IMG/VR virus record: IMGVR_UViG_3300037507_002489 | Span: 1 to 64,000 of that record | Reading direction: 5' to 3' (one strand) | Source: a virus | DNA: 64,000 nucleotides | Shown: piece after piece, positions 1 to 64,000 of the stretch | How positions within the stretch are numbered: position 1 is the first letter of the stretch | How the letters are laid out: each line of letters begins with the position of its first letter | Translations under genes and position numbers: made by a program | Notes under the pieces: generated by a model | Told to the model about the DNA's origin: nothing | Seen by the model: the letters and a program-made list of their open reading frames with translations, nothing else | The model's database searches: none

Positions 1-246
1 ACTCTTGACCAATAACCCTGCTTCGTTCTTGTGTTTGGCACTGAATGGTGACATGCCTCGCACTGAATTATCCATTTCGAAATATACATAAAACAGGAAT
101 TTGGTTTTTGGGCTTAATCGTAGATTGTTGTCAATAAACAATCTAGTAGCGTGGCGATAATTACTCATTTGACCTTTGGGTTTGGTCACACCCTCAATCA
201 AGCCGGAACCGAATTCTGATAGATATCTTGTGAATTTATTTGCCAT
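1..246 (-). CDS. Tail tube-like virion protein, N-terminal part (cut by window edge)
   Basis: Eighty-two codons are visible; the C-terminus lies left of the window. The N-terminus starts MANKFTRYLSEFGSG and continues into a stretch with RLFIDNN, then KTKFLFYVYFEMDN, a layout like tail-tube proteins of T4-like phages, where a short helix precedes the first beta strand. It follows gp19 in the same direction, so it may be a second tube or tube-adaptor protein. The start is an ATG with a CATAAATA octamer 5 nt upstream and no Shine-Dalgarno. The family call is inferred from resemblance and context and needs the missing part. Confidence 0.55.
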   Translation of the reverse strand, partial: MANKFTRYLSEFGSGLIEGVTKPKGQMSNYRHATRLFIDNNLRLSPKTKFLFYVYFEMDNSVRGMSPFSAKHKNEAGLLVKS

Positions 247-251
247 ACAAA

Positions 252-259
252 TATTTATG
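252..259 (-). promoter_or_regulatory. T4-type late promoter octamer CATAAATA
   Basis: CATAAATA on the minus strand, one mismatch from the T4 late consensus TATAAATA used by gp55-type sigma factors. It sits 5 nt from the ATG of the left-edge gene, so a transcript from it would have almost no leader. Confidence 0.6.
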
Positions 260-263
260 CCAC

Positions 264-296
264 AAAAAAAGCCCGATTTTTAGTCGGGCTTTTTGA
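264..296 (-). terminator. Intrinsic terminator after gp19
   Basis: Perfect 11-bp inverted repeat (266-276 with 284-294; GC core GCCCGA/TCGGGC) with a 7-nt loop, flanked by A/T runs so that either strand shows a hairpin followed by U residues. It lies just after the stop of the minus-strand tail tube gene and before the next minus-strand promoter, so it most likely ends the gp18-gp19 transcript. Confidence 0.85.
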
Positions 297-309
297 GCTA
301 ATATTACTA

Positions 310-960
310 TTAACCTTGTGCTGTAGAAGCGCCTGTAGTAGCTGCACCAATAGTTCTTCCTACTGCTGCGCCAATACCACCTATTGGGCTTACTGCTGCC
401 GCACCAGCTGCAAACTGTGATAGATTATCGTAAACAATCGACAATGCTACAGTCATATGCTCATTGGTGCTGTAGTTTGCATCACCGTAGTCTGCATTTT
501 GAATGAAACATCCATATAGTTCAAATGTTTCTAAAGTGCTCGGCACTAACAATCCGTTGCCCCCGTCAAGAACTTCTATGCGTGTGGTAAATTTGTAGTC
601 AATACCTGAACGTGCTGAAGCCTGTTCCATGAAGTCAAACTGTTTCTGGATCTGCTGTCCTACCATTTTCTGAACTTGACCACTAGCATCATCACGCAAT
701 GTTAATGTAATTGGTTCTAATGTGTGTCTGCCAGCCAATTTAACTTTGGAGTTATAGACATCCAGCGTCATTTCTTCAAACGCCACTTTGGGTCTAGTAA
801 CATCTTGCACCTGTTTGGTAAGTTCAGTGGCTGCGGTAACTCCAAATCCCAACAGTGTAACTCTGAAGCGATATTTTAATTTTGGCATCAACAGCACTTG
901 AGTGCTGCCAGCTGCGTTGGTAGTTGGAATACCAATGTTATTAAGCGATGTAATTGCCAT
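310..960 (-). CDS. gp19: Tail tube protein gp19
   Basis: Tail tube monomer that stacks into hexameric rings inside the contractile sheath. The 216-residue product has the gp19 pattern: a first strand KLKYRFRVTLLGFG, the EEMTLDVYNSKVKLAGRH strand pair with 'PITLTLRDD', and a C-terminal strand ELYGCFIQNADYG before 'MTVALSIVYD'. T4 gp19 is 163 residues; the extra length is N-terminal and a C-terminal Gly/Ala-rich tail of about 30 residues. It follows gp18 by 2 nt, with a good Shine-Dalgarno (CAGGAG) located at the end of gp18, so the two are translated from one mRNA. A strong terminator follows. Confidence 0.88.
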   Translation of the reverse strand: MAITSLNNIGIPTTNAAGSTQVLLMPKLKYRFRVTLLGFGVTAATELTKQVQDVTRPKVAFEEMTLDVYNSKVKLAGRHTLEPITLTLRDDASGQVQKMVGQQIQKQFDFMEQASARSGIDYKFTTRIEVLDGGNGLLVPSTLETFELYGCFIQNADYGDANYSTNEHMTVALSIVYDNLSQFAAGAAAVSPIGGIGAAVGRTIGAATTGASTAQG

Positions 961-962
961 TT

Positions 963-3900
963 TTAAATTTCTCCTGTGTTCTTGATACGCAATGGAATGT
1001 AAATGAACTCAATGGCTTTCACTGGCTCTATGGCGATATCAACATAAAGTTCGTTGCGATCGATACGAGACGGAGTATTATTGCTTTCATCACACACAAC
1101 CGCAAAGTCGTAGATTGCTCTCAAGCCTACCAATTCCAACAATAGGCTTTCTGCCGCTTGTTTGATTTCATCTCTGGTAATCTTGTCGTTGGGTTCGAAC
1201 AAATATGGACGAGCCAACTTGTTCAACTGGCTACGTAGATATACTACCAATCGTGCTACGTTGATACGATCTAGTGCTGATGCATTTCTTGCACGAGTCT
1301 TTTGACCGTAAGCCACAAGTCCTACTCCGTTGAAGAATGGAATTGGATTGACCTTTAATTCATATAGTGTATCACGTTGGCCTTCGTTGAGTGCTACAGT
1401 TTGGAACTCACCTGTGGCAGCATCAATATAACCCACTGCTGTGGCATTTGTAATACCGCCACGACGTGTTCCTGCTGGTGCAAACCATGGGAAGCTGACA
1501 TTATCGCTGAGTGCGATAGTCTTCAGCATCATGTGACTTGCTGGAACCACTGCATTAGAACCACTTAGGTCAGTGGTAAATCCATTTGGATAGTATGTAG
1601 CCAAGTATTCATCATAGGTTACAATGCCGTCATCGCCGTTGTCTGTGACTAATTCTGCATTAGTTCCCCAGTTGTTCAATGATGTAGCATCTGCAGGCAA
1701 TCTCAATGGAGTATCACCTATGACAAATGCTGTGATACCTCTGTCAATGTTAAGATTAACTAGATTGCTCATTGTTTCTGGATATCCTGGGCAAGCTATG
1801 ATGTTGAAGTTTCTGCGTTCTTCATCACGGATCTCTTGACTTGTGTCAATCACCGACTTCAAGGCCTGTGTAACTACCTTGCGTTGTGCTTTGCGACCAA
1901 AACTGCCTGATCCGTCTTCGTTGTTGCCTGACGCTGTAACCCAACGATCTGGATAGTAGCTTTCCATAGTTTGGCCTGAACCGCTAACAAATGGGTCACC
2001 GTTATTAGTACCGCCAGATTGGCTTGTGCGTGGATTATCTGTAGCAGTATCAATATAGTTGTTGCGATATTGCTTAACGTTGCCGCCGCTACGTCTTAGA
2101 TTCCACAGCAACATACCTTTTGGATATAGTGCTGGATCTGGAGCATCTGGGTCTAGGAAGTTGTTGGTAATCAAGTCGGCAATGTCATCACTAGGTGCTG
2201 TAGTAGCTGTACCACCACTTGTACCTTGACGAGCATCTGCAAACAGCACACCTTCTTCTGTGGTTTGATCTGTCTTATCAACCAATTCCCAACGCAGTGT
2301 AACATCACCGATGTCGGTCAAATTGCTGTTGTATCTATAAATTGTTGGGAAGTTTTCTAGATCAGCTGTGCTGATCCACAAATCACCTGTGACAGTAACG
2401 CCTGACACATATGGATTGCTGGCAGCTACTATTGGTAAGTAACCGGTTCTCTTTGTCAACGCTGTGTCGTCAGTTTGATTAAAATATGGTGCTGTGCTGT
2501 GTCTATATCCCACCCATGTGTTGCCATTATGAACCATAATGTCAACATCAGCAAAGTTAGGATTGTACCATAGTTGTTGATCTGCTGCTTCATTCAATGG
2601 AGCATCTGGACTGGCTGAGAATCTTGGATCTTGTGCGGCTAACGGCTGATAACCTGAAGCTAGATAGTCTTGTGCAGCACCTGCAGCAAGATCTTCTGCG
2701 CCTGCAGCACCACTACCCAATGAAATATTGTAGAAGTTTTCTGTGCCAGCTCTGGTCTTGATGTTGTATGGAGTGAATAGAGTCGACAATGGATTACCTG
2801 TGCTGTCTGTGAGTCTAAAATCGCCACCGTCATTGTGAGTAATTACCAATCTGCTCTGTGTTAGGGTAATCTGCACCACAGAGGCTTCGATGTTTGTGAA
2901 GCCGGCTGCGTTGATAGCAGCAGCAAACTTGTCTGCATCGCTGTTGTCGCCTGTAGGCGCATTTCCCGCGGCTGTTGACAAAGTAATGGTTTTGGCAGCA
3001 TCTAGAGCCAACTGTCCTACTATGCTTTCAGCCAAGGTAAATGTTCTAGTAGAAGCAGCGGTAAAGGTTCCACTTTTGATAATGTTGGATGTAATGCTGG
3101 TGCCCTGACCTATACCTATATGTCTATACCACATACGGAATTCAGCTGTGTCTGGAGTTGCGTCAAATCCACTGTGTTCTTGTGCATTGCTCTGTACAAA
3201 CACTGTATCTGCTGAGATGTTAGCACCACCTCCACTGCGATCTAGATAGTAAAGTGCAGCATTGGTAGATGCATATATAGGAGCTTCTGATGCTACCCAC
3301 GATAATGTAGCTGAACTCCACTGCTTGGCTCTCCATCTAGCGCCGTTGTTTGGCTCTGTGGTTTTAATCCATACAGACCCTGTAGCATATCCCTGCAATG
3401 AGGTTGGGTTATCACTGCGCTTGTAAGTCGGCACATCTGTGTGCGGTGATTGTTGCAGTTTAGGGCTGAGGTATAATCCGGTGTCAATGCCAATGGTGCT
3501 CCAGCTTGCTGTGCCATTTTCTAACTTTATCTGTCCATCAGCAGACAATGCACTGTCTCCAACTTCAACATTAGTGTTTTCTCCTAATGATCTACCATCG
3601 GAATAGATGTATAACTTATTACCCAACATCTTTGCTGTTACACCCACGATACCGGGTGAATTGATGTTGTTTGCGATTTGTGTTAAAGTTCCTGCAGTAA
3701 TTTGTTGGGCGTTAACGAATAAAGTGCCCGACAGTGTTCCCGAGTATGTGTTACTTACTGCTACTGGCCAGCTGGCTTTCCACGCATTGGAACCTATCAA
3801 TACCCATTCGCCTGCATCAACTGGTGTGCCGCCGGCACTTACCCCGCCATTGCCTGGAGACTTGTAATATATTCTTGCCAAGTCATTTGCAGTTGTATAT

Positions 3901-4517
3901 GCAGCAGCTTCACCTACAGTTTGAAATACTACTGCATAATCTCCGATCTGTCCTACAGATGTTTTAGGAGCATTGTTTTCAATTTTAGAAGGACTGTCTG
4001 CATCTGTTAGCACTAACGGTACTTTGTTAGTAAATTTCTGTCCGCCGGCTGTTGATGCTGCGGCACTGTTCCACTCTTGGATACCCCAAGTTGTGGCCTG
4101 TGTGTCCATCCACCATTTGCCGTTTACAGGGTTCGCTCCCGGGGCATCTACTTCTGCTGCGAGTTGGTCTAGATCTACATCAGCTCGAACAATAAATGCC
4201 GCGTTGCTTACACCTAGCAAACTATAGGCTGCTAATAGTCCATATTCGTTGCGCTCTGAACCATGGATAGGAGTTGAACTCGCTGTCTGTTCAAAGAACG
4301 GAATCCCAAAAAGATCTGTGAGATCTCTCTGACTCGTAATTTTAAATGCCTTGCCAGCATTTGCTTTGGTTGTTGCTGAAGCTGTGTTTGTTCCAGCTCC
4401 GTTTGTTTTATCTTGGGCTGTAGCTACGACGATAAGAGGAACCGTACCAGGTTCTGCTGGTGTATAAAAACTCTCGTCGATTACCGTAACTTGTACGCCT
4501 GGTGATGTTAGTGCCAT
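963..4517 (-). CDS. gp18: Contractile tail sheath protein gp18 (enlarged)
   Basis: Sheath subunit surrounding the tail tube and driving contraction. The N-terminus (SPGVQVTVIDESFYTPAEP) and the last 300 residues, with NLDIDRG-like and 'KITRDEIKQAAESLLLELV' to 'IEFIYIPLRI', are typical of T4-type sheaths. At 1184 residues it is much longer than T4 gp18 (659). The additional sequence, roughly residues 150-880, contains short Gly/Trp modules (for example GSVWIKT, NTWVGYRHS) resembling fibre modules, presumably exposed on the sheath surface. Shine-Dalgarno CAGGAG precedes the ATG, with a GCTAAATA promoter-like octamer further upstream. It is the first gene of a gp18-gp19 unit. Confidence 0.9.
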   Translation of the reverse strand: MALTSPGVQVTVIDESFYTPAEPGTVPLIVVATAQDKTNGAGTNTASATTKANAGKAFKITSQRDLTDLFGIPFFEQTASSTPIHGSERNEYGLLAAYSLLGVSNAAFIVRADVDLDQLAAEVDAPGANPVNGKWWMDTQATTWGIQEWNSAAASTAGGQKFTNKVPLVLTDADSPSKIENNAPKTSVGQIGDYAVVFQTVGEAAAYTTANDLARIYYKSPGNGGVSAGGTPVDAGEWVLIGSNAWKASWPVAVSNTYSGTLSGTLFVNAQQITAGTLTQIANNINSPGIVGVTAKMLGNKLYIYSDGRSLGENTNVEVGDSALSADGQIKLENGTASWSTIGIDTGLYLSPKLQQSPHTDVPTYKRSDNPTSLQGYATGSVWIKTTEPNNGARWRAKQWSSATLSWVASEAPIYASTNAALYYLDRSGGGANISADTVFVQSNAQEHSGFDATPDTAEFRMWYRHIGIGQGTSITSNIIKSGTFTAASTRTFTLAESIVGQLALDAAKTITLSTAAGNAPTGDNSDADKFAAAINAAGFTNIEASVVQITLTQSRLVITHNDGGDFRLTDSTGNPLSTLFTPYNIKTRAGTENFYNISLGSGAAGAEDLAAGAAQDYLASGYQPLAAQDPRFSASPDAPLNEAADQQLWYNPNFADVDIMVHNGNTWVGYRHSTAPYFNQTDDTALTKRTGYLPIVAASNPYVSGVTVTGDLWISTADLENFPTIYRYNSNLTDIGDVTLRWELVDKTDQTTEEGVLFADARQGTSGGTATTAPSDDIADLITNNFLDPDAPDPALYPKGMLLWNLRRSGGNVKQYRNNYIDTATDNPRTSQSGGTNNGDPFVSGSGQTMESYYPDRWVTASGNNEDGSGSFGRKAQRKVVTQALKSVIDTSQEIRDEERRNFNIIACPGYPETMSNLVNLNIDRGITAFVIGDTPLRLPADATSLNNWGTNAELVTDNGDDGIVTYDEYLATYYPNGFTTDLSGSNAVVPASHMMLKTIALSDNVSFPWFAPAGTRRGGITNATAVGYIDAATGEFQTVALNEGQRDTLYELKVNPIPFFNGVGLVAYGQKTRARNASALDRINVARLVVYLRSQLNKLARPYLFEPNDKITRDEIKQAAESLLLELVGLRAIYDFAVVCDESNNTPSRIDRNELYVDIAIEPVKAIEFIYIPLRIKNTGEI

Positions 4518-4550
4518 ATCGCCTATTCTCCTGGTAATAGTTGCTCATAA

Positions 4551-4558
4551 TATTTAGC
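4551..4558 (-). promoter_or_regulatory. Late promoter-like octamer GCTAAATA for gp18
   Basis: Minus-strand GCTAAATA, 33 nt upstream of the gp18 ATG, leaving room for the Shine-Dalgarno CAGGAG in the leader. It keeps the TAAATA core of T4-type late promoters. Assignment rests on motif and position only. Confidence 0.5.
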
Positions 4559-4609
4559 ATACTATTCCAAAAACAGCAAGTTAGGCACCGAACAAAAGGG
4601 GTCTAAAAG

Positions 4610-4617
4610 GGTAAATA
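4610..4617 (+). promoter_or_regulatory. Late promoter-like octamer GGTAAATA
   Basis: GGTAAATA ends 4 nt before the ATG of the HNH-like gene, and no Shine-Dalgarno is present. It matches the spacing seen at several other genes here and may give a leaderless transcript. Confidence 0.5.
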
Positions 4618-4621
4618 TCAA

Positions 4622-4960
4622 ATGCGACCACTATGCAAGGCCTGCGCACAGCGACCTAGAGCCATTAATTACTACAAAGACACTCGTGCCTATTACAGAA
4701 CACTGTGTGAAATCTGTCTAGCACACGGTGCAAGTGCTCATGTTCCACGTTGGCAACGAGCAGGATACAAACCCAAACCCGTGTGTGAAAAATGCGGGTT
4801 TCGATCTCAACACGCCGAAGTATTTCGAGTGTTTCATGTAGATGAAAATCTCAACAACTGCAGACCCTCAAATCTCAAAACCGTGTGCTTGAACTGCGCT
4901 GCTATCTTAGGCAAAGAGGGTATAACTTGGAGGCAAGGCGATCTTATTGCTGACTACTAG
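4622..4960 (+). CDS. Small zinc-binding protein of HNH/endonuclease VII-like type
   Basis: The 112-residue basic protein has two Cys-pair groups: CKAC near residue 5 with CEIC near residue 36, and CEKC near residue 58 with CLNC near residue 91. The second half resembles an HNH finger (CxxC...DENLNNCRPSNLKTVCLNC), but the usual catalytic histidine pair appears replaced (FRVFHVD where HHxD would be expected). Similar proteins occur in cyanophages, where their role is not established. Its 3' end overlaps the convergent gp1 gene by 54 bp. The ATG is preceded by GGTAAATA rather than a ribosome-binding site. Nuclease activity is doubtful; nucleic-acid binding is plausible. Confidence 0.6.
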   Translation: MRPLCKACAQRPRAINYYKDTRAYYRTLCEICLAHGASAHVPRWQRAGYKPKPVCEKCGFRSQHAEVFRVFHVDENLNNCRPSNLKTVCLNCAAILGKEGITWRQGDLIADY

Positions 4961-5563
4961 GTTTGCACTCTGCTCGTAAAGTTCATCGATGCTGCCATTG
5001 TTGTCGATGATCTTGTCAAAATCACTGCCCAGCCATGCCCATTCCGATGCATGTATTTTACGCATCTTCATGGCGTTTAGCCCTACATTATTGCCTTGAT
5101 TGGCGCTGATAGCATCCTCATACCAGTCAGGCAACTCACCACGCTGCACCCAAACAATTTGGCCGCCTGCATCTTTAATTGATTTAATTTCATTGGGGAA
5201 ACGGCAGTCTGAAATTACAATATGATCTTTGCTGAGACGCAGTTTGTTTTCTAATGAAGCAATCCATATGTCGTCGTGGAACGACCTACGACAGACTTCT
5301 GTTCCCCAGTATTGTAGAACCCATCTAGGAGTTAATGTGGGCATGTCTAAACGTGCTGCCCACCAAGGATCTACTTGTTCACGCCATTCTCGAGCCTGTG
5401 CTGTGCGCCCTTCCAGCATGGTTCGATCCCAGCCAAACACGCTGGCCACGGCATCTTTGAGTGTTGAAGCAAAACTTTCTCTGCGAAATTCGTGAAAATT
5501 AACTAGATAGTCGGCTACAGTGTCTTTGCCCGAGCCTATGAAACCGCATACACCTATAATCAT
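4907..5563 (-). CDS. gp1: Deoxynucleoside monophosphate kinase gp1
   Basis: Phosphorylates dNMPs to dNDPs for phage DNA synthesis. The 218-residue protein starts with a P-loop, GFIGSGKDT at residues 7-15, followed by the LVNFHEF helix and an 'FASTLKDAVASVFGW' segment characteristic of the T4 gp1/dNMP kinase family. 'VISDCRFPNE' near residue 117 provides the Walker B-like strand and the conserved DxRFxNE motif. Length is close to T4 gp1 (241). It precedes gp13 in the same minus-strand direction, separated from the next gene by a 45-bp gap. The C-terminus is antisense to the end of the HNH-like gene. Confidence 0.9.
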   Translation of the reverse strand: MIIGVCGFIGSGKDTVADYLVNFHEFRRESFASTLKDAVASVFGWDRTMLEGRTAQAREWREQVDPWWAARLDMPTLTPRWVLQYWGTEVCRRSFHDDIWIASLENKLRLSKDHIVISDCRFPNEIKSIKDAGGQIVWVQRGELPDWYEDAISANQGNNVGLNAMKMRKIHASEWAWLGSDFDKIIDNNGSIDELYEQSANLVVSNKIALPPSYTLFA

Positions 5564-5608
5564 AAATTGTCCCCTTTAGAACAATTATAATATAGATTAG
5601 TTATAAGG

Positions 5609-6367
5609 TCAACCAGTTATCCAGGTATATCCGCTGCCGCCGGGAACCAATTTCATCAGATCGTCGGTGAGTTTTTCCATCTCAGTTTGACCTTCTGTGA
5701 TCAGTGCTGTACCATTGAGTTGAGTACCACCCTGCGGACCTGCGATCTGTCCAAACTTGCTTCGAGCCTGTCCTAGCATCATTTTGCAGTTGGCTAACGC
5801 ATAGTCTTTGATCCACTGTCCGGAATACACATCATCAATAATCACAAAGTCAGGTCGGCTATTGTATACCTGCAACATCACAGATTCTTCGCCGCGAGGA
5901 CGTTGATGTATGATCAGCTTGTGACTCTGTGGATGCCATGTGTAGTTAATAAATGAACCAAACATCTTGCCTACCAATTCTTGATACTGTGCAAACAGTT
6001 CATAGGTTAGCAAGCCGCCCATATTCGTTGAACTCAACAAATAGGTATTGGCATAGGCCAAGTTAAATGGCTCAAACACCGTTCCACCCGTTCCATTACC
6101 CGTTCTTGATCCCACCGATCTGCGGAATATCTGTCGAACCTGCTGTATTTCTTTGGGCAGGATATATTCGTTGGTGCTTTCTGTGAGGGTTAAAAACGCA
6201 TAACTTTCTTCCACAGCGTTGTCGCTACGCTGACGGAAAACTGCTAGAGCACGATTAAGTGCTGTGTCGTAGTGGATGGGATCTAGTTCTACATCTACCA
6301 TACCATCGCCTAGCATGGTTTTGCAGTAGTTGTATACGGAATTTTTGGCTTGATCTGATGTGCTCAT
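5609..6367 (-). CDS. gp13: Neck protein gp13 (head completion)
   Basis: Neck protein that, with gp14, closes the filled head and gives the docking site for the tail. The 252-residue product begins with the helix SDQAKNSVYNYCKTMLGD and the motif 'VELDPIHYDTALNRALAVFRQRS', followed by TNEYILPKEIQQVRQIFRR, all typical of gp13 in T4-like environmental phages. T4 gp13 is longer (309 residues). The ATG lies 5 nt from GATAAATA without a Shine-Dalgarno. It runs opposite to gp14, with only 27 bp between the start codons, so both promoters share one short divergent region. Confidence 0.85.
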   Translation of the reverse strand: MSTSDQAKNSVYNYCKTMLGDGMVDVELDPIHYDTALNRALAVFRQRSDNAVEESYAFLTLTESTNEYILPKEIQQVRQIFRRSVGSRTGNGTGGTVFEPFNLAYANTYLLSSTNMGGLLTYELFAQYQELVGKMFGSFINYTWHPQSHKLIIHQRPRGEESVMLQVYNSRPDFVIIDDVYSGQWIKDYALANCKMMLGQARSKFGQIAGPQGGTQLNGTALITEGQTEMEKLTDDLMKLVPGGSGYTWITG

Positions 6368-6372
6368 ACGAG

Positions 6373-6380
6373 TATTTATC
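6373..6380 (-). promoter_or_regulatory. Late promoter octamer GATAAATA for gp13
   Basis: GATAAATA on the minus strand, 5 nt upstream of the gp13 ATG, with no ribosome-binding site between. It forms a divergent pair with the plus-strand octamer 5 bp away. Confidence 0.6.
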
Positions 6381-6385
6381 GTAGC

Positions 6386-6393
6386 GGTAAATA
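6386..6393 (+). promoter_or_regulatory. Late promoter-like octamer GGTAAATA for gp14
   Basis: GGTAAATA just upstream of two in-frame ATGs (6395 and 6401). The spacing to 6401 (7 nt) fits the other start-proximal octamers better than 1 nt to 6395. Confidence 0.5.
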
Positions 6394-6394
6394 T

Positions 6395-7792
6395 ATGACT
6401 ATGCCAAGACTCAGTTTATACCGGCCCGAAAAGGGCAACGATTTCCGCTTTATTGATAAAACCGCCTGGGAAATGTTCCAAGTTGGCGGCACAGATGTGC
6501 TGGTGCACAGATATATAGGTCCTGGCACGGCCATACAAGGCGATAGTCCTAGCACTCCTACCTACGCCACTGATAACGTAGCAAACATACAGGATCTGTT
6601 ATTTTTAGAAAATCGAGATCGCAAATATGATCCTGATGTTTATGTCATGCGCGGTGTATACAATATATCTGATATCGATTTTAATCTCAGCCAGTTTGGC
6701 CTGTTCCTACAGAATGACACTATTTTTATCACATTCCATATCACCGATACTGTAGAAAAACTAGGTCGTAAAATTATAGCAGGGGATGTGATAGAACTGC
6801 CGCATCTCAAAGACGAATACGCTTTGAATGATTTAACTTTTGCCTTGAAACGTTTCTTTGTGATTGAAGAAGTTAGTAGAGCAGCGGAAGGATTTTCAGC
6901 CACATGGTATCCACATTTATATCGTGCCAAGTGCAAACCATTAGTAGACAGTCAAGAATTCAAACAGATTCTAGACGACATTGCAGACCGAGAATTCTTC
7001 AAAGGCACTTATAATTCAACCATAACTTACTATCCCGGCGATGTTGTATTAGCCGACAATGGCAAAAAATATCAAGTCATACAAGAAGTCACTGGTGTGG
7101 CTCCGCCTAATAATACCTATTATGCATTGGCAGATACATTGCGAGATGTGATCAGTACCTATGAAAAAGAAATGCAGATCACTGCCGCGGTGTTAGATCA
7201 AGCAGAAGCAGACGCACCACGCAGCGGTTACGATACCAGCAAGTATTATACTCTACAGAGAACCAACGACGGTACCGCAGAATTAGCCAGTGTAGATGCA
7301 TCGTTGGTGACTGTTGACGCAGCTACACAAGCCACTGATGAAAATGGAGTTCCCCAATTTGACTCAGATGGTAATCCAATATTTGTTGGTCAGACTGCTA
7401 GCTCGGTGATATTACCGGCGGATGGTGATGGCTATGAAGGTTATCTAACCAAAGACGGTTTACCTCCTAACGGTGCTCCATTTACCGCAGGCATTTCTTT
7501 TCCAAACAATCCTGTTAATGGACAATTTGCACTGCGAACAGATTATCTTCCTAACAGACTGTTTAGATTTGACGGAGTAAGATGGCGCAAGTTTGAAGAC
7601 AATGTGCGCACGACTATGAGCAATCTTGGAGCCAGTGATGTAGCAGCCGGCGAACCTTTTGCAGACAAAGATGTGCGTCAGACACAAAAATCTACATTCA
7701 TAAACAATCCCACTGTGAACACCATAGACGGTCACACAGTTAAAGAAAAGCAGAGTCTCAGCAAGGCTCTAAGACCTGAGGCAGACCTATAA
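6395..7792 (+). CDS. gp14: Neck protein gp14, with long C-terminal extension
   Basis: Partner of gp13 in head completion. Residues 1-200 match the gp14 pattern: an RDRKYDPDVYVMRG strand, 'FGLFLQNDTIFITFHI', then 'AGDVIELPHLKD' and the Phe/Trp-rich closing segment before the YHAKCKPL-like strand (here LYRAKCKPLVDSQEFKQIL). T4 gp14 is 256 residues, this protein is 465. The extra half contains a YPGDVVLADNGKKYQV segment like the Y-x-x-GD-V-x-Y-G modules of the giant fibres and a 'RTDYLPNRLFRFDGVRW' motif. ATG at 6401 may be the true start. It overlaps the gp15 start by one base. Confidence 0.8.
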   Translation: MTMPRLSLYRPEKGNDFRFIDKTAWEMFQVGGTDVLVHRYIGPGTAIQGDSPSTPTYATDNVANIQDLLFLENRDRKYDPDVYVMRGVYNISDIDFNLSQFGLFLQNDTIFITFHITDTVEKLGRKIIAGDVIELPHLKDEYALNDLTFALKRFFVIEEVSRAAEGFSATWYPHLYRAKCKPLVDSQEFKQILDDIADREFFKGTYNSTITYYPGDVVLADNGKKYQVIQEVTGVAPPNNTYYALADTLRDVISTYEKEMQITAAVLDQAEADAPRSGYDTSKYYTLQRTNDGTAELASVDASLVTVDAATQATDENGVPQFDSDGNPIFVGQTASSVILPADGDGYEGYLTKDGLPPNGAPFTAGISFPNNPVNGQFALRTDYLPNRLFRFDGVRWRKFEDNVRTTMSNLGASDVAAGEPFADKDVRQTQKSTFINNPTVNTIDGHTVKEKQSLSKALRPEADL

Positions 7793-9369
7793 TGGATTTT
7801 CACTACGACGGACAGATACGACGGTATGTCACGCAGTTCATGCGTGTGTTCATTGGATTTAAATATCAAGCAGGCGATGGCGAACAACGACAGATTCCTG
7901 TAATGTATGGCGATTTGACCAGACAGGTAGCCAGCATTATCAAAGATAATTCTGAAAACAAAATGCCTACGGTGCCGAGAATAGCTTGTTATATCACAGG
8001 CATTGAGATGGATACTAACAGGCTCAGTGATCCCACATTCGTGTCTAAGATACATGTGAGAGAACGCAGATTCACAGACGCCAGTGGCACAAGAGAATAT
8101 TCGGGCGCACAGGGCGGCAATTACACTGTTGAAAGGCTCATGCCTACTCCATTCAAACTGACCATGAAAGCTGATATATGGACATCCAACACCGATCAAA
8201 AATTACAGTTGTTGGAACAGATATTAGTGCTGTTTAATCCCAGTTTAGAACTACAGACCACTGACAATTATATAGACTGGACCAGTCTCAGCGCCATGTA
8301 TCTAACCGGCACTAATTTTTCCAGTAGGACAATACCTCAAGGCGCAGAATCAGATATAGACATCTGCAGTCTTGATTTTGAAATGCCTGTGTATATATCA
8401 CCACCGGCCAAGGTCAAAAAACTAGGCATAGTTCAAAGCATAATAGCCAATGTGTTCACAGAACAGGGCGATGTGATGGATCTTTCAGATCTAATATACA
8501 ACACTTCTCAATCCAGTATGACCCTAGTTACTAAAACTTATGGTAATTATCGAGTGTTACTGTTCAAATCTAACACAGGAACAGTCAATGATAATCAATA
8601 TGATCTCACACTCGTGAATCCATTAGATGCTGTGCAGTCATTGGGGCTGAGTCAGAAAGAATTTAAAAATGGCGAACCGGTAGAGTGGTCAAAGATTCTA
8701 GAGATACAAGGCGGCTATGTGCCGGGCAGTGAGATATGGTTCAAAAAAGCCAGTGGCTATGAGATTGTGGGCACGTTTGTGATCAATCCTCTAGACCAGA
8801 CTGTTCTCACGGTGACTTTAGATGCAGACACATATCCTGCCAATGACGACATTGCCAGTAGTATCCCCGGCATAGCTGCTAGAGGCACGGTAGATGCTAT
8901 CATAGATCCTTACAAGTATAATCCGTTAGAAGTCTATGGATCATACTCGCAGATACCAGTAGGTTTAAGATTCTTGATGTTAGACGATGTCAACAACAGT
9001 GAGAATCGTGGAGGTTACATTAACCTTCCTTCTAATCCTGCAGACAGCACAAACATACCATATAGAGGTCCGCAGGCCTGGCGTGATCCTAGTAATAACG
9101 ATTCATCATGGGAAAATCAAGACGGCACGGATCCTGTGATCACAGCCAACTCTATTGTAGAGTGGACTGGGCAAACCTGGGCCACAATTTGGAATCCTGA
9201 AGATCATACATTGGAAGATGCAGCTATTGCAGGTGAAGATTTCTCACCCACACATATTCAAAATATCCGCACAGGCATCAAATACAAATGGGATGGCACT
9301 CAATGGCTCAAAGCATTTGAAGGTGAATATCTGCCAGGAGAGTGGAACTTCAAGACAGTGGGCGGATAA
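7792..9369 (+). CDS. gp15: Tail sheath terminator/stabiliser gp15, extended
   Basis: gp15 caps the contractile tail and joins it to the neck. The N-terminal 250 residues show the gp15 signature: FHYDGQIRRYVTQFMRVF, 'QIPVMYGD', 'MPTVPRIACYITG', then 'MPTPFKLTMKADIWTSNTDQ' and 'ILVLFNPSL' before the DWTSLSAMYLTG strand. T4 gp15 has 272 residues; this one has 525. Residues from about 260 on are extra beta-rich sequence with WxGQTWATIW and KYKWDGTQWLKAF, again resembling fibre modules. It is translationally coupled to gp14 (stop and start share a base). Confidence 0.82.
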   Translation: MDFHYDGQIRRYVTQFMRVFIGFKYQAGDGEQRQIPVMYGDLTRQVASIIKDNSENKMPTVPRIACYITGIEMDTNRLSDPTFVSKIHVRERRFTDASGTREYSGAQGGNYTVERLMPTPFKLTMKADIWTSNTDQKLQLLEQILVLFNPSLELQTTDNYIDWTSLSAMYLTGTNFSSRTIPQGAESDIDICSLDFEMPVYISPPAKVKKLGIVQSIIANVFTEQGDVMDLSDLIYNTSQSSMTLVTKTYGNYRVLLFKSNTGTVNDNQYDLTLVNPLDAVQSLGLSQKEFKNGEPVEWSKILEIQGGYVPGSEIWFKKASGYEIVGTFVINPLDQTVLTVTLDADTYPANDDIASSIPGIAARGTVDAIIDPYKYNPLEVYGSYSQIPVGLRFLMLDDVNNSENRGGYINLPSNPADSTNIPYRGPQAWRDPSNNDSSWENQDGTDPVITANSIVEWTGQTWATIWNPEDHTLEDAAIAGEDFSPTHIQNIRTGIKYKWDGTQWLKAFEGEYLPGEWNFKTVGG

Positions 9370-9377
9370 GTATCTGC

Positions 9378-9773
9378 ATGCAACAGCGTGCCGGATTATT
9401 ATTTTTAGCTAAAACCACAGGTCGCATATTTCTAATCTTAGATGATGAGCGATGGACTGTGCCTACCTTTCAACGCAATAACAGTCTTCTAGAGGATGCA
9501 GACGCATTGTTAACTCAATACGCACAGGGGCGTATAGTTCCTATCGAACTGTATCTATCTGAAGATCGCGGGTTTGAGTATGGCACCTATGTGTGCGTGG
9601 TCGATCAAGAGTTTTTGACTATGGCGTCAAAGACTGTATGCTGGGCTGATTTAGATTGCCTTCCCAAACAACTACACTCGGGATTGAGAACTACATTAAA
9701 TAATCAAGTAATACGTGTGAAAATAGAAACCATATTGGAGTTAGAAAATGTCAAGTCTGTTACAAAAATCTAG
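9378..9773 (+). CDS. Nudix-like protein without a Nudix box
   Basis: The 131-residue protein begins RAGLLFLAKTTGRIFLI, the first two strands of phage Nudix hydrolases, and later has 'VPIELYLSEDRGFEYGTYVCVV', a segment common in that group. The catalytic box (G-x5-E-x7-RE-x-x-EE-x-G) is missing: the region after ERWTVPTF reads LLEDADALLTQYAQG, with no RExxEE. So the fold is probably kept and hydrolysis probably lost. The start chosen is ATG 9378; GATAAGTA precedes it by 6 nt, inside the end of gp15. It overlaps the next gene by 26 bp. Fold assignment is by eye; function is unknown. Confidence 0.55.
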   Translation: MQQRAGLLFLAKTTGRIFLILDDERWTVPTFQRNNSLLEDADALLTQYAQGRIVPIELYLSEDRGFEYGTYVCVVDQEFLTMASKTVCWADLDCLPKQLHSGLRTTLNNQVIRVKIETILELENVKSVTKI

Positions 9774-10026
9774 TAGATTCCAGGAAGATTATGAGCGATA
9801 TCGCACAGCCATCGACACAATGCCTGATGGTGCAGCTAAACAAGAATCTCAACAACTATTGAATAAACTTGTTGCAGAAATAAAAAAATTAGATAGCATG
9901 CATATGGAAATGATCTACAGTCGTCAGCTACCTACCATGGGCAGTGAAATGAAACAAGATATCACAGCTATAAGAAAAAAATTAGAAACTAGAATCAGAG
10001 ACTGGTCACAGGCACAAAAAAACTAA
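9748..10026 (+). CDS. Small helical protein, unknown function
   Basis: A 92-residue, Lys/Glu/Gln-rich protein that looks entirely helical, with two probable helical segments (residues 5-55 and 65-88) and no Cys, His pair or membrane segment. It is not recognised. The ATG follows GGAG with about 8 nt spacing, inside the 3' end of the Nudix-like gene. It is last in the gp14-gp15-Nudix-like plus-strand run and ends 7 bp before a convergent gene, so a small structural or assembly role is possible but not shown. Confidence 0.6.
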   Translation: MSSLLQKSSRFQEDYERYRTAIDTMPDGAAKQESQQLLNKLVAEIKKLDSMHMEMIYSRQLPTMGSEMKQDITAIRKKLETRIRDWSQAQKN

Positions 10027-10033
10027 ACAAAAT

Positions 10034-10561
10034 TTATTGAGCATTGTGCAAAATTGTTCCTTTTAGAACCCAACTTACACTTATACGTCTAGGTTTAGTT
10101 GACGCAATCGGTCTATGACTTAGATTAGAATCAAAAAATATGCCTGTGTTTTCTTTGTGGAAACATTTTTGATGTTCAAATTCAGTCCCGCCATTGCTAT
10201 CATCTACATAATAAAGTAAACTATATGTTCCAGGTAATTTATAAGAGTTATCATTATGCCAGGCAGTGACCTGACCAGCAGTGTAAAAATTTATCATACA
10301 GTGATTTAAAAAATCAATTTTAAACCATTCTTTATTTTGATCTAACCATCGATCAAGAACATAGGTCAATGATTCTACTCTGTTCCAATTATTGATGTTT
10401 TGTTGTTTATTAAATGTTAACTTACCAAATGCCGCCTTTTCTAAATCGATTTCACCGGTTGCATAACTTGGAAAATTCCAATCTAACATCGGATTTAATA
10501 CTTGTTCTTTAACTATAGAATGCAACCATTCGTCTGTGAATTTGTTATACTGTTTAATCAT
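10034..10561 (-). CDS. 2-oxoglutarate/Fe(II) dioxygenase, prolyl-hydroxylase-like
   Basis: The double-stranded beta-helix signature is complete: His102-x-Asp104 in WHND, distal His149 in LSHR, and Arg158/Arg159 in KPRRIS as candidate 2-oxoglutarate anchor. 'LPGTYSLLYYVDD' and GGTEFEH form the central strands, as in PKHD-type prolyl/lysyl hydroxylases. At 175 residues it is a single catalytic domain. Its substrate is unknown. The gene overlaps the preceding dioxygenase by 4 bp, so it is the last cistron of a minus-strand operon of four (12504 down to 10034). Confidence 0.82.
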   Translation of the reverse strand: MIKQYNKFTDEWLHSIVKEQVLNPMLDWNFPSYATGEIDLEKAAFGKLTFNKQQNINNWNRVESLTYVLDRWLDQNKEWFKIDFLNHCMINFYTAGQVTAWHNDNSYKLPGTYSLLYYVDDSNGGTEFEHQKCFHKENTGIFFDSNLSHRPIASTKPRRISVSWVLKGTILHNAQ

Positions 10562-11244
10562 TTTTGCAATCGTTGTCGTTCTATCAACACATTCAAATTG
10601 TCTTTGGGCTCAAATTTTAATGTTGGAGCATCTAAATTTAAAAAACTGGTCTTATCTAATAGGCCTATTGTTCCATTCACCCAAGTGTTAAAAGATAAAC
10701 TTATCCTATCAGTGTCAGCTATTGATCTCATTACAGAATGTTCTAAGTAGGACGGAAATATCAATAATGTTCCTTGTTTGATTTCAACTGTGGTGCTATG
10801 AGTGTTATATTGATTATATTTGATAGGAAACATCTTTAATGAGCCCCAAACACAATTTTTATCTACGTGAAATTCAATAGGTGCAGGATCCTCTGTGAAA
10901 TATAGAACTCCGCTGACAATGCTATTCACATGATGATGTTGATAATGATATGCACCTGTTGTGGTACGATTCAACCAACTGATAGTAGGAAACAACTGAT
11001 TAGATATAGACATTACCTCTCGAGCATATAGATTCAACTGTGTTTGCACAAAATCACATACTCTTGACATTTCAGGTAAATGTATGATATCAAATCTATC
11101 CGATCCTACACATCTTCCTGGTTCATCTTTGTATCGAGAATACAAAGATGACTGTTTTACAAATTCTAATTCTTCGTTGGTGAATCCTTGTATCTCTGCA
11201 ACAAATAATGGAGTTGGAAATAACGGAATAACATCATGTGTCAT
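10558..11244 (-). CDS. 2-oxoglutarate/Fe(II) dioxygenase-like protein (TIGR02466 type)
   Basis: N-terminal IPLFPTPLFVAEI is the entry strand typical of the TIGR02466 putative dioxygenases. Metal-site candidates are His103 and His105 (HxH instead of HxD) followed by NSIVSGVLYF, with distal His169 in YLEHS and Arg180 before ISLSFN. The 228-residue protein has a roughly 45-residue tail beyond the core. An HxH...H triad can still bind Fe(II), and catalysis is unproven in this family. It overlaps its downstream neighbour by 4 bp. Confidence 0.75.
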   Translation of the reverse strand: MTHDVIPLFPTPLFVAEIQGFTNEELEFVKQSSLYSRYKDEPGRCVGSDRFDIIHLPEMSRVCDFVQTQLNLYAREVMSISNQLFPTISWLNRTTTGAYHYQHHHVNSIVSGVLYFTEDPAPIEFHVDKNCVWGSLKMFPIKYNQYNTHSTTVEIKQGTLLIFPSYLEHSVMRSIADTDRISLSFNTWVNGTIGLLDKTSFLNLDAPTLKFEPKDNLNVLIERQRLQK

Positions 11245-11254
11245 AGAAACCGCC

Positions 11255-11776
11255 TTATCTAAATTTTAAATCAAAGCCAATTATAGTTTTGATTGTGTGT
11301 GAATTATTAGGCAACGTGTAATGTAAAATATTACTCGGTACAATAATCATTAATCCTTCACTGGCTTCAATATTCTTTATCTCTGTTTGATCAGTTATGG
11401 GATTATTTACAGGATTAATAAAATAAGTTGGACTGTGTAAGGTTTCATCGTAATCTAAATAGATGATTCCCGAATATCCCACCCCCGAGTGATTATGAGG
11501 GATATGAAATTCATCTTTTGCATAAGACACTGTCCATACGTCGCCTATATCTAATGATTCTACTTTAATTTCATTAGAAAACAGAGCCAGTTCATTCTTA
11601 AAAATTTCAACAAACTCAGACTGATAGCTGTTATTACCTCGATCGCTTGCAAACAATTGACCGGGCTTTCTTACCAATGCCGCTGCATTAATTTTTTTTG
11701 AAATTTTTTCTTTCTTTGATTCCCAATCATTGATATAATAACTATAAAATTTTGTTTCAAACAATGTACTTTGCAC
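11255..11776 (-). CDS. 2-oxoglutarate/Fe(II) dioxygenase-like protein
   Basis: Compact 173-residue domain. The candidate metal ligands are His94-x-His96 (IPHNH) before SGVGYSGIIYLDYD, and His152 in ILHYTLP. Lys163 (HTIKTIIGFDL) stands where an Arg usually anchors 2-oxoglutarate, as in Lys-using prolyl 4-hydroxylases. The N-terminus lacks the IPxFP entry of its neighbours, so it forms a separate branch. It overlaps the upstream gene by one base and is 10 bp from the next. Substrate unknown. Confidence 0.7.
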   Translation of the reverse strand: MQSTLFETKFYSYYINDWESKKEKISKKINAAALVRKPGQLFASDRGNNSYQSEFVEIFKNELALFSNEIKVESLDIGDVWTVSYAKDEFHIPHNHSGVGYSGIIYLDYDETLHSPTYFINPVNNPITDQTEIKNIEASEGLMIIVPSNILHYTLPNNSHTIKTIIGFDLKFR

Positions 11777-12504
11777 TATTGATTTCCCTGAAAATATGAT
11801 TTGATCTTAGCGTAATTTCTTACGAAAGTATTGTTCATCAATATATAATTTATCGTTAGTTCTTCTTTGCTAATATCAGTTCTGATTTCTAATTCCAAGG
11901 AATTCTTAGGAACTGCAATTAATTGTGCAAGGGGGGTGCCAGCTTTGATCACGGTTTCCTCATTGAGGTTGTGCCAAAATACCGGAACATTTATGTTATT
12001 GATTCCGTAGTCACTTGAATAAATCCCACTTAGAGCAGTGAATCGATTTTCATCGGCGTAGAATACAGAAGTTTGTATTAAAAGATAATCACTGGGAATT
12101 TTACAGCACCAGCCAGTGATAAATTTTATCACAGATCGGCTAGAATGATTCGGCCAGTTTTGAAATGTTTTAAACAAACTGTCTTGATGTTCCTCAATCG
12201 CCGGACTGCCGTTGATTTTTTCTTGATCAATAGGAGTTCTCCACTGTATTTTATCCTGTGACGAATCTGCTTTGACGTAGATATCTTGCCATGCTCGCAC
12301 TACAAACCCTTGACTCTGTAAGATGTTGATTCCGGGACAATTAGAAATGCTGTGTATGGCATGCCCGAGATTATTTTTTTGATTTTTAAATTCTCTAGCT
12401 GCTTCCTGTTTCCAATTATGCACGATTTTATCTGCAGATAAAATCGGCATTGTCTTATCGATGCCAGGTATAGTGGGATAAAATATAATCTTTTGTGCAG
12501 TCAT
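11776..12504 (-). CDS. Unknown protein, paralogue of the gene at 18688-19491
   Basis: The 242-residue protein is not assigned to a family with confidence. It aligns along its length with the 267-residue protein 6 kb away: matching N-terminus (KIIFYPTI vs KFPYFFTR), a Cys-centred segment (SNCPGINIL vs KHCNAIIEY), the WxxD/WFEM strand, and C-terminal 'KAGTPLAQLIAVP' vs 'LPLTPLAIMHPM'. The PLAQ strand recalls beta-barrels such as dUTPase, but no catalytic motif is present. It is first in the operon leading to three dioxygenases. Its paralogue is also co-operonic with dioxygenases, so a shared pathway is likely. Confidence 0.6.
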   Translation of the reverse strand: MTAQKIIFYPTIPGIDKTMPILSADKIVHNWKQEAAREFKNQKNNLGHAIHSISNCPGINILQSQGFVVRAWQDIYVKADSSQDKIQWRTPIDQEKINGSPAIEEHQDSLFKTFQNWPNHSSRSVIKFITGWCCKIPSDYLLIQTSVFYADENRFTALSGIYSSDYGINNINVPVFWHNLNEETVIKAGTPLAQLIAVPKNSLELEIRTDISKEELTINYILMNNTFVRNYAKIKSYFQGNQ

Positions 12505-12547
12505 GTCTTTGATTATAACACATCAACACAGATTTTACAAGCAATCA

Positions 12548-13102
12548 TTAACTCAAAACAGAGTTGTTGTCAACACCCCAGACATTTTGACAAATAATTT
12601 CCATGTTAATAGAAACTCTATAATCTAAACTAAATGATTGATGAGGCTGATGGTTAAGATATCCTGGAAAAATAATCAAATCACCAACGTTGGGTCTTAT
12701 ATTATAGATTTCATGAAAGTTATTATCATAAAAACTTAGAGACCCTTGATGTCTATCTGCAGTCTCGGGTATATTCAAATAGTAAACAGCATTAATTACA
12801 CAGGTATTTAGGTGATTATGGATGCCACCTTTGTAAAAAAATTTGTTCGTTACATAACCCCAACAGCTGGCAAGATTTCTTTGATCTAATTCTAGTGGAC
12901 CAAAATGCTGGTTGGCAATATGAAAAAAATCTTTGTATAAGGTGTGAAACACTCCCGAAGAATCGTTGATTTGAAAATTATTTCCGGTGTTGTAGTCTGC
13001 CTTGTGATGTGCGGCTAACACCTGTGTCTTCATCCAATCAATTGGATAAGATTTTAACCCTTGGTGTAAAAATATTGGTAGAGTTGAGTCTACTCGATTC
13101 AT
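12548..13102 (-). CDS. 2-oxoglutarate/Fe(II) dioxygenase-like protein
   Basis: A 184-residue domain with His95-x-His97 (GGIHNH) followed by the strand NAVYYLNIP, then GDLIIFPGYLNHQPH with distal His151, and Arg162 in DYRVSINM. The order and spacing are those of the TIGR02466-like members of this island. The ATG lies 18 bp from the stop of the rubrerythrin-like gene upstream, with no clear Shine-Dalgarno. Substrate unknown. It may be cotranscribed from the promoter before the rubrerythrin-like gene. Confidence 0.75.
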   Translation of the reverse strand: MNRVDSTLPIFLHQGLKSYPIDWMKTQVLAAHHKADYNTGNNFQINDSSGVFHTLYKDFFHIANQHFGPLELDQRNLASCWGYVTNKFFYKGGIHNHLNTCVINAVYYLNIPETADRHQGSLSFYDNNFHEIYNIRPNVGDLIIFPGYLNHQPHQSFSLDYRVSINMEIICQNVWGVDNNSVLS

Positions 13103-13120
13103 GCGAACAGATTATATAAC

Positions 13121-13651
13121 TTATTCGTTGTCGGGTGGGGCAGGATCGTAGTATTTCAGCAGGTCTTCGAATGATTTTTTATGAGCAGATGCTCTTCTTG
13201 ATAATTCAATAAACCACTCTGCTAAATGCGGCAACTTGTCTTCTCGAGCATCATCTGCATATTTTGTATACAGCTCAACCGATGCTTGCATTTCAGAAGC
13301 AATTGCAGTTTCCAATACCTGGGTAATATGCATTGATGGCTTTCCAGTATCTGGATCACCTAATCCACCTAAAATAGCTTCTTTTAAATGGCCTTGAGCA
13401 AACATATGTTTTTCTTCGGCAATCTGTTTAAAATAAGCTGTAGCATTTGCATCTTCATATTTTTCAGCCACAGTAGCAAAATAGTGATATCTATCATTAG
13501 ATCGTGCCTCGGCAGCAAACGCCAGTTTAAGATTGGCTGCAGTCTTGCTATTCAATGCCACTGGAATAGCCAACGGTGTATTTGGATCAAGATCAGGGGG
13601 CGGAATTAATGGTTCTTGATATCCCTCTGGGACTGGTAATTCTGTGTTCAT
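13121..13651 (-). CDS. Rubrerythrin/ferritin-like diiron protein with an altered second site
   Basis: Four-helix-bundle protein of the rubrerythrin family, which handle iron or peroxide through a diiron centre. The 176-residue protein has a 35-residue Pro-rich N-terminus and then Glu48 in FAAEARSNDRY, Glu79-x-x-His82 in AEEKH, Glu120 in ASEM and Glu126. The second ExxH would fall at residues 154-157, but there it reads ASAH, so one usual ligand is Ala. No rubredoxin-like CxxC domain is present. Promoter CATAAATA and Shine-Dalgarno CCGGAG precede the ATG. Its place among iron enzymes suggests an iron supply or redox role; this is inferred. Confidence 0.72.
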   Translation of the reverse strand: MNTELPVPEGYQEPLIPPPDLDPNTPLAIPVALNSKTAANLKLAFAAEARSNDRYHYFATVAEKYEDANATAYFKQIAEEKHMFAQGHLKEAILGGLGDPDTGKPSMHITQVLETAIASEMQASVELYTKYADDAREDKLPHLAEWFIELSRRASAHKKSFEDLLKYYDPAPPDNE

Positions 13652-13687
13652 GTAAATGATCTCCGGAATGAGTAAAATTATATAGTG

Positions 13688-13695
13688 TATTTATG
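13688..13695 (-). promoter_or_regulatory. Late promoter octamer CATAAATA for the rubrerythrin-like gene
   Basis: CATAAATA on the minus strand, 36 nt before the ATG, with CCGGAG in between. It overlaps the stop codon of the preceding dioxygenase-like gene, giving a conventional leader, unlike the start-proximal octamers elsewhere. Confidence 0.6.
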
Positions 13696-14295
13696 CTATG
13701 CGTTGATCACAAGAGTGTTATTATTGAAATTACCTTTGATGAAAGTATTAAAAGAAATACTCAATCGTTCGTTGTTTGTGGTATTTACAGGCACACTGTG
13801 AAAGAGAGTGGAAGGAAAAAGTATTAACATTGCATCTTCAACAGGAATCTGCCATTCTATGCTGTTAAATGGTGTACGTTCGCTGCACTCAAACTCCATA
13901 AAAAACGGTGATGTTAGCCTGTTGAAACAGATAGAATTTTCACTGTCTGCAACATTCACATAGTATACTCCTGAAATCACGCTATTTCTGTGATTGTGCA
14001 GATCGTGTGGTTGTCCTTTTTTATTTTGATTTTTCCAGGAATTTGTCATATAAAATTGGCAGTTTGTTTTAATCACTTCTCGAGCATAATTATGTACATG
14101 CTCCATGAATATGTTTTTCAAATCTGAGAATACATCGCTATCAAGCAGGGTTGAATTAACAGATGTCTGATTGCCTTGTCTACTTATAGAGGTTACGGTA
14201 TTAGTGTCATATGCAATTCGTTCAGCCGCTGATAACTTTCTAAGATTGATTCTATAGATAGCTGCAGGAAAAATTGGAATAATTTGTGGATTCAT
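13696..14295 (-). CDS. 2-oxoglutarate/Fe(II) dioxygenase-like protein (TIGR02466 type)
   Basis: 199 residues with the family's IPIFPAAIYRINL entry strand, His100-x-His102 (LHNH) before NSVISGVYYVNV, then ILFPSTLFHSVP with distal His166 and Arg177 ahead of LSISFN. It is closest in layout to the protein at 10558-11244, so the two look like paralogues. The ATG is followed directly by the usual N-terminus. About 106 bp of AT-rich sequence separates it from the fibre gene upstream. Function of this family is not established. Confidence 0.76.
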   Translation of the reverse strand: MNPQIIPIFPAAIYRINLRKLSAAERIAYDTNTVTSISRQGNQTSVNSTLLDSDVFSDLKNIFMEHVHNYAREVIKTNCQFYMTNSWKNQNKKGQPHDLHNHRNSVISGVYYVNVADSENSICFNRLTSPFFMEFECSERTPFNSIEWQIPVEDAMLILFPSTLFHSVPVNTTNNERLSISFNTFIKGNFNNNTLVINA

Positions 14296-14401
14296 GATCT
14301 CATATACTTTGCAAACGAGTATTTAATTCAATAATTTCAGATTCAAAAATAAATTAGCTATTATCAACTATTTGATTTATAATGTCAGAATTGAAAGAAA
14401 A

Positions 14402-16684
14402 TTAAATACTGGCAAAGTTTTTAATCTGAATAGTTCCAATCATAGCAGCATGAACACTACACTGATATCTGTAGCTACCAGTAATTGAATCTGGAATCTT
14501 CCAATATAGTGTGCCCGATGTTTGACCTTGAGCCGACGCTCCTGTAGTTACGGTGCCCCCTGTGGTCACGTGTACCAATCCTGTGTTATAATTTGCGCCA
14601 GCGCCGTCTTGTATCAAGAATGGATGTCCAGTCACATTGAGATTGAAAGCTATGGTGGTGCCATTGATGGCATAGACTGTAGGATCGTCAGTGGTGCCAT
14701 ATTGGTCAAATCTGTAAGCACTAGCTCCGTTGTTTGTGACATTAAGTCTTGTTATTGCCTGTAGATAAAATTGGTCTATGGTGAGATCTGCACGATCACT
14801 TAGTCCGGTGAATGATGTGGCGCCTGCGCTGACTGTGCTGGTAATTGTCACTGTGTCTGTGCCGGCATCCGTGGTTATTGAGATCCCTGTGCCTGCAGCT
14901 ATAGTAAGAGTGTCAGTGGCCGAATCTGCTACCACAGAACTCTGCCCAGCTACTGCTATTGTTTCAAAAGTGTTTTGGCCAGTACCTGAGTTGGTAATGG
15001 TCACAGTGTCTGTACCTGCATCTGTGGTAATAGTAATGCCTGTACCTGCCACCAGTGTTAGTGTGTCTGTGGCTGAATCTGCTACAACATTCGATTGGCC
15101 TGCCACAGATATAGTGGCAAAACTGTCAGATGCTAATCCTCCGCCCGAAACAGTAGCCCATGTATTGTCGCCTCTAAGGTAGGTGCTGGCACTAGGTGTT
15201 CCTGACGACCCGAGTCTTCCGATGGGTACTGTGCCGCTGGTGAGTTGTGTAGCATTTAATGCTGTGAGATTAGCCCCGCTGGCCGCTGGTAATGTTGCAG
15301 GAAGTGCTGTGAGATTTGCGCCACTCACTGCAGGCAACGTAGCCGGAAATCTGGCGTCCGGTATGGTGCCTGAAGTCAACTGCGTAGCATTTAACGAAGT
15401 AAGTGCTGAACCTCCACCACTGAAGTTAGTGGCCGTAAGTAGTCCAGCATCTGATATGGTTGCAGAGCTGGTTTGTATGATAGTACCGGTAGTACCGTCA
15501 TAGCGTACAATAGCATTATCGACATATCCGCCACCACTGCTAAGAACATCTCCTGTACCTGCTCCCGAAGCTCCTGCTGGCCCTTGCGGTCCTACTGGCC
15601 CAGGTACACCTACAGCAGAAGTATTCTGTCTTGTGCCGTCTGCAAATACGATTTCATTGCCTACTACCACATCTGATTCAAAATTTACAGCAGGAGTTAC
15701 AGTGATAGCTGTGCTGTCTGTGCTGTCTATGGTGTTAGCAACAAATGTTATGTTGCCTGTGCTGGCTGTGCTGGTAATTGTAATGGCATCTGTGCCAGCA
15801 TTAGTTGTGAGGGTTATACCTGCGCCTGCCACTAGTGTCAGCGTATCTGTGGGGGTGCCCGCAGCCACTGAGCTTTGCCCTGCTACTGCTATTGTGGCAA
15901 AACTATTAGACTCTAAGTCTGTATCATTAATCCAATTTGTGCCGTTATACTTCAACACCTGGTTAATTGTTGGAGTTGTTAACACAACATCACTCAAGTC
16001 ATTTAGTGCGCCTCCGCTACCGGTTCCTGATCCAGGATCTGCTACTGCTATTGACTGACCCATGGCCAAGTGATTCCAACACCAATAGTAGAGCAAAGCT
16101 GGCGTAGAATTAGTGACTGTGATACGCACCTGCCGTGCAGTGGCTGTGGCAAACATATTACTGTTATACACTGCCTGTGTAACATTAACATTATCTAGGT
16201 AATATTGCACATCTACAAGATAACTTGTGCCGCCGCCATTGTTTCCACTGAGATTATCTGCGGAAAAATTCAAAGGATGCTGATTTACTGTAGTTCCATT
16301 GACGTTAGGAAAGTAGACGTTGGTAGGATCGTCCTGAACAAACACATAGGTATAGCCCACTACAAAATTCAGTATAGGACGATAAACACCGTTAAGATTG
16401 TATTTGTTGCCTGTATCGCCGCCTTGAGGACCTGTGATTGTTACCTGATATGTGACTGTAGCCAGTTTAGAAACCACAGACTTAGATCTAAAATCACTGG
16501 TTGACACATTGGCAAGATCTCCTCTAGCTAAATTTAATCCGCCAGTGGATGATCCGTTGTAAATTCTAAGGGTATTAGCTGTTTGATCGTAAAAAACTTC
16601 ACCTCTTAGCCCTGACTTTCTGTTCAGAAATTCAGCGTCTCTTGGAATTATTCTTACTGCATCGGATACGGATATTTTGGCCAT
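14402..16684 (-). CDS. Tail fibre-like protein with collagen-like segment and two cupredoxin-like domains
   Basis: A 760-residue structural protein, probably a fibre. Residues 1-70 form a fibre N-terminal region (IPRDAEFLNRKSG). Around 75-215 is a cupredoxin-like fold, with QHPLNFS near 137 and YWCWNHLAMG near 200. Three near-copies of a roughly 45-residue 'FATIAVAGQSSV...TDTLTLVAG' repeat follow. Near residues 359-376 lies a short Gly-x-Y collagen-like run, and then LNATQLTSGT repeats. The C-terminal 100 residues form a second cupredoxin-like domain with GHPFLIQ and YQCSVHAAM. Both domains keep His...Cys-x2-His-x2-Met, the type-1 copper arrangement. Upstream octamer: AATAAATA. Confidence 0.78.
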   Translation of the reverse strand: MAKISVSDAVRIIPRDAEFLNRKSGLRGEVFYDQTANTLRIYNGSSTGGLNLARGDLANVSTSDFRSKSVVSKLATVTYQVTITGPQGGDTGNKYNLNGVYRPILNFVVGYTYVFVQDDPTNVYFPNVNGTTVNQHPLNFSADNLSGNNGGGTSYLVDVQYYLDNVNVTQAVYNSNMFATATARQVRITVTNSTPALLYYWCWNHLAMGQSIAVADPGSGTGSGGALNDLSDVVLTTPTINQVLKYNGTNWINDTDLESNSFATIAVAGQSSVAAGTPTDTLTLVAGAGITLTTNAGTDAITITSTASTGNITFVANTIDSTDSTAITVTPAVNFESDVVVGNEIVFADGTRQNTSAVGVPGPVGPQGPAGASGAGTGDVLSSGGGYVDNAIVRYDGTTGTIIQTSSATISDAGLLTATNFSGGGSALTSLNATQLTSGTIPDARFPATLPAVSGANLTALPATLPAASGANLTALNATQLTSGTVPIGRLGSSGTPSASTYLRGDNTWATVSGGGLASDSFATISVAGQSNVVADSATDTLTLVAGTGITITTDAGTDTVTITNSGTGQNTFETIAVAGQSSVVADSATDTLTIAAGTGISITTDAGTDTVTITSTVSAGATSFTGLSDRADLTIDQFYLQAITRLNVTNNGASAYRFDQYGTTDDPTVYAINGTTIAFNLNVTGHPFLIQDGAGANYNTGLVHVTTGGTVTTGASAQGQTSGTLYWKIPDSITGSYRYQCSVHAAMIGTIQIKNFASI

Positions 16685-16708
16685 TGATATTCTTTGTTAT
16701 TAGTCTAT

Positions 16709-16716
16709 TATTTATT
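16709..16716 (-). promoter_or_regulatory. Late promoter-like octamer AATAAATA
   Basis: AATAAATA on the minus strand, 24 nt before the fibre gene ATG, in the divergent gap with the plus-strand 78-residue gene. Confidence 0.5.
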
Positions 16717-16738
16717 CTAAAAATGCAGACTGGATACC

Positions 16739-16746
16739 TATAAATA
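16739..16746 (+). promoter_or_regulatory. Perfect late promoter TATAAATA
   Basis: Exact match to the T4 late consensus, ending 4 nt before a GTG start and with no Shine-Dalgarno. It is the clearest start-proximal octamer in the window. Confidence 0.7.
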
Positions 16747-16750
16747 AACA

Positions 16751-16987
16751 GTGACTTTGACTATCAAAATACTACAAGATGACTGCGCTGTGAGTCCTGT
16801 TTTTCTCAAAGCCGTGGAATATCTTATAGAAAAACAAAATAATACAGATCAGTTGTCTTTAGATCTACAGTCTGTGATTAGACATCACTGGCAAACAGAA
16901 TTTAAATCATCAATTTCTGAAGATTGGAGTTGCATTGAGTTTTCAAATAGTTTAGATCTGATGACTTTTTCATTGAAATTCAGTTGA
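16751..16987 (+). CDS. Small unknown protein (78 residues)
   Basis: Starts at GTG directly after a perfect TATAAATA. The product (TLTIKILQDDCAVSPVFL...) is acidic, mixed alpha/beta, and not recognised. Two Cys are far apart and no motif is evident. It ends overlapping the convergent paralogue gene by 8 bp. The promoter support makes a real gene likelier than the sequence alone would. Confidence 0.5.
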   Translation: MTLTIKILQDDCAVSPVFLKAVEYLIEKQNNTDQLSLDLQSVIRHHWQTEFKSSISEDWSCIEFSNSLDLMTFSLKFS

Positions 16988-17324
16988 TTTCATCTACCCA
17001 TACATTGTTGGTAGCAAGATCTATATCATATGTTGCAAGAAATTCCTGAACCCTATTCGAAGCATCTTTTCCAAAAAATGTCAACGAATGGAACTTTGTT
17101 TCCGCTAACACAGGATAATAAACCAAATAGAATTCACAATAAGGATCCCAGGCAGCGTATACACCTATTACACCTGGTTTAAAATAAATTTCTTCCCAAA
17201 CTGTTATATCTGCAACACAAGGAGTAGCAGTAGTTTGCAAATTGTTAGACGAGATGTTTTGACAATAATTTTTATAAAACTTGTGACTGAATATCTCGTC
17301 GCTGGAAATAAAACGGGTGGCCAT
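16980..17324 (-). CDS. Unknown protein, paralogue of the gene at 20763-21191
   Basis: 114 residues. The core 'VWEEIYFKPGVIGVYAAWDPY' followed by CEFYLVY and the closing 'NVWVDEIN' match IWEQICYKTGGIGLYAAYLPY, AEFYIVT and TWVDDKDLW of the other protein, so the two are paralogues. The family is not recognised. The ATG is 6 nt from CATAAATA, without a Shine-Dalgarno. The two copies flank the plus-strand dioxygenase operon, one on each side, which suggests duplication around the inserted block. Confidence 0.62.
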   Translation of the reverse strand: MATRFISSDEIFSHKFYKNYCQNISSNNLQTTATPCVADITVWEEIYFKPGVIGVYAAWDPYCEFYLVYYPVLAETKFHSLTFFGKDASNRVQEFLATYDIDLATNNVWVDEIN

Positions 17325-17330
17325 AATCAG

Positions 17331-17338
17331 TATTTATG
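17331..17338 (-). promoter_or_regulatory. Late promoter octamer CATAAATA
   Basis: CATAAATA on the minus strand, 6 nt from the ATG of the 114-residue gene; no ribosome-binding site fits in between. Confidence 0.6.
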
Positions 17339-17391
17339 AAATAATTCCGTTGCTCTCTTAAATAGCATAGCTCGTATAAAAGGACAACAAT

Positions 17392-18021
17392 ATGACCGTG
17401 GTAATAAACAATTTTTTTCCTGGGGAACTACAGCCAAGCACTGTGATAGCAGGTTGTATTGCCATTTATGAAAATGCCTGGCCGAACCCAGAGAACACTA
17501 TCAAGATGGTGGAAAACGCAGCTTCTAATTCAGATTCCGGAGTGCATTGGCAACGAGCCGAAACCACTCAGGAAGGACCACATCAAACACACAGAACAAA
17601 CAAAATGATGGGAGTTACTCATCTAGCAGGAATTACCAATAATGCTGTATTACAAAATGTTCATAATCAGTTCTATATGTTATTATTAGCAGCATCAATT
17701 CCCTATGCTAAAAGATTTAATATCAAGGAAGGTCTTTGGCACGAACATTATCAAATGTTAAAATACGATCAAGGCGAAGAATACAAAGGACATTATGATG
17801 GCGGAACTCCTATAGGAAGAGCAATATCTTGCTTGTGTTATTTAAATGACAATTTTGAAGGAGGTGAGTTGGAATTTCCTAATTTTCACGTAAAAATTAA
17901 ACCTGAACCCGGAATGTTAATTTTGTTCCCATCCAACTATGCGTATCTACACATTGCACACCCAATAACATCTGGCACAAAATACAGCATGGTAACGTGG
18001 ATCAAGGATAGAGAAATATAA
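17392..18021 (+). CDS. Prolyl 4-hydroxylase-type 2-oxoglutarate/Fe(II) dioxygenase
   Basis: The best-preserved dioxygenase of the island (209 residues). GHYDGG gives His134-x-Asp136; the strand CLCYLNDNFEGGELEF is a prolyl 4-hydroxylase landmark; PGMLILFPSNYAYLHIAHPI carries distal His187; and Lys197 in SGTKYSM replaces the 2-oxoglutarate Arg, as in collagen prolyl 4-hydroxylases. Shine-Dalgarno AAGGA precedes the ATG. It is the first gene of a five-gene plus-strand operon (to 20754). The substrate is unknown; a neighbouring fibre protein contains a Gly-x-Y run, which is a possible target by inference only. Confidence 0.86.
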   Translation: MTVVINNFFPGELQPSTVIAGCIAIYENAWPNPENTIKMVENAASNSDSGVHWQRAETTQEGPHQTHRTNKMMGVTHLAGITNNAVLQNVHNQFYMLLLAASIPYAKRFNIKEGLWHEHYQMLKYDQGEEYKGHYDGGTPIGRAISCLCYLNDNFEGGELEFPNFHVKIKPEPGMLILFPSNYAYLHIAHPITSGTKYSMVTWIKDREI

Positions 18022-18022
18022 T

Positions 18023-18691
18023 ATGTATTTTCCTTCTCTGTGTGTAGATAATTTTTATAACGATCCGAATGTGATCAGAGAGTTTGCGTTATCTTTAGAA
18101 TTCAAAACAACTTCTAATGTGCCATGGCCTGGCAAAAGATCACCTTCCCTAGATTCTGTAAATCCTGTATTTTTTAAAAATTTCTGCGATAAGCTATTTT
18201 CCCTGACCTTTGATTTTAAAAAAACCAACAGTGTTAAATGGGCTGTGGAAACCTACTTCCAAATTGCAGAACCAGATCAATACTCATCAATCAATCAAGG
18301 ATGGATTCATGCAGACTATAAGCCATATGCTGGGGTGATATATCTCACTCCCGGTATAGATACGGGCTGCGGCACTTCGTTGTTTAGACCAAAAAAACCA
18401 TTTGATATACCGATCAATCTAGAAGAAAAACAAGATATGTTTTTGAACTTTGATAGAACTAAAACTGATTTCTATAATGAAAAGCTACAGGAAAACAACA
18501 GTCTATTTGAAGAAACTGTGAATTTTAAAAATATCTATAATAGAATTGTTGCCTATGACGGATTCCAGTATCATGGTGTAAATAAATTTACAGGGCATGA
18601 TAACAGGCCCAGACTTACACAGGTATTTTTTATTCAAGAAGTAAGTTCTGATTATTTTCCTATTCCTGCATCGAGACAAATATTATTATGA
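18023..18691 (+). CDS. DUF6445-like putative Fe(II)/2-oxoglutarate oxygenase
   Basis: 222 residues. His96-x-Asp98 in WIHADYKPYAGVIYL, then a GTSLF strand, and distal His184 in QYHGVNKF with Arg195/Arg197 before LTQVFFI. This resembles the DUF6445 family, which has a dioxygenase-like core and no proven reaction. The match is by eye. It starts one base after the prolyl hydroxylase stop and overlaps the next gene by 4 bp. Confidence 0.72.
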   Translation: MYFPSLCVDNFYNDPNVIREFALSLEFKTTSNVPWPGKRSPSLDSVNPVFFKNFCDKLFSLTFDFKKTNSVKWAVETYFQIAEPDQYSSINQGWIHADYKPYAGVIYLTPGIDTGCGTSLFRPKKPFDIPINLEEKQDMFLNFDRTKTDFYNEKLQENNSLFEETVNFKNIYNRIVAYDGFQYHGVNKFTGHDNRPRLTQVFFIQEVSSDYFPIPASRQILL

Positions 18692-19491
18692 AATTTCCGT
18701 ATTTTTTTACTAGACAAGAAGAAGTGGTAGTAGACTGCTTTACTCATCTTGCACATGCCTACGACTACGCTAAAATTGACTGGGCTATGAAGTATGCTCC
18801 GGATTGGTGGAGACAGTTGCCATCAAAAGTGCCAGACTCTGATCCCCCTTTGGTAACCATAAAACATTGTAACGCAATTATAGAATACTATAAAAAAGGC
18901 ATAGCTATTCCTTCATGGTTTGAAATGAATATGATGGTAAATCCCATAGGATCTGAAAAAGAGTGGGAATGGGTGAGTTCTAACGGGGACGTTTCTACTC
19001 CTACTAATCATCCAGGTGTGCAATTTCCTGGCTTTGCTGGCCAGCATGGTCATAATATAAAACTTATTTCTCCCTGGGCAATTAAAACTAAAAAAGACAT
19101 GAATTTTACTTGGACTGAACCGTTATGGAATATGCAAGACACCCATGGAGTTATATCAGTATTGCCTGGCTTAGTGAACTACAAATATACCCATGCCACT
19201 GAAATTAACCTATTTGTAAAACAGACCAAAGAATTGCAAACTTGCACCATACTGCCGTTGACTCCACTGGCTATTATGCACCCTATGACTGAAAAGAAGA
19301 TCAAACTTGTGCATCATTTGGTCACTCAGTCCGAATATCAACGAGTATTTGGCATTGATAAATTTGTGATGAAAAGAGATGAATATCGTGATTCTACTCA
19401 ACTTTATAATAACAAAAAAAGACTGCATGAAAAAATAGAACAACAAGCACTTGGTTGTCCTTTTCATCAAGGAGCTTCAAATGGAAAATAA
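18688..19491 (+). CDS. Unknown protein, paralogue of the gene at 11776-12504
   Basis: 267 residues, Trp-rich (PDWWRQLP, WEWVSS, NFTWTEPLW). It aligns with the 242-residue protein in the other dioxygenase operon over most of its length, with a 25-residue charged C-terminal extension ending CPFHQGASNGK. The family was not recognised with confidence. It overlaps both neighbours (4 bp upstream, 11 bp downstream), so it is tightly cotranslated with oxygenases. No membrane segment or obvious catalytic motif. Confidence 0.65.
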   Translation: MKFPYFFTRQEEVVVDCFTHLAHAYDYAKIDWAMKYAPDWWRQLPSKVPDSDPPLVTIKHCNAIIEYYKKGIAIPSWFEMNMMVNPIGSEKEWEWVSSNGDVSTPTNHPGVQFPGFAGQHGHNIKLISPWAIKTKKDMNFTWTEPLWNMQDTHGVISVLPGLVNYKYTHATEINLFVKQTKELQTCTILPLTPLAIMHPMTEKKIKLVHHLVTQSEYQRVFGIDKFVMKRDEYRDSTQLYNNKKRLHEKIEQQALGCPFHQGASNGK

Positions 19492-20158
19492 AGACTTTTT
19501 TGAAAAAAACAAATACTTAGTATTAAGATCCGCAATCTCCACGGAACTAAGAGATTTTGTCACTCAATATGCTCTGTTTGATGAAATGCAAGATTTCACT
19601 CCGGAAAAAGCCTTAATGGGCGACGGAGCTCAGTGTGCTGAAGCTCATTCAAAATACTGTGATCCTGCAATGGAAAGCATGTTGTTGCATCTGCAACCTG
19701 TGCTAGAACAAGCAGTGGGTTTTTCTCTGTTTCCAACTTATTGCTATTATAGAGTTTATAGAAACGGTGACACACTTACTCCCCATGTAGATAGGCCTAG
19801 TTGTGAAATTTCTGCAACTCTGTGTTTCAATTTCAATTACGATGCTGACAAAGTTTGGTCAATATATATGGATGGTAATCGAGTGGATCTACTACCCGGT
19901 GACCTAGCAATTTATCGAGGATGTGATGTGCCTCATTGGCGCGAACCTTTCGACAAAGGTCAAGATGCTTGGCAAGTGCAGGCTTTCTTTCATTATGTAG
20001 ATGCTCATGGACCAAATGCAGAATGGAAATGGGACAAACGTGATTCTTTGGGCATGCTAGGCACCGTCCCTAGTCTAGAACTTCTAAAAGAATATAAAAC
20101 ATCTACTAAACCCGGTGATGCTGTGGCTGAGAAATCCTATATCCAATACACCAAATGA
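19481..20158 (+). CDS. 2-oxoglutarate/Fe(II) dioxygenase-like protein
   Basis: The start at 19481 is chosen over an upstream in-frame one because AAGGAG lies 6 nt before it. The product is 225 residues. His102-x-Asp104 (TPHVDRP) is followed by SATLCFNFNY, WSIYMDG and LLPGDLAIYRG, and the distal His is His152 in DVPHWREP. The usual Arg position is not clear (a Gln165 or later residue may serve). The C-terminal 50 residues are extra. It overlaps the next gene by 4 bp. Confidence 0.75.
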   Translation: MENKDFFEKNKYLVLRSAISTELRDFVTQYALFDEMQDFTPEKALMGDGAQCAEAHSKYCDPAMESMLLHLQPVLEQAVGFSLFPTYCYYRVYRNGDTLTPHVDRPSCEISATLCFNFNYDADKVWSIYMDGNRVDLLPGDLAIYRGCDVPHWREPFDKGQDAWQVQAFFHYVDAHGPNAEWKWDKRDSLGMLGTVPSLELLKEYKTSTKPGDAVAEKSYIQYTK

Positions 20159-20754
20159 TAGACGGTTGGTTCCCCACACTGATCTACAATGATACATTAA
20201 ATTTTCAACATAGACAGTATCTTGTAAACAAGGCCAAGACCATATATTTTCAGACTCAAGGTCATACTGTTACCAAGTGGGCCTGTGATACCTACAATAC
20301 TGTGGGATTTTATGATTATAGATCTGATCAAGACACTATAGTTATATCCTTGATTGAGCTGCTTCGAAACAAGGTACACGAATTTGGTAAAAACTACGGT
20401 ATTAATCTTCCCATCGAAACTCTTTACTGCAAAGACTTTTGGTTTAATCTTGCAGAACCGGGAGCCTATCAAGAATATCATCAACACACACGATCTCATT
20501 TCAGTGTTAGTTACTATCTGTCTGTGTTAGAAAATTGTGGAAAAATTCGGTTTAGAAGCATAGAAGCCATGACTGACATGTATACTCTTCCGGTAGAAGG
20601 CAATCTTGAAAATTTTGCTAGCAGGAAAACCTGTACGTATGAACCAGTAGACGATTTGCTTTTGATATTTAGATCTAATGTTCCACACATGGTGGAAAAA
20701 AATTACAGTAAAGAGCTTAGGATTAGCATTAGCGCAAACTTTGAATATGCCTAG
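20155..20754 (+). CDS. 2-oxoglutarate/Fe(II) dioxygenase-like protein (TIGR02466 type)
   Basis: 199 residues beginning DGWFPTLIYNDTL, the family's entry strand. His109-x-His111 (EYHQH) precedes HFSVSYYLSV, with LIFRSNVPHMV providing distal His178 and Arg189 before ISISANF. It is the last gene of the plus-strand dioxygenase operon and stops 8 bp before the convergent 142-residue gene. No terminator hairpin is visible between them. Confidence 0.76.
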   Translation: MIDGWFPTLIYNDTLNFQHRQYLVNKAKTIYFQTQGHTVTKWACDTYNTVGFYDYRSDQDTIVISLIELLRNKVHEFGKNYGINLPIETLYCKDFWFNLAEPGAYQEYHQHTRSHFSVSYYLSVLENCGKIRFRSIEAMTDMYTLPVEGNLENFASRKTCTYEPVDDLLLIFRSNVPHMVEKNYSKELRISISANFEYA

Positions 20755-20762
20755 TTCCGGAA

Positions 20763-21191
20763 TTAATCAGACAATGTGACATTGCCTTGCTGTTTGGCTC
20801 CACCAGGTTGATGCAACCACAGATCTTTATCGTCTACCCAGGTTTCTTTTACAGCAACTATCATTCCTACTTCTTTGGCTCTGCGATATGCAGCCTGCAT
20901 GGAACCTGGGCCGTAAAAACATTCAATATTGCCAGGTTTTGCCTGTATCCATTTTCCTGTGACAATATAAAATTCAGCATAGGGCAGATATGCAGCATAT
21001 AACCCTATGCCTCCGGTTTTGTAGCAAATCTGTTCCCAGATTTCCACATCCTCGATCCTCATTTCTCTATCATATTTCCAATCCACAGTTGGTGGCGCAT
21101 AAGGAACATCATGATCCATCCAATTCTCATTGAACAATTCATCTTCCCAAGGCGCTGTGAATATGTCTCGATTGGTTTTAAAAATTGCCAT
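20763..21191 (-). CDS. Unknown protein, paralogue of the gene at 16980-17324
   Basis: 142 residues. Residues 50-125 match the shorter paralogue (IWEQICYKTGGIGLYAAYLPY, EFYIV, TWVDDKDLW); the N-terminal 45 residues and a Gly/Gln-rich tail are extra. It overlaps the glycine-rich fibre gene start by a single base, so it is probably translated as part of the fibre transcript. The family is not recognised; its place suggests a virion or fibre-linked role. Confidence 0.65.
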   Translation of the reverse strand: MAIFKTNRDIFTAPWEDELFNENWMDHDVPYAPPTVDWKYDREMRIEDVEIWEQICYKTGGIGLYAAYLPYAEFYIVTGKWIQAKPGNIECFYGPGSMQAAYRRAKEVGMIVAVKETWVDDKDLWLHQPGGAKQQGNVTLSD

Positions 21192-22135
21192 TAGTTAGGA
21201 TACCTTACTACCACTAGGCCGCTGGCACCGTATCCCGAACCTGCACCCCAGCCAATGTTTGGAGCCCAGTATGAGCCTGCGCCGCCGCCTGATCCGGAAT
21301 TAGCTGTATAGGCATGAGTTACTCCCCATCCTCCGCGAGGATCTTGACTGTATGAATAGTAGCTGTAGCCCCAATTTGGAGTAGATCCGTGACCTCTACC
21401 GCCACCGCTGGCTCCATCTCCACCTGGTTCTGAGCTGTTACCACCACCACCACCACCACCTGCTCGAGCTAATGCAGAGCCAGTGATTGAGCTGCTGGTA
21501 CCAAGTCCACCTTGATGATTCTGACCGGCTTGACTGGACCCACCACCGCCACCGCCCGACCAAGTATATGTGTATGGACTACCTGGAAACCCTTGACCCG
21601 GTTGGCTCGAACCGGCGCCGTAGCCGTAGGCTGCTCCGCCACCACTTCCACCGTATTGGCCGGCTGAGCCATGATAATAGCCGCCGTAACCTCCATAGAT
21701 GCCCTGTATAGGTCCAAGATTACTAGAAGCGCCATTTGCACCGCCATTGTAAGGTTGAGGTCCACCACCTGTGCCAACTGTAACTGGCGTCGTGCCTGTT
21801 GTCAGGGGTGTGGTGCCTGATAGGTATCCTCCGGCACCGCCGCCACCATTGCCGTTGGTGCTGTATCCCTGGCCGCCGCTGCCGCCACCGCCAATAACTA
21901 GATACTCCACAGTTATACCAGCGGCGGTATTCACCAAATTCATTGCTGAATTTTTGTATTGGTCTTTGACTTTGACATTTAGCTGATGATCTCCCACGGT
22001 GGTAAACATGTGAATGGTATAGCCGCCAGCAGTGTATACTTTATCACCGCCAGTGATTTCATAGATAGATTCCGAAATTGCTTTTTCGGGCTGTTGAATA
22101 TTTGATTGACTTCTTATTGTGCTGATAAAAGGCAT
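21191..22135 (-). CDS. Glycine-rich fibre tip/adhesin-like protein
   Basis: 314 residues. After an N-terminal segment with GGDKVYTAGGYTIHMF, the sequence enters EYLVIGGGGSGGQG and then about 190 residues rich in Gly, Tyr, Ser and Asn, ending GLVVVRYPN. This is the pattern of glycine-rich adhesin domains found at phage fibre tips, thought to form polyglycine-II helix bundles. It has its own Shine-Dalgarno (TAGGAG) and follows the 300-residue fibre gene by 15 bp. Likely a receptor-binding determinant; the receptor is unknown. Confidence 0.7.
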   Translation of the reverse strand: MPFISTIRSQSNIQQPEKAISESIYEITGGDKVYTAGGYTIHMFTTVGDHQLNVKVKDQYKNSAMNLVNTAAGITVEYLVIGGGGSGGQGYSTNGNGGGGAGGYLSGTTPLTTGTTPVTVGTGGGPQPYNGGANGASSNLGPIQGIYGGYGGYYHGSAGQYGGSGGGAAYGYGAGSSQPGQGFPGSPYTYTWSGGGGGGSSQAGQNHQGGLGTSSSITGSALARAGGGGGGGNSSEPGGDGASGGGRGHGSTPNWGYSYYSYSQDPRGGWGVTHAYTANSGSGGGAGSYWAPNIGWGAGSGYGASGLVVVRYPN

Positions 22136-22150
22136 ATATTTCTCCTATGC

Positions 22151-23053
22151 TTACGATATAATAAAACTTTGGGCACCAGTTGATGTAAACTGATGAAGTT
22201 TATATCCGGCGGGTGTTGTGACTGTACCACCAGTGGCGCTAACGGAACCAGTGACCAAGGTGTGAACTACCAACCAGGTGTCTGTGCTGCGTTTTCTACA
22301 AAATAATTGTTCGTTAGCATTCATAGCCCCAGTACCAGTATTTCCTGTGAGTGTGACTCCAGCACCTGCTGTGAGAGCTACACTACCCGTGTTGATTCTA
22401 GCTATGCTGATCACTGTGCCTATGGGATACGCCACACTGCTATTGGGAGGTATGGTTATAGTTGCTGAGCTGGTGTTGTTCATGGTAACAACTTTTCCAG
22501 CGTCTTCTAATACACAGGTATAACTGCTTGTCTGCACATTTTCTACTTGGAGACTTGTAGCCAGTCCTGCTACTCTTAACTCAGTGACACTTAATGTTCC
22601 TGTGCTGGGCTGGAAAGTCAATTTTGAAGAACTACGTCTCACTGAGGTGATAGTAGTATCTGTAGTAGATGTAGTCAACGTCACAAAGTGAGATGCAGCA
22701 TCAGAGGTATTATCCGTTAAAGATAATCCGGCAGTGGCCCAACTTAACACACCTGATCCATTAGTTGATAACAACTGTGTGTTTGTGCCGTCTGTACCGG
22801 GCAGTGTCCAGGTTACATTTGATGAGACTGTAGCTGGGCCTTGAAACGCCACCCAGTTTGAACTATCTGAATCTGCAAATCGAAGATCCCCCTGAGCCTG
22901 TAGCTGTGCATCACCAGCTATTTTAAATATGCCAGTGCCGGCAGGATCTATGGTAATGTCCAGATCGTCAGCAGCAGTTAGGGTGGTGTTATCTATATTA
23001 AAACCACCAACTCCTGAGCCGCCTGCTGTTCCTGCTGTATGTTTTCTACCCAT
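22151..23053 (-). CDS. Fibre-like protein ending at the adhesin junction motif
   Basis: 300 residues of Ser/Thr/Gly-rich beta repeats (DITIDPAGTGIFKIAG, FADSDSSNWVAF, SWATAGLSL). The C-terminus ends GGTVTTPAGYKLHQFTST then IIS and a stop. That is the same junction (GGYxIHxFT) that precedes the glycine-rich domain in the downstream gene, so this protein looks like a fibre shaft whose tip domain is absent and is encoded separately. Shine-Dalgarno AGGAGAAT precedes the ATG. Confidence 0.68.
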   Translation of the reverse strand: MGRKHTAGTAGGSGVGGFNIDNTTLTAADDLDITIDPAGTGIFKIAGDAQLQAQGDLRFADSDSSNWVAFQGPATVSSNVTWTLPGTDGTNTQLLSTNGSGVLSWATAGLSLTDNTSDAASHFVTLTTSTTDTTITSVRRSSSKLTFQPSTGTLSVTELRVAGLATSLQVENVQTSSYTCVLEDAGKVVTMNNTSSATITIPPNSSVAYPIGTVISIARINTGSVALTAGAGVTLTGNTGTGAMNANEQLFCRKRSTDTWLVVHTLVTGSVSATGGTVTTPAGYKLHQFTSTGAQSFIIS

Positions 23054-23066
23054 GGTATTCTCCTAG

Positions 23067-23387
23067 TTAGGCCGTTGCAGTTTCAATGCCATAGACCACT
23101 GCATTGACACCAGTAGCACTGGAACGAACTACCAGTAATTTTGCTGCATCCATAACAATACCGGTGCGTTCTAACACACCTTTAGGAGATAGACTCACGT
23201 CATATTCCAGCCATTCAGCGTCAGTGGGTGACGCAGAACTTGCTAGTGCTATTCGTATCAGTGCTGCACTTGCACCACGATTTACCACACTGACTGTTGC
23301 CACTGTGAATGTTGTAGCAGGCACTGTATACAGTGTTGTCAGCGTGACTGCTGATAAATCTGCGGTTCCTAATCTTCCTGTTGCCAT
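23067..23387 (-). CDS. Small beta-rich virion-type protein
   Basis: 106 residues (GRLGTADLSAVTLTTLYTVP...), all predicted beta with a sandwich pattern of alternating hydrophobics and no Cys. Similar in size and layout to the 110-residue product at 37293-37625 (IPLGVRATVIGLNLAN) and the 133-residue one at 40635-41036. Small proteins of this kind sit among appendage genes of cyanophages. No function can be assigned. Confidence 0.62.
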   Translation of the reverse strand: MATGRLGTADLSAVTLTTLYTVPATTFTVATVSVVNRGASAALIRIALASSASPTDAEWLEYDVSLSPKGVLERTGIVMDAAKLLVVRSSATGVNAVVYGIETATA

Positions 23388-23410
23388 AATTTATTTCTCC
23401 ATGTATATAT

Positions 23411-26400
23411 TTAGTTCAAAAAGTAGTTGAATGCCAGGGGAACTCCGGTAACTCCGCCTCTGAATTCAAAATTAGCATTTATTTTAATTGGGCCGCCAGT
23501 AGTAGTAGTTATAATGTTAGAACTAATAAACACACTACCTGCTGTGATAGAGTTCACGTTCAAACTTGCACCACCACCTCCAATTTGGCCCGCAATATAA
23601 GCTTTGATTGCTCGCTGTGTGGGCACAATATTATCCGAATCTGCTGTAAAGAATGGATCTGTTGAAAATTCAGTGATTGTAGCTGAACCGCCGCCTAGTG
23701 TTACGTTGCCCAAGTTAAGTTCTTGCAGTCCGCTAATGTTAAATGCATCTGCATTCAGTGTAGCAATACCAGTGCTTTGCTCGATAGCAAACAGATCACC
23801 AACACGGAAGTTACCGTCTTGGTCTGTGGAGGTAAAGAACACTCGACCTCCTCCGTTGTCCACAGCTTCGTTGGCAGGAATAGCAGGTTGATTAGGCGCA
23901 CCGGGATAATTAGTGTCAATGAAACTGCCTGTGCCTATGTCCAAGAAATCGTGTCCAGTTAATCTAACCTGACTGTATCTAATCCTAGTTTCAACACTAA
24001 CTCCGTCTGCCGGAGCTTCTGATCTTGTCAGTTGTGGGCTAATTTGGAAGAATGCTGTGTAAGCACCCTCGTTTTCACCCAAGAATGTGATCACGTTGAC
24101 CAACTTAAAAGTTCTGTCAGGTAGATGACTGAACACCACGTTGGCTCCGGGCACTGGTTGAATGCTGATTCTTCTCAGCGCCACAAACGAACCAGGTTGG
24201 AATAGGTTGGAATAACCATCACCTATGTCTACTTCACCGCTACCTGTGACATAACCCGATCCTCTGTTAACAAAACTAGGATTAGCTAACACACCGCTGC
24301 CGGTTCTCACGGTCACGGGGGATTCAAATGTGTTATTAGGATCAGTGAATGTAATTGTTGGCGCCGAGGCATATCCCGATCCAGGCTCTGTGATATTAAC
24401 CTGGAACAGTTTGTCAGCAGCCACTTTAGCACGACCTCTAGCAGTGGCTCCGGTTCTAATATAAGTGGCCACTGTGCCTGTGCTGCCACCTACACCTACA
24501 AACAGGCCGTAGCGATTTCTATTACCAAAAGTGATTGCTGAGAAACCGCTAGCTGCCGTAGAAGTAGTTCTAGTGGTCCATGTTACTCCGTCTGGCGATG
24601 TTGCTGCTGCTGTAGTTGTGCTCACGGCAAGGAATACTCCCTGACCGTATGTAACTTTGGTCCACGATGCTGTAGCTGGTAATGTGCTAGATGACCAAGT
24701 TATACCGTCTAAACTATAGGCAGCAACAGTGCCGCTGGTGCTCGAAATAGCAACAAATCTGTTGTTACCATAGGCGATACTGTTCCAGTTTGACGAACTC
24801 GGCAATGTGCCTGCAGTCCATGTTCCTGTAACTGTGGTTGATGTGGCATGATTGGTAACATTAGTGCCGCTCTTAATTGCAACAAATCTATTTTTACCGT
24901 AGGCTATGGCTGTGAATCCAGTCGTGGTCAATGTGCCTGTCTGATCCCATGTTTCGCCGTCATTGCTGATTCTCACTGTGGTTACATCGCTGCTGACTGC
25001 CACAAATTTCTGTGCACCGAAGGCCACATCGACCCATACCGCAGAAGTCTGCATGCTGGTTGCTGACCAGGTAATACCGTCACTACTGTATGCTCCGGTA
25101 GTATTTGCACTTGTGCCTGCTACTGCTACGAATTTGCTGACCTTGCCCACTGTGGAATTGTCGTCAAACAGACCGGCGGCCATTGCAGACCAGTTCGCTC
25201 CGCTTGGCATCAAGCTAGTTTGTGAAGTCCAATTAACGCCATCTTCTGATGTTGCACCAGCGGTAACTCCATTGCGTAGAGCTACATATCTGCCACCTAT
25301 GCCGTAACCTGAGTGATCAAAATCTAAGATAGCACCTGTGGTAGAATTCACTGCGGTAATAGTAATTATTAAATCGTTGGCAGGAGTTGTGCCGCCTAGA
25401 CTATTACCTAAAATTGTTATGGTTTCTAGTCTGGTATATCCTGTGCCTGCGCTCTGTGTTGATGGTGTATATTTCCATCCATTGCGTATCACGGTGAATG
25501 TGGCTCCTACTCCTGTGCCTGTATATGTGCCTGTGACTGTAGTATACACCGCAGCAGTTTCGCCATATTTCACTGCTGTCCAGGCTCCGCTGGTTGGCAG
25601 AGTGGCAGCTGTGCTGGTGTATCCAGGCGCTGAGAACGTTACTCTAGGTTCAATGATATATGTCGAAGAAGCATCTGGAGATATAATTGCTGTGCCTGCT
25701 ACTAAATGATCAAAACCTGCTGTACCGTCGGATTCTTTGATCAGCCCAGCTACTTTTGTACCTGAATTATATGTGGTGATAATACCAAACTGACCAACAC
25801 CTGCGCCACCTGTGAGCACTATCTTCATGCCTATGTAAGCAGAACTAGATTCGCCGTCTGTGGCAGCTATGGTTACAGAAGTCAATGTTCCACCTTGGGC
25901 AGTGTTGGAGTTTGTGATATAACCAAATCCGCCAAGATTTCCCTCAGCCTCAGGAGCATTAGTGCTGTCGTCAATTAGGTCTAACATTCGAACTTCAAAC
26001 ACAGCGTCATCACGGAATTCATCTGCTTCGACTATAGCTCCGGAGCCGCCGCCGGTGAGTGTATAAGTGACTTCTGTATAGTCAATACCTGCATTTGTGA
26101 ATTCTAATTGCACCAATGCTGATCCGTCAGTGATAACACGATCGATCTCTGCGTCAAATTGCAGTCTATTATCAACTATGGCTGTGCCGGCAGTTTCAGA
26201 GTTGTCAACCCCTTCTGCTACAGAACCAAAATCTCCGTATGAATTGTTGCCGTTTGTTCCGCGGATACGTCCGCCATTTTCAGCCAAATATCCAATGTGA
26301 GCATAGTAAGTAAACACTGAAACAAGTTCAGCACGACCGTTGTTAGTAATCCAAGCACCGATACCATCTGATATTACCTGGGTGAAGTCGTTGCTAACTA

Positions 26401-29400
26401 TAGAATCATTACCACCGTTGTGCAGTGAGCCATCAATCTTTTGACCTACAGCCGCTGTGCCCAATGTGGTCAACCCCTGCACATATGGTGAACGTGTTAT
26501 AATCCATGTACGATAATCCTCTGGCCCCCATCCTGGATCCAACGAAGCATATGCTCCTGCACTTACTCTAGAAGTACCGAATTCATTTTCTGCTAACAGA
26601 TCACCAGTAAGTCCTTCGAGTGTTTGATCTCTTAGACCTGTGGCATCCCTGAGATAATACATGTCTTCTTCTAAACTGCCTGTTACACTATTTGCATAGT
26701 ATCTAGCTGCGTATCTAGATTTGTAGTTGCCTGGATATTTCAAATCATATTTTAGCGCATCGATATAAGTGCCAACATCTCGCAGGCACGATGCACTATT
26801 GTAATACAATGCTACTGTCATAGATCCGGTGGCATTTGATGCAATATTAAATGCTGTGTTTGAATCTCTAGTTGTAGCAATTTTAAAAGTTGTTGAACTT
26901 ACAACGTTTTGTATATAGTAGGTAGTGTCTGTGCTAATTCCGCCAAATGCAGTTCCTGTAAATCTTACTGCTGTATTACGTTTCATCCAGGAAGTGCTAG
27001 TGCAGGTAAACACATCTGTGGCTGCTGTGGCATTAGTTACTGTAGTTGTATATGTTGAATCGATGTAAGCATCAATCTCTGCAACTATATAATCTCTATT
27101 TCTCTCTAATTGCAGCACAGCATAGTCAATCATTCTGTTGCCTGTGGCACAACGACTGCCTTCATTAGTGGCACCGTAAAGGATATCATCTACTAAGGTC
27201 ATTAGTGTTTCAATACGAGCCTGTGCAGTTGCGTTACCGCCCACATTGGCCAGTGCTTCTGTTTTGGCATTAGTTAATGCGTCTCTAGTAATGGTTTTTT
27301 GATTACCTACAAATACCTCTGCTGCTGAAGCTCTTAGATATGAGTATGCTGCTTCTCTAGATTTGAAGTTGCTGTTGAACATAAAGTCAAACATCACAGC
27401 TTCTAGAATCAATCGAGTATCTCTAATACACTTGGTTTGTAGATATCGAATCTTAGGAGTAACACCATCAGTTTTGTATGCACTTGGGAATATCGCAGTA
27501 AAGGAAGTACCACCTGACGATAGGCAAGATACAGTAATACTTGTTATGTTAACAATGTCGCCTGCTGCTAATCCGTGTGTTGCAGTAGTCACTACCGCAT
27601 ATCCTGTAGAGTTATTATAGACAAAGTTACTAACTGCTAACTCTGTTCCATTGGATTTCGTTACTATTCCACCACTGACATAGGTGTGTGCGAGAGTATG
27701 CTTACCAACGTAGATTCTAAAATCTGTCGAGGTCAACGAAGTTTCGTCTACTACAAAGTCAGTGTGCCATGCTACTGCATTTAGATCATCTACAACATTT
27801 TGGACAATGGTTTCTTGTGCAGCGTCTAATGTCACCGCAGCAGCAATCAAAGCAGTTGTTGATGTCACGGCATTGGTAGCAGTAGGATAGTCTATAACTT
27901 CTACAGGTATGCTAATACCAGCACCGTTGGTAAATGTAGTTAACACTGCGCCGCCATATGTAGCTGCCAGTTGGAATGTGTTAGTGTTTACTGTGCCTAC
28001 TACCCAATATTTGACACCGTTGGTTAACCCGTTGCCAGTTTCTCTTGGAACAACTGCATCTCCTACACTTAATCCATGACTGTTGCTGGTAAGTGTGTCT
28101 GTACCAGATATTGTAGTAACTGTGATCTGTGGTGTTGTGGCTTCTGTGCTATCACCTTGTATGATGTTAGTGATGATGTCTACCAATGCACCTACTGTAG
28201 CGTTAGCTGCTGCTCCACCCGTTAAATTAGTGCTGTCGGTCCATTGAGTAGCAGTGTTGCCTGTGGATTTTGTTACTGTGGTATTGGCAATGATCTGTTG
28301 CACAATAGTTTTTAGTCTACCGTAGGCAGCTGCCGTTGCGGCGATTTCTGTGCTGTCAATTTGCAGTGCCGAGCTGTTATCTCCGTCAAAGTAGGCTGTG
28401 CCGGCTACTAGTGTAGCCCAGGTTCCGCCATAGGTCAAATCATAGCTCATAGCATCAACAATAAATGCTACATCACGCTTGCATTTGGTTCTACTAAATT
28501 TTAATGTGCTATAATTTTCATTTAAGAACGCTGTGATTTCGTCTTTGATAAATTCTTTGTTTTCAATCAGCAGCGTTCTTGCATCACCAAATCCTGATAA
28601 GAATGAACTATTATATCCTGTAGGATCTGCGGAACTCACCATGAATGTGGAACTGATCTTGAAATCAATTTGATGCTGCATGACTCTGACCAATTGTGCT
28701 GCATCTGCTGCTTCTTCGGTGCTGGCATATGGAAATGACGCACTTTGAATTGCAGTGTTACCTGAGCTTTCTGTAACGTTGGCTCCTCGAACAATTTGGT
28801 CAACCACTGTTTGCAGTCTAGTCAATGCTCCTATGCTGTAGCCTGCATCGGATCTGTTGGTCAGGCTACCTGCAGGACCTGCGTTGGTTGAGCGTAATTC
28901 GTCACCTTGTATACAGGTCTGTTCTGGCACAATAATAGGTAATGTTTCTCTATACTGTCCGGTAGCCACTTGGATCAAATTACTAGGACTACGTCTTGCC
29001 GGCACACTAGCTATGGCGGCTGCTATCTGAGGTGCTGTAACCGCTGCTGCTCTAGCTGTGATAGCATTTGTGATCAGTGTAACACTTGCTGTCACATTAG
29101 CCAATGCTCCAGATTCTGCTGTGAGATCGCTGTTGAAATATTGAGCTACTGTGGCAGTAGAGTTGTCGCCGTTCAGTGTCTGATAATTTATTGTTGGAGC
29201 TGTCTGTGCTAAAACATTTCCAACAACTGTGAGCATGTAGTTGTAGGCAGCAACGGATTCGTCTGATTCAATTGCTAAGCCTGGATATGCTTCTGTTTCG
29301 CCTTCGCTGAGTCCGCCGATTAGAGAATTAGCAACTCCGCGTGATTTAATATTACCACCATGGCATAGATCATAGGTTACCGCATCTAGTGTAAATCCTA

Positions 29401-31255
29401 CATCTCGTTCGCATTTGAAATCATCGTAGACAAATCCGGAAGTAAATGGTGCAATGTTGTTAGTAATTTGATTCTGAATAAATTCTGTGACTTCGCGTTG
29501 AATGAACACACGATTTAATTCCAACAAATATCGTGCATCGGGATTGCGAGGACCACGTTCTACCTGTTCGCAAGCATAGCGAATAGTTTTCCAAGGTTTG
29601 TCCCAGGTTCTACCGTGTATTGGTGATGGTAGATCAGTGCCTGTAGTTGCTACAAAATAGGTGTGATCTATTTCGCCTAGAGTGACCCATGCTGGATCGA
29701 TGCCTGTGGAGGTTAATACCTGGCCTTCACGGCCGATTGGTAGTCTCTGAGGCCCGTTACCGCCATAAAAGACTAGATCGCCGCGCACTGATAACACACT
29801 GGTTTCTGTGCCGACGTTTAGAATATTCCAATATGTTCCTGTGTTGTCTTGATCAGGTCTGCTGTTAGCTTGTCCACCACCTGCTGCACCTACAGTAGAA
29901 CCGTCATCACCTTCTGATCTATGTGCCAATACGCAGATAAAGGCGTTAGCACCAAATCTTACGGCATCACCTAACACATATTCTCTGTCATCTGACCACT
30001 CTCCCTGCCAGCTGATACCAGCGTTGAGTCTTGACCAGTATGTAGCATTAGGTGGTTCTGCTGATACAGTGGCAGACATTGTGCCTGCAGCATCTGCAGT
30101 GATGTCGAAGGTTGTGCCACCTGGTGTTGTACTCACTGTGATATTGCCTGCTGCTACAGTTTTTACATAGTATCTAGCTGTGGTAAACACATTACCAAAT
30201 GTTGTTCCAGTAAATCTTACTGCCATGCCTACTGCCATACCTACTGTCGAAGCTATAGTAAATGTATCTGTAGCCGCTGTGACTGCTGTAACAGTGTAAG
30301 TGTTTGAAGGAGAATCCTGTAAGGCCAAATAGGTATAGCCACCCATACTAACTACTTCACCAATTTTATAAGAAGTGCCGGCTGCCCACACAGATTGAAA
30401 TTTAAATCCTTCTGTATAGAGGTCCCATCTTGATGACTGTGTTGGTGGTGTTTCAGAAGCAACTGCGGCAGTATGAATCGTTTTTGCTATGTATTGATTA
30501 CCGCCATATCTAACAATGTCGCCGTGCTGATACAGAGTTGCATTGTTCCATGTATCTTCATACTCTGTGCCTTCTACAAATTGACTCCAACGCCCTGCTG
30601 TAGAATCTGTTAAAAATGCAGCGTCTGCGGTATGCTGTGTGACACAGATCCACAGGCCGGCACCATATTTTACCACATCATTGACTTTGTATCTGGTTAC
30701 AGAAGCTACCCAATCACCTTTATATTCTATGCCAGGATTAAATGAATCCCATTTAGCCTGGTCTTGTTCTAATCCGGATGCAGCGGTAGCTGCAGAAGTA
30801 TGGTGAAGATTACACACATAGGTATAACCTCCATACTGCACTAGATCATTTACTTTGTAGCGAGTGGATACTGTCCAATCGTTTTTCCAATCTAATCCTT
30901 CTGCATACAAAGTCCACTTGGATTGATCATTTTCTAAGCCTGACGCTGTGGTAGCTGCTGAAGTGTGACTGTCATTACAAATATAAAGCAACCCGCCGTA
31001 TTTGACCACGTCGTTGAGTTTGTAGAAAGTGCTAACATTCCAGTCCCCGGTCCAGCTTTGACCGTCGCTCATCTGATTCCATTTGGTTGGACTGTATTCT
31101 AAATCTGTGTTGAAATCTGAAGCAGAAGTATGTCCCACTGCACAGATATAGGTGCGAGCACCATACCTTACCACATCATCAATATAATAAGTGGTAGATG
31201 GGGTCCATGTGTTTTTCCAAACAAATCTAATTCTACCTAGTTTAAATTCTGCCAT
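23411..31255 (-). CDS. Giant multi-domain tail fibre-like protein (2614 residues)
   Basis: Residues 1-480 hold seven tandem modules of about 55-60 residues with the core Y-x(2-3)-D-V-V-x-Y-G-G...Y-x-C...HT, like small carbohydrate-binding modules. Four copies of a helical motif (C-x-RDV-x(3)-DA-x(2)-YDL-x(2)-GG) follow. Then comes a conserved beta-helix-like block, with YVSLDPGWGP and GQKIDGSLHNGGN (about residues 1560-1690). A six-blade propeller-like SxDGxTW repeat set occupies about 1990-2260, and the conserved C-terminal stalk begins at GRVFFTSTDQDGNFR near 2468. Shine-Dalgarno CGGAG precedes the ATG. A surface-binding virion fibre is likely; no catalytic site is seen. Confidence 0.8.
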   Translation of the reverse strand: MAEFKLGRIRFVWKNTWTPSTTYYIDDVVRYGARTYICAVGHTSASDFNTDLEYSPTKWNQMSDGQSWTGDWNVSTFYKLNDVVKYGGLLYICNDSHTSAATTASGLENDQSKWTLYAEGLDWKNDWTVSTRYKVNDLVQYGGYTYVCNLHHTSAATAASGLEQDQAKWDSFNPGIEYKGDWVASVTRYKVNDVVKYGAGLWICVTQHTADAAFLTDSTAGRWSQFVEGTEYEDTWNNATLYQHGDIVRYGGNQYIAKTIHTAAVASETPPTQSSRWDLYTEGFKFQSVWAAGTSYKIGEVVSMGGYTYLALQDSPSNTYTVTAVTAATDTFTIASTVGMAVGMAVRFTGTTFGNVFTTARYYVKTVAAGNITVSTTPGGTTFDITADAAGTMSATVSAEPPNATYWSRLNAGISWQGEWSDDREYVLGDAVRFGANAFICVLAHRSEGDDGSTVGAAGGGQANSRPDQDNTGTYWNILNVGTETSVLSVRGDLVFYGGNGPQRLPIGREGQVLTSTGIDPAWVTLGEIDHTYFVATTGTDLPSPIHGRTWDKPWKTIRYACEQVERGPRNPDARYLLELNRVFIQREVTEFIQNQITNNIAPFTSGFVYDDFKCERDVGFTLDAVTYDLCHGGNIKSRGVANSLIGGLSEGETEAYPGLAIESDESVAAYNYMLTVVGNVLAQTAPTINYQTLNGDNSTATVAQYFNSDLTAESGALANVTASVTLITNAITARAAAVTAPQIAAAIASVPARRSPSNLIQVATGQYRETLPIIVPEQTCIQGDELRSTNAGPAGSLTNRSDAGYSIGALTRLQTVVDQIVRGANVTESSGNTAIQSASFPYASTEEAADAAQLVRVMQHQIDFKISSTFMVSSADPTGYNSSFLSGFGDARTLLIENKEFIKDEITAFLNENYSTLKFSRTKCKRDVAFIVDAMSYDLTYGGTWATLVAGTAYFDGDNSSALQIDSTEIAATAAAYGRLKTIVQQIIANTTVTKSTGNTATQWTDSTNLTGGAAANATVGALVDIITNIIQGDSTEATTPQITVTTISGTDTLTSNSHGLSVGDAVVPRETGNGLTNGVKYWVVGTVNTNTFQLAATYGGAVLTTFTNGAGISIPVEVIDYPTATNAVTSTTALIAAAVTLDAAQETIVQNVVDDLNAVAWHTDFVVDETSLTSTDFRIYVGKHTLAHTYVSGGIVTKSNGTELAVSNFVYNNSTGYAVVTTATHGLAAGDIVNITSITVSCLSSGGTSFTAIFPSAYKTDGVTPKIRYLQTKCIRDTRLILEAVMFDFMFNSNFKSREAAYSYLRASAAEVFVGNQKTITRDALTNAKTEALANVGGNATAQARIETLMTLVDDILYGATNEGSRCATGNRMIDYAVLQLERNRDYIVAEIDAYIDSTYTTTVTNATAATDVFTCTSTSWMKRNTAVRFTGTAFGGISTDTTYYIQNVVSSTTFKIATTRDSNTAFNIASNATGSMTVALYYNSASCLRDVGTYIDALKYDLKYPGNYKSRYAARYYANSVTGSLEEDMYYLRDATGLRDQTLEGLTGDLLAENEFGTSRVSAGAYASLDPGWGPEDYRTWIITRSPYVQGLTTLGTAAVGQKIDGSLHNGGNDSIVSNDFTQVISDGIGAWITNNGRAELVSVFTYYAHIGYLAENGGRIRGTNGNNSYGDFGSVAEGVDNSETAGTAIVDNRLQFDAEIDRVITDGSALVQLEFTNAGIDYTEVTYTLTGGGSGAIVEADEFRDDAVFEVRMLDLIDDSTNAPEAEGNLGGFGYITNSNTAQGGTLTSVTIAATDGESSSAYIGMKIVLTGGAGVGQFGIITTYNSGTKVAGLIKESDGTAGFDHLVAGTAIISPDASSTYIIEPRVTFSAPGYTSTAATLPTSGAWTAVKYGETAAVYTTVTGTYTGTGVGATFTVIRNGWKYTPSTQSAGTGYTRLETITILGNSLGGTTPANDLIITITAVNSTTGAILDFDHSGYGIGGRYVALRNGVTAGATSEDGVNWTSQTSLMPSGANWSAMAAGLFDDNSTVGKVSKFVAVAGTSANTTGAYSSDGITWSATSMQTSAVWVDVAFGAQKFVAVSSDVTTVRISNDGETWDQTGTLTTTGFTAIAYGKNRFVAIKSGTNVTNHATSTTVTGTWTAGTLPSSSNWNSIAYGNNRFVAISSTSGTVAAYSLDGITWSSSTLPATASWTKVTYGQGVFLAVSTTTAAATSPDGVTWTTRTTSTAASGFSAITFGNRNRYGLFVGVGGSTGTVATYIRTGATARGRAKVAADKLFQVNITEPGSGYASAPTITFTDPNNTFESPVTVRTGSGVLANPSFVNRGSGYVTGSGEVDIGDGYSNLFQPGSFVALRRISIQPVPGANVVFSHLPDRTFKLVNVITFLGENEGAYTAFFQISPQLTRSEAPADGVSVETRIRYSQVRLTGHDFLDIGTGSFIDTNYPGAPNQPAIPANEAVDNGGGRVFFTSTDQDGNFRVGDLFAIEQSTGIATLNADAFNISGLQELNLGNVTLGGGSATITEFSTDPFFTADSDNIVPTQRAIKAYIAGQIGGGGASLNVNSITAGSVFISSNIITTTTGGPIKINANFEFRGGVTGVPLAFNYFLN

Positions 31256-31288
31256 TTTCTACTCCGTATTCTATATTTAGTTTGTTCA

Positions 31289-34200
31289 TTACTTGAACGA
31301 TCTGTAAAACATTGTCTGGGCCAACATGCTGCCACTTATTCCTGAATTTGCCATGTTAAATTCCGCTAATACCGGCACAATAACACGTAGTCCTGCAGTG
31401 TTATTGATTCTATCAGGTCCTACTAACACAGTTCCTGCTATAAAACTGCCTACTGCAATTTCCGACCCCCCTACGCTGAGTCTATTTGCTAGATAAGCAG
31501 CTATGGCTCTTTGGGTTGGGACAATGTTATTAGAATCTGCTATGAACAACGGATCAGTAGAAAATTCTCTAACTACTGCGCCAGTTCCACCAATTCTAAT
31601 TCCACCGAGTCGCAGTTCAGTGAGTCCAGAAAGATCAAAGAAATCAGAACTAATTGTCACAGTTCCTGTGGATTGTTCAACTGCAAACAACTCGCCTGCT
31701 CTAAAGTTACCACTTTGATCTGTTGAGGTATAAAACACTCTACCTCGATCTTCTTCTACTATTTCATTAAAAGGCTGTGGTTCATAAAATCCACTGTATA
31801 ATTCTGGATAATTAGTTTCTTCAAAATTGCCTGTGCCTATGTCTAAGAAATCATGACCTGTAATTCTGCACTGGCTGAATCGTGTTCTAATAGTTATTTC
31901 TGTGAGATGTTGTAAATTATCACGAGCTTTAATTTCTGGTGTTACACGTATTCTTGCTGCCAGCCCTCTGTCTGTGAGACCTAGTTCTTCGATGGTCACA
32001 AGAGTGTATGATCCGCTGAGTCCTGAAATTACTAAATTTGCTCCAGGTCCTGGATATGCATCTAAATCGTTGATAACAATAAATTTTCCAGTGGGAATCA
32101 CATCTGCAAATCCGTCACCAGATACGGTTACTCTAGTAGATAGTGTTCTATATCCTAGTCCCCGATTCAGCCAACTTGGCTGTGCTAATACTCCGTCTCC
32201 AGTGCGGCATTCAATTTTTGCATCTCTATTGTTGTTGGGATCGACAAATGTGCAGGTAGGCCCTTCGGTATATCCGGATCCTGGATCCCATAATTTCACA
32301 CCGCTTATTACTCCACTAGCGATTGTCACACGCCCTAATGCTCTTGCACCAGTTTGTATCTTGTTAAATTTATTTGAATTATCAATAGCGATCCATGTAG
32401 GTGTATTGTTTCCTACTGTGGAGTCTCTAAGATCTACGTACGGAGTGCCAAATGCCACTGACTGCCATGACTGTATACTAGCTAGTGTTCTTGAGGTCCA
32501 TACAACACCGTCAAAACTGGTTGCTGCAAAATTAGTGAGACCCGACGTTGGATCATTACCGACTGTTCTAAATCCGGTGTCTCCCACTGCAAAGAACACA
32601 CCTTGTGCATATCTAATTTTTTTCCAGTTGTGTGCGGTGCTGCCATCTTGTGACGGCATAACAGCAGGCAACCAATCATTGCCATCGAAGCTGTAGGCAA
32701 CATCGCCTGTGCTGGAAATTGCAACAAATCTACCGTTGCCGTAGGCAATGCTGACCCAATCTTTGGCGCTGGAGTCTGCGACCACATCCATGATATGGCC
32801 TGTCCATGACCATGTGTTTAATGTGCTGTTATATGTGCCTACTGCCACGATGTTTCCACTGTTGGCTAATGCCACATATCTCTGCTTGCCATAGGCCGCG
32901 TCCACCCATTCGTTTAGTGTAGAATCGCCGAATGAGGGTAACACCAGTGAACTCCAGGTAGTGCCATTGAGACTGTAGGCTGCTGAGTTAGAGTCTGTGG
33001 CCACAGCAATAAATAAACCGCCACCGTAGATACAGGAATTCCATTGGCGAGATGCTGGCATGCTTCTTGTGATCCAATTTATGCCATCTGTAGAACTTGC
33101 TGCTACTGCGCTGCCTTTTCGAATTGCTACAAATAAATGATTACCTAATGTTGGATAAGTTACTCTGCCTGCTGCTAGACATTTCCAATCACCTACAGTA
33201 GGCATATTGAATGTAGTCCAGTTGGTGCCATCTGAACTATACATAGCAGCACTACCGGCAGTAGATACCACCACAAATCTACCGCTGGCTGCTAGATTGT
33301 CTTCTCCTGTGCCGTAGGTCTTTTGTTGTGCGGACAGTATAGAATTTGTGCTGTCATCACTAACATCAGTAACTAAAATTAATAAATCGTTGATCGGTGT
33401 AGCTCCACCTATAAGGTTACCGTCTATGGTTAGTAGCTGTCCAGCCTCATATCCTGCACCTGCATTGTTGATAGTCAGTGTGTAATTTCTACCTTGTTTC
33501 ACTATGTCAAACGTAGCTAACGCAGCAACAATATCTATAGTAGTGCCAGTGCCTGATTCATTAACCGCTATGTTTGTATAAGTTTCAGTAGTGTCACCAA
33601 ACACAATTTCTGACCATGTTGTAGTAGCAGGAGTTGTAATTTCTTGGGCTGAGTACACCGGAGCAGAAAATATTACTCTAGGTTCTATTCTATATGTGGT
33701 GTTGGTCAACAACGGAACTGTGACTGGTTTTCCAGGCACCACATGATCCCAGCCCGGTTGATCATCGGATTCTCTAGCCACACTCATCACTTTAGTGACG
33801 TTATCATATGCAGTAATATACCCATACTGTCCTGTGCCTGCACCGCTGGTAAGAATTATCCGCATGCCAAGATATTCTGCGATAGAGTTGGCATCATTGG
33901 TGGCTATGGTAATTGTTGTTGCATCGCCACCTTGTGCATTGTTCTGTACTACTACATAACCACTGCCGCCAATTTCTTGTGCTATTTGAGTGGTGCCGGC
34001 ATTGACATCAAGTCGTCGTGCTTCAAACACAGCATCATCTCTGAACTCTTCAAAAACCACACTGGCATTGACGCCAGCACCAGCAAACGTTGCAGTAGCC
34101 GAGGTATAATCCTGACCCATATTTGCCCATTCTAAAATCTGTATTTCGTCAACAAAATCTCCAGCAAAAGCTGCTGCCACAATGGCCTGTTGAGCTCTGG

Positions 34201-36904
34201 TATAGTTCCTTGCTATGACTGGTGTTTCTGAGGCATCGATGCCGTCTGCGATGGCGCCATACGTACCATAAGAACAGTTGCCGTTTGTGGCTCGTATAAC
34301 ACCACCGTCTTCGGCAAAATATCCAATATGACAATAATATGTGAACACCGAAACCAATTCTGCTCGACCGTTATTACGCACCCAAGCTCCGATTCCGTCA
34401 CTTAAGACCTGTGTGAAGTCGTTGCTAACAATAGATCTATTGCCTCCGTTGTGCAGAGCACCGTCGATCTTTTGTCCAACACAGCCTGTGCCTATGGTAG
34501 TAACACCTTGAATATAAGGAGATCGAGTAGTGATCCAGGTACTATTATCGTTTGGTCCCCATCCTGGATCCAGCGACACATAGGCACCTCCCAGCGGTAT
34601 CTGATATAGATCAAAGGCCACAGGCGGATTCAGGGTTGATTCTAATCCCTTCAAAGTGCAGTTGCGTATTCCGGTAGCATTTCTCACATAGAACATGTCT
34701 TCGGTATTTGTGCATCCTAGTATTTGATTTCTATAATATCTTGCTGTTAACAAAGATTTGTAATTGCCTGTATATATGATATCATATTTCCAAGCATCTA
34801 CATATCCACGAATACTGTGTCGCAGCATATCCGCATCAAAATCATATGTAGGATATGTGGCCTGCATGTAGGCCACAGCTTCTGCAATGATAAAATTCTT
34901 GTTGGCTTCTAACACCAACACAGTATTGGTGTATGCTGTAGAAGTCTGTGCAGTATTAGTGCCTACTACTGCAGGATTTGAACCAGAACTGTTTACATAA
35001 AAATTGATGTAGGAAATTATATCTGTGATTTTGTTTTGTATTGCCACAGCAGCAGCACTGCTGGTAGTGATAGGCTGAATAACTGTGTTTAGTATCTCAT
35101 TTAGCGGATTCTCAGGGTCAAATATTGGTGGGTTAAATGATACTTGAATCGATTCTGTCAAAATCACTTGATTCAAAGAATTACCCACAGATTTCGCTGG
35201 ACTGATTGGAGTTCCTGCTATAATCGCTTGTATTATTCCGGAAATTCTATTTAACACAGCTATATGTCGTGTGCGATCTGTAGCCGATAGCACTGGGCTC
35301 GATGGCTTTATTGTTGTGCTACGAAGTTCAGCACCTAGTATCACTGTTTTAGGTGGCACAATAATCGGAGTTAATTCCGTGTATTCACCTACAGCAACCT
35401 TGATGGTGGTATGTCCATTGTAGCCATCATTAACCTGTTCACAGGCAAATCTAATAGTTTTCCAAGGCAAGAATTGACTGGTGCCTCTTTCTGGATTGGT
35501 GTAATCATCGACACCTGTAGGATCCACGTATCTTACTCTAGCTAGATCTCCCCAGTATGCGTAGTCAATACTGCTTTCTTGATTTGCTATAACAACTTGA
35601 TTTTCTAATCCAACCGGAACACTAGTGAGACCAAACGTGCTGCCGTCACCTACGATTGATCTTGAAAGGTCAAAGGTTAATAAATCCCCACGCTGCGACA
35701 TTCCTATTTCTGAACCTGCCTGAAGCACGAGATCCCAATAATTTATACCCTCGCCGTTATCTCCCGGAAAATTAGCATTGGCAGCAATGTGTTCAACTGT
35801 GGCCTTATAGGTATTGCCTTTAAATACCACAAGTTCATTAAGACTATACGATGCACCTACAATCCAACTACCTCTAAATGTTTGAGCCACATTAACCAGT
35901 TCCCAATTACTGGAATCTAAATAATCCAAAGAACTGCCATCATTTACTGTATCAGCTATCGCTGTGTATAGATTTCCTCCACGACGAACTACATCTCCAA
36001 CTTTATAATCTGTATCTGCACTCCATGTGCCCATAAAATCAGTGGCTTTTGATAGTACCTTCCAATTTACAGTGTCTTCGGTGATACTAGAACTGTTGGT
36101 ATGATTGGTAACGGAGATATATAGATATCCTCCATATCTTACTATGTCGCCAATGGCGTAATAAACTGCATTGCTCCAGTTTTGATAAAAATTAAATCCA
36201 GAAAATTCTGTAACAAAATTTTCATTGGTGATATTAGATCCTGCAACATGTCCTGTAACACAACGTAAAATACTACCACCATATTTTACAAGGTCGTTGC
36301 GTCTGTATCTAGTAGTAGCAGTCCATGTTCCTTTATATTCTATACCTTCGTAGTATATTTGCCATAATTCCCCGGCACTGTCGTCTTCGGTATCATTGTT
36401 TCCTATTTCTAAACCCAAATTTGTAGTAGATGAAGTGTGACCTATAATACATCTGTAAACAATACCGTTGTATCTAACAATGTCTCCAATACCGTATCTA
36501 GTAGCTGGCGTCCATGCTGATCTCCAATTGTCTGTTGATAGATATACAGCCCAATTTATTAAACTAGTGTCGAATATTGCTACAGACGTGTGGCTGGTAA
36601 TACAAATATAGATAACACCACCATACAGTGCTAGATCACCTGGATTGTATAGAGTTGTAGGATTCCAATTTCCGCGCCATGCATATCCGTCGGTCATCTT
36701 AATCCAGGCCGGAGTCGGTTGAGTGTCTCCAGGATTACTATAGTAATTTTGGTCACCCGCAAAAGTGGATGCTGTGTGTTGTCTTTGGCATATCCAAGTG
36801 CTGCCTCCATACCTCACCACATCATCTTTAAAATACGTAGTTGAATCAGCTGCCCATTCATTCTTCCACGTATATCTAATTCTACTGATCTTAAATTCTG
36901 CCAT
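31289..36904 (-). CDS. Giant multi-domain tail fibre-like protein (1871 residues), paralogue of the next
   Basis: Same architecture as the 2614-residue protein that follows: seven N-terminal Y...GDVVRYGG modules (residues 1-400), one rather than four copies of the helical motif (SIRGYVDAWKYDIIYTGN), the same beta-helix-like core (YVSLDPGWGPNDN, IDGALHNGGNRSIVSNDFTQ), six SxDGxxW blades at about 1215-1490, and the C-terminal stalk GRVFYTSTDQSGNFR near 1720. The core blocks are far more alike than the rest. Probably a tail-attached fibre of different binding specificity. Confidence 0.8.
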   Translation of the reverse strand: MAEFKISRIRYTWKNEWAADSTTYFKDDVVRYGGSTWICQRQHTASTFAGDQNYYSNPGDTQPTPAWIKMTDGYAWRGNWNPTTLYNPGDLALYGGVIYICITSHTSVAIFDTSLINWAVYLSTDNWRSAWTPATRYGIGDIVRYNGIVYRCIIGHTSSTTNLGLEIGNNDTEDDSAGELWQIYYEGIEYKGTWTATTRYRRNDLVKYGGSILRCVTGHVAGSNITNENFVTEFSGFNFYQNWSNAVYYAIGDIVRYGGYLYISVTNHTNSSSITEDTVNWKVLSKATDFMGTWSADTDYKVGDVVRRGGNLYTAIADTVNDGSSLDYLDSSNWELVNVAQTFRGSWIVGASYSLNELVVFKGNTYKATVEHIAANANFPGDNGEGINYWDLVLQAGSEIGMSQRGDLLTFDLSRSIVGDGSTFGLTSVPVGLENQVVIANQESSIDYAYWGDLARVRYVDPTGVDDYTNPERGTSQFLPWKTIRFACEQVNDGYNGHTTIKVAVGEYTELTPIIVPPKTVILGAELRSTTIKPSSPVLSATDRTRHIAVLNRISGIIQAIIAGTPISPAKSVGNSLNQVILTESIQVSFNPPIFDPENPLNEILNTVIQPITTSSAAAVAIQNKITDIISYINFYVNSSGSNPAVVGTNTAQTSTAYTNTVLVLEANKNFIIAEAVAYMQATYPTYDFDADMLRHSIRGYVDAWKYDIIYTGNYKSLLTARYYRNQILGCTNTEDMFYVRNATGIRNCTLKGLESTLNPPVAFDLYQIPLGGAYVSLDPGWGPNDNSTWITTRSPYIQGVTTIGTGCVGQKIDGALHNGGNRSIVSNDFTQVLSDGIGAWVRNNGRAELVSVFTYYCHIGYFAEDGGVIRATNGNCSYGTYGAIADGIDASETPVIARNYTRAQQAIVAAAFAGDFVDEIQILEWANMGQDYTSATATFAGAGVNASVVFEEFRDDAVFEARRLDVNAGTTQIAQEIGGSGYVVVQNNAQGGDATTITIATNDANSIAEYLGMRIILTSGAGTGQYGYITAYDNVTKVMSVARESDDQPGWDHVVPGKPVTVPLLTNTTYRIEPRVIFSAPVYSAQEITTPATTTWSEIVFGDTTETYTNIAVNESGTGTTIDIVAALATFDIVKQGRNYTLTINNAGAGYEAGQLLTIDGNLIGGATPINDLLILVTDVSDDSTNSILSAQQKTYGTGEDNLAASGRFVVVSTAGSAAMYSSDGTNWTTFNMPTVGDWKCLAAGRVTYPTLGNHLFVAIRKGSAVAASSTDGINWITRSMPASRQWNSCIYGGGLFIAVATDSNSAAYSLNGTTWSSLVLPSFGDSTLNEWVDAAYGKQRYVALANSGNIVAVGTYNSTLNTWSWTGHIMDVVADSSAKDWVSIAYGNGRFVAISSTGDVAYSFDGNDWLPAVMPSQDGSTAHNWKKIRYAQGVFFAVGDTGFRTVGNDPTSGLTNFAATSFDGVVWTSRTLASIQSWQSVAFGTPYVDLRDSTVGNNTPTWIAIDNSNKFNKIQTGARALGRVTIASGVISGVKLWDPGSGYTEGPTCTFVDPNNNRDAKIECRTGDGVLAQPSWLNRGLGYRTLSTRVTVSGDGFADVIPTGKFIVINDLDAYPGPGANLVISGLSGSYTLVTIEELGLTDRGLAARIRVTPEIKARDNLQHLTEITIRTRFSQCRITGHDFLDIGTGNFEETNYPELYSGFYEPQPFNEIVEEDRGRVFYTSTDQSGNFRAGELFAVEQSTGTVTISSDFFDLSGLTELRLGGIRIGGTGAVVREFSTDPLFIADSNNIVPTQRAIAAYLANRLSVGGSEIAVGSFIAGTVLVGPDRINNTAGLRVIVPVLAEFNMANSGISGSMLAQTMFYRSFK

Positions 36905-36917
36905 GATTTATTCCACT

Positions 36918-37283
36918 TTAACTTGAATGACCTGTGGGATAGGTGTATCCCTGATTTATTCTCTGGGTTAATCTTCCCTGATTATCTACATAATACAACA
37001 TGTTTCTGTTGTCCCAACGATATTGTGTCCAGACTAAATTGTCATATTCTACTTCGTGATCTTGCGTGATACCATCAAAATAATCTACGCCTGGTTCAAA
37101 ATCTTCAAAATTTTCTTCAGGAGCGCCTGGTAAATTTAATTCAATGCTGTCTTTGTCTTTGAGTTGATCACTTCTATACAAAAATAATTCTCCGTCGCTG
37201 TTTCTACGCAGAGCATACCAATAGCGAGGACTATCTCCTAGTGCTTCATCTGGACTTTGACCTAAATAATAATTACTTGGCAT
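36918..37283 (-). CDS. Small acidic virion-type protein, unknown
   Basis: 121 residues, acidic and Tyr/Asn-rich. N-terminus PSNYYLGQSPDEALGDSPRYWYALRR; centre ENFEDFEPGVDYFDGI; end VWTQYRWDNRNMLYYVDNQGRL. It is set between giant fibre and small fibre genes with 9-bp and 13-bp gaps, so it belongs to the same transcript. No family recognised. Possible fibre connector, by context only. Confidence 0.6.
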   Translation of the reverse strand: MPSNYYLGQSPDEALGDSPRYWYALRRNSDGELFLYRSDQLKDKDSIELNLPGAPEENFEDFEPGVDYFDGITQDHEVEYDNLVWTQYRWDNRNMLYYVDNQGRLTQRINQGYTYPTGHSS

Positions 37284-37292
37284 GATTTTTCC

Positions 37293-37625
37293 TTAAGATA
37301 TTTCTACATAACTAACAACAACATCAATGCTGTCTTCGGTATCGCTGACTATTCGTATACCTGCGGTTTCTGGTAATATCAGTTTTTCACCTTGTGTGAT
37401 AATCTTAGCTGTGCTGTTAGGAGAAATTGATAATCCTCGTATATAGTGTGCTTGAGTAGAATTTTCATCTATAATATACACGTCAACTACGGCGGTGTCA
37501 TAGTCTGTGATATTGGCCAAATTCAATCCAATCACCGTAGCTCTTACTCCCAGTGGTATCTGTATTACATCAACAGGAGTAGTTCCTATATTAGTGTTAA
37601 CCGCATGTCTAAATAAGGTTGGCAT
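37293..37625 (-). CDS. Small beta-rich virion-type protein
   Basis: 110 residues: FRHAVNTNIGTTPVDVIQIP, VIGLNLANI, AVVDVYIIDEN, then GEKLILPETAGIRIVSDTEDS and a final strand. All-beta sandwich pattern like the 106- and 133-residue products in this block. It precedes the 121-residue gene by 9 bp. Probable appendage component; no functional motif. Confidence 0.62.
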   Translation of the reverse strand: MPTLFRHAVNTNIGTTPVDVIQIPLGVRATVIGLNLANITDYDTAVVDVYIIDENSTQAHYIRGLSISPNSTAKIITQGEKLILPETAGIRIVSDTEDSIDVVVSYVEIS

Positions 37626-37628
37626 ATT

Positions 37629-38681
37629 TTATCCTAGTGTGAGTGCTATCTGCACTGCAATGTCGTTGGCCTGGGTAATACTCACAGCTCCCGATGCTCC
37701 AGCCGGTGATGCCCAAGTTAACCCGTCCCATATTTCTAATGCTTTAGAATTGGTATTAAATCTAGTCATTCCTAAAACTGCATAAGCTGTAGGACGTTGT
37801 CCGTCATCTCCTCTAGGAGGAACAAACCCATTAGTACCTTGTATTTTAAAATAGCCTGTGCCAGACTGTGCTATTTGTGTGATTGCATTTGTAGACACAT
37901 TTGTAATAACGTTGTCAACAATTCTAAAATTACCTAATCTAACACCGCCTGCACCGTTGCCATCAATGTATAGATCTTGTCCAGTAGTTGTGGTAATCTC
38001 ATTGTCACGGAACATCAAGTTTCCAACATCCAATGCTGGAACGTTTATAGTATTGGTATAAAAATCATTGACATAGATAGCTCTCCAACGGAATGTGGGA
38101 GATCCTAGATCATAAAGATTATCAGTTTCTGGCACAAGGTCGCTGCGAATGCTGGCATTGATTACAATATTATCTGTAAGAGCATCACCAATAGTTATAT
38201 TTCCGCCAATGACTATATTACCGGTAGCACTTACATTTCCTGTAACTGCTAGATTTCCTGTGATATTGGTGTTGGCTATGACATTAACTGTGCCGGTTCC
38301 ATTAGGGTCTATTTCTATAGAACTGTTGCTGACAGTGGTTGATATAACATTGCCTTGCAGTTGTAAATCGTCTATCTGCAGTCTTGAGTGGTAAACAGTG
38401 GCTTCACCTGCTGCCGCTGCAAAATTTATAGTGTTGGAATCACTAGTTATGGTATTACCAGTAAAGTGTAAGTTTCCAATATTTAATTGATTGTCTACTG
38501 TGACGTTTGTAGAACGGGTGTGTCCGTTGACATCGAGGTCAACCGTTGGGGTCGCTGTGCGTATCCCGATTCGAGAGTTCACAACATCTAGATAGAGTAA
38601 GTCCGTCTCGAATGCCAGATTTTCTCCTGCACGAAGAAGATTTGACTTCAAGAGCTGACCGGAAATGCGACCGATAGCCAT
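37629..38681 (-). CDS. Short tail fibre-like protein, paralogue of the adjacent gene
   Basis: 350 residues. N-terminus GRISGQLLKSNLLRAGENLAF and DLLYLDVVNSRIGIRT correspond to GRIGGQVLTDNLLRAG and NLLYIDVNNQRIGVRD in the neighbouring 365-residue protein. The middle is repetitive beta (TGNLAVTGNVSATGN), and the end has GDDGQRP...TRFNTNSKALEIWDGLTW. That GxxxQRP...RxNTxxxxLExxxGxxW motif also ends the 365- and 241-residue proteins. It is preceded by a structured 131-bp leader. Confidence 0.7.
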   Translation of the reverse strand: MAIGRISGQLLKSNLLRAGENLAFETDLLYLDVVNSRIGIRTATPTVDLDVNGHTRSTNVTVDNQLNIGNLHFTGNTITSDSNTINFAAAAGEATVYHSRLQIDDLQLQGNVISTTVSNSSIEIDPNGTGTVNVIANTNITGNLAVTGNVSATGNIVIGGNITIGDALTDNIVINASIRSDLVPETDNLYDLGSPTFRWRAIYVNDFYTNTINVPALDVGNLMFRDNEITTTTGQDLYIDGNGAGGVRLGNFRIVDNVITNVSTNAITQIAQSGTGYFKIQGTNGFVPPRGDDGQRPTAYAVLGMTRFNTNSKALEIWDGLTWASPAGASGAVSITQANDIAVQIALTLG

Positions 38682-38812
38682 TAGCTCTCCAATTTACCCG
38701 GTGTTACACCGTTAACCAGATTTTCAGCTCACGCTCTTTGCCGGTTTACCGCAGTCGGATCCTGCAAAAATGGTCGTTTTTGCAATTAAAAGTATTTATC
38801 GATTTTTGAAAA
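38682..38812 (-). other. Structured leader between two fibre genes
   Basis: The gap upstream of the 350-residue fibre gene holds a GATAAATA promoter octamer (38794-38801) and at least two strong hairpins on the minus strand: GCAAAAA/TTTTTGC (38765-38771 with 38778-38784) and CGGTG/CACCG (38699-38703 with 38707-38711). A GCGGTAAACCGGC element lies between. A TTGGAGAG Shine-Dalgarno is next to the ATG. No open reading frame of note. Confidence 0.5.
38794..38801 (-). promoter_or_regulatory. Late promoter octamer GATAAATA
   Basis: GATAAATA on the minus strand, about 110 nt before the start of the 350-residue fibre gene. A transcript from here would have an unusually long leader for this genome. 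Confidence 0.55.
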
Positions 38813-39910
38813 TTACCCTAACATCAGGTTATAAATATGGCTGAGGTCTTCCATAATCTCAACACTAACTTCGACACCGCCACCTGTGCCGATTGCCCAC
38901 ACAGTGCCGTCGTAACATTCTAAATATCCTTCTTCAGTGTTCCACCGTGTTTCACCAACTTCTGGGCTGCCTCTTCTCTGGGAATTATCTCCTGAGGGTA
39001 TGACAAATGCATTGGTATCCATGAATCTCAAATATCCAATGCCTGCTGTGCTGGCAAAAATCAATGGTGTATTTAAGAGGTTGGTTATGTCATTGTTCTG
39101 CCACTGTGTGGCCTCTATGCGAGTAATGCCTGTGTCTGGCAATAATACTACATCGTCGTTGCTCTGCGTGGCCGATATTTTATTAATTACTCCGTTAAGG
39201 ATAAGTTGATCACTAACTGTTACTGATTGCGACCGTAGTCCGCTGCCGGGCCATGCTCCGTTGGTTATATTTGTCCAGTCCGGTGCATGTATTTGACTCC
39301 AACGCCTTGCACTGCTGTCACCTGCGTCTGCACCCATAGCATAGGTCAAATCATCTCCAGGTATGATGCTTTGAGTAAAATCTGTGTTTATAGTAATCGT
39401 ATCTAAAGTTTGGTCACCAAATGTCAAGGTTCCTTGACCTGATAAATTTCCGCTGATATTGATGTTTCCACTTACTGCAAGATTACCAGCGATGTCAGTG
39501 TTGGCTCTTAACTCTACTGTTCCTGATCCGTTGGGATCTAGAACTATGTCGCTGTTAGACAAGCTAGATATAAGATTGCCATCTAATACAAGATTGTTTG
39601 TGATCAATCGATCATGAAATATTTCGCCGTCACCGTTGATATACACATCAATACCACCTACACTGGTGGTAAAATTATCAGGTGAATTTATTCTTAAATT
39701 GCCTGGAGCTATCTGTGTGACTACAGTGAGATCGTTGGTTGTAAAATTGCTGTTTACATCTAACGTATATACTGGCGTTGAATCTCTAACGCCAATACGT
39801 TGATTGTTGACATCTATATATAGTAGATTAGTTTCAAACGCAAGGTCAACGCCTGCACGTAACAGGTTGTCTGTTAATACCTGTCCACCTATGCGCCCCA
39901 ATTGACTCAT
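38813..39910 (-). CDS. Short tail fibre-like protein, paralogue of the adjacent gene
   Basis: 365 residues with the same plan as its 350-residue neighbour: GRIGGQVLTDNLLRAG N-terminus, a Thr/Asn-rich beta middle with GNLAVSGNINISGN, then NAFVIPSGDNSQRRGSP followed by TRWNTEEGYLECYDGTVW. The pair likely arose by tandem duplication. It ends 3 bp from the preceding gene, so cotranslation is expected. Probable short fibre or collar whisker component. Confidence 0.7.
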   Translation of the reverse strand: MSQLGRIGGQVLTDNLLRAGVDLAFETNLLYIDVNNQRIGVRDSTPVYTLDVNSNFTTNDLTVVTQIAPGNLRINSPDNFTTSVGGIDVYINGDGEIFHDRLITNNLVLDGNLISSLSNSDIVLDPNGSGTVELRANTDIAGNLAVSGNINISGNLSGQGTLTFGDQTLDTITINTDFTQSIIPGDDLTYAMGADAGDSSARRWSQIHAPDWTNITNGAWPGSGLRSQSVTVSDQLILNGVINKISATQSNDDVVLLPDTGITRIEATQWQNNDITNLLNTPLIFASTAGIGYLRFMDTNAFVIPSGDNSQRRGSPEVGETRWNTEEGYLECYDGTVWAIGTGGGVEVSVEIMEDLSHIYNLMLG

Positions 39911-39912
39911 GG

Positions 39913-40638
39913 TTAGTTGGCGTATCCGTAGTATACAGTTACGTAAACTGGATTACCGCCTCCTCCCGATGCTGGTACTGCTGATGTAAATGTGAGATAG
40001 TATCCAGCGATACGTACCTTACCTGATCCTGTAGGAGTCCCGCCACTTTTTGTAAACACTGTGCCTACTGTGTTTGCACCTGCACCGAATGATGTAAATG
40101 TTGTAGTTCCTACCGAAGTAATTATATAACTTGTGCCGTTGTTTCCGCTACTCAATGATGTGGCATTAATTTCTGCGCCTGTTCCTGTGCTTGTGGGATT
40201 TTGAACCACTGTAAAATTGGTGGTAGAAATCTGCATGACGTTTTCTACTAATACCAACACATTATCTGCACTGGCAGCATACGATGGTGCATAGGTGCTG
40301 TTCAACGGTCCAAAAATAGTAGAAACACCGTCTCCTGGGCCTAGTGTTTGTTTGGTAATAGCAGCAGCAAATGGACTTGCTACTGTGACCCAGGCGCCGC
40401 CTACATAAGCTTCTAGTGCTGGAATTGTTGTGTTATACCGAATAGTGCCGTTGGCATCTGTAGGTTGCCGAACACTGGTCAACTGTGGTCGTTGTGCAGT
40501 TGTGCCTTTGGGCAACATCATACCACCGTTGGCGTTGATCACTACTCTATTGCCAGGACCGTTGCCAGCAGGATAATAAATCAACGCACGATCGTTGATG
40601 CTAAACTGAGAAATATTTTTAGTCTTTAAGAATTTCAT
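39913..40638 (-). CDS. Fibre-like virion protein
   Basis: The start at 40638 is chosen because it overlaps the stop of the upstream gene (ATGA) and removes an unlikely 19-residue basic extension. 241 residues: MKFLKTKNISQFSI, then GTTAQRP...TIRYNTTIPALEAYVGGAW near residues 60-90 (the shared fibre end motif), followed by a C-terminal beta part with QTLGPGDGVSTIFGPL. Probably a small fibre or fibre-attachment protein; no enzyme motif. Confidence 0.65.
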   Translation of the reverse strand: MKFLKTKNISQFSINDRALIYYPAGNGPGNRVVINANGGMMLPKGTTAQRPQLTSVRQPTDANGTIRYNTTIPALEAYVGGAWVTVASPFAAAITKQTLGPGDGVSTIFGPLNSTYAPSYAASADNVLVLVENVMQISTTNFTVVQNPTSTGTGAEINATSLSSGNNGTSYIITSVGTTTFTSFGAGANTVGTVFTKSGGTPTGSGKVRIAGYYLTFTSAVPASGGGGNPVYVTVYYGYAN

Positions 40639-41036
40639 ACAGCTAATACGCTCACAGTTACACTTAGTCCTGCGGCTTGTGAAGTGCCAACCCATATTTG
40701 GTCGCCGCTGGCCAACACTATGCGTTCTTCAGAAAAGAACACAGTTTCACCGGCAGGTATTACAAGATTGCTGACCACAAGATTACCAGCTGCATAACTT
40801 AGTCCGCTTCGAACTATATAGATATTTACTGTAACACTGTTAGTAGTTTCGTCTGCAGGATCGGGTGCTAGTGTGTTGCACAATGCTATGGTGGTCACGG
40901 CATTTTCTCTACCCGTCACTCCACCTCCAATAGGCCCGCCTGTGGTTGAGCTGGTAAACACTTTAACTGGAATAGTGACATTGGTAGAATCTACCAGTGA
41001 TAGTGTGCCTTCGGGATTTTCATAGTTTCTTATCAT
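40635..41036 (-). CDS. Small beta-rich virion-type protein
   Basis: 133 residues: NYENPEGTLSLVDSTNVTIP, TIALCNTLAP, NSVTVNIYIVRSG, LVIPAGETVFFSEERIVL. Same sandwich-like pattern as the 106- and 110-residue products. It overlaps the next gene by 4 bp and follows the 350-residue fibre gene by 9 bp. No function known. Confidence 0.62.
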   Translation of the reverse strand: MIRNYENPEGTLSLVDSTNVTIPVKVFTSSTTGGPIGGGVTGRENAVTTIALCNTLAPDPADETTNSVTVNIYIVRSGLSYAAGNLVVSNLVIPAGETVFFSEERIVLASGDQIWVGTSQAAGLSVTVSVLAV

Positions 41037-41045
41037 ATGTGTCTC

Positions 41046-42098
41046 TTAAAATAGCATGCTGAATACCAGTGCTTTGTTTTTACTTATCAACTCACCATTT
41101 TGTTTTGCAGTTTCTGCGCTGTCGTTGACAAAATATACTCCTGTGGTGCCTGTGCCAGGCACAGCTGCATATAGCAATACATTATTTGATACATATCCGG
41201 GCACTGTGCCAATTTTTTCAAACTGCATGGCATAGTTGGTTTGAAGTTTACCGGTGCCTTGAGTTCTTACATAAATGTTTTCGTTGGTTATGCTGGCACG
41301 ACTTGTAATTTCATTGCGATCCGGCCCGCCACCAATTTCTAGATCGCCTACTTCAAATCTATTTGTATAGAACTGTCCGACTAGAGCATTGTCTACTATT
41401 ATCGAAACTGCACTTTCACCAAAAGTATTATAACTAGTGGTTGCTGTAAAATATGCCAACGATCCAGCTGTGCCAGCGAGATTAGGAGTAATATCTTTGT
41501 CTGCAATAACCACTCTGGTGTCTTGGCTTTGTGGTGCTACAATTTGAAATGTGGGATTATTTTGAATTGCATCATCAACAAATTTCTTGTTTGGAATATC
41601 ATCATCTTCTGTGACTTGATCTTCATAATTAATAGTACCCAACACTTTTACTACTCCGGTGCCGGTTCCTATCAGTGTGAGGTCACCTGAATCGGTGGTG
41701 CTGTTTGTTAGTATCTGTTTGAGGCGAAGACTACTGGCATCAAAATTAAACGGCCCTGGAGCAGAACCATGCGCGATTAACCACGAGTCAGTGCTTTCGT
41801 CGTAGAGCAAGCTGGCGTTGTTCTGCGGAGTTACTGCAGAAGTATTGCCACGATCGATTTCAACACCAGAATATATCAGGGTAACACCTGGTCCTACTTC
41901 ACCAGTGTTTAGCGATATAATGTTATCTTCAATGGTTAAGTTAGTAGTACTGATATTAAAGGTATCACCTTCGACCACGAGATTACCAGTGACTCGTACT
42001 GACCCACCACTCACAGCAGGTCCAGTGTCAAGTGTTATCTTGGCACCGTCGCCTGCTCGAATGTTGTAGTCGCCGTTGACTCTTAGAAACTGTCCCAT
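41046..42098 (-). CDS. Fibre-like virion protein
   Basis: 350 residues. N-terminus GQFLRVNGDYNIRAGDGAKI then VRVTGNLVVEGDTFNIST, a beta-repeat fibre start also seen in cyanophage structural genes. The middle has YEDQVTEDDDIPNKKFVDDAI, typical of repeats that link to trimeric fibres, and the end is strand-rich. The ATG is 13 bp from the upstream gene. Role inferred from pattern and context. Confidence 0.66.
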   Translation of the reverse strand: MGQFLRVNGDYNIRAGDGAKITLDTGPAVSGGSVRVTGNLVVEGDTFNISTTNLTIEDNIISLNTGEVGPGVTLIYSGVEIDRGNTSAVTPQNNASLLYDESTDSWLIAHGSAPGPFNFDASSLRLKQILTNSTTDSGDLTLIGTGTGVVKVLGTINYEDQVTEDDDIPNKKFVDDAIQNNPTFQIVAPQSQDTRVVIADKDITPNLAGTAGSLAYFTATTSYNTFGESAVSIIVDNALVGQFYTNRFEVGDLEIGGGPDRNEITSRASITNENIYVRTQGTGKLQTNYAMQFEKIGTVPGYVSNNVLLYAAVPGTGTTGVYFVNDSAETAKQNGELISKNKALVFSMLF

Positions 42099-42111
42099 TT
42101 ACGGTCCTAAA

Positions 42112-42519
42112 TTACGGTGCTGTTAGAGAAAGTATGCTAGTTGTAGAGTCGTTAACTATAGACCATTTGTATCTTGTGCCGTTAAAATCTACAGCTATTT
42201 TGTTGGTTAACTTGGCTATTCTTATACCCTGTCCGTTAAATTCACCCATAATGCTCATTTCATTTGCATCTAAAGCACCGTCTGCTTTATCTACTAGTTG
42301 GCAAACTCCTACATTACCTTGGCTGTTTCCTGATTCAGTGTCACCTACTAGTTTGTTTGTACCAGTTTTTTTGTCGTTGACTATAAATCTTTTTGGTGAG
42401 CGTTGACGAACGATATAACCTACTGCAGATTCTGCATTTGATCCTACTTGACAGTTTACCGTGATGTTAGTACCATCATCTAATAAACCAAAAAATTTCT
42501 TGTTTAGTGGGCGTCCCAT
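42112..42519 (-). CDS. Conserved small virion-type protein
   Basis: 135 residues. The N-terminus GRPLNKKFFGLLDDGTNITVNCQ and the segment VGYIVRQRSPKRFIVND resemble proteins encoded near the capsid gene in cyanophage T4-like genomes. Two Cys, no enzyme motif. It has a GATAAATA promoter and a strong Shine-Dalgarno (AAGGAG), suggesting high expression. A decoration or appendage role is possible. Confidence 0.62.
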   Translation of the reverse strand: MGRPLNKKFFGLLDDGTNITVNCQVGSNAESAVGYIVRQRSPKRFIVNDKKTGTNKLVGDTESGNSQGNVGVCQLVDKADGALDANEMSIMGEFNGQGIRIAKLTNKIAVDFNGTRYKWSIVNDSTTSILSLTAP

Positions 42520-42586
42520 TTGTTTCTCCTTGTGTTTGACGTTCTAGGTCTACGCGGCGGGTACCGCATAATTCTTCTAGATACTT

Positions 42587-42594
42587 TATTTATC
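42587..42594 (-). promoter_or_regulatory. Late promoter octamer GATAAATA
   Basis: GATAAATA on the minus strand, 67 nt before the ATG of the 135-residue gene and overlapping the stop of the upstream small gene. Confidence 0.6.
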
Positions 42595-42862
42595 CGCGAC
42601 TTAGCAGACTCATCAGTTCCATTTTTTCTACAGTGTTTAATATTGTATTGATGGCATTGATTTCTTGTTGTGCTTTTTCTAAATATCCGCGATTTTTAGT
42701 TTGTCTATACAAGACCATTATTTTACTGTGCGCAGTAATGTGTTGGTTTATTATTTTTTCAATGCGTTGAACATCATGCGTAAACATTGGAAAGCGATTT
42801 CTCCATGCCGTAAACTGCTCACGTAGTTGTTTGAAGTCTTGTTCCGATTCCACTTTCATCAT
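42590..42862 (-). CDS. Small helical protein after the capsid gene
   Basis: 90 residues from ATG 42862; an upstream TTG would lie within the terminator stem and is less likely. The sequence (MMKVESEQDFKQLREQFTAWRNRFPMF...) is charged and helical, with no recognised domain. It lies beyond the capsid terminator, and no Shine-Dalgarno is apparent, so expression may depend on read-through. Small ORFs at this place are common in related phages; function unknown. Confidence 0.5.
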   Translation of the reverse strand: MMKVESEQDFKQLREQFTAWRNRFPMFTHDVQRIEKIINQHITAHSKIMVLYRQTKNRGYLEKAQQEINAINTILNTVEKMELMSLLSRG

Positions 42863-42878
42863 GATATTTAAGTCAAAC

Positions 42879-42902
42879 AAAAAGGCTCCGAAGAGCCTTT
42901 TT
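42879..42902 (-). terminator. Intrinsic terminator after the capsid gene
   Basis: Minus-strand hairpin GGCTC/GAGCC with the very stable TTCG tetraloop, extended by an A/T stem and followed by U residues. It lies 26 bp after the gp23 stop. Confidence 0.88.
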
Positions 42903-42927
42903 GAAGTTGCGTTATACGTGTTACAGA

Positions 42928-44094
42928 TTAAGCAAAACGTAGGTTAGCGGATGTTACAGCAACAGTCGCCAAGTAATCAGCTGCGTTACCTAGAGAAGAA
43001 GCTGTGTTTGTCAACTCAACATAACCATAACGTGTCATGAAGGACACGACTGGTTCAAAAGTTGCTGGGTCAAGAACAACACCACTGCTCATCAATGGAA
43101 TGTATGGGCAATAGAATGCTGCTGCGTCAGATTCGCTAGAACCTTTGTAACCAACTAGAACGTTGTCGTTCTCTGCATATGTGTTAACATACACTTTCAT
43201 TGCACTGTTCAATGTACCAACGAACTTGGTGTTTGTTGGAGCTTCAAATGTGCCTTCTGTTGTGCGAGCAAAAGCAGAAGTAGTAGCACTTTGCAACAAT
43301 GTTAATGTTGTTGGTGATACAACTGCCCAGTTACCAGCACCACGACGTGTACGCTGAGCGATCAAGTTAGCAGCACGGTTGATCTGAACTGCCAATGCGG
43401 CATGCTCGTCACCAACGAATGTTGCTGTTCCAGATACAGCAGCTTGGTCATATGTTAATACTGTTGAAGACAATGTAGCTAGGCTACGTAGAACTTCTTG
43501 ATCGATCTCAGCTGTGATCTCTTGTGCAAGAGCAGCCATGATCTCAGCTTCGATGTCAATGCCTTGTTGGGCTTGTGCATCTTGAGCTGCTTCGAATGTC
43601 CAGCGAGCTGACAACTTACGTGTCTTAGCTTCAACTGTTTGCTTCAAGATTTGAATGCTTAGTTTGTTACCTGCTACGCCTTCTAGTGCAGCTGTTGAAG
43701 CAGCCTTACCAGTAGTAGCACCAGCATAACCTTCAGCAATCTTGAATGGGCTTAGAGCCTCTTCACCAGCTGTAACGTTTCCACCAGTGCCGCTAAATGT
43801 ATCGCTGTAGCGAACACGTAGAGTATGGATCTGACCAACTGGACCTGTCATTGGCTGTACGCCAACTAATTCATTAGCAATGACCGTAGGCATTACACGT
43901 CTGATCACAGGAAGGATCACACGATTTAGTGTTGCAACGTTACCGGCGGATGTTGCTCCAGCGGTGGCACTCTCTGCCAAATACTTGCGGGTATTTTCTA
44001 GAGTTGTTGCCATTACTGAACGCTTGTTACCTTGAAGACCTTCTAAAAGGGCGTCTTTGGTTTCCGACCAGCGTGACTCGAGTAATTGTGACAT
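42928..44094 (-). CDS. gp23: Major capsid protein gp23
   Basis: Main head shell subunit of HK97 fold. The 388-residue product has the gp23 landmarks PVIRRVMPTVIANELVGVQPMTGPVGQIHTLRVRY near the N-terminus, a GNKLSIQILKQTVEAKTRKLSARWTFEAAQD segment near the middle, DIEAEIMAALAQEI, and the C-terminal MTRYGYVEL. A gp21 cleavage site fits at LAE41/S42, like the LxE sites of T4. It is clearly shorter than T4 gp23 (521), so the T4 insertion domain seems reduced or absent. Translated after gp22 (12 bp apart) and followed by a terminator. Confidence 0.93.
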   Translation of the reverse strand: MSQLLESRWSETKDALLEGLQGNKRSVMATTLENTRKYLAESATAGATSAGNVATLNRVILPVIRRVMPTVIANELVGVQPMTGPVGQIHTLRVRYSDTFSGTGGNVTAGEEALSPFKIAEGYAGATTGKAASTAALEGVAGNKLSIQILKQTVEAKTRKLSARWTFEAAQDAQAQQGIDIEAEIMAALAQEITAEIDQEVLRSLATLSSTVLTYDQAAVSGTATFVGDEHAALAVQINRAANLIAQRTRRGAGNWAVVSPTTLTLLQSATTSAFARTTEGTFEAPTNTKFVGTLNSAMKVYVNTYAENDNVLVGYKGSSESDAAAFYCPYIPLMSSGVVLDPATFEPVVSFMTRYGYVELTNTASSLGNAADYLATVAVTSANLRFA

Positions 44095-44105
44095 TATAGT
44101 TCTCC

Positions 44106-45200
44106 TTAAACTTTTAGTCCCGCAAGCCTGCGGATGTCAAATATCTCAGCGGTTTTTTCTTCTTTACCGCTGGATTGAGGTGCCTGTTTATCGCCTGTAA
44201 TTTCTTTGCCTTCTGATAGTACTTTCTTCGCCGGTGCTCCACCATTCATTACTGCTGGTAGGTATTTGTCGAAAGCTGTACGTAGCTTTTCTGTTTGTGT
44301 TGATTCAAGCAGACTTTTCATGACTTCACGTTTGTCACCAGCCAAAGGATTCAGCAATTCGCTCATAACTTCCTTGCGTTGATTACTTTCTTTGATGACA
44401 TGTAGTTCACGTTCTTTCTGTGCTACTTGTTGCTGTGCTTCTGCAACCATTTTTGCTGCTTGTTCCAATTCAGATTCTCTTGTCATCATAACTTTGAGAA
44501 GTTTTGCTGTTTCAGATTTCTCATTTAGATGACTTGCAGCATATTCGCTGGCAAATGATTCAAAAATTCTGCGACCAAAGTCATTTCTTCTAGCTGATTC
44601 AATGTCTTCCTTGAGCTGAGTCATTTCAGAACGTAGACCGTTCTGCACTGTTTCTGCTACTTTTACGGAAGCTGCTGTGATAAATTCTTTCTTGAGATTG
44701 TCAAACTTGGCTCTGCTTTCGCGTACTAATTTTACTTTAGTTTCGGCCAAATCTTTCTTATCTGTGTGGAATTCTGCGATTTCTTTCGCCAGGGCATCCA
44801 CGATAAAAGATTCTAATTTTGCAACATTGTTTGCAACTGTCTTGCGATCTTCGTGTAGTTCTGCCAATTCTTTGTTAAGATTATTAAAGATAAATGATTC
44901 CATTGCTTTGGAATCGTCTTTCATTTTCTTAGTATACTTGGCGCGGGCTTCGATAAGTCCTTGGCGATCTTCTGCCAATTCACCTAACTCTGCCTGCAAG
45001 CGATCTGTTAGCATAGCTTCTACAGCTTCTACCATTGCGCCTTTGTCATGCTCATACTTCTGAGCAAATTCTTCACGTAGTTCAGCGGTTACTTGATCAC
45101 GGCTTTCTTGAATTCTGCTTTCCCAAGCTGATTCAATTTCCGATTTGATTTCTTCGGAAATCACATTGTTTTCAAACAATTGTTTTACGATGTCTAGCAT
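44106..45200 (-). CDS. gp22: Prohead scaffold protein gp22
   Basis: Internal scaffold around which the prohead assembles; later degraded by gp21. The 364-residue product is rich in Glu/Lys/Ala and almost wholly helical, with heptad-like stretches (residues 20-290, including VEAVEAMLTDRLQAELGEL and 'HVIKESNQRK'). The position between gp21 and gp23 is diagnostic. The C-terminus ends RRLAGLKV, a small conserved tail as in T4 gp22. Shine-Dalgarno AGGAG is clear. Confidence 0.87.
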   Translation of the reverse strand: MLDIVKQLFENNVISEEIKSEIESAWESRIQESRDQVTAELREEFAQKYEHDKGAMVEAVEAMLTDRLQAELGELAEDRQGLIEARAKYTKKMKDDSKAMESFIFNNLNKELAELHEDRKTVANNVAKLESFIVDALAKEIAEFHTDKKDLAETKVKLVRESRAKFDNLKKEFITAASVKVAETVQNGLRSEMTQLKEDIESARRNDFGRRIFESFASEYAASHLNEKSETAKLLKVMMTRESELEQAAKMVAEAQQQVAQKERELHVIKESNQRKEVMSELLNPLAGDKREVMKSLLESTQTEKLRTAFDKYLPAVMNGGAPAKKVLSEGKEITGDKQAPQSSGKEEKTAEIFDIRRLAGLKV

Positions 45201-45215
45201 GTGATTCTCCTACTG

Positions 45216-45848
45216 TTATTTGAGTCCAGAGATTATTCTCTTGAGACTTTCTGCTAAGTATTTTTGAGCCTTGGGGTCGCCTTGAACTTCTTGTGCTATT
45301 TGATATGCCTTGTAACCGCCTGTGTTATTGATTAAATGTTCGTATACTGGTGTGGGATAAGCTCCCGGGGCGCTAGGCTGTGCTACCACATCTACTGTGA
45401 TTATTTCAAAACCCTGCACTTTGCCACTACTGTCTACTTCGCCGGATCCTCTGGAACTAACACCCAGTTTGACTCCCGCCTCTAGCATGGACTGAATTAA
45501 CTGTCCCATAGGAGTTGGAAGTATTTTTAGTTTTCCGTAGCCGTTAGGACCATCCATCCACATCTTGGTAATCATATGACTAACACGATCTAGATTAATT
45601 TTTAAATCCTGAGGATGATCAACTTCTCCAAGAACGGAGTAGCCACCAGCGATCTGTTCATTGAGCGTTTTGACAGCCCTGCCAATTTCTTCAGAAGAGT
45701 AAACACGCTGATTTGCATTACGGATGTCTCCTTGAATGCAAATGCCGTTTAGATGCAGCGACTTTTTACCGTCGCTGCCTTCGTCGCGCTCCAAGACAAT
45801 CTTAGCCTGGTCAAAACTCAAATGTTCTGATAGAGTAGTTTTCACCAT
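45216..45848 (-). CDS. gp21: Prohead core protease gp21
   Basis: Serine protease (S77 family) that matures the head by cutting gp22, gp23 and core proteins. The 210-residue protein shows GICIQGDIRNANQRVY, the His of EVDHP near residue 77, and the nucleophile Ser in GVSSRGSG near 131, all in the expected order. T4 gp21 is 212 residues. It is flanked by the acidic core protein and gp22 with short gaps. Confidence 0.93.
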   Translation of the reverse strand: MVKTTLSEHLSFDQAKIVLERDEGSDGKKSLHLNGICIQGDIRNANQRVYSSEEIGRAVKTLNEQIAGGYSVLGEVDHPQDLKINLDRVSHMITKMWMDGPNGYGKLKILPTPMGQLIQSMLEAGVKLGVSSRGSGEVDSSGKVQGFEIITVDVVAQPSAPGAYPTPVYEHLINNTGGYKAYQIAQEVQGDPKAQKYLAESLKRIISGLK

Positions 45849-45857
45849 TAAGTCCTA

Positions 45858-46691
45858 TTATCTACGACCACGGAAAAGGCTTTGCTTGTTGTCTGGTGAT
45901 TCTTTTGCACCAGCTTTTTCAGCACCATGTCCAGGTTCTTTCTTAGAGAACGCATTACCTGCTTTGCCGCCTGGGACATTGATGTTGCCAGCATTATCTT
46001 CGGTTGGCTTGCCTTTTAGCAATCCTGAACCTTTTAATTCACCTGTTTCTGAACCAGGAGCACCATTCTTGCCGCTTAGAATGTTGGCAGTTGTACCGCC
46101 CATGTCATTCTTGCCAGCTACAATAGACTTGTTGTTTACGCCGTCGTCACCCATTTTAGCTGGTGCAACTTTCTCGACGTATTCACGAACAGTTGCTAGG
46201 TCCATGCTGTCTTTCATTTTTTCGTCGCCCATGTCGCCCATGTCATCATCGCCCATGTCGCCCATGTCATCTCCGCCTTTGAGTTCATCAAATTTGGCTT
46301 GTAGTTCGTCTACAATGCTATCTAGGTCTTGGAATAGTTCTTCTTCAGACTTTTCACCTTCTTCGTCATCCATTTCTGCATCGATGTCGCCTTCTAGCTC
46401 GTCAGTTGGATCACCGCCCATTGCGGGCATTTCGTCATCGCCTTCAATAGCAATGTCTTCAAATTCTTCGTCGACTTTGTCTTCTTCTGCATCGTCGTCT
46501 TTTGCAGCTTCGTCTACTTCTTCATCTTCTTCGTCTTTTTCTTCTTCTTCAGCAATTTCGCTGTCAATTAAAGATTCATAGATTTCACGAGATTTTGTTA
46601 CCACATATTCGTGGAACAGTTCTTCTGCTTTAACTTGATCATCATTGACCAAATGCTCAAGCATCTGTTGTAGTAATTTATTGTCGGCCAT
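45858..46691 (-). CDS. Acidic prohead core protein
   Basis: 277 residues from ATG 46691 (GAGGAG precedes it; a longer in-frame form lacks an ATG at its start). N-terminal 45 residues are helical (LLQQMLEHLVNDDQVKAEELFHEYVV); residues 50-160 are Asp/Glu runs with a DDMGDMGD repeat; the last 110 are Gly/Asn/Lys-rich and end SLFRGRR. This resembles gp68-type core proteins near gp21 in T4-like phages. Promoter octamer GTTAAATA upstream. It likely forms the prohead core and is destroyed by gp21. Confidence 0.72.
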   Translation of the reverse strand: MADNKLLQQMLEHLVNDDQVKAEELFHEYVVTKSREIYESLIDSEIAEEEEKDEEDEEVDEAAKDDDAEEDKVDEEFEDIAIEGDDEMPAMGGDPTDELEGDIDAEMDDEEGEKSEEELFQDLDSIVDELQAKFDELKGGDDMGDMGDDDMGDMGDEKMKDSMDLATVREYVEKVAPAKMGDDGVNNKSIVAGKNDMGGTTANILSGKNGAPGSETGELKGSGLLKGKPTEDNAGNINVPGGKAGNAFSKKEPGHGAEKAGAKESPDNKQSLFRGRR

Positions 46692-46723
46692 GGTATTCTC
46701 CTCAAATGGTATGGGCTGTTGTT

Positions 46724-46731
46724 TATTTAAC
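46724..46731 (-). promoter_or_regulatory. Late promoter-like octamer GTTAAATA
   Basis: GTTAAATA on the minus strand, 32 nt before the ATG of the acidic core protein, with GAGGAG in the leader. Confidence 0.45.
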
Positions 46732-46751
46732 ACGAAGATTACAAACCGGTG

Positions 46752-47408
46752 TTAAATGGTAGTTTTTTGATTGATTTGATCTGAATATATAGTATCAGGA
46801 AAACTTCTACTAAATTCATCGTAGGTGATATGACTGAGATTGGTCAGAGCAGGTCCTAGTCTGTCCGGTATAAATGCTCCAGGTTCTATGACTCTAAAAA
46901 AATGTGTGTGACGGAATTCTTTGATTACTTTTTCAGTTTGACTCAGCCAATTGCCATGATAAGTTGCTGCATCTGTTGATTTTTTATAGTTGAATGTGTC
47001 TGCGTAAATGTTGTTGAATTTACCGTTCAGCCCTTGATAGTCAAATCCAAAAATGTAGATGCTTTTATGTTCTTGGGTGGCTGCAAACCATAGTGCTGTG
47101 GGTCCTGAACTCCAGCCTTTGTGCGGACTGAAAAAATTTACACCATGTTTGGTTTGTATGCCTTTATTGGGATTAGTCCAAACTTGATGTTTTTTGTTAT
47201 AGCCAGACTCGATGATTTCGTTGACCATTTTCACATCTACAGCTATTAAATAGTGAGGTTCAAACTCACGATACTGTGCATTACAGCCGTAGGTCACACC
47301 TTTGTTTATTAGAGATCGCAGGTTCAAGCACTGTCGACTGGTGCCGTTGCCTATAACAAACGCGGGGTTATTGTGCAGATGCTGCTTCTTCGCCAACTGG
47401 AGTTCCAT
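46752..47408 (-). CDS. DUF115-like/Rossmann-type protein among prohead genes
   Basis: 218 residues. N-terminus AFVIGNGTSRQCLNL resembles the first glycine-rich loop of the DUF115/MptE-like fold, followed by YGCNAQYREFEPHYLIAVD and then SSGPTALWFAATQ and SIYIFGFDYQG. Proteins of this kind occur in several T4-like marine phages and may act on sugar nucleotides or other small molecules; no reaction is proven here. It overlaps the small upstream core-like gene by 41 bp. Confidence 0.58.
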   Translation of the reverse strand: MELQLAKKQHLHNNPAFVIGNGTSRQCLNLRSLINKGVTYGCNAQYREFEPHYLIAVDVKMVNEIIESGYNKKHQVWTNPNKGIQTKHGVNFFSPHKGWSSGPTALWFAATQEHKSIYIFGFDYQGLNGKFNNIYADTFNYKKSTDAATYHGNWLSQTEKVIKEFRHTHFFRVIEPGAFIPDRLGPALTNLSHITYDEFSRSFPDTIYSDQINQKTTI

Positions 47409-47619
47409 ACATTTGTCTTATAAAGTCCAGTTCAGATTGTGATTCTAATTGATGTGCTTCGCTTTGAAGCCTCAGTTGATTGATTTGTCGCAGCGTAAGA
47501 CGTATCTTTCTGGTGTCTTTTTTGTCAATGATGCTGCGATCTCTGCTGGATTCATATCTACGATCTTGAGCAAAGTCGTTGTTTTTTTCGTTGAAATAAA
47601 AGAATTCGTTAAGAAGCAT
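47368..47619 (-). CDS. Small basic prohead-region protein (gp67 position)
   Basis: 83 residues from ATG 47619; an upstream in-frame start lies inside gp20 and is less likely. Sequence MLLNEFFYFNEKNNDF, then charged KKDTRKIRLTLRQINQLRLQ and a C-terminal SELDFIRQMYGTPVGEE. It stands where T4 encodes the small core protein gp67, directly after gp20, but no firm similarity is seen. AATAAATA precedes the ATG by 4 nt, without a Shine-Dalgarno. Confidence 0.6.
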   Translation of the reverse strand: MLLNEFFYFNEKNNDFAQDRRYESSRDRSIIDKKDTRKIRLTLRQINQLRLQSEAHQLESQSELDFIRQMYGTPVGEEAASAQ

Positions 47620-47623
47620 AATG

Positions 47624-47631
47624 TATTTATT
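47624..47631 (-). promoter_or_regulatory. Late promoter octamer AATAAATA
   Basis: AATAAATA on the minus strand, 4 nt from the ATG of the small core-like gene and overlapping the gp20 stop codon. Confidence 0.55.
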
Positions 47632-49336
47632 ACTGAACTGGTGCTTCTGGTGCTGCTTCTGCCCCGGCATCTGCGCCTGGCTCTGCGGCAGCTGCCATAT
47701 CTAAAGGTGCTTCTGCTTCTTGAGTTCCAACATCTGCAGCCATGCCTCCTGGTGTTACACCTATGCCTCTCAACTGACTCTGTGCATCGGCAGGTGCTTT
47801 GATATTAGAACCGTTTTCCTCACGCCACAGTTTTTCATTTTCTTTGATCTCATCTTCAGTCATGCCTAAGAATCGTTTCATGGCAAAACGCTTGCTGAGA
47901 TGCGGAATCTGTACCACCTGTGAAAATGTAGCTGCTCTAGCTGTGTCTAATTCACTTTGACGATAAGCAGCAAAATTCTGCGGCTGATTGAATTTAAGTT
48001 CAAACAGTCCACTATCAATGTTTACACCTTGATCATTAAGCCACAGCTTGAATTCAAGATCAAATGTTTCTACTATAATACTCTGTAGACGTTTGCAGTA
48101 TTCGTTAAATCTCAATTCTTGTATGTAAGCTGTGCCTACTTTGCCGTCTGATACAGTGTTGGCTTGCTCGTCGATAGCTGTGGGCAAATAGCTAGCAGGG
48201 ATGCGAAGAGCCCTAAACAGTTTGTTAGTAAAATAACGTAAATCTGTAATTTCGCCAAGATTTGTACCTCCAGGCAATGTTTCTACTTTTGATCCACGAC
48301 CTTCGGCGGTCTGTGGGAAGAAGTAGTCTTCGTTTACACTTAGTGGATTATAACTAGCGTCTATGACATTTGCTCCGCCACCCGTTGATGAAGGAATACG
48401 TCGTTGTTGAATTTCATTTTTAACACGTTCAACAAAGCTCATAGCCATGTGTGCCGGCATATTTCCAACGTCTACATAGAAAATTCGTCTTTCTGGAGCA
48501 CGTTGTATACGATAGATAATAATAGCATCTTCAAGCAATTCTTTCTGCTTGTAGACTTTGAACACTGATTCTAATAGACTATTACCAAAAGGATAGTTAT
48601 TATCTAGTCCTTCTGACAATGAAATATGAATAACATGTTTGGCATCCACTGTTATTTCATTGGTCTGATTACTGAATCTTGTGCCTACTGAACGTGCTGC
48701 ATCACCTGCAAAGCCGCGGGCAAAACCACCACCTGTCTGATATGAACTAGTACCACTTGGAGCTGTGTTTGTGGTATTTTGTGGTGTGGTAGCTATGAAT
48801 TCTTTGAAGTTGAAGTTGATATCACGGATCACATACTGCTCGGGAATCTTGCCTTCTGATTCGTTAACAATTATCTTAGTGACTTTAGAAGCATCCACAA
48901 ACAACCATTTTTTGGTTTCTGGATCACGAATAAAAAAGCAGTCTCCGTATTTGAATGCGTTGCGTAGTATGCGGAAGATTCTGGTTTCAAAGCTGTTCTG
49001 TTTGCACCACTTCTGTAGGCTGTCTTTGAGTATCTTGACTTCAGTGGCAGTGGGCTCACCACGGAAAAATGTATGAAACGGTGTGGCGTTTTCTTTGTCT
49101 TTTTGTGTACAGAATTCTGTGAGTATGTCCAAAGCAGCATTGACTTCCGAGTCCATGTCCATGGTATCATACTGCATGTATCGTTCTACACGATTGGGAC
49201 TACCTGCGTAAACATCTGGTAGATAGCTGGAATAATTAGCACGAGCAGGACCTGGACGGCCGCGACCACTGATTGGACTCATAGAGCCGCTGGTGTTATC
49301 TATGTTAACAGGGGTAAAGTATTTTTTCCAGCTCAT
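47630..49336 (-). CDS. gp20: Portal vertex protein gp20
   Basis: Dodecameric portal that nucleates the prohead and is the DNA channel. The 568-residue protein has YSSYLPDVYAGSPNRVERYMQYDTMDMDSEVNAALDILTEFCTQ in its N-terminal 85 residues, VDASKVTKIIVNE, 'VYKQKELLEDAIIIYRI' followed by RAPERRIFYVDVGNMP, and the LPTAIDEQANTVSDG motif, all gp20-typical. T4 gp20 is 524 residues; the extra is a C-terminal Ala/Pro/Glu-rich tail. The tape-measure gene upstream overlaps it by 4 bp. Confidence 0.93.
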   Translation of the reverse strand: MSWKKYFTPVNIDNTSGSMSPISGRGRPGPARANYSSYLPDVYAGSPNRVERYMQYDTMDMDSEVNAALDILTEFCTQKDKENATPFHTFFRGEPTATEVKILKDSLQKWCKQNSFETRIFRILRNAFKYGDCFFIRDPETKKWLFVDASKVTKIIVNESEGKIPEQYVIRDINFNFKEFIATTPQNTTNTAPSGTSSYQTGGGFARGFAGDAARSVGTRFSNQTNEITVDAKHVIHISLSEGLDNNYPFGNSLLESVFKVYKQKELLEDAIIIYRIQRAPERRIFYVDVGNMPAHMAMSFVERVKNEIQQRRIPSSTGGGANVIDASYNPLSVNEDYFFPQTAEGRGSKVETLPGGTNLGEITDLRYFTNKLFRALRIPASYLPTAIDEQANTVSDGKVGTAYIQELRFNEYCKRLQSIIVETFDLEFKLWLNDQGVNIDSGLFELKFNQPQNFAAYRQSELDTARAATFSQVVQIPHLSKRFAMKRFLGMTEDEIKENEKLWREENGSNIKAPADAQSQLRGIGVTPGGMAADVGTQEAEAPLDMAAAAEPGADAGAEAAPEAPVQ

Positions 49337-52299
49337 GCTTTGTATAGATTCTTGTTAAGGCCTTTTGTAGCCATTACATTTTCATAAGTGTTTGTAGTGG
49401 TCTGCGCCTGCAGTTTTATTAATTGTGCCATCTTAGTATTTAACTCCGCGAGCAGTGTAGAAGGTGATTCTTGAGATTTTTTATCTTGTTCTTGTTTTTC
49501 TTTAGCTGCCGCTTCTTCTTTAGCTTTGGCTTCTGCATCTGTTTTGGCTTTGGCATCTGCTTCTTGTTTTTTCTTTTCGGCATCTGCTTCAAGAGCTTTT
49601 TTGCCTGCGTCAGTTTGTGTGGTAGGTTGAGGTTTAGCTGATGCTGGGACCGCTGGTTTATCTGTAGGAGCTGTGGTAGGTTGAGGTTTAGCTGGTGCTG
49701 GGACTGCCGCTTTTTCCTTAGCTTCTGCATCGGCTTTTTCGTTGCCAGACTTTTCAAAATCTTTAATTATTTGTTGTTTTTCTGCTTCTTTTTGAGCCTT
49801 TTCTGCTTTAGTAAGTGCTTCTAATTTCTTTTCGGCTGCTTCAACTTTTTCAATAGCTGCTTTCTTTTCAGCTGTGGTTTTGGCTTCTGTTAGTTCTTTG
49901 TTAGCAGCATCTTTTTCTTTGCCAATTTCCTGTTTTTTAATTCCAATTTCTACAGCGCCGCCTTGCTTACCGCTGAACTGTTTCAACAGTTCTTCTGGTC
50001 CTGCACTGTAGTCTAATAATTTTTCTTGAGCCTTTACCGCAGCTTCTTTGGCTTCTGCTTCTTTTTTTGCTCCGGTTGTGAGTCTATCATGGGTAAGTTT
50101 CTTTTCTTTAAATTGAGCTTCGTCTTTTTTCAAACCGGTTATCTGTGCTTTAGTCAGTTCGTCATTGTTGGTTTTACGCAATGCTCTTTCTTCAGCTCGA
50201 TCTTTTTTACGCTGATCGGATTGTTCTTTACGTTCGGCATATTCTTTTTCACTGATACCTGCTAGGCCTTTAGTTAATTTTCCTATAGCAAATAAAATTT
50301 GATCCATTAAATCATCAAAGAATGATCCCACATCTTGAATAATATCCATAAATTTTGCCAAGCCATTAATCACGTCCTTGACAACCGTCCACATACCACC
50401 AAGTATAGCTACCACTGCTTTGATAATTGGAGTGAACATAAAATCGAACACTTTAATTAGCACTCCTACAGCCGTACCTAGCACTTGGAACGCTTCTCCT
50501 ACAAATGCACCTACTTTAATTAATATCTCACCGAACCCTCCTGTGCTTTCTGAAACTCCAAATATGTTGCTCATTAATTCTTTCAAAGGTTGAATGATCT
50601 GCATCACGCCATTATACAATCCGTCAAAGGCCAATATAGCTCCCCTAACTAAACCGCCTAGAACCGGAAACACAGCATTCATAATACCGTCAATGAATTC
50701 GACTGTACCGCCTAACCCCGAAGCACCAAATTTTTCACTGAGGTAATCTATCACAGGAGCCAACAATAGACTCATGCCTTCCCATATCTTCATGGCCACC
50801 GACACTACAAGGTTAAAAGCAGGTACCAAATATTTTTCTGCGAGATTAGCCACTGTGCCAAACGCACTGATTAGGTAGTCTAATATGCCACTGTTAGCCA
50901 ACAGCATCTTGAATTTGTTACCTACTTCTGCGATTGCAGCCTGGAACTGCTGCATCTTTTGATTCATCTTGTCTGTTTCAGCAGCTGCTTTTTTCTGTTC
51001 TTCTGTGGCTTCTAGTAGAGAATCTTTGTTTAGAGACTGAGTAGCAGCTAAAGAATTTGTCAATCCTGCTAGCTCAGAATTGGCTGCTGCTGCAGATTTG
51101 ATATTTTGAAGATTTTTTCCACCTTCAGACTTCATCATGTTGTTAAGAGCGTTGCGTTCTTCCAAGGTCACTGCCTCGCCACGCTGCATCTTTTGATTCA
51201 TTCTCTGCAGCATAGCTGCGCTTTGAGGCATCATTGCCATGAGCTTTTGATTTTCTTCTGTGGTTGCTGTGCCAGTGGCCATGATGTCTTTGGCAAAATT
51301 TTTCAGTCCAGTATCTTGCAATCCATCAGTTACCGACATGAAACTGTTTCTTACACCTTCACCTAACCCTTGCATAGATGCTTGAAACTGTGCATCTTTA
51401 GCCATCGCTTCTCTTGATTTTTCTATATCGGCTCTTGATTGTCCAGTGACTTTTGCTAATAGATCCATCTCTTTAAGATAACTTTTTGCACCTTGTGCCA
51501 ATTCTGCATTGGACTTCTTACCTTGCAGACCTTGAGCCTTCATCAATGCACCGTAACTAGCTAATCCTTGATTGATATCTTGTGTGCTGAATCCCAACGC
51601 ATATAATTCACTGCTGGTACTACGTAGTTGTTTTGACACTCGAGCAAAATTACTTGCACCACCTTCTGTAGTGGTTCCAAAAGCAGTCATAGCATTACTG
51701 TTCTTCTGAATCATAGATCCAAACTCTGCCATAGACATACCTGCTTGAGAAGCAGCTGTGGCAAAATTACTAATACTGCCTCCAAATGTAGCACCGGTCT
51801 GTGACACAGCTACAAACGATTTAGTTACGTCATCAGCTGCACCTGCTACTGCACTAAACAGCTTGCCGAATATCGGAATACTGCTGAACATTTGTGCTGC
51901 ACCAGTAGCACTTCCGTCCAATCTTGACAATGATTCTACTGCTCCTGTCACAGTATCACTAAATTTTACATAGGCGCCAGCTGTCTGTATAGCAGTATCT
52001 TTAAGTTTGCCTATGCCAACCACAGCCATACCGGCCATGAATCCTACACCTTTAAAAGATTTACTGACCGCAGCAGAAGCAAGTCCTAACGCACCGCCAC
52101 CTCCTGCTCCGCCGCCACCTGCTCCGCCGCCACCTGCTCTACTACCTGCTGCGCCACCACCTGCTGCGCCACCACCTGCTGCGCCACCACGGCCACCACC
52201 GCTACTCATTACAGCAAGTATGGCCTTGAGCGTGGCTTCGGAAGCTGCATTTTGAGCTTCAACTTGGCCAATTCCTGGGATGTCGATCATTACTGCCAT
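49333..52299 (-). CDS. Tail tape-measure-like protein
   Basis: 988 residues. N-terminus SIGQVEAQ-like start (IDIPGIGQVEAQNAASEATLKAI), then a Gly/Ala/Arg-rich linker (33-70), a long helical region with several hydrophobic stretches (120-290, about 440-680, e.g. 'AFDGLYNGVMQIIQPLKELM'), and a Lys/Glu/Ala-rich coiled region ending in low complexity. This is the size and pattern of tape-measure proteins. Contextual support: the adjacent divergent gene pair has a chaperone-like -1 frame arrangement. Not identical in order to T4, where gp29 lies elsewhere. Confidence 0.7.
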   Translation of the reverse strand: MAVMIDIPGIGQVEAQNAASEATLKAILAVMSSGGGRGGAAGGGAAGGGAAGSRAGGGGAGGGGAGGGGALGLASAAVSKSFKGVGFMAGMAVVGIGKLKDTAIQTAGAYVKFSDTVTGAVESLSRLDGSATGAAQMFSSIPIFGKLFSAVAGAADDVTKSFVAVSQTGATFGGSISNFATAASQAGMSMAEFGSMIQKNSNAMTAFGTTTEGGASNFARVSKQLRSTSSELYALGFSTQDINQGLASYGALMKAQGLQGKKSNAELAQGAKSYLKEMDLLAKVTGQSRADIEKSREAMAKDAQFQASMQGLGEGVRNSFMSVTDGLQDTGLKNFAKDIMATGTATTEENQKLMAMMPQSAAMLQRMNQKMQRGEAVTLEERNALNNMMKSEGGKNLQNIKSAAAANSELAGLTNSLAATQSLNKDSLLEATEEQKKAAAETDKMNQKMQQFQAAIAEVGNKFKMLLANSGILDYLISAFGTVANLAEKYLVPAFNLVVSVAMKIWEGMSLLLAPVIDYLSEKFGASGLGGTVEFIDGIMNAVFPVLGGLVRGAILAFDGLYNGVMQIIQPLKELMSNIFGVSESTGGFGEILIKVGAFVGEAFQVLGTAVGVLIKVFDFMFTPIIKAVVAILGGMWTVVKDVINGLAKFMDIIQDVGSFFDDLMDQILFAIGKLTKGLAGISEKEYAERKEQSDQRKKDRAEERALRKTNNDELTKAQITGLKKDEAQFKEKKLTHDRLTTGAKKEAEAKEAAVKAQEKLLDYSAGPEELLKQFSGKQGGAVEIGIKKQEIGKEKDAANKELTEAKTTAEKKAAIEKVEAAEKKLEALTKAEKAQKEAEKQQIIKDFEKSGNEKADAEAKEKAAVPAPAKPQPTTAPTDKPAVPASAKPQPTTQTDAGKKALEADAEKKKQEADAKAKTDAEAKAKEEAAAKEKQEQDKKSQESPSTLLAELNTKMAQLIKLQAQTTTNTYENVMATKGLNKNLYKA
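49621..49710. repeat. Direct repeat in tape-measure C-terminal linker
   Basis: Two near-identical copies of about 36 bp (49621-49656 and 49675-49710), 54 bp apart, encoding two PAKPQPTT-type linkers. Likely length variation in a flexible linker. Confidence 0.75.
52096..52196. repeat. Tandem repeats in tape-measure N-terminal Gly/Ala linker
   Basis: Several 15-bp units (ccaccacctgctgcg and variants) coding for Gly-Gly-Gly-Ala-Ala/Gly units on the minus strand. Slippage-prone low-complexity coding DNA, not a CRISPR array. Confidence 0.8.
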
Positions 52300-52327
52300 G
52301 GCTTATTTTTTCCTGGATAAATGCGCA

Positions 52328-52335
52328 TATAAATA
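52328..52335 (+). promoter_or_regulatory. Late promoter TATAAATA for the gp26-like gene
   Basis: Exact TATAAATA, 32 nt before the ATG, with Shine-Dalgarno CCGGAGA in the leader. It reads away from the divergent tape-measure gene. Confidence 0.72.
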
Positions 52336-52367
52336 CACTTGCGTATTATATATTTACCGGAGATAAA

Positions 52368-53231
52368 ATGGACCAAATTCCTAATTACAGTCAGCCAAAA
52401 AAGAACCCGCTGGCCAGCTTTTATAGACAGCCAAAGATCTATGTCAAACTACCAAGCAAGGGCGAGTTCTATCCACCTGGCAGTTTGGATGTCAGTGCCA
52501 ACGGAGAATATCCTGTTTATGCAATGACTGCCAAAGATGAACTACTGTTTAAAACTCCGGATGCCTTGTTAAGCGGACAAAGCACTGTGGAATTGATCAA
52601 GAGCTGTATTCCAGCGATAACCAATCCCTGGGCTATGCCAAACATAGATCTAGACTTTGCTCTGATAGCCATACGCATTGCTACCTACGGAGACAAGATG
52701 GAAGTGGGGTGTAACTGTCCTCATTGTGAAGCTGAAAACAGCTACGACATCGATCTCACTGCTTGGTTTGGTGTGTTCAACAATTTCCAATACGAAAAAG
52801 ACATACCAATAGATCAACTAACAGTGCATGTGCGTCCGTATACCTACAAAGAAGTCACAAAAACTGCAATCCAAACCATGGAGCAGCAGAGAATATTCCA
52901 GATCATCAATGATGACACCCTCACAGACGAAGTCAAACTAGAAAGATTTGGCGCTAGTTTTATCAAGCTCACAGAACTCACAGTGGATATCATTGCAGAC
53001 TGTATCACTGCCATAGATGCACCAGAAGGCACTGTTACTGATCAAGCTATGATCAAAGAGTTTATTGCAAACTGTGCCAAAGATGTATTTGAAAAAATAC
53101 AGAACCATGTGATACAGATGAAAGACAACATTCAGTTTGAAGCACAAAACGTTACCTGTGGAGAATGTAATAAGTCATTTAGCTTGCCTATTACAATGGA
53201 TCAGGCAAATTTTTTCGCCGTAAAATCTTAA
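52368..53231 (+). CDS. gp26: Baseplate hub assembly protein gp26-like
   Basis: 287 residues. N-terminal NPLASFYRQPKIYVKLPSKGEFYPPGSLD, then EYPVYAMTAKDELLFKTPDALLSG with LDFALIAIRIATYGDKMEV, is the pattern of the gp26/T4 base plate family. A metal site is likely: CNCPHC near residue 122 and CGEC near residue 264 (VTCGECNKS). T4 gp26 is 208 residues. It functions in hub assembly, probably as chaperone rather than structural part. A -1 frame ORF overlaps its end (see frameshift signal). Confidence 0.78.
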   Translation: MDQIPNYSQPKKNPLASFYRQPKIYVKLPSKGEFYPPGSLDVSANGEYPVYAMTAKDELLFKTPDALLSGQSTVELIKSCIPAITNPWAMPNIDLDFALIAIRIATYGDKMEVGCNCPHCEAENSYDIDLTAWFGVFNNFQYEKDIPIDQLTVHVRPYTYKEVTKTAIQTMEQQRIFQIINDDTLTDEVKLERFGASFIKLTELTVDIIADCITAIDAPEGTVTDQAMIKEFIANCAKDVFEKIQNHVIQMKDNIQFEAQNVTCGECNKSFSLPITMDQANFFAVKS

Positions 53232-53257
53232 CGTTATCCTTGCCGGAGATTTTACGG
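53207..53257 (+). promoter_or_regulatory. Candidate programmed -1 ribosomal frameshift signal
   Basis: In the gp26 reading frame the sequence is A AAT TTT TTC: heptamers A AAT TTT (53207-53213) and T TTT TTC (53210-53216) both fit X XXY YYZ. A perfect 10-bp inverted repeat follows, CCGTAAAATC (53218-53227) with GATTTTACGG (53248-53257), loop 20 nt, starting 1-4 nt after the slip site. The frame-0 stop is at 53229, inside the hairpin. A -1 shift enters a 75-codon open frame. Spacing is shorter than the usual 5-8 nt for the downstream heptamer. Confidence 0.72.
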
Positions 53258-53443
53258 GAATCTGATCGCTTAGATAAAGAAGGCAAGGATCTCAAAAAAG
53301 AATGCATGAAACTGTGTTGGTACATGCGTGGACTCAGTTTTGCTGAAGTTATGCACATGAGCTGGGACGAGCGAGAAATAATTGCAGAGATTGTTAAAGA
53401 AAATCTCGAAACTACAAGAAAAACAGGACTACCTTTCTTTTAG
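53240..53443 (+). CDS. -1 frame extension of gp26-like gene, or separate small baseplate-assembly gene
   Basis: As a free-standing gene it would start at TTG 53240 with no Shine-Dalgarno, and the first in-frame ATG falls well inside. The frame is open upstream through 53216, giving RRKILTLSLPEILRES after a slip and a total fusion of about 358 residues. The product is helical and charged (KDLKKECMKLCWYMRGLSF, SWDEREIIAEIVKENLE). It stands in the position of gp51-type hub assembly factors. Translation by frameshift is preferred, not proven. Confidence 0.6.
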   Translation: MPEILRESDRLDKEGKDLKKECMKLCWYMRGLSFAEVMHMSWDEREIIAEIVKENLETTRKTGLPFF

Positions 53444-53865
53444 AGCGTGTTTCTATAAGACTTTAGAGCAAACAAGTCTTGACTATCAAGAGGTCTGCCT
53501 CGCAGCACTTTGTCAACGGTAGCACCTAATTCTTTATCACTGATATCTCCACGGTAAGTTCTTAATTTTTGTAGACTTGCTGTGTCCAACGACTTGCCGG
53601 ACATGGCTTGATCAATCAGGGTCTTAAGTTCTGTAGTGTCAGCGGGAGCTGCATTGGATTTGGTTTTAGATTTTTCAGTGCCGGATGGTTCAAACCATCT
53701 AGACGGAGTTAATAGCTTGTCCATCTTGTCTGCACCTTTGTCATACTGTAGTTTAGCGTTGGTGCCATCAAGCCATTTACTAGGACTTAACACTTTGTCC
53801 ATCTTAGACTTGCCTTTTTCGTAGGCCACTGGTCCAACTTCAACCACAATGTCACGTATTTTCAT
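53440..53865 (-). CDS. Candidate virion-internal protein with paired repeats
   Basis: 141 residues. Two internal duplications are visible: YEKGKSKMDKVLSPSKW / YDKGADKMDKLLTPSRW (residues about 14-60), and KSLDTASLQKLRTYRGD / RPLDSQDLFALKSYRN near the C-terminus. The N-terminus MKIRDIVVEVGP resembles internal phage proteins cut by gp21 after [LIV]xE. It overlaps the upstream gene by 4 bp. Function not known. Confidence 0.6.
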   Translation of the reverse strand: MKIRDIVVEVGPVAYEKGKSKMDKVLSPSKWLDGTNAKLQYDKGADKMDKLLTPSRWFEPSGTEKSKTKSNAAPADTTELKTLIDQAMSGKSLDTASLQKLRTYRGDISDKELGATVDKVLRGRPLDSQDLFALKSYRNTL

Positions 53866-54833
53866 TTTCTAAATACGCTGATCGTGCCTTGTGATAATCC
53901 GGTTTCAAACATTTTTTGCTTGTGCATTTCCACTCGTTGAGCCAAAGCTTCTGACAGTGTATTTCCATGATTAATCTTGCTGGCATTTTGTTGAGATAAT
54001 TGATTAGCCATATTAGCCATCACTTTGTTGCCGGTGGAACTAGCAGCAGCTGCCGCTTGACGTTTTTCACGTTTACGTATAGCATTTGGTGTTTGACTTA
54101 CTTGACCCGCTACTCTGCCGCCTCTTTTCTTGGTTTGAGGTTGATTGGGATTATCTGCAGCCGCGGTGTTTGTGGCACTAACTGGTGCATTGGCCATGGT
54201 GTTAGCTGGTGCTGCTGCGGCTCCCGCATCTGCCGCTGCTGCCGTTGTTGGTTCAGCAGCTGGTGCTGCTGCGGCTCCCGCTGCTGGGGGAGTTGTCGCT
54301 GCCGGTGCTGCTCCTACAGCTGGTTTAGGATCAGGTGTTGCCATCGATTTCTGCAACAACTGTAAAATTCTCTGCTTGCCTTTCTTATCTAACTTGTCTA
54401 CGTTGGCTTTTACTTGTGCGTAGACTGTTTGTCCTGCTTTGGCAGTAGTCTGTTTGTCTACTGCTGCGGTTGTTTTAGCTAACGCAGCGCCAGCTGCTCC
54501 TGTTTGTGCCACAGCAGGTGCTGTACCTGTAGGACCTTGCGCATTGATATCTTTTGCTGAAGGAGTTCCGCCACTTGGTGCTGTTGGCGCTCCACCTGCA
54601 TCATACCCAGGCTGTCCTTTATTAGGATCAGGATCATCGCCTACAAATGCTTTGCCAGCTTGATATCCTTTCTTCATAGCACGACCAGCACCTGCTACCC
54701 CACCTGCTACAGCTCCTACAGTGTTAGCTACACCACGGGCAGCATTACCTACAACTGAACCGATCTTATTTAAAATAGGTCCTTCTTCAAGATGTTGGGT
54801 TTCTGATTCGGTTAATAGTTCATTAATTCTCAT
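53862..54833 (-). CDS. Ala/Thr-rich candidate virion-internal protein
   Basis: 323 residues. N-terminus MRINELLTESETQHLEEGP, a form common in internal head proteins of T4-like marine phages; LEE before GP fits a gp21 site. Then small amphipathic Gly/Ala helix (NKIGSVVGNAARGVANTVGAV), long Ala/Pro/Thr linkers (residues 70-245) with a 24-bp DNA direct repeat, and a basic KKRGGRVAGQ to KREKRQ region near 235-260. Perhaps packaged with DNA; no enzyme domain. Promoter AATAAATA upstream. Confidence 0.58.
   Translation of the reverse strand: MRINELLTESETQHLEEGPILNKIGSVVGNAARGVANTVGAVAGGVAGAGRAMKKGYQAGKAFVGDDPDPNKGQPGYDAGGAPTAPSGGTPSAKDINAQGPTGTAPAVAQTGAAGAALAKTTAAVDKQTTAKAGQTVYAQVKANVDKLDKKGKQRILQLLQKSMATPDPKPAVGAAPAATTPPAAGAAAAPAAEPTTAAAADAGAAAAPANTMANAPVSATNTAAADNPNQPQTKKRGGRVAGQVSQTPNAIRKREKRQAAAAASSTGNKVMANMANQLSQQNASKINHGNTLSEALAQRVEMHKQKMFETGLSQGTISVFRK
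54204..54281. repeat. 24-bp direct repeat in the Ala-rich gene
   Basis: Two exact copies of a 24-bp sequence (54204-54227 and 54258-54281), 54 bp apart, coding for part of an Ala/Gly/Pro linker. Probably slippage expansion. Confidence 0.8.
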
Positions 54834-54861
54834 ATCAAGGCATTCCTAAAAGGTATAACTT

Positions 54862-54869
54862 TATTTATT
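54862..54869 (-). promoter_or_regulatory. Late promoter octamer AATAAATA
   Basis: AATAAATA on the minus strand, 28 nt before the ATG of the Ala-rich gene and directly after the terminator hairpin on that strand. Confidence 0.55.
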
Positions 54870-54870
54870 A

Positions 54871-54891
54871 AAAACGAGCTTGCGCTCGTTT
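54871..54891 (-). terminator. Intrinsic terminator AAACGAGC/GCTCGTTT
   Basis: Perfect 8-bp stem (54872-54879 with 54884-54891), 4-nt loop, followed by a U-run on the minus strand. It would end transcripts arriving from the gp55-gp46 block. Confidence 0.8.
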
Positions 54892-55328
54892 GCGTTTTCG
54901 CTTGTCGCTCAACGCGATTGTCTTCTTTTTAATAATTATTGACATTGTAATTGCGAAGCAATTCAAGTATTATGCAGATTGTTCAGTCACACTTTGCCCA
55001 GGCCGGGCAAAGATAAGAGCATTATGCGAGTTGCACAGTACACTCTAGCGTTACAGCATTACAGAGGCGGTCATCCGGTACCTCGAGCTGCGTCTTTATA
55101 TGACGGCGGCTTACAAACATACGCTAACATGTTTGCAAACGTGGGGCTTATTTCCCCTCTTTTTGCCTTGTTTTTCTTTTCAAATAACCAAATCGCAGGT
55201 CTTGGTAGCGATCGTCATCCTTTCGGGTAGTGGTTAAGCACCTTTGCGGCAAGGTTTTCCATCCCTGTGTACACGTAGACCAGGTTTAGAGCGCACGAAA
55301 TTGAGCCTGCGCTAGCCAAAAAACCGCT
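54892..55328. other. Gene-poor, hairpin-rich stretch
   Basis: About 440 bp with no convincing large gene and visibly higher GC than the flanks. Inverted repeats seen: CTTTGCCC/GGGCAAAG (54992-54999 with 55005-55012), CAAACAT/ATGTTTG (55114-55120 with 55129-55135) next to the palindrome GTTTGCAAAC (55131-55140), GGGG/CCCC before a T-rich tract near 55143-55165, and ACCTT/AAGGT near 55240-55256. Possible structured RNA, origin-like or regulatory DNA. No tRNA could be folded. A 68-codon ORF overlaps it. Confidence 0.45.
55024..55230 (+). CDS. Doubtful 68-residue ORF in the structured stretch
   Basis: ATG 55024 opens MRVAQYTLALQHYRGG and ends with SDRHPFG. The weak AGAG upstream is the only translation signal and no late promoter is near. 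The hydrophobic centre (ISPLFALFFF) could be a short membrane segment. The ORF lies over several hairpins, so it may be just a by-product of a structured RNA. Confidence 0.2.
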   Translation: MRVAQYTLALQHYRGGHPVPRAASLYDGGLQTYANMFANVGLISPLFALFFFSNNQIAGLGSDRHPFG

Positions 55329-55763
55329 TTATTTTGCCTGAGATTGTTCTAGTAGACGCTGTCTAAGTATGTTTGATCCGCCAACTCTGACATTTATAAT
55401 ACCATTATAATAGTCATCAGTTTCTAAAACTCTGCGTTCAAACTGCTCTCTTGCTTCTAAATATGATAGTTCTGCCTTGGACTTGCAAAGGTAAAGTATT
55501 TCTCTTGTGAAATTTTCCGGACCTAATGTTTGGACGTCTGCGTTTAACCTATCAGATGAACCATAGTATTCGCGCCAATCGCTTTCTACTACACTTCTTC
55601 TTTTGAGTTTTTTGCCTTTGAGTGGGGGTTTGGTACGTTTGAATTGTGCTAATTTCTTGCCTATGTACTTCTGTCCGGTGGTTTTATTCGTGATTATATA
55701 AACAAAGCCAATATAGCCTTCTGGTATTTCGTCTATTATTTGATTTTGAAACGTCCATTGCAC
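55329..55763 (-). CDS. GIY-YIG-domain protein (SegE-like)
   Basis: 144 residues. GFVYIITNKTTGQKYIGKK near residues 19-37 is a GIY-YIG-type core, with RRSVVESDWREYYGSS carrying the catalytic-type Arg, and EARE near 105 in the Glu position. Similar proteins are widespread in T4-like phages, some annotated as homing-endonuclease-related. Activity is not shown. It follows the 72-residue gene by 11 bp in the gp47-gp46 transcript. Confidence 0.72.
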   Translation of the reverse strand: MQWTFQNQIIDEIPEGYIGFVYIITNKTTGQKYIGKKLAQFKRTKPPLKGKKLKRRSVVESDWREYYGSSDRLNADVQTLGPENFTREILYLCKSKAELSYLEAREQFERRVLETDDYYNGIINVRVGGSNILRQRLLEQSQAK

Positions 55764-55774
55764 TCTTTAATTAG

Positions 55775-55993
55775 TTAAAGCTTCTTGCCTCTCATGCCTT
55801 TTCTGGATTCTCGCTGTGCCTTTCGTTTATCTTGTATTTCTACTCTTATGATTGATGCCTGTGTGCGTATTTCTGATAGCCATGATCTTGCTTTGATACC
55901 TGCTTCGTTGGATTTTTTGTGATGAAATCGATCCTGCCATTTAAAGTATTCTTGAAAGGCATGGATCATACGATCGTGTGCGTCCGAACTCAT
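55775..55993 (-). CDS. Small basic helical protein, unknown
   Basis: 72 residues (SSDAHDRMIHAFQEYFKWQDRFH...), with a very basic C-terminus (KDKRKAQ-like to RKGMRGKKL). It overlaps gp46 by 4 bp (ATGA), indicating coupled translation. A nucleic-acid-binding role is possible; no family recognised. Confidence 0.62.
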   Translation of the reverse strand: MSSDAHDRMIHAFQEYFKWQDRFHHKKSNEAGIKARSWLSEIRTQASIIRVEIQDKRKAQRESRKGMRGKKL

Positions 55994-57768
55994 GCCATAA
56001 TCTCTATGTCATTGCTATAACTAGTGAATCCATTTTCTTTGATCACTTTCAGCACGTGATTAACACGACTGGTCAAATCATCTCTATGTGAAATCAAGAA
56101 CACATTCTTGTCACGCTCACGAGTCATGCGTTTCAACACAGCAATACTGGATTCAACACCACTAGCATCCATGCCCGAATCTACAAGTTCGTCGATAAAC
56201 AACAAATTAATACTGGTGTATAGGTTTTCCCACACATCACGGAACGCCCACGACAAAGATAAGATCAATCTGTTACGTTCTCCACGGCTTAGATTGTCAA
56301 AATCTAGATCTTGTCCTAGCTGTGTGATAACCACAGTTAAATCATTCTGAAACTCCACAGTGTGAGGCAATCCGATCTTGTCCAAATAATATGTCAAACG
56401 TTGATTCAAGAACGCAAGATTCTGATCTATTATTCGTTTGCGAACAAAACTATCTTTGTTGGTCAATAACTTGTGCAAGAACTCTTGATGATCTTTAACA
56501 CGCACTAGTTCGTTGAGTCCGTTCCAATCTATTTCCTGCACAGCTGTTTCTTTGAGTTCAACAATCTGATCGTCATAGGGATTTTCTTCTGCAGTCTTGA
56601 TAGTAATGTCACGCTCTAGGCTGTCTAGGGTATTTTTATGGTTCAATGCTGCTTCTAAACTATCGTAGGTCACTGAAGGACACGCACCTAGTTCGCCCAG
56701 CAGCGATATTGCTTCAGTGATCACACTGAGCTCTTCGAGATGTTCGTTGATAGCGCCACGGCTTTCTTCAATCTGTGCAGACTTAGCAGACATAATTTCA
56801 TTATGTTTGGCGTCGTGTAGCTCTTGGCCGCAGGTATGACATTTGTGTTCTGTTAGACTGACTAATTCTCGTTCTAGTTTGTCTAGAATACGCTGTTCTT
56901 TTTCCAAAGCTGAAGTTTGTTTAGCACTCAGTGATGCTAGACTCTCGTGTTCCTTTTTATTTGTATTCCAATCTGCTAATGCTCGCTGATTGACGATTTC
57001 TTGATCAATGTCAATGTCGCTGAGCCGATCAATGCTTTTGAGTAAATTAGTCAGAGCAGTTTCTTTTTGTTCTTCCCACATGCGTTGTTTGCGTATCAAC
57101 GACTCTATGCTTTGTTGTATTCTTTCGTTGCTGGCTTTGACAGTTTCTATTCTTGTGTTTTCTGTTGCAATGCTGTCTTTGCTGATTCTAATTGCATCTT
57201 TAAGTGCTTCTGCCTTTTCTGACAGTATGGTAATTCCCAACAACTGTTCAATAATAGCACGTTGATCTGCAGCTTTCATGCTCAAAAAAGGTTCTGTGTA
57301 GGTGTTTAATGCAATGAGATGTTTGAACATCTCATGTTTCATGCCAAACACTTCTTCAATGGCCTTTTGTGTTTCTCTGCTGTCGCCTTGACTTTCGTCA
57401 AGATCGCTGAGCTCTTGTTCTTGATCATTTATACTGAATCTCAGTAAATTAGGCTTGCGACCTCGCTCGATATGATACTTGACTCCATCTTTTTCAAAAG
57501 TCACTGTACACAGCATTCCTTTGCTGTTGATCTTGTTGATAAGATTATCACGTTTGATATTAGTCAGCGCCTGTCCGTAGATGGCATAACTTAATCCGTT
57601 GATAATAGTAGTCTTGCCTGTGCCATTTCTAGCACCGCTGTCGTCACCGCCTAGGTCCATATTTTCACCTAGCACCAAGGTAAGCTGACCTTTGTCAAAA
57701 TCAATGGCCTGGGTCTGATTACCCACGCTCATGAAGTTGCGCACTGTGAGATTGTTGATTTTAATCAT
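55990..57768 (-). CDS. gp46: Recombination nuclease subunit gp46 (SbcC/Rad50-like)
   Basis: ATPase partner of gp47; together they resect DNA ends for recombination-dependent replication. The 592-residue protein has a P-loop ARNGTGKTTIINGL near residue 45, Q-loop region, long coiled arms interrupted by a zinc-hook CHTCGQ near residue 315, and the ABC signature LSRGERNRLILSLSWAF near 490 followed by LLFIDELVDSG. T4 gp46 is 560 residues. It overlaps gp47 by 4 bp. Confidence 0.95.
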   Translation of the reverse strand: MIKINNLTVRNFMSVGNQTQAIDFDKGQLTLVLGENMDLGGDDSGARNGTGKTTIINGLSYAIYGQALTNIKRDNLINKINSKGMLCTVTFEKDGVKYHIERGRKPNLLRFSINDQEQELSDLDESQGDSRETQKAIEEVFGMKHEMFKHLIALNTYTEPFLSMKAADQRAIIEQLLGITILSEKAEALKDAIRISKDSIATENTRIETVKASNERIQQSIESLIRKQRMWEEQKETALTNLLKSIDRLSDIDIDQEIVNQRALADWNTNKKEHESLASLSAKQTSALEKEQRILDKLERELVSLTEHKCHTCGQELHDAKHNEIMSAKSAQIEESRGAINEHLEELSVITEAISLLGELGACPSVTYDSLEAALNHKNTLDSLERDITIKTAEENPYDDQIVELKETAVQEIDWNGLNELVRVKDHQEFLHKLLTNKDSFVRKRIIDQNLAFLNQRLTYYLDKIGLPHTVEFQNDLTVVITQLGQDLDFDNLSRGERNRLILSLSWAFRDVWENLYTSINLLFIDELVDSGMDASGVESSIAVLKRMTRERDKNVFLISHRDDLTSRVNHVLKVIKENGFTSYSNDIEIMA

Positions 57769-58775
57769 AGTTCGTTATAGATATCCAACAGTAATTTTTT
57801 GTCATAGGTATCACTGTCTATGTTATTGATTTGATTCATTACAATAGTGTCCACAGATTCAAATGTGATGTCTATGGGATTAACAGCACTTTCTACTTCT
57901 ACTTTTTCTGGAATTAGCATTAACTCACGCAGTTTATACTGCGGCATGAATTGTTCTTTGATAAAGTTTGCTTCTTCGAATGTGATAGGCAAGTCAATGG
58001 TCACACGACAATGCATCTTTTCACGCAGCAGCTCATCAGGCCTATCGATGATCTGACTCAGCTTGTAGGTTCTGTATATGGGCTGATCGGGCCAAGAATG
58101 ATATTCGGGTTTGCCACCCCAATCCATGATCATCATACCACGATCGTCATCACCTGCGTCTGCATAGTTGTGCGGGAAAGCATTGCCTATATAAACCACA
58201 TTGCCTTTTTGTTGCCGCTTGTGAAAGTGTCCAGTAAACACTAATTCTTGATTCTGAAAGTGTCCAGTCTGCAACTGACCGTGATCAGGCATCTGCACCA
58301 TGGCATTCATATAAAAGTGCGGCAGCTCAAGATGTCCAAAAATGTATCTGCTTTTCAGTTGTTTTACAGTGGTCCATTCATCACCTATCAGCCAAGGCAT
58401 GATAGTGACATCCCCTTCTGTGTATAACTCACGTATGGGCACAATGTTAGGAAACAATCTCATAAACTCTACAGAGTTGATTTCACGCTTGTCTTTGTAG
58501 AATAAATCGTGATTGCCTAGAATGAAATAGACTTTTTCAAAACTCTGACTGAGTTTTTCCAAGTTGCTCACAGTATAATTCATAGTGCTAACATCAGTGG
58601 TACTGCGATTATGATGCCAGTCACCTAGAAATATAGCTGTTTCGCAGCCTTGTGCTCGAGCTGTGTCACAAAACCAAGACACAAAATCTTCGCAGTCTTG
58701 ATTATGTGTACGACTTCCGGATTTTAATCCAAAGTGTATGTCAGTGAAGCATGCAACTTTCTTAAAGAGATTCAT
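57765..58775 (-). CDS. gp47: Recombination nuclease subunit gp47 (SbcD/Mre11-like)
   Basis: Metallophosphatase-type nuclease. The 336-residue protein carries CFTDIHFG near residue 9, FLGDWHHN near 49, ILGNHDLF near 85 and FTGHFHKRQQ near 190, i.e. the phosphoesterase motifs with Asp, His and Asn ligands. T4 gp47 is 339 residues. First gene of the gp47-gp46 transcript; 37 bp separate it from gp55 upstream. Confidence 0.95.
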   Translation of the reverse strand: MNLFKKVACFTDIHFGLKSGSRTHNQDCEDFVSWFCDTARAQGCETAIFLGDWHHNRSTTDVSTMNYTVSNLEKLSQSFEKVYFILGNHDLFYKDKREINSVEFMRLFPNIVPIRELYTEGDVTIMPWLIGDEWTTVKQLKSRYIFGHLELPHFYMNAMVQMPDHGQLQTGHFQNQELVFTGHFHKRQQKGNVVYIGNAFPHNYADAGDDDRGMMIMDWGGKPEYHSWPDQPIYRTYKLSQIIDRPDELLREKMHCRVTIDLPITFEEANFIKEQFMPQYKLRELMLIPEKVEVESAVNPIDITFESVDTIVMNQINNIDSDTYDKKLLLDIYNEL

Positions 58776-58812
58776 AGATTAATTATAACAGAATATAAAT
58801 GTAAGGTCAAAC

Positions 58813-59655
58813 TCAATCTAAACTATCTGTGACAGTGACTGGTCCGGGAGCGTTCTTACCACCATTGGAGCTGTTTTGACGTGTCCATGAAGGATTCATA
58901 CCATTCATTTCGAGAATGTCGTCTCGAATGTTTTGATTGCGCTTCTCCAGGTTGATAATTCTAACGAATGAATTAGTGACAGCAGCAGTATAGTAAGCAA
59001 AAGGATTATCAGATTTACTTTCATCGAATTGGAGTCCTATTTGAGTTAGTTGAAGAATAGCTTGACCTTTCATTTCGTCATTGTATGTGTAGCCTCTGAC
59101 GTTGCCTCTGGTGGCATATCTCTCACAGAGCTTGATAAACATGCGAGCTAGGTCGTTGGTCATTTGTCCGTGATCTTTTGAAAACTCTCCATGATCAAGA
59201 TCTCCTTTCCAATGACTTTTGCCCACACAGATCAAGTTATCGTTGTCATCATATTTCCAATGCTGGAAAGGCGGAAAGTTTACTTTGTCATGACTGTCAG
59301 CAGTGTTTTTAAGAGTTTTCTTACGGCCCGGCGCTAACGGTATGTGTGTAAAGGTCATCACACGAAAAACTAGATCTTGTTTCTGCACTTTGCGATAATC
59401 AACTTCAAACTCTTTAGCTGGCATTTTTTTACCAGCTGCGTATACAGCTGCTTCGTGTGCAGCCTTGGCCATTTTAGATGCTCTATTTCTTTTGGCTTCT
59501 GCGATAGTGCGTATGTTCAGTTTGTCTAATGTTGTGACAATTAAATCGTATTCTTCGTATGCAGGGTCTGTGAAACTACAGTAGGTATTCTTGCTTAGGT
59601 GTATTTCTCTTAGTAAATCTTTGTTGGTTAGATACTTAATTTTAGGCACAATCAT
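58813..59655 (-). CDS. gp55: Late-transcription sigma factor gp55, enlarged
   Basis: Sigma factor that directs host RNA polymerase to TATAAATA late promoters, coupled to the sliding clamp in T4. The C-terminal half has MTNDLARMFIKLCERYATRGNVRGYTYNDEMKGQAIL and NPFAYYTAAVTNSFVRIIN, matching sigma region 2 of gp55, and ends with a SDSLD-like tail. The N-terminus has FTDPAYEEYDLIV. At 280 residues it is longer than T4 gp55 (185); about 90 residues between about 95 and 160 (PGRKKTLKNT, FQHWKYDDND) are additional. Confidence 0.88.
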   Translation of the reverse strand: MIVPKIKYLTNKDLLREIHLSKNTYCSFTDPAYEEYDLIVTTLDKLNIRTIAEAKRNRASKMAKAAHEAAVYAAGKKMPAKEFEVDYRKVQKQDLVFRVMTFTHIPLAPGRKKTLKNTADSHDKVNFPPFQHWKYDDNDNLICVGKSHWKGDLDHGEFSKDHGQMTNDLARMFIKLCERYATRGNVRGYTYNDEMKGQAILQLTQIGLQFDESKSDNPFAYYTAAVTNSFVRIINLEKRNQNIRDDILEMNGMNPSWTRQNSSNGGKNAPGPVTVTDSLD

Positions 59656-59703
59656 TAGTTAGAATTCTCCGTTATATGTTATATAATAGCACATTTTTAT
59701 CAT

Positions 59704-59711
59704 AATAAATA
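59704..59711 (+). promoter_or_regulatory. Late promoter octamer AATAAATA for the baseplate operon
   Basis: AATAAATA on the plus strand, 28 nt before the ATG, with AAGGA in the leader. It probably drives the four-gene baseplate operon that reaches the right edge. Confidence 0.62.
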
Positions 59712-59739
59712 GTCTATATGACAAGGAAATCTGCTCAAA

Positions 59740-61005
59740 ATGGCTCGTAAGACTTATCCCAACACGCCGGAAGAAGAAGCCGCTAGCATAAATGCGAAGA
59801 GCGGCAAGCCTGATAGCATCACCGCTGCACAAGTGTCCAACAATCGCGCACTTAATGAAAAATTAACAGCGGCATTTGGATTCGGCGGCGATAAAGCACC
59901 ATCTTCGGGACCCGGCAGTAATCCTGTGGCTCCGTTTTCACAACTGGTAGCAGGTATTTCGGAAAACATCAGCCAAGCCACTAACGAAGGGCAAGCTGCC
60001 CTGCCAGACGCTACTTCTGTCATGGACAAACTCAAACTTGACGACAAGGTTTCTGATCTATCTGGCGGATTTAAATCAGGATTAAACCAGTTAGCAGGAG
60101 GTGCAAAAAACTTCGGAGCCAGTGCTATGGGTGGTAACAATACCATACAAAGTGCTGTGGGAGGTGCAGTTGATAAGCTAAGAACAGTTGCAGGTTCGAC
60201 GAGTAACATAGCAGCAGATATCTCCGGAACAATTAACAAACTCACTGGTGGCAATCTTGCAGGCGGATTAATGAAAGCTGCCGGCGAAATCAGTGGAGCA
60301 GCAGGCATGCTCAACAATATACTTAGTCTCAAGCGAGGCATCAACATACCCAAAGGGGCAGAAGTGTTTGCACCACAAGGGCAGGCTATACAGTTGAAAG
60401 CAGGATCCAAGGATGATTGGCGAGTGCGTATAAATTGTGAATGGAATACTTTTAATAGTCCGTTATTCGGAGTTCTCAAACAAACTGGCGGTGTGGTATG
60501 GCCATACATGCCTAACATCACTGTCAGCACCAAGGCAGAATACAATACTATACCTATAACTCATGCCAACTATTCTCAATACAGTTACAAAAACAGTGTG
60601 GTTGATGATATATCAATCAGCGGTGAGTTCAGTTGTGAAACTGCCACAGACGGCGCCTACTGGATAGCAGCAACTACATTTTTTAAGACAGCTACCAAGA
60701 TGTTTTTTGGGCAAGGTGATCTTGCAGGTAATCCTCCTATTATTTGTAATCTCACAGGTTACGGTAGTCATGTGTTTGACAAGGTTCCTGTGATTATAAA
60801 ATCATTCTCAGTGGATTTCAAAGACGATGTAAACTACATCAAATGTGATCCTTTTCAGAACGGCAAATACACTTGGGTGCCTGTGTTGAGCACAATAACA
60901 GTGCAAGTAGCGCCTGTATACAGCAGACAAGGACTGAGAAAATTTAGCTTACAAGACTATGCTAGAGGCAAAATGTCCGGTGAAGGCCAAGTAGGATATA
61001 TCTAA
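59740..61005 (+). CDS. Baseplate tail-tube cap/initiator protein (gp48/gp54-like)
   Basis: 421 residues. The N-terminal 200 residues are Ser/Gly/Ala-rich and amphipathic. The C-terminal part, with KDDWRVRINCEWNTFN, GGVVWPYMPNITVSTKAEYNT, HANYSQYSYKNSVVDDISISGEF, the NPPIICNLTGYGSHVFDKVP strand and ITVQVAPVYSRQ, is the tube-like domain of gp48/gp54 family proteins. These join baseplate and tube. It is first in an operon with gp53 and gp5-like genes, and overlaps gp53 by one base. Confidence 0.75.
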   Translation: MARKTYPNTPEEEAASINAKSGKPDSITAAQVSNNRALNEKLTAAFGFGGDKAPSSGPGSNPVAPFSQLVAGISENISQATNEGQAALPDATSVMDKLKLDDKVSDLSGGFKSGLNQLAGGAKNFGASAMGGNNTIQSAVGGAVDKLRTVAGSTSNIAADISGTINKLTGGNLAGGLMKAAGEISGAAGMLNNILSLKRGINIPKGAEVFAPQGQAIQLKAGSKDDWRVRINCEWNTFNSPLFGVLKQTGGVVWPYMPNITVSTKAEYNTIPITHANYSQYSYKNSVVDDISISGEFSCETATDGAYWIAATTFFKTATKMFFGQGDLAGNPPIICNLTGYGSHVFDKVPVIIKSFSVDFKDDVNYIKCDPFQNGKYTWVPVLSTITVQVAPVYSRQGLRKFSLQDYARGKMSGEGQVGYI

Positions 61006-61304
61006 TGGCAAAATACTCTAAAACCAGTCCCTGGTCTGATACTAGGCAGAATAATTTTTATCTCGATCTCTTAGAGATTAGACCAGTGCCAGCCGAAGCA
61101 GATGATTTTCGATATGTGATTGAAAACCAATACAGGCATCGACCCGACCTTTTGGCCTATGACGTATATGGCAATGCCAAACTATGGTGGGTGTTTGTAC
61201 AAAGAAACATGAGCGTTATCAAAGACCCTATATACGATTTTGAGCCAGGAACTGTGATATACTTGCCAAAAAAAACAAACCTTGCAAAGTTTCTAGGAGT
61301 ATAA
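61005..61304 (+). CDS. gp53: Baseplate wedge subunit gp53
   Basis: 99 residues: SPWSDTRQNNFYLDLLEIRP, then IENQYRHRPDLLAYDVYGNAKLWWVFVQRN and PGTVIYLPKKTNL. The central 'DxYG...LWWVF' core, typical of gp53 (T4: 196 residues), is intact, but the protein is much shorter, so only the central part corresponds. Starts on the last base of the upstream stop codon; the next gene starts directly after it. Confidence 0.85.
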   Translation: MAKYSKTSPWSDTRQNNFYLDLLEIRPVPAEADDFRYVIENQYRHRPDLLAYDVYGNAKLWWVFVQRNMSVIKDPIYDFEPGTVIYLPKKTNLAKFLGV

Positions 61305-63713
61305 ATGGTCGCTAGATTTTTAGCCAACGCTATAGAACAGTTTAAACCAGACGGCACCCGGGCTATTGCAGAATTTACCAACAGCAATCTTGCCATAGGC
61401 AATGCTGTGAGAACGACCCTTGAAGTTCCAGCACGAGCCTCTGACATGCTGGAAAATGGTAAATCTAATCAGGAAACAAAAACAAACACCACAGCTGCAT
61501 CGGCTAAGAAAAATCTACCTGCATTAGTTCGTAATCCCATGGAAGTGTTTGCCAGTAATAATGTGTTGTGGACATTGGCATGTTTGACTCCGCAGCAGTT
61601 TAACGATCCTAAAACTTATAGAGATAATCCGTCAGCATTGAAAAATTTAGTGTTTTCATCTGCAGGACGATTCGACGCAGACAGAGTGGCGACATTTTTT
61701 GGCAGTCCGGAATACTACATCAACAACTTTGTAATGCAGACAGTGATAGGAGCCAATGAAGCCACAGGCAACAGCAATGCTGTTAAATTTTCATTTGATA
61801 TAATTGAACCGCATTCTATGGGACTGTTGTTACAAAGCATGCAGAATGCCGCAGTAAAAGCAGGATATCTTAGTTACCTAGACAACGCACCATTTGTATT
61901 GCGGATGGATATTCAGGGATTTAATGAACTAGGACAAAATTTGTCTCAGATAAAACCCAAGTATTTTGTAATGAAACTGTCGTCTACTAAGTTTACAGTC
62001 AATGAAGGCGGTAGTGTATATAAAGTAGAAGCAATTCCATATAATCATCAAGGATTTTCTGATGCTATCAACACCACTTATAGTGATGTAAAAATATTTG
62101 CCAGCGGCAAAGGTCATGTATTTGATTTGTTGTCGGGCAGCGAGGGCAGTCTTGTAGCATATCTCAACAAGAATGAAGACAAATTAAAGGCCGAAGGAAA
62201 GATCACCGAAAAAGATGAATATGTCATCCAGTTTCCTATACTGTCCAGTGACTGGCAAAGTTCAGCAGGCAATCAATCAGAAGTTAAAAAGGCAACGGTA
62301 AATCCATCCGAAGGAGCCTCTACTAAATCAGCAGTGCAAAGCTCTATGATTAAAACAGATCCTCAGCTACTGGATCAGAACAACATAGCCTCTGCAAGTT
62401 TGGGATTTGATCAAAGTTCTGGCGGTCGTGCAGTTTTCAAGCGAGCTGGTGATCAATACGATGAAAAAACAGGTGTGTTAAAAAGAGAAGGCATGACCAT
62501 AGATCCAAAAACTCGAGCCTTTCAATTTGGACAGAGTCAGTCATTGACAGCAATTATTAATCAAGTGATCCTCAGTTCGGAATATGCCACCGAAGCCTTA
62601 GAACCTAAATTTCTAACACCGCAGGGATTTATCAAGTGGTTTAAACTAGATGTGCAAATAGAGCTGTTGAAATTTGATGTTATCACAGGCGATTATGCAA
62701 AAAAGATCACTTACAGGGTAGTGCCATATCTAGTGCATCAAAGCATATTTGCCAACGCCACATCCGCACCGGTGGGTTATGCGGAACTAATGAAAGATGT
62801 AGTCAAAGAATACCAATACATCTACACCGGACAAAATGTAGATATTCTTAGTTTCAGTATTGACATCAATAATTTATTCTATGCAGGAGCAAATCCTAAA
62901 CCAGAAGCTGATGCCGCTAAAACTTCCACACAAGATCAAAACGCAGCTGAAACAAAGAATTCTTCTACTAAAACAGGTAAAGGACAAGCTGCGGAAGTGC
63001 AGTCTGCACAAACCGGTAGAGCTAGACCAAAACGTGATCCTAGACTATTGAAAGGATTCAAAGGCGGTTCTGAATACAAAACTGTTGAACAAAACGTTGC
63101 AGAGAATTTTCAAGAAGCGTTTATCAGTGGCAGCAGTGCTGACATGGTCACGGTAAATCTTGAAATACTTGGTGATCCTTATTGGTTGATAGATTCGGGA
63201 ATGAGTAACTATTTTGTAGGAGCCGCTTCGCCCACAGCACAGATAACAGACGATGGCACTATGAACTATGAAAGCGGCAACGTCTATATCTATATGACAT
63301 TCAGAACTCCAGCTGATGTGAACACATTAACTGGTCTATACGATTTTTCAATAGCAGGAAAGGAAAGCCCTTTTGGCGGTATATATAGAGTTGTCAGCTG
63401 CGAAAATCAATTCAATGATGGAAATTGGAAACAGAAATTGAAATGTATTAGAATGCCAGGCCCACAAGGACCGGAAGTCAACGAAACTATTACCGGAGAC
63501 AAAGCATCAGTGGTAGACAAAGCAGATGTGCCAGCGGTAGAAATAGGCGACAAAGAACCGCCAAAAACATCATTGGTTGACAGCAGTGCTTCTAGCTCTA
63601 CAGTTGGAGCTGACACTGCATCCTCTAGCACAGGCGCTCAACCAACCACTACATCTAATCAACCCCAACGAAGAGTGGGCTTTAGATATTATCGAGATCT
63701 AGGACAAAATTAA
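61305..63713 (+). CDS. Large baseplate hub-like structural protein
   Basis: 802 residues. N-terminal FLANAIEQFKPDGTRAI, beta-rich centre with FDIIEPHSMGLLLQSMQNAAV and QGFNELGQNL, a low-complexity stretch near 535-575 (AAETKNSSTKTGKG), and a C-terminal MVTVNLEILGDPYWLIDSGMSN followed by NVYIYMTFRTPAD and GGIYRVVSCENQF. The terminal Ser/Thr/Ala run is linker-like. It stands between gp53 and gp5-like genes, where a gp27-like hub is expected, but no certain match to gp27 is seen. Confidence 0.6.
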   Translation: MVARFLANAIEQFKPDGTRAIAEFTNSNLAIGNAVRTTLEVPARASDMLENGKSNQETKTNTTAASAKKNLPALVRNPMEVFASNNVLWTLACLTPQQFNDPKTYRDNPSALKNLVFSSAGRFDADRVATFFGSPEYYINNFVMQTVIGANEATGNSNAVKFSFDIIEPHSMGLLLQSMQNAAVKAGYLSYLDNAPFVLRMDIQGFNELGQNLSQIKPKYFVMKLSSTKFTVNEGGSVYKVEAIPYNHQGFSDAINTTYSDVKIFASGKGHVFDLLSGSEGSLVAYLNKNEDKLKAEGKITEKDEYVIQFPILSSDWQSSAGNQSEVKKATVNPSEGASTKSAVQSSMIKTDPQLLDQNNIASASLGFDQSSGGRAVFKRAGDQYDEKTGVLKREGMTIDPKTRAFQFGQSQSLTAIINQVILSSEYATEALEPKFLTPQGFIKWFKLDVQIELLKFDVITGDYAKKITYRVVPYLVHQSIFANATSAPVGYAELMKDVVKEYQYIYTGQNVDILSFSIDINNLFYAGANPKPEADAAKTSTQDQNAAETKNSSTKTGKGQAAEVQSAQTGRARPKRDPRLLKGFKGGSEYKTVEQNVAENFQEAFISGSSADMVTVNLEILGDPYWLIDSGMSNYFVGAASPTAQITDDGTMNYESGNVYIYMTFRTPADVNTLTGLYDFSIAGKESPFGGIYRVVSCENQFNDGNWKQKLKCIRMPGPQGPEVNETITGDKASVVDKADVPAVEIGDKEPPKTSLVDSSASSSTVGADTASSSTGAQPTTTSNQPQRRVGFRYYRDLGQN

Positions 63714-64000
63714 TGGCAGAATTATCAAGACCGTCAGTTGATGATGAAGGCAGAAGCGGTGGGTTAACCACGGGCATATACATCGCCCGAGTTATCAGTC
63801 ATCTTGACCCTTCCTTCATGGGATCTATCGAAGTTACCTTATTGAAAGATCAGTCAAACGCATCAGGTGACGACAGTCAAACTTTTATTGTGAAATACGC
63901 ATCGCCGTTTTTCGGTTATACTCCATTTGAATTCATGGGAAACAACGATGGATCAAAGTCAACCATTGACGGGTTCAGCGACACACAGAAATCATACGGC
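63713..64000 (+). CDS. gp5: Baseplate hub gp5-like protein, N-terminal part (cut by window edge)
   Basis: 96 codons visible. SRPSVDDEGRSGGLTTGIYIARVI is followed by SHLDPSFMGSIEVTLLKDQS and FIVKYASPFFGYTPFEFMGNN, the N-terminal OB-fold of gp5 and related hub/spike proteins. Any lysozyme or spike domain lies beyond the edge. Translation is coupled to the gene before it (TAATG). Confidence 0.85.
   Translation, partial: MAELSRPSVDDEGRSGGLTTGIYIARVISHLDPSFMGSIEVTLLKDQSNASGDDSQTFIVKYASPFFGYTPFEFMGNNDGSKSTIDGFSDTQKSYG

Follow-up and report, generated by a model that had tools for sequence, protein, structure and literature searches.

The gp26-like gene of the viral DNA analyzed here (IMG/VR record IMGVR_UViG_3300037507_002489, positions 1 to 64,000, hereafter the window) carries near its end a run of six thymines, beyond which a further reading frame stands open in the -1 register. 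This arrangement raises the question of whether a single gene specifies two proteins, namely, a short form which ends at the frame-0 stop codon and a long form which is produced by programmed -1 ribosomal frameshifting, as a preliminary description of the sequence had proposed by comparison with the lambda G/GT genes. The alignment of related phages which that description had suggested as a check revealed conservation of the heptamer, the -1 open reading frame (ORF), and the first downstream stem, and programmed frameshifting is accordingly retained as the best reading of the locus, which very probably represents a T4-type tail assembly chaperone gene with a short form and a frameshifted long form.

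The gp26-like gene and its slip site

The frame-0 ORF (positions 52368 to 53231, plus strand) encodes a 287-amino-acid protein, the short form (TAC-N), which belongs to the gp26/gp51 family, matching PF12322 with 69.3 bits (curated cut-off, 24.5) and phrog_150 with an E value of 1.3e-21. PF12322 is present as a single copy in three related records (G001 to G003), which are possibly fragments. The predicted structure of the short form (mean pLDDT, 71; pTM, 0.58) was best matched in BFVD by a T4-like baseplate hub assembly protein (best E value, 3.5e-20). Searches for experimentally determined relatives linked no solved structure to it, with the gp26 profile yielding only five weak matches among PDB sequences (E value of 0.28 or worse), while Foldseek returned no PDB match at an E value of ≤0.001 and VIA-align none at a Z score of ≥8. 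Proteins of approximately 500 to 550 amino acids from Erwinia phage Special G and Ralstonia phages RSF1 and RP12, encountered in BFVD, resemble the gp26 model along a portion of their length and possibly represent larger relatives in other phages.

The final codons of this ORF (GCA AAT TTT TTC GCC GTA AAA TCT TAA) harbor two overlapping slippery heptamers, A_AAT_TTT (positions 53207 to 53213) and T_TTT_TTC (positions 53210 to 53216), both of which, as previously noted, lie in the canonical X_XXY_YYZ phase of the gene and the latter of which is the widely conserved slip site. The frame-0 stop codon, TAA, which ends the short form, follows at positions 53229 to 53231. Beyond the slip, the -1 frame comprises 75 open codons (positions 53216 to 53440) and a stop codon (positions 53441 to 53443), the length that had been read previously, and this extension (TAC-C; positions 53216 to 53443) should occur solely when fused to the short form. 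The fusion peptide, ...QANFFRRKILT..., is identical whichever heptamer slips, and the long product would comprise 358 amino acids (283 + 75). The -1 ORF overlaps a convergent ORF (positions 53440 to 53865) tail to tail by 4 nucleotides (nt) (positions 53440 to 53443).

At a single locus, a heptamer of this type is unremarkable by itself. Six of the 86 stop-to-stop frames of at least 100 codons on both strands of the window, spurious frames included, contain one in their last 60 nt, and three, the gp26-like frame among them, combine a heptamer with a -1 frame which is open for more than 200 nt past the stop. Within the 52 window genes, the slip site being excluded, Phe-Phe pairs are spelled T TTT TTC in 1 of 32 cases and T TTT TTT in 4 of 32, and any such heptamer occurs at 53 of 19828 codon junctions. 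The gp26-like signal nevertheless lies well above chance because the slip site is conserved and is accompanied by RNA structure, and a chance heptamer was rejected in view of its conservation across homologous loci. One further gene pair of the window, on the minus strand between positions 11255 and 12504, carries a GGGAAAT heptamer (positions 11782 to 11788) 3 nt ahead of the stop codon of the upstream gene and a -1 frame which is open for 521 nt; its downstream gene has its own GTG start, and the pair is probably an ordinary overlap. Several ORFs of 170 to 270 amino acids between positions 10034 and 20754 resemble 2-oxoglutarate-dependent oxygenases in a motif, as judged by eye.

The preliminary description had held that a nonconserved heptamer would speak against frameshifting; an in-frame slippery heptamer was instead found ahead of the stop codon in 130 of 131 untruncated homologous loci (121 of 121 in a first set and 9 of 10 in added records), counts which are not independent given that the loci are related and some are near-identical. 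The first set derives from 124 loci, from which L017, L028, and L158, truncated before the site, were dropped. It comprises 26 window-clade loci (close IMG/VR relatives, with 13 distinct sequences over the site), seven jumbo phages (PA5oct, Phosso, Atu_ph07, RaK2, PBECO4, XaC1, and SCTP-2), six T4-like phages (P-SSM2, S-PM2, HTVC008M, KVP40, phiM12, and phiW-14), 80 cyanophage-like contigs (the best 80 of 570, and thus a sample of close relatives), and two others. Single proteins were used as queries in the locus scans, the alignments A1 and A2 being too diverse, and the gp26 homologue of PA5oct retrieved three loci. Within this set, the heptamer reads TTTTTTC in 119 loci and TTTTTTT in 2, with an open -1 frame which reaches the contig end in three of the 121 (L105, L130, and L150).

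The ten further phage records yielded TTTTTTC in eight cases and TTTTTTT in one (XacN1), the slip site being missing from the last (LR756508). These ten, together with seven of the first set, represent the 17 records which were read among the 60 listed matches of a tblastn survey that found 63 phage records; among those 60 listed matches, the lowest identity of a named homologue to the window protein is 24%. T4 and CP81 were also read and stand outside the 131 loci because each carries two genes. The distant gp26 homologue of LR756508.1 (L168) possesses neither the slip site nor a long -1 frame. Among the loci read, the upstream heptamer, AAATTTT, is confined to the lineage of the window, being present in all 26 untruncated window-clade loci, in none of the 95 other loci of the first set, and in none of the ten further records.

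RNA structure downstream of the slip site

A perfect 10-bp inverted repeat, which includes the frame-0 stop and begins 1 to 4 nt past the heptamers, had been described at this locus. The repeat is indeed perfect and its spacing is as described, but it extends to 11 bp, and the stop codon forms the first part of its loop rather than lying within an arm. Its arms (stem 1) occupy positions 53218 to 53228 and 53247 to 53257 and are separated by an 18-nt loop, with pairing commencing 1 nt past TTTTTTC and 4 nt past AAATTTT, while the inner 9 bp, which are always paired, begin 3 nt and 6 nt past these heptamers, respectively. The usual spacing between a slip site and a stem is 5 to 9 nt, and stem 1 lies closer than this to TTTTTTC. 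A second perfect inverted repeat of 9 bp (stem 2) has its 5′ arm within the loop of stem 1 (positions 53236 to 53244) and its 3′ arm at positions 53282 to 53290; judging from this complementarity, the two stems can form an H-type pseudoknot spanning positions 53218 to 53290, which the preliminary description had overlooked.

The simple fold is more stable than shuffled sequences (z score, -2.57; 1 of 200 shuffles as good), and the inner 9 bp of stem 1 are paired in all 13 distinct window-clade sequences, 4 of which exhibit an A-U to G-C replacement in which both sides of one pair have changed. The covariation score of stem 1 (0.091) is lower than that of a control slid by +2 (0.105), whereas the proportion of paired cells is 90.9% for stem 1 versus 44.8% for the same control. 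Stem 2 is uninterrupted, with 7 to 10 bp, in 9 of the 13 distinct sequences, a mismatch being present in L016, L022, L024, and L027, and its 3′ arm is positioned one base earlier in L023, L026, and L027. In the nine sequences which share the other register, both bases have been replaced in two of its nine pairs, in a single sequence for each pair.

When sequences were compared singly with synonymous recodings of the 3′ arm, stem 1 was significant (p <0.05) in all 13, compared with 4 of 13 for stem 2. Stem 2 draws stronger support from arm-swap tests across eight lineages, which preserve the letters of the arms but not the relatedness of the lineages and which gave a mean of -13.9 kcal/mol for stem 2 arms with their own partners versus -10.4 kcal/mol for swapped arms, with 2 of 40320 permutations as good; the corresponding figure for stem 1 was 288 of 40320. 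Stem 1 is well supported, while stem 2 is predicted to be a conserved pairing mainly on the grounds of covariation.

The fold of the 49 nt starting 1 nt past the slip site was also assessed against synonymous recodings of the -1 frame (p <0.05). None of 200 recodings was as good in the case of the window type, and significance was attained for 9 of 17 representatives (the window type, L026, L027, PA5oct, Atu_ph07, XaC1, P-SSM2, S-PM2, and phiM12) and for 44 of 45 distinct cyanophage-like loci (among the best 80 of 570). The same test was not significant for the other 8 of the 17 (Phosso, RaK2, PBECO4, SCTP-2, HTVC008M, KVP40, phiW-14, and L156). Of 47 distinct cyanophage-like sequences (among the best 80 of 570), 44 carry a Shine-Dalgarno (SD)-like motif in the 25 nt leading up to the slip site, a count which is uncorrected for the conserved Glu-Gly codons that spell the motif; the dnaX frameshift site of Escherichia coli also possesses an upstream SD-like motif. 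Across lineages, the slip site is therefore constant, whereas its likely stimulators differ, to judge from the outcomes of the fold test and from the upstream SD-like motifs. A role of the stem as a terminator was rejected upon reading, as it lies inside conserved coding sequence and is not followed by a T run.

These observations also bear on the proposal that RNA polymerase, rather than the ribosome, slips on the six-T run, adding a base to some of the mRNA such that ordinary translation generates the long form. Such slippage would result in nearly identical proteins, and a T run of at least 6 is present in 130 of the 131 loci (at least 7 in HTVC008M, phiM12, and XacN1). Six T residues are short for polymerase slippage, however, and what has been conserved is a heptamer in a fixed phase, in most cases with C as its last base, with RNA pairing beyond the T run in many lineages and, in the cyanophage-like sequences, the upstream SD-like motif, subject to the Glu-Gly reservation given above. 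Polymerase slippage is consequently considered improbable.

Coding evidence for the extension

Under ribosomal frameshifting, the extension is a protein-coding domain, and its substitution pattern bears the signature of one: the median dN/dS was 0.087 in the -1 frame, as against 1.54 and 1.31 for the two remaining frames, the comparison value for 70 upstream gp26 codons being 0.137. These values, obtained from 11 window-clade representatives with 25 of 55 pairs usable (dS being saturated or ≤0.1 in the remainder), are rough, as many dS values exceed 1, but the contrast between frames is plain, and purifying selection acts on the extension solely in its -1 reading. When modeled alone, it is predicted to adopt four helices (mean pLDDT, 87). 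The extension by itself had no match in Pfam or PHROGs, and its model retrieved nothing from BFVD at an E value of ≤0.001, the best match (4.8e-3) being to an uncharacterized phage protein.

Alternatively, the extension would be a separate small protein, translated from its own start codon or by reinitiation past the frame-0 stop; it is annotated as an individual ORF in several phages, e.g., P-SSM2 (gp51), KVP40, Phosso, and PBECO4. Furthermore, an ATG is located just past the stop, at the same place, in all 80 cyanophage-like loci (the best 80 of 570), from which a separate extra product may be made. The preliminary description had stated that the -1 ORF lacks an ATG or SD sequence of its own, and neither an ATG near the junction nor an SD-like motif was found. 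The sole ATG, GTG, or TTG codon in the first 30 codons past the slip (examined in L002, whose sequence does not differ from that of the window over this region) is the TTG at position 53240; it has no SD-like motif, is missing from 5 of the 13 distinct window-clade sequences, and as a start would forfeit the conserved FFR with which the extension begins.

Across 27 representatives, seven (L016, L022, L023, L025, L027, PA5oct, and RaK2) contain no ATG, GTG, or TTG within the first 30 post-slip codons, and only four start candidates have an SD-like motif ahead of them (two from phiW-14 and one each from L024 and KVP40). Homologues with a separate start and ribosome-binding site had been named as potential counterevidence to frameshifting; no start is conserved in the window clade. 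T4 gp51, moreover, is a single protein which holds both parts, and independent translation of the extension is regarded as highly improbable. A sequencing error or decayed gene was rejected because all 26 untruncated window-clade loci keep the frame open and because of the dN/dS value of 0.087.

Relationship to T4 genes 26 and 51 and a proposed mechanism

Both gp26 and gp51 of T4 match PF12322 and phrog_150, with gp51 additionally matching phrog_634 across residues 147 to 246. Among 18 records, exactly one PF12322 gene is present in 15, all of which carry the slip site, while two are present in T4, two adjacent genes in CP81 (as three HMM pieces), and none in SCTP-2, which was found by tblastn in spite of having no HMM match. 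The preliminary description had considered frameshifting not to be standard for T4-type gp26/gp51 genes, a view which is not upheld: all six T4-like phages, which lie outside T4's own group (S-PM2, P-SSM2, HTVC008M, KVP40, phiM12, and phiW-14), have a single gp26 gene at whose end phrog_634 matches in the -1 frame, the matches of S-PM2 and phiM12 spanning one and two TAA codons, respectively. By the same profile, the extension was undetected in 10 jumbo-phage or IMG/VR records; a marginal phrog_634 match elsewhere in Atu_ph07 (E value, 0.028; two stops) was taken as noise.

In profile comparisons, the T4 gp51 tail matched the -1 extension of the T4-like phages (hhalign, 2.7e-6; probability, 88), and the short parts of the jumbo/window and T4-like groups matched one another (6.9e-14). 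The jumbo/window extension matched the T4-like extension weakly (probability, 38) and the T4 gp51 tail without significance (probability, 1.4). Since these latter matches are weak or not significant, the window extension is presumed to be the equivalent of the gp51 tail mainly on the basis of its position and the shared FFR start; it occupies the same position as in the T4-like phages and is of similar size.

The window resembles T4 in its PF12322 short part and in the presumed existence of a short and a long form and differs from it in that T4 carries two divergent genes, gene 26 lacking a terminal slip site, whereas the window has one gene with a probable frameshift. It shares with the TAC-N/TAC-NC genes of T4-like phages a single gene with a T-run slip site in the same place and a -1 extension, though the window combines the tandem AAATTTT/TTTTTTC site with a pseudoknot, whereas the cyanophage-like loci have a hairpin and an upstream SD-like motif. 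In the jumbo-phage annotations consulted, what comes after gp26 is either a small hypothetical ORF of its own or no such ORF, and the KVP40 record already remarks that its small ORF resembles the C terminus of T4 gp51. In CP81 (L058/L060; NC_042112.1, approximately positions 22972 to 24200), the two PF12322 genes are neighbors with a -1-frame overlap, one being short (235-codon frame) and the second (224-codon frame) bearing a gp51-like tail matched by phrog_634; CP81 would appear to be another phage, besides T4, in which the short and the long chaperone have a gene each.

According to a 2016 review, G-T frameshifting is broadly conserved among long-tailed phages, with T4 as the exception (PMC5009743). 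Later articles, each citing Vladimirov, Gautam and Davidson 2022, report that some T4-like phages instead have one short and one long fused gene (PRFect, PMC10885494) and that T-run slip sites occur in the TAC-N genes of T4-like phages (the Adele paper, PMC12846349). Going by these articles, production of a short and a long chaperone by frameshifting in T4-like phages has already been published, and the window is a member of the kind described. The abstract of the 2022 work by Vladimirov, Gautam and Davidson reportedly names T4 genes 26 and 51. In a full-text literature search, no title or abstract dealt with a pseudoknot at this gene or with chaperone frameshifting in jumbo phages; the pseudoknot, the tandem slip site of the window lineage, and the jumbo-phage survey may be new. 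A T4 review tables gp26 and gp51 as hub assembly chaperones and also gives genetic support for gp26 as a hub part (PMC3004832). Hub membership is something that a chaperone need not have, and it counts against the chaperone reading.

In lambda, the chaperone gene precedes the tape measure gene on the same strand. The order in the window is different: the gene divergent to the gp26-like gene (positions 49333 to 52299, minus strand; 988 amino acids) probably encodes the tape measure protein, the expected client of the chaperone, as the preliminary description had supposed. Its product matches phrog_5448 (tail length tape measure) weakly, with an E value of 8.8e-4, and nothing in Pfam. A long divergent gene, annotated as structural or hypothetical, occupies the same place in PA5oct, Phosso, RaK2, PBECO4, XaC1, and SCTP-2, that of RaK2 being noted in its record as similar to a tape measure; none is found at this place in Atu_ph07 or in Vibrio phage 2.275.O, the latter having an upstream gene which runs in the same direction. 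The PA5oct record carries an ESI-MS/MS note on the portal and the divergent structural protein and none on the gp26 homologue, which is only a hint that the chaperone may be missing from the virion.

Because the probable tape measure gene is divergent, the window gene is not assigned to the lambda type, although by analogy it would work like lambda G/GT. Lambda produces a short chaperone, gpG, and a rare -1 fusion, gpGT, which act on the tape measure protein (PMC5009743), and it employs the slip site G_GGA_AAG (PMC7618472) as opposed to AAATTTT/TTTTTTC in the window. We infer that frameshifting occurs at this locus, that it does so at a set ratio, and that its products bind the tape measure and tube proteins. 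Most ribosomes would terminate at position 53231 and yield the 287-amino-acid, gp26-like short form, while a minority would pause at the pseudoknot and, at AAT-TTT and/or TTT-TTC (positions 53207 to 53216), shift backward by a single base. These ribosomes would produce the 358-amino-acid long form, whose last 75 residues are predicted to constitute a helical C-terminal domain (TAC-C), the presumed equivalent of the gp51 tail. By analogy with lambda G/GT, both forms, present at a fixed ratio, would coat the divergently encoded tape measure protein and recruit tail tube subunits to it.

We lean slightly toward the view that jumbo phages, cyanophages, and KVP40 have all retained one old T-run heptamer whose stimulator was exchanged by lineage, being a pseudoknot with a tandem slip site in the window lineage, a hairpin with an SD-like motif in cyanophage-like loci, and nothing obvious in some others, and that T4 and CP81, which carry separate genes, have abandoned frameshifting. 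That T4 relatives have one frameshifted gene whereas T4 has two genes of this family fits the way in which the T4 exception was subsequently resolved in print and extends that resolution to jumbo phages. The pseudoknot would represent a compact signal for frameshifting of which natural compensatory variants exist, and the locus offers a means of asking what determines the short-to-long ratio and why frameshifting was abandoned in some lineages.
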